A stretch of DNA of 9,434 nucleotides from Archangium sp. (lineage in GTDB: Bacteria > Myxococcota > Myxococcia > Myxococcales > Myxococcaceae). The notes beneath the pieces were generated by a model. The model ran no database searches and was not told where the DNA came from. It saw nothing but the letters and a program-made list of their open reading frames with translations. Made by a program: the position numbers and the translations under genes. The DNA lies in NCBI GenBank assembly GCA_016793585.1, contig JAEUJR010000126.1:1-9434 (forward strand), given 5' to 3'. Shown one piece after another: positions 1 to 9,434 of the stretch (within the stretch, counting starts at the first letter, position 1; each line of letters starts with the position of its first letter).

Positions 1-1581
1 GTACGAGAAGATCGTCGGGTTGTCGGGGTTGGGCGTGCCGTTGGCGGTGATGTTGATGAGGTTCGAGAGGCTCGTGTGCCAGGCGCTGGCCGACACCGTC
101 CACCCCTCGAGCGGCAGGCGATAGTCGACGGCGACGTTCACGGTGCCAGAGCGCTCGGGAATGAGGCCGGGGTTGCCGTCGACGCAGTAGCCGATGCCCG
201 TGTTGCAGAAGCGCAGGAAGAGCTCGTTGAACGAGGGCGGGCGGAAGCCGAGGCCCCACGCGGCGCGGAAGGTGAGCGAGGGGCCCGCGTCGATCTTGAA
301 CGCGAGGCGCGGAGACGGCGCGGCGCCGAACTGGCTGTCGATGTCGCCGCGCACGCCGGGCTCGAGCGCCAGCTTCACGGTGTCGGTCGCCGCGATCTGC
401 CACGAGTCCTGCACGAAGAAGCCGATGCGGCCGCGCTGCACGTAGTTCGACACCAGGCGCGAGCTCGACAGGTTCTCGGAGAGCACCTCGAGCCCGCCGC
501 TGACGAGGTGGTTGCCGAGCTTCTGATCGACCTGCGCGTAGCCCTCGAAGAGACGCGTGATGGTCTGCGTGTAGTCGTCGAGCTTTCGCGAGTTGCGCTG
601 ATCGAGCTGGAACTGGTCCTTGAAGAAGCCGAAGTGGCCGCGCACGGTGAGCGTGGTGTTGGTCGAGGTGAAGGTGTTGCGAACGCCCAGCCACTCGTCG
701 AGCTGCTCCGTGCGCTGCGCGCGGTTGAAGACGGCCCCGGTGTCGTTCTCGTCGACGGCGCGAAGGTCGGTCCACGCGTAGGCGGTGCGGCTCCAGGCGC
801 GCAGCGTGTCGCTGGGGTTCCACGAGACATCGACGTCGTAGTCGAGGCGGCGAATACCGGGCCCGTTGTCGGCGACGTTGTCGGGGTTGCGATCGAAGGG
901 GCTGCGGTGACGAAAGCCGGCTCCACCGCGCAGCTCGAAGGCGCCCAGCTTCGACGCCGCGTGCGCCCGAACGTCGGCCTCGGTGCCCACCGGCACGTCG
1001 TTGGAGCCGTTCTGAAACGCGCCGCCCATCGCGCGGAGCGAGAGCTCGAGCTGCCGCTGCGGCCGGCGGGTGATGAGGTTGATGACGCCACCGACGGCGT
1101 CGGCGCCATAGAGCGCAGCGGCGGGCCCCTTGACGATCTCGACGCGCTCGAGATCGCGCAGGCTGAAGCGGGTGACGTCGGTGATCGTTCCAGCGCGGCC
1201 GGCGATGCGCTGGCCGTCGACGAGCACGAGCACGTACTCGGGGTCGAGGCCCTGCAGGCGAATGCCGACGCCGCGGTTCGTGTAGACCATCTCGACGCCG
1301 GGGTGCTGCTGCAACAGCTGACCGAGATCGCGCACGCCGAGCTGTTCGATCTGCGTGCGGGTGATCACCTCGGTCGGCACCACGACGTCTTTCAACTTTC
1401 GCTCGGTGCGTGACCCGGTGACGACCGTCTGCATGCGCTTGTCGGGGTCTTCTTCGACGCCGGCATCGACGACGGCGACGACGCCTGCATCGTCGATCGG
1501 GATCAAGACTTCGGCGCTCGAGCCACCGTCGAGCAGCTCGGGCGCCTGGGAGAGAACGAGGAAGGCGACGGCGGAAATCAT
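1..1581 (-). CDS. TonB-dependent outer-membrane receptor (partial, C-terminus outside window)
   Basis: Probable outer-membrane beta-barrel receptor that imports a scarce ligand (siderophore, cobalamin or similar) using TonB-ExbBD energy; the ligand cannot be read from the sequence. The minus frame is open from the ATG at 1581 to the window edge (527 codons, no stop). Residues 1-13 are a short hydrophobic signal peptide (ISAVAFLVLSQA). Residues 29-46 form a DAG-type linker. A TonB-box-like stretch QTVVTGSRTER lies at 51-61. The plug domain follows at about 63-175, with the family signature ERVEIVKGPAAALYGADAVGG at about 145-165 and INLITRRP after it. Alternating aromatic/polar barrel strands fill the rest. 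The frame also contains two ATGs at 1620 and 1617, which would give a 13-residue longer N-terminus with an Arg; no convincing ribosome site favours either start. It follows the RecA-like gene by 140 bp on the same strand. The family is secure; the subfamily (BtuB/CirA/FepA-like) is inferred. Confidence 0.93.
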   Translation of the reverse strand, partial: MISAVAFLVLSQAPELLDGGSSAEVLIPIDDAGVVAVVDAGVEEDPDKRMQTVVTGSRTERKLKDVVVPTEVITRTQIEQLGVRDLGQLLQQHPGVEMVYTNRGVGIRLQGLDPEYVLVLVDGQRIAGRAGTITDVTRFSLRDLERVEIVKGPAAALYGADAVGGVINLITRRPQRQLELSLRAMGGAFQNGSNDVPVGTEADVRAHAASKLGAFELRGGAGFRHRSPFDRNPDNVADNGPGIRRLDYDVDVSWNPSDTLRAWSRTAYAWTDLRAVDENDTGAVFNRAQRTEQLDEWLGVRNTFTSTNTTLTVRGHFGFFKDQFQLDQRNSRKLDDYTQTITRLFEGYAQVDQKLGNHLVSGGLEVLSENLSSSRLVSNYVQRGRIGFFVQDSWQIAATDTVKLALEPGVRGDIDSQFGAAPSPRLAFKIDAGPSLTFRAAWGLGFRPPSFNELFLRFCNTGIGYCVDGNPGLIPERSGTVNVAVDYRLPLEGWTVSASAWHTSLSNLINITANGTPNPDNPTIFSY

Positions 1582-1721
1582 GTTGATTGTGTTAGCCGAG
1601 CAGATCGCCCGATCCATCATGGGTTTGTCAGACGGGTCGGCCGCTCCGGCAAAGGCTGCGCGGCTTGCGAGTCACCCCGGTTTCTCGCGACAAAACTGCG
1701 CGATCGAGCACTTCACGCGCG

Positions 1722-2774
1722 TCACCGAAACGATCGAACCTTCACGCGAGGCGCTGTCGGCGGCGAATTCGGCTTCGTTCGAACGGCGTCGATCGCGGCG
1801 AGATTGGCGGCCGGGCGTCTTCGATTTCCCGGCGGCGCGCACGAGTGGAGCGCGCTCTCGAGCCCGAGCGAGCCTTCGCGGCCGGGTCTGGTGGCGACGT
1901 GAAACCCCTGCCCGTCTCGCAGATCGTTCTTCTTCGGTCGTTGCAGTGACGAGAGCGACGAGAGGCGCGGCACCTCGAGACCGGGCACGAGCGCGGTGGC
2001 GCTGCGACGACTTCTCGTGAGGCGCGCGAGGCGGCTGCGAGGCAACACGAGCCGCTTCCCCGTCACGCCCTGTGCGCGCGCGAGCTCGACGTGCAGCTCG
2101 GGCTCGACCTGCGGCGCCTCGGGCAGCTCGGCGGTGACGACGCGAAGGTGCGGCCGGCCCTGCTGCGCGGCGACGGGCGCGGCGCGTGAGGCCATCACGA
2201 GGCGCACGAGGCCCTGCGCTGGAGCCACGTTCGCGGTGAGCACGAGCAGCAACGAGCCCCCTGCCCTCGCCGCGTCGAGCAGCTTCCTGGTGTCGAGCAT
2301 CGTCAGCTGCACGCCGGTGTGCGTGACGTCGAGCACCACGCAGGTGAACGCGCCGCTTCGGAGCAGCTGCACGGCCGACCACACGAGCTGGCCCGGCGCC
2401 GGCGGGCGAACGATCAACAGCCGCTGCAGATCGACGCCCATGGGCACGGCGGCCGGCGGGTAGAGCTCTTGCGGGCCATCGACCCACGCCGCGAGGCGCT
2501 TCTCACGACACGCCGACGCGACCAGCGACAACGCCACCGTCGTTCGCCCCGACGCCTCTTCGCCCGACAGCTCGACGGCGCCGCCGAGCTGGAACACGCC
2601 GAGCGCATCGAGCTCGGGCGCGCCCGTCGCCAACGTCACCAGGTACCGCCGGGGAGCGGCCTGCACGCGGCGGATCTGCTCCTTCAGGTGCTCGACCACC
2701 GAAGCGCGGCGCTGCTCGTCTCCCGAAAAACGCTCTGGAGCCGATTTACCGGCCTCTGCTGCGACGCTGACCAT
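1722..2774 (-). CDS. RecA-like ATPase-fold protein, ImuA/SulA-like, probably SOS-regulated
   Basis: A 350-residue protein with a RecA core, resembling the ImuA (SulA-like) group, which accompanies ImuB and DnaE2 in mutagenic translesion synthesis in many bacteria. An amphipathic N-terminus with a likely helix (VVEHLKEQIRRVQ, about 26-38) precedes the core. A P-loop-like GEEASGRT lies at 71-78, with Arg where RecA has the catalytic Lys. A Walker-B-like strand TCVVLDV lies at 144-150, and another hydrophobic strand SLLLVLTA at 174-181. The last 90 residues or so are basic, low in hydrophobics and not recognisable. The ATG at 2774 is chosen because GGAGG sits 5 bases upstream. Earlier in-frame ATGs at 2834 and 2807 lack a Shine-Dalgarno, and the frame upstream of 2774 runs through the probable LexA box. 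No imuB or dnaE2 is visible. The RecA fold is likely; the ImuA assignment is an inference from the pattern and could instead be an unnamed RecA paralogue. Confidence 0.75.
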   Translation of the reverse strand: MVSVAAEAGKSAPERFSGDEQRRASVVEHLKEQIRRVQAAPRRYLVTLATGAPELDALGVFQLGGAVELSGEEASGRTTVALSLVASACREKRLAAWVDGPQELYPPAAVPMGVDLQRLLIVRPPAPGQLVWSAVQLLRSGAFTCVVLDVTHTGVQLTMLDTRKLLDAARAGGSLLLVLTANVAPAQGLVRLVMASRAAPVAAQQGRPHLRVVTAELPEAPQVEPELHVELARAQGVTGKRLVLPRSRLARLTRSRRSATALVPGLEVPRLSSLSSLQRPKKNDLRDGQGFHVATRPGREGSLGLESALHSCAPPGNRRRPAANLAAIDAVRTKPNSPPTAPRVKVRSFR

Positions 2775-2779
2775 GGCGA

Positions 2780-2784
2780 CCTCC
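2780..2784 (-). promoter_or_regulatory. Shine-Dalgarno deciding the start of the RecA-like gene
   Basis: The minus strand reads GGAGG, then TCGCC, then ATG. The spacing of 5 bases is good and the core is perfect. This supports translation from 2774 rather than from the in-frame ATG at 2834, which would add 20 residues. Confidence 0.75.
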
Positions 2785-2798
2785 AACCGGGATCTCTT

Positions 2799-2815
2799 GC
2801 TGAACATGCATTCAG
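2799..2815 (-). promoter_or_regulatory. Probable LexA (SOS) box
   Basis: The minus strand reads CTGAATGCATGTTCAGC. The core has CTG-N10-CAG spacing. The whole site matches, as I remember it, all but two positions of the LexA-box consensus described for Myxococcus xanthus (CTRHAMRYBYGTTCAGS), including the full right half GTTCAGC. It lies 25 bases upstream of the preferred ATG of the RecA-like gene, where a repressor would block transcription or initiation. The location in front of a DNA-repair-type gene strengthens the call. The consensus is recalled, not looked up. Confidence 0.65.
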
Positions 2816-2938
2816 TATCAAGGAGGGCTGACATTCAGGTCGGCGCCAAACCCAACCCATTGAACTCACGGCGGTTCGAGTCGCAGACCTGCGTCGATGT
2901 CCCATGGGCTACGGTGCTTCGAGTCTTTGGGGGGCTCC

Positions 2939-4951
2939 GTGAAATCGAACTCCTTCTCTGTCGCCACGGTCGTGGTCTGCGCGCTGTTCTTCGGCTGTCC
3001 CCCGCAGTCTGGGCCGAGCGGCCAGTGTTGTGAGCCGCCGCTCCGGTACAACGCCGCAACCGACTCGTGCGAGTGCACCGCCGACGCGAGCGTGACGACG
3101 TGCGCGCCGGGAAGAACGTTCGACGCCACCTCGTGCGCCTGCAAGTGCGCCGCGTGTCCCGCGCCGCAGGTGATCGGCAACTCCGAGACGTGCGCGTGCG
3201 TGTGCCCGAACGCGCCGAACGATCTCACGCGCGCGTGCGTCGGCTTCCCCTCGTCGTACACCTTCAACCCGACCACCTGTCAGTGCGAGTGCCCGGCGAA
3301 GCAGTGCACGGCACCGTTCGTCTTCAACGCGCAACGCTGCGCGTGCGAGTGCCCGACATGCCCGGCGCCGCAGACGTTGATCGACCCGCTCACCTGCGCC
3401 TGTGGCTGTGTGTCGCCCGATGGGGGAGCGCGCACGTGCGGTGCCAATCAGGTGCTCGACCCCATGACCTGCAAGTGCGGCTGCGGCACGACGTGCGCCC
3501 CCGGACAGGTTCAGGACCCGAACACGTGCGCATGCAGCTGCCCCATCACCGGCGCGAACGCCTGCGCGAGCTACCCGGCGGGCTACACGCTCAATCCAAC
3601 GACCTGTCAGTGCGAGTGCTCGGGCCTCACGTGCGCGACGCCGAAGATCGCCGACCCCCAGACCTGCAGCTGCAAGTGCCCTTCGACGTGCGCGGGCAAT
3701 CAGGTGCAAGACCCGAACACCTGCGCCTGCCGCTGCCCCAACCAACCGCTGGGCGGAAACGCCTGCACGGGCTACCCGGCGGGCTACACGTTCAATCCCA
3801 CGACCTGTCAGTGCGAGTGCTCGGGCCTCACCTGCGCGACGCCGAAGATCGCCGACCCCCAGACCTGCAGCTGCAAGTGCCCTTCGACGCAGTGCACGGG
3901 CAACCAGGTGCAGGATCCCGCGACGTGTGGCTGCCGCTGTCCAGCTTCACAGTGCCCCGCCGGCTTCACGCAGAACCCGACCACCTGCGGTTGTGAGTGC
4001 ACCGGTTTGTCGTGCCAGCAACCGCGCGTCGCGAACCTTCAGGCCTGCCGCTGCGACTGCCCTGCCGCTCAATGCCCGGCCAACCAGATTCAAGACCCGA
4101 ACACCTGCGCGTGTCGCTGCTCGAACCAGCTCCCGGGCGTGAACCCGTGCGCGAACTTCCCGCCGGGCTTCACGTTCGACCCCGCGAGCTGTCAGTGCAG
4201 GTGCACCGCGCTCACCTGCGTGCCGCCGCGCATCGCCGACACCACCTCGTGCAGTTGCAAGTGCCCGCCCGTGCAGTGCGCAGGCAATCAGGTTCAGGAT
4301 CCCGCGACGTGTGGCTGCCGCTGCCCGGCCCTGCAGTGCCCGGCGGGCTTTTCCCAGAACCCGACGACCTGCGGCTGTGAGTGCACCGGGCTCTCGTGTC
4401 AGCAGCCGCTCGTCGCCAACACGCAGGCCTGCCGCTGCGAGTGCCCCTCGACGCAGTGCCCGATGAACCAGATTCAAGATCCCACCACGTGCGCGTGCCG
4501 CTGCTCGAACCAGCAGCCGGGCGTGAACCCGTGCGCGGCCTACCCGCCAGGCTTCACGTTCGATCCCACCACCTGCCAGTGCAAGTGCACCGCCGGAGCC
4601 TGTCTGCAGCCCCGCGTACGCAACACCCTCACGTGTTCATGTGACTGTCCTTCGTGTCCTTCGGGGCAGGTGCTGACGAACCCGCAGACCTGTGCCTGTC
4701 AGTGCCTGCCGGTGCAGTGCGGCCCGGGGAAGAGCCAGAACCCACAGACGTGCGCGTGCGAGTGCAACCTTCCTTCTGGGCAATGCCCGCCGCCACGGCA
4801 GGTGAATCAGCAGACGTGCGCGTGCGAATGCCCTACGTGCCCAGGAGCGCAGGTGTCGAACCCGCAGACCTGTGCCTGTGCGTGTCCGGGGCCGGTGGTG
4901 CAGTGCCAGCCTCCGCAGACGTGGAACGCCCTTCAGTGCAAGTGCCTGTGA
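2939..4951 (+). CDS. Cysteine-rich lipoprotein with about 30 CXCXC (Balbiani ring 3/VEGF-C-like) repeats
   Basis: A 670-residue exported protein of unknown function. I chose the GTG at 2939 because it gives a textbook lipoprotein signal: Lys2, a hydrophobic run, then the lipobox LFFGC with lipidated Cys20. A G-rich stretch (2929-2934) stands in as a weak ribosome site. The in-frame ATG at 2897 would bury the signal behind 14 polar residues. From about residue 30 to the end, the protein is some 30 units of the form C-x(10-13)-C-x-C-x-C, such as CAPGQVQDPNTCACSC and CGPGKSQNPQTCACEC, joined by 1-12 residue linkers. About 120 of the 670 residues are Cys. The spacing fits the Pfam CXCXC repeat seen in Chironomus Balbiani ring 3 protein and the VEGF-C tail. 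No catalytic domain is present. The pro-after-Cys position is compatible with outer-membrane sorting. It is probably co-transcribed with the next gene, 8 bases downstream. Homology to the animal proteins, as opposed to convergence, is unproven. Confidence 0.9.
   Translation: MKSNSFSVATVVVCALFFGCPPQSGPSGQCCEPPLRYNAATDSCECTADASVTTCAPGRTFDATSCACKCAACPAPQVIGNSETCACVCPNAPNDLTRACVGFPSSYTFNPTTCQCECPAKQCTAPFVFNAQRCACECPTCPAPQTLIDPLTCACGCVSPDGGARTCGANQVLDPMTCKCGCGTTCAPGQVQDPNTCACSCPITGANACASYPAGYTLNPTTCQCECSGLTCATPKIADPQTCSCKCPSTCAGNQVQDPNTCACRCPNQPLGGNACTGYPAGYTFNPTTCQCECSGLTCATPKIADPQTCSCKCPSTQCTGNQVQDPATCGCRCPASQCPAGFTQNPTTCGCECTGLSCQQPRVANLQACRCDCPAAQCPANQIQDPNTCACRCSNQLPGVNPCANFPPGFTFDPASCQCRCTALTCVPPRIADTTSCSCKCPPVQCAGNQVQDPATCGCRCPALQCPAGFSQNPTTCGCECTGLSCQQPLVANTQACRCECPSTQCPMNQIQDPTTCACRCSNQQPGVNPCAAYPPGFTFDPTTCQCKCTAGACLQPRVRNTLTCSCDCPSCPSGQVLTNPQTCACQCLPVQCGPGKSQNPQTCACECNLPSGQCPPPRQVNQQTCACECPTCPGAQVSNPQTCACACPGPVVQCQPPQTWNALQCKCL
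3563..3952 (+). repeat. Adjacent three-unit duplication, about 201 nt period
   Basis: Units 9-11 (3563-3763) and units 12-14 (3764-3952) are tandem copies. Over the first 126 nt (3563-3688 against 3764-3889) I count five mismatches by eye, so this is a recent duplication. The copies diverge after that, with a one-codon insertion (Gln) in the second. Confidence 0.85.
3893..4654 (+). repeat. Six-unit superrepeat, 384 nt period
   Basis: Units 14-19 (3893-4276) and units 20-25 (4277-4654) align in order. Paired phrases include GNQVQDPATCGCRCPA, FxQNPTTCGCECTGLSCQQP, NQIQDPxTCACRCSNQ and PPGFTFDPxxCQC. Divergence is greater than in the 201-nt pair, so this is an older block duplication. Confidence 0.8.
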
Positions 4952-4954
4952 GGA
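4950..4954 (+). promoter_or_regulatory. Shine-Dalgarno of the GCC2/GCC3-like gene, overlapping the upstream stop
   Basis: GAGGA overlaps the TGA stop (4949-4951) of the lipoprotein gene and lies 5 bases before the ATG at 4960. This arrangement is typical of translationally coupled operon genes. It supports the 4960 start over an in-frame ATG at 4654, which lies deep inside the lipoprotein gene. Confidence 0.75.
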
Positions 4955-4959
4955 ACGGA

Positions 4960-7812
4960 ATGCTCCGCGTGGCTGGTGTGGCGGTGGTGCTGATGAGCTC
5001 GGCGGCGCTCGCGCAGACGTGTCCCGCAGGGCAGTACCTGGCTGGGCCGGGGTGCGCGCCATGTCGTGCGGGCCGCTACTGCCCGGGGAACGATCTCGAG
5101 GTGAGCTGCGCGGCAGGAACCTGGAGTTCGGCCATCGGTGCCGACTCGGCGGCCGCGTGTGTCGCCTGCGCGGCGGGAACCTTCAGCGAGACGACGGGAG
5201 CGACGTCGGCTGCCACCTGCGTTCCCTGCGGGGCTGGGCGGTACAGCGCCGTGACGGGGCTCGGGTCGGCAGCAGGCTGCAGCGAATGCCCGGCTGGAAC
5301 GTGGAGTTCGACCATCGGAGCGACTTCTGCGGCCACGTGCTCGGCGTGTGGGCCGGGAACATTCGGCACGACCACTGGCGCGACCTCGGCGGCGGCGTGC
5401 ACGGCCTGTCTGCCAGGAACCTTCAGCGCGGCGGTCGGAGCCTCGTCGAGCGCGACCTGCTCGGCCTGCTCGCCGGGAACGTTCAGCACCACGCCAGGCG
5501 CCACGTCAGCGGCAGCGTGCACGCCATGTGGCCCGGGAACGTATGGAACGGCGAGCGGTGCGAGCTCACCGGCTGCGTGCACTGCGTGCGCAGCTGGCAC
5601 GTACAGCGCGGCGATCGGCGCGACGTCGGCTGCGACCTGCACTGCGTGTGCAGCCGGCACGTACGGAGCCACGAGCGGCGCGACCTCGGCGGCTGCGTGC
5701 ACCGCATGCGCGGCCGGCACGTACAGCACGGCGACCGGCGCGACCTCGGCAGCGACCTGCACTCCGTGTGGCGCGGGCACCTACGGAGCTACGAGCGGCG
5801 CAACCTCGGCCGCAGCGTGCACGGCGTGCTCGGCAGGCACCTACAGTTCCGCGATCGGCGCGACCTCGGCTGCGACGTGTACCAACTGCGCTCCGGGAAC
5901 GTTCAGCACCACGCCCGGCGCGACTTCGGTCTCGACCTGCACCGCGTGTGGCCCGGGCACGTATGGAACGACCAGCGGCGCGAGTTCGGCATCAGCGTGT
6001 ACGAGGTGCGCAGCAGGCACCTTCAGCACGGCGACCGGCGCGAGCTCGGTCGCGACCTGCACGCCGTGCTCAGCGGGAACATACTCACCGACCACCGGCG
6101 CGGGGTCGGCATCAGCCTGTACCCAGTGCGCCGCTGGCACCTACAGCTCCGCGATCGGCGCGAGTTCGGCCGCGACCTGTACGAGCTGCGCTCCTGGAAC
6201 GTTCAGCACCACCCCCGGCGCAACGTCCGCTTCGACCTGTGTCGCCTGCGGCGCGGGAACGTACGGAACCACGAGCGGCGCGTCGGCGTGTACCGCCTGC
6301 CAACCAGGCACCTGGAGCACGACGATCGGTGCCACGTCAGCGGCGACGTGTACTGCGTGCGCGCCTGGCACCTGGAGCAACTCCGCCGCAGCGACGTCGG
6401 CGTCGACCTGTACGCCCTGCGTCGCCGGAACCTTCAGCGCCACCGCCGGCGCAAGCTCGTCTTCTGCATGTACGAGCTGTGCACCCGGCACCTGGAGCAG
6501 CGCCGTCGGCGCGACCTCTGCGGCCACCTGCACTGCGTGCGGCGCGGGAACGTTCAGCACCACGAGCGGCGCGACCAGTCAGACGGCCTGCACGCCCTGC
6601 GCAGCGGGAACGTACAGCGCCACCACCGGAGCTCCCTCGAGCGCGACCTGCCTCGCGTGCCCCGCCGGTCGTTTCAGCGCGTCGATCGGAGCGACCTCAG
6701 CATCGGCCTGCACGACGTGTCCCGCCGGGACCTGGAGCAGCGCGCTCGGCGCAGCCTCAGCCACGGCCTGCACTCCGTGTGGCGCTGGCACCTGGAGCTC
6801 GACCGCTGGCGCCGTCTCGGATGCCACCTGCCTACCCTGCGGAGCCGGAACGTTCAGCCCGGCGACCGGCGCGACATCGTCAGCCGCGTGCACAGCGTGC
6901 CCGGAGGGTCGCTTCAGCGCCACGCTCGGCGCGACCTCGGCGATGGCGTGTCAGCCCTGCCCTGCCGGCACCCAGAACGCGACGACTGGCGCGACCTCGA
7001 GCGCGGCGTGCATCGCTTGTCCGCCCGGAACCACTTCGGCGGCCGGAGCAACCGCGTGCTCGAGCTGTCAGGTCGGAACCTTCTCGGCCACCGCGCAGAG
7101 CCCTGACTGCACGCCGTGCGCGATCGGCACTGCGACGAACACGGTCGGCTCGACGAGCTGCGCTGCGTGTTTGCCCGGCACCTCGGCCCCGATGCAGGGG
7201 CAGAACGTGTGCGCTCCGTGTGCTGGCGGGACGGCATCGTTCGATGGAGGCACCTGCCAGCCGTGCGCAGCAGGCCTCTTCTCGATGCCGGGCTCGAGTC
7301 TGTGCCTGCTCTGCCCGCCTGGAACGGCCTCGGCTGCGTCAGCGAGCGTGTGCGTGGCGTGCGCGGCGGGAACGTTCGCAGCCGACGCTGGCTCGACGAT
7401 GTGCTCTTCGTGTGGAAGCTGCGACGACGACGACTCGTGCACGAACGATCGATGTGACGGCGTCGTGGGCTGCGTTCACGAGACGATCGTCGGCTGCGCG
7501 CGCGACGCTGGAGTCGGGGACGCGGGAAGCGATGCAGGCATGCTCAGCGATGCAGGCGTGTTCAGCGATGCAGGCGCGCTCAGCGATGCAGGCGCGCTCA
7601 GCGATGCAGGCGTGTTCAGCGATGCAGGAGCCGCCGATGCCGGCATCATGCTCGACGCAGGGACTCTCGTCTCCGACGCAGGAACCTCGACACCTGAGCC
7701 GCCGCAAGGCTGTGGCTGCCGCTCCGACGGTGGTGGGCTGATGTTGCTCGCCTTGCTGATGCTCGCGTGGGCTCAGCGATTGAGATCGACGAGTTCGAAC
7801 CGCTCGACCTGA
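4960..7812 (+). CDS. Surface protein with 32 GCC2/GCC3-like 20-residue repeats, DAG linker and MYXO-CTERM tail
   Basis: A 950-residue exported protein with no recognised enzymatic domain. A Sec signal peptide spans 1-18 (ends AALA, then Gln-Thr). A Cys-rich lead-in covers 19-50. Residues 51-687 are 32 units of consensus aGT[YFW]S-x3-GATSAATCTxC, all 20 residues long except one of 17 (431-447). Residues 688-818 are eight shorter degenerate units. Residues 821-846 (CDDDDSCTNDRCDG...GCVH...GC) resemble a Dicty_CTDC motif. A DAG linker covers 849-908, then GCGC at 917-920, a hydrophobic run LMLLALLMLAWA, and a basic tail QRLR: a MYXO-CTERM sorting signal, expected to be processed by myxosortase for surface display. 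The repeat resembles Pfam GCC2_GCC3 (ephrin-receptor-like). The protein has no lysine at all and very few charged residues in the array. The last 40 nt overlap the 3' end of the opposite-strand gene. It is probably an operon partner of the CXCXC lipoprotein. Confidence 0.92.
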   Translation: MLRVAGVAVVLMSSAALAQTCPAGQYLAGPGCAPCRAGRYCPGNDLEVSCAAGTWSSAIGADSAAACVACAAGTFSETTGATSAATCVPCGAGRYSAVTGLGSAAGCSECPAGTWSSTIGATSAATCSACGPGTFGTTTGATSAAACTACLPGTFSAAVGASSSATCSACSPGTFSTTPGATSAAACTPCGPGTYGTASGASSPAACTACAAGTYSAAIGATSAATCTACAAGTYGATSGATSAAACTACAAGTYSTATGATSAATCTPCGAGTYGATSGATSAAACTACSAGTYSSAIGATSAATCTNCAPGTFSTTPGATSVSTCTACGPGTYGTTSGASSASACTRCAAGTFSTATGASSVATCTPCSAGTYSPTTGAGSASACTQCAAGTYSSAIGASSAATCTSCAPGTFSTTPGATSASTCVACGAGTYGTTSGASACTACQPGTWSTTIGATSAATCTACAPGTWSNSAAATSASTCTPCVAGTFSATAGASSSSACTSCAPGTWSSAVGATSAATCTACGAGTFSTTSGATSQTACTPCAAGTYSATTGAPSSATCLACPAGRFSASIGATSASACTTCPAGTWSSALGAASATACTPCGAGTWSSTAGAVSDATCLPCGAGTFSPATGATSSAACTACPEGRFSATLGATSAMACQPCPAGTQNATTGATSSAACIACPPGTTSAAGATACSSCQVGTFSATAQSPDCTPCAIGTATNTVGSTSCAACLPGTSAPMQGQNVCAPCAGGTASFDGGTCQPCAAGLFSMPGSSLCLLCPPGTASAASASVCVACAAGTFAADAGSTMCSSCGSCDDDDSCTNDRCDGVVGCVHETIVGCARDAGVGDAGSDAGMLSDAGVFSDAGALSDAGALSDAGVFSDAGAADAGIMLDAGTLVSDAGTSTPEPPQGCGCRSDGGGLMLLALLMLAWAQRLRSTSSNRST
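5110..7020 (+). repeat. 60-nt phase-locked in-gene repeat array, 32 units
   Basis: Nineteen exact 60-nt periods (5110-6249), one 51-nt unit (6250-6300) and twelve more 60-nt periods (6301-7020) encode the GCC2/GCC3-like units. Each ends with Cys-x-x-Cys. Units 13-15 reappear as units 18-20, 300 nt later, showing block duplication above the basic unit. Units 7-8 also resemble units 14-15. Eight degenerate units of 15-17 codons continue to 7413. Confidence 0.93.
7531..7628 (+). repeat. 18-nt tandem repeat encoding the DAG linker
   Basis: Five 18-nt copies plus a partial sixth, each gatgcaggc followed by a variable codon and ttc/ctc agc, encode (Asp-Ala-Gly-x-Phe/Leu-Ser). The copies differ at only a few positions, so the tract is likely length-variable by slippage. 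It forms the flexible linker between the Dicty_CTDC-like motif and the MYXO-CTERM anchor. Confidence 0.9.
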
Positions 7813-8264
7813 TGCAACGATCTCGACGGGAGCTTGTCAGTCGTCACCACCATTCGGAACGGGCCGGCGGTGTCGGGCAGTGGCTTGCCATCCACCTCCC
7901 ACACGATCAGCGCCTGGGTCGCGCCCAGCGTCTCGAGCAGCTCGCCGACCGCGAAGACCGCCTTGAAGCCGTCTCGCGCCGTCGCGACGATCGCCGAGCG
8001 CAAGCCTGCGTGTTTCTGCTTCGGGTCGGCCTTCGGGCCCGTGACGCCCTCCGAGAACCCGCGCGCGAGCAGCAGCTTGTCGAGGCGAACGCCCTTCACC
8101 CGATGTGACCCCTTCTTGTCGGTCCAATCGGCGGTGATGGGTCCCAGCGCTTCGAGCTCAGCGAGCGTGATGGGGCCTGACCGAATGAGCGTTCCGTCGA
8201 GTGACAGGGGCGCGACACCGCCGTCAGAGCCGGTGAGCACGATTACCGTGATGATGGAGAGCAT
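7773..8264 (-). CDS. Small protein resembling the oxidoreductase molybdopterin-binding fold, lacking cysteine
   Basis: A 163-residue protein. Several features match the pattern of short proteins in the Oxidored_molyb (sulfite-oxidase-like) family: VKGVRLDKLLLARG at about 57-69, ARDGFKAVFAVGELL at 96-110, IVWEVDGKPLPDTAGPFRMVV at 120-140 and VERFELVDL at 153-161. The catalytic members bind molybdenum through a conserved Cys; this protein has no Cys at all, so it is unlikely to be a normal Mo enzyme and may only keep the fold. The start at 8264 is the first possible one, since an in-frame TGA lies just upstream. The N-terminus (MLSIITVIVLTGSDG) is a short hydrophobic leader, a weak signal-peptide candidate. 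The gene begins 41 nt inside the upstream gene and its 3' end overlaps the opposite-strand repeat gene by 40 nt. The family call is by pattern recognition only. Confidence 0.75.
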   Translation of the reverse strand: MLSIITVIVLTGSDGGVAPLSLDGTLIRSGPITLAELEALGPITADWTDKKGSHRVKGVRLDKLLLARGFSEGVTGPKADPKQKHAGLRSAIVATARDGFKAVFAVGELLETLGATQALIVWEVDGKPLPDTAGPFRMVVTTDKLPSRSLHQVERFELVDLNR

Positions 8265-9434
8265 GGGACGAGCTCAAGCGACGCGCGCGACGTGCAGCAA
8301 GCAACATCGACAGCGCCAGCACCACGCTCGACGGCTCGACGATCGAACACCCGCAGCCCTTCGGAGCCTCGACCTGCGTCATTCCCGCATCGACAGTCGT
8401 GAGCACGCCCGCATCGGCCTCGACGACCCCAGCATCGCCTGGCCCCGCGTCCGAGCGGACGCCCGCATCGAAGTCCACCAGCTCGACACCTGCATCGATC
8501 TCGACACCGGCGTCGATCTCTCCAGCGTCGTAGCCGCCATCATCGTCATTCGGACGAACACCGGCATCTGACGGAACGACGATCGCGTTCGCCCACAGCC
8601 TCGCGTCGAGGAAGAGATCGCTCGAGGTGAGCGCGGTGTTGTGCACCTCGATGGCGAGGAAGTTGTCGCCCGGGCGCAGCAGCGACTCCGCGCCGACGAG
8701 ATCGAACACCTGCGCCACCCCCGACTCGTGCGCCGCTGCGAGCGTGGTGCGGGTCTGGTTCGCAGCCACACCACGGCGCGCGATCTCCTGGCCGTTCAAG
8801 AACGCCACGAAGCCATCGTCGAAGTCGATCTCGAGCGTCAGCCCACGCACGAGGGTGGGATCGACGAAGAGATCGAACTCGGCGCGCGTGTACAGCGTCG
8901 CGTTCTGGCCCATGGCCACGGTCGTGGCGATGGTGGGTTCTCCGTAGCCGATGGGCTGACGGCCGAGCGACCACAACGAGTCGTCGAAGGTGAAGCCGTT
9001 CCACGCAGCAGGCTGCGCCGTCGAGCCGACCCGATAGCGCAGCGGGGTGAGGCGATTCACGAACAACAACCCGCCATCGGGAGCCGCTGGTGTTCCCGCG
9101 TCGATCACGCCCGCATCGAAGGGCACGCCGCTGACCGTGTATGTGGCCGTGCCTGACGCGAGCGTGTTCGCAGGCATGGCGCGATCGGCGATCATCGACG
9201 CCGTCAGCGTGTGCGCTCCCGGAGCGTGCGCTGCCGTCGTGAGTCGAACCGTGCGCTGATCGCTCTGCAGCTGCGCGGCGGTGATCGCGACCGACGAAGT
9301 CCACGCCGCGAGCCGCTCGGCCCCCAACGCTCCCGTACCCGCCTGCACTGGCTCGTTGAACACTGCCTCGAGCGACGTCGAAGTCAGCGCGCGCGCGGCC
9401 ACCAGCTTCGGGGCCAGCGTGTCGGCGCCCTTCA
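8224..9434 (-). CDS. MYXO-CTERM surface protein with SbsA-like Ig domain and beta-sandwich domain (5' end outside window)
   Basis: The frame is open from the window edge to the stop at 8224-8226, giving 402 visible residues; the N-terminus is missing. Visible residues 4-102 (DTLAPKLVAARALTSTSLEA, VFNEPV, ... TATYTVSG) resemble a bacterial SbsA-type Ig-like domain, often found beside lamin-tail domains in secreted proteins. Residues about 122-284 (LYTRAEFDLF, TLEIDFDDGFVAFLNGQEIAR, GDNFLAIEVHNT) look like a galactose-binding-type beta-sandwich common in extracellular multidomain proteins. Residues 289-350 are a DAG-rich acidic linker. GCGC at 359-362, the hydrophobic run VVLALSMLLAA, and RRARR at 381-385 form a MYXO-CTERM signal. 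An unusual 17-residue tail (LSSSHALHHHGNRAHRL) follows the arginines, encoded in the overlap with the next gene. A GTG at 9402 is not the true start, because the Ig domain already begins before it. A structural or adhesive surface role is an inference. Confidence 0.88.
   Translation of the reverse strand, partial: KGADTLAPKLVAARALTSTSLEAVFNEPVQAGTGALGAERLAAWTSSVAITAAQLQSDQRTVRLTTAAHAPGAHTLTASMIADRAMPANTLASGTATYTVSGVPFDAGVIDAGTPAAPDGGLLFVNRLTPLRYRVGSTAQPAAWNGFTFDDSLWSLGRQPIGYGEPTIATTVAMGQNATLYTRAEFDLFVDPTLVRGLTLEIDFDDGFVAFLNGQEIARRGVAANQTRTTLAAAHESGVAQVFDLVGAESLLRPGDNFLAIEVHNTALTSSDLFLDARLWANAIVVPSDAGVRPNDDDGGYDAGEIDAGVEIDAGVELVDFDAGVRSDAGPGDAGVVEADAGVLTTVDAGMTQVEAPKGCGCSIVEPSSVVLALSMLLAARRARRLSSSHALHHHGNRAHRL

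Follow-up and report, generated by a model that had tools for sequence, protein, structure and literature searches.

CXCXC and silk-homology repeats in described proteins

The CXCXC repeat of the BR3P or silk-homology type is a short module, rich in cysteine, that has been known from insect silk and from the tails of animal VEGFs. Insect silk assembles into insoluble disulphide-linked fibres. In VEGF-C the silk-homology region is tied to matrix retention, and the same source states that the origin of the module is unknown (PMC5816233). BR3P or BR3P-like proteins are reported in sponges in a paper according to which the evolution of the domain may be impossible to reconstruct (PMC10328876), CXCXC repeats are also described in MBP1 of Acanthamoeba (PMC9692275), and the heparin-binding domain of VEGF is described as consisting of two beta subdomains, each of which has two disulphides (PMC3568127). 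On the myxobacterial side, TraA is presented as a surface receptor with a MYXO-CTERM tag, its cysteine-rich repeats being proposed to form a rigid stalk (PMC3325183), and in M. xanthus MYXO-CTERM is described as sorting proteins to the cell surface (PMC11980579). The titles and abstract openings retrieved in searches on CXCXC or BR3P repeats included none that dealt with the repeat in bacterial proteins.

Organization of the gene for the predicted repeat lipoprotein

The window, the whole stretch of 9,434 nucleotides from Archangium sp. that was analysed, carries a predicted lipoprotein built almost entirely of this repeat, and a second cysteine-rich repeat gene directly downstream of it. The features are as follows.

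2939..4951, + strand: predicted lipoprotein of 670 aa made of CXCXC repeats (BR3P / silk-homology type), start codon GTG, 28 complete units plus 2 partial ones
2939..2998, + strand: predicted signal peptide of lipoprotein type, lipobox LFFGC, Cys for lipidation at residue 20
3026..3076, + strand: first micro-domain by the Cys parse, Cys 30, 31, 44 and 46, two adjacent Cys at its start
3101..3142, + strand: second micro-domain by the Cys parse, 3 Cys only (55, 66, 68), one predicted unpaired thiol, identical in the ortholog
3293..3820, + strand: PF03128-matching stretch, 56.2 bits in 8 stretches, also weak PF14554 (17.1 bits, below the cut-off of 40)
3881..4648, + strand: two tandem 6-unit (128-aa) super-repeats, 78% identity between the blocks, the first block modelled (pLDDT 83.6)
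4883..4951, + strand: last micro-domain, ending in CKCL-stop, with no Cys beyond C-x-C, like the VEGF-A tail ending in TCRCD
4960..7812, + strand: partner Cys-rich repeat gene, PF07699, MYXO-CTERM tail, 8 bases downstream of the lipoprotein gene

The initial annotation had counted about 30 consecutive C-x(10-13)-C-x-C-x-C units, and this count holds: the product of the ORF contains 121 cysteines and 28 complete C-x(10,11,13)-C-x-C-x-C units (x10 in 20, x11 in three and x13 in five), with a partial unit at both ends of the array. The unit quoted there for the exact C-x10-C-x-C-x-C spacing, CAPGQVQDPNTCACSC, is found in the protein. Whole-protein shuffling (2000 trials) gave a mean of 0.19 units and a maximum of 3, against the 28 observed. 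The array makes up 89% of the length and no other domain was found besides it, in agreement with the earlier description of an almost pure repeat protein without an accessory domain. Cysteine accounts for 18.4% of the mature chain, which is neutral to acidic with a pI of 5.2, and the GC3 of the gene is high, 0.857. Higher-order duplications are present in the DNA of the gene, the longest with 79.5% identity over 557 columns. The unit number is that of the present assembly, and repeats may be collapsed during assembly. All cysteines can be parsed into micro-domains of the form (last Cys of the previous CxCxC)-x(0-10)-C-x(10-13)-C-x-C with none left over in either ortholog, and from the second micro-domain onward the joint between them is a single residue.

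An in-frame ATG is located at 2897, upstream of the GTG start, and the GTG is supported because the ortholog is one base shorter directly upstream of it (upstream strings compared by eye). In bacterial lipoproteins the lipobox Cys lies at 15-35, with a basic residue near the N-terminus. Here LFFGC, already pointed out in the initial annotation, ends at residue 20, Lys 2 is the basic residue, and the segment matches a PS51257-like pattern. ALFFGCPPQ is identical in the ortholog from an Archangiaceae metagenome-assembled genome (MAG) while 7 of the 14 first residues differ, and the segment is thus predicted to be a lipoprotein signal.

Relationship to the CXCXC family

PF03128 (CXCXC) matches the whole lipoprotein with 35.3 bits and E 1.1e-8 (cut-off 15), and the segment 3293-3820 loses its match at E <= 10 in all of five shuffles in which the cysteines were kept fixed. 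The 256-aa segment 3881-4648 alone reaches only 10.7 bits, under the cut-off, and no match was seen in any of its six Cys-fixed shuffles. The VEGF heparin-binding domain PF14554 stays below its cut-off on the whole lipoprotein (16.9 bits, E 0.0064), and the PDGF/VEGF cystine-knot domain is absent from the Pfam matches at E <= 1, ruling out a growth factor.

A protein search, limited to lengths of 0.55 to 1.75 times that of the query, so that very long arrays such as BR3 could not appear, gave 21 relatives (P0002-P0022) at E <= 0.001, and a precomputed PF03128 assignment exists for 12 of them. One, P0015, is a named protein of a Deltaproteobacteria MAG, and P0005 and P0019 resemble animal proteins when inspected by eye. 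P0014 and P0021 have a TadE-like N-terminus (PF07811) followed by 12 CXCXC-type units each. A position table was made from the 20 x10 units, non-Cys positions only, with 2000 within-unit shuffles as the null. The units of all 14 relative groups fit this table, none of the 2000 shuffles being as good for any group, and the fitting groups include the "balbiani ring protein 3-like" proteins of a sponge (P0026) and a brine shrimp (P0023); these relatives came by a search chain from the window protein and are not an independent sample. By these profile and shuffle comparisons, the match of the lipoprotein to the animal family exceeds that of Cys spacing alone. A chance or low-complexity Cys pattern is ruled out by the Cys-fixed shuffles together with the whole-protein shuffles and the column permutations given below.

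Comparison with solved structures and models

A bacterial-only profile, made of the window protein and its ortholog cut into 28 two-unit pieces, was searched against 177,635 distinct PDB sequences. All four matches at E <= 10 are C-terminal domains of VEGF-A or VEGF-B, with 1kmx_A on top (E 2.1e-4), and no other Cys-rich family is among them. With a 14-row bacterial profile all three matches are VEGF-A (E 3.9e-4 to 7.8e-4). When the ten columns between the cysteines were put into one fixed new order, all PDB matches disappeared; a second such order weakened VEGF-A to E 0.11 and 0.73, and none of 200 column permutations reached the real score on any of four targets. Adding animal rows gave a mixed profile with five matches, four to the same VEGF family and the fifth to a resistin-like protein, and the sponge protein searched alone has one match, the VEGF-A tail, at E 0.66. 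The single window sequence gave no VEGF match in the PDB; a TGF-beta2 match from that search (E 0.022) was taken as chance.

The AF2 model of the first six-unit super-repeat consists of hairpins, and both models have the VEGF-A tail as their best VIA match. Foldseek with the six-unit model gave 66 matches at E <= 10 and none at E <= 0.001; among the best 50 of the 66 the VEGF-A tail ranks 16, 20 and 27, after EGF-, TNFR- and LRP-type receptors. In these searches the VEGF-A/B tail is the one detectable solved relative of the lipoprotein. The assignment to the CXCXC family in the initial annotation is therefore borne out by the profile, by the shuffles and by the VEGF-A/B tails, and to that annotation the present analysis adds the match beyond spacing, the VEGF-A/B tail itself, the micro-domain register, the copy number of the ortholog and the partner gene.

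Ortholog and distribution in the phylum

A back-translation search found a single genome contig, in the Archangiaceae MAG (L001). The ortholog shows 91.8% identity over 670 aligned residues and has 65 additional residues (three units), making 31 complete units in all. It keeps 120 of the 121 cysteines, the lost one being located in the signal peptide, and with dN 0.041 and dS 0.337 (NG86) the dN/dS is about 0.12, which together rule out a pseudogene or a non-coding frame. Among 195 genomes of the phylum a whole-protein match at E <= 1e-6 is found in one only, that of the ortholog itself. PF03128 is present in 36 of them at E <= 1 and over the cut-off in 31, and 19 loci from other genomes contain between 0 and 8 complete units over the part covered. 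One CXCXC match (G186:C75:115600) falls within a frame with a reported length of 25,598 aa, which would be either a single giant protein or a repeat sequence that stays open over a great distance.

Partner gene and flanking genes

The product of the partner gene matches Ephrin_rec_like (PF07699) in 25 stretches with E 3.2e-69 and has a signal peptide recognised by eye. MYXO-CTERM (TIGR03901) scores 21.9 bits on its last 70 aa, against a cut-off of 20, and is unlisted in the scan of the whole partner at E <= 1. L001 has the two genes in the same order and conserves 64 of 64 aligned Cys. The partner of the window is about 257 internal residues longer than the copy at L001 10217-12136 (alignment counted by eye), so that both adjacent repeat genes vary in copy number. 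PF07699 at E <= 1e-5 is found in 19 of the 195 genomes and occurs together with PF03128 in five (G001, G110, G113, G157 and G183), where about 3.5 are expected by chance; among the matches listed, the two lie on one contig only in G001. Operon linkage as a phylum-wide rule is thus unsupported by co-occurrence.

Further genes noted in the window lie on the opposite strand.

1-1671, - strand: TonB-dependent receptor by eye, running past the window start, same position in L001
1722-2834, - strand: RecA/ImuA-like protein, divergent from the lipoprotein gene, 96.5% identity in L001, NF033429 56.5 bits (below cut-off 150), PF00154 48.7 bits (above cut-off 27)
7773-8264, - strand: small protein, molybdopterin oxidoreductase PF00174 24.9 bits, barely over cut-off 24
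8224-9402, - strand: second MYXO-CTERM-like tail, TIGR03901 15.3 bits (below cut-off 20), no Pfam domain at E <= 1

Proposed role and alternative interpretations

We give a probability of about 0.6 to the reading that the gene encodes a silk-type rod lipoprotein, lipid-tethered to the outer membrane and paired with the MYXO-CTERM protein in a surface structure. Starting from the repeat, its match to the animal family over and above Cys spacing, the gene pair and the conservation in one ortholog, which are established, we infer that the lipoprotein would be exported, lipidated at its N-terminus and held to the outer membrane, and that its cysteines would be oxidised into two disulphides per micro-domain, with a predicted pairing of C4(previous)-C2 and C1-C3. 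An elongated, protease-resistant rod would be expected, since the micro-domains are joined by a single residue, and Cys 66, predicted to be unpaired, might conceivably link chains. The partner is probably made together with the lipoprotein as an operon-like pair and would be anchored at its opposite end by MYXO-CTERM. The pair would then build a coat, a stalk or a matrix layer at the surface, with a part in adhesion or contact between cells, and would be neither an enzyme nor a growth factor; such a role is suggested by the finding of no further domain and by analogy with what the animal relatives do, in silk and in matrix retention by VEGF-C. A wider proposal, which we put forward tentatively as a possibility, is that the BR3P module is a bacterial-type extracellular building block sharing descent with the modules of animals and amoebae, of which the near-pure array would be an extreme example, forming "silk-like" rods at the surface that are held by lipid, linked by disulphides and paired with a MYXO-CTERM-anchored Cys-rich rod. 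Units of 16 residues are too short for a tree that would tell the direction of descent.

Convergence is a doubtful alternative to common descent: disulphide hairpins with a D/N-P-x-T-C turn would have arisen separately in bacteria and animals, few short sequences folding in this way. The units are only 16 residues long, many of the common positions adjoin CxCxC, and Cys spacing alone gives up to 15.6 bits on VEGF-A with one permuted profile. The permutation margins are thin for Artemia (20.9 bits against a permuted maximum of 20.4) and for P0028 (19.3 against 18.8), but on VEGF-A the real order gives 25.9 bits where 200 random reorderings reach at most 15.5, and on the sponge protein 33.0 where 200 permutations reach at most 25.4, the matches of the bacterial-only profile include no other Cys-rich family, and the one-residue joint register matches that of the VEGF-A tail. 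That an animal or protist BR3P-like gene was recently transferred into the myxobacterial lineage would agree with the similarity of the animal proteins and with the whole-protein match in a single genome of the phylum, and is nevertheless quite improbable given the high GC3, the bacterial lipoprotein signal, the 31 genomes with PF03128 over the cut-off and the existence of further CXCXC proteins whose domain partners differ, including the one from the Deltaproteobacteria MAG.

As regards location, N-terminal lipidation alone is silent on the side of the outer membrane, and the protein could be a structural or redox lipoprotein facing the periplasm without surface exposure; this is unlikely, as the adjacent gene bears a surface-sorting tag and 30 micro-domains would make a rod of considerable length for the periplasm. 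The high Cys content could likewise be read as metallothionein-like metal binding by reduced CxCxC thiols, which is hardly to be expected from a protein that has an export signal into an oxidising compartment, whose cysteines fall into groups of four, whose turn residues other than Cys are conserved and whose model shows hairpins. The near-pure bacterial array and its close ortholog offer a clean reference on the origin of the silk-homology module, and a simple recombinant system for solving how long arrays of this module fold and pair their disulphides. For the myxobacteria, two Cys-rich repeat proteins encoded side by side are added, of which one has a lipid signal at the N-terminus and the other a surface tag at the C-terminus.

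Comparison with known systems

TraA and the partner gene have Cys-rich tandem repeats and MYXO-CTERM in common (PMC3325183), whereas the repeats of the partner match PF07699. The PA14 domain, a feature of the TraA family, is absent from the matches of both genes at E <= 1, and the TIGR04201 Cys-rich repeats are unlisted for both in a scan that also missed the TIGR03901 of the partner. Among the CXCXC proteins, relatives such as P0002, P0004 and P0015 contain arrays of the same unit as the window protein, but the relatives P0002-P0022 have 4-19 units over 9-58% of their length compared to 28 units over 89%, and several carry TSP3, TadE or other regions where the window protein has no other domain found. 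BR3P and the BR3-like animal proteins of Amphimedon (P0026) and Artemia (P0023) share with the window protein both the C-x10-C-x-C-x-C arrays and the residues preferred at non-Cys positions; in the Amphimedon and Artemia proteins the array covers 41% of each, and the window protein differs from BR3P in being bacterial and in having a predicted lipid anchor. MBP1 of Acanthamoeba, described with CXCXC repeats (PMC9692275), has arrays of the same unit as the window protein. The VEGF-C/D silk homology domain and the VEGF-A/B heparin-binding domain (1kmx, 1vgh, 2vgh, 4deq, 10ri, 2vwe) are the sole PDB family found by the bacterial-only profile. The VEGF tails are very basic whereas the window protein is neutral to acidic, which counts against heparin-like binding, and the VEGF-A tail shares with it the micro-domain register and the one-residue joint, with 30 micro-domains in the window protein and 2 in VEGF-A.
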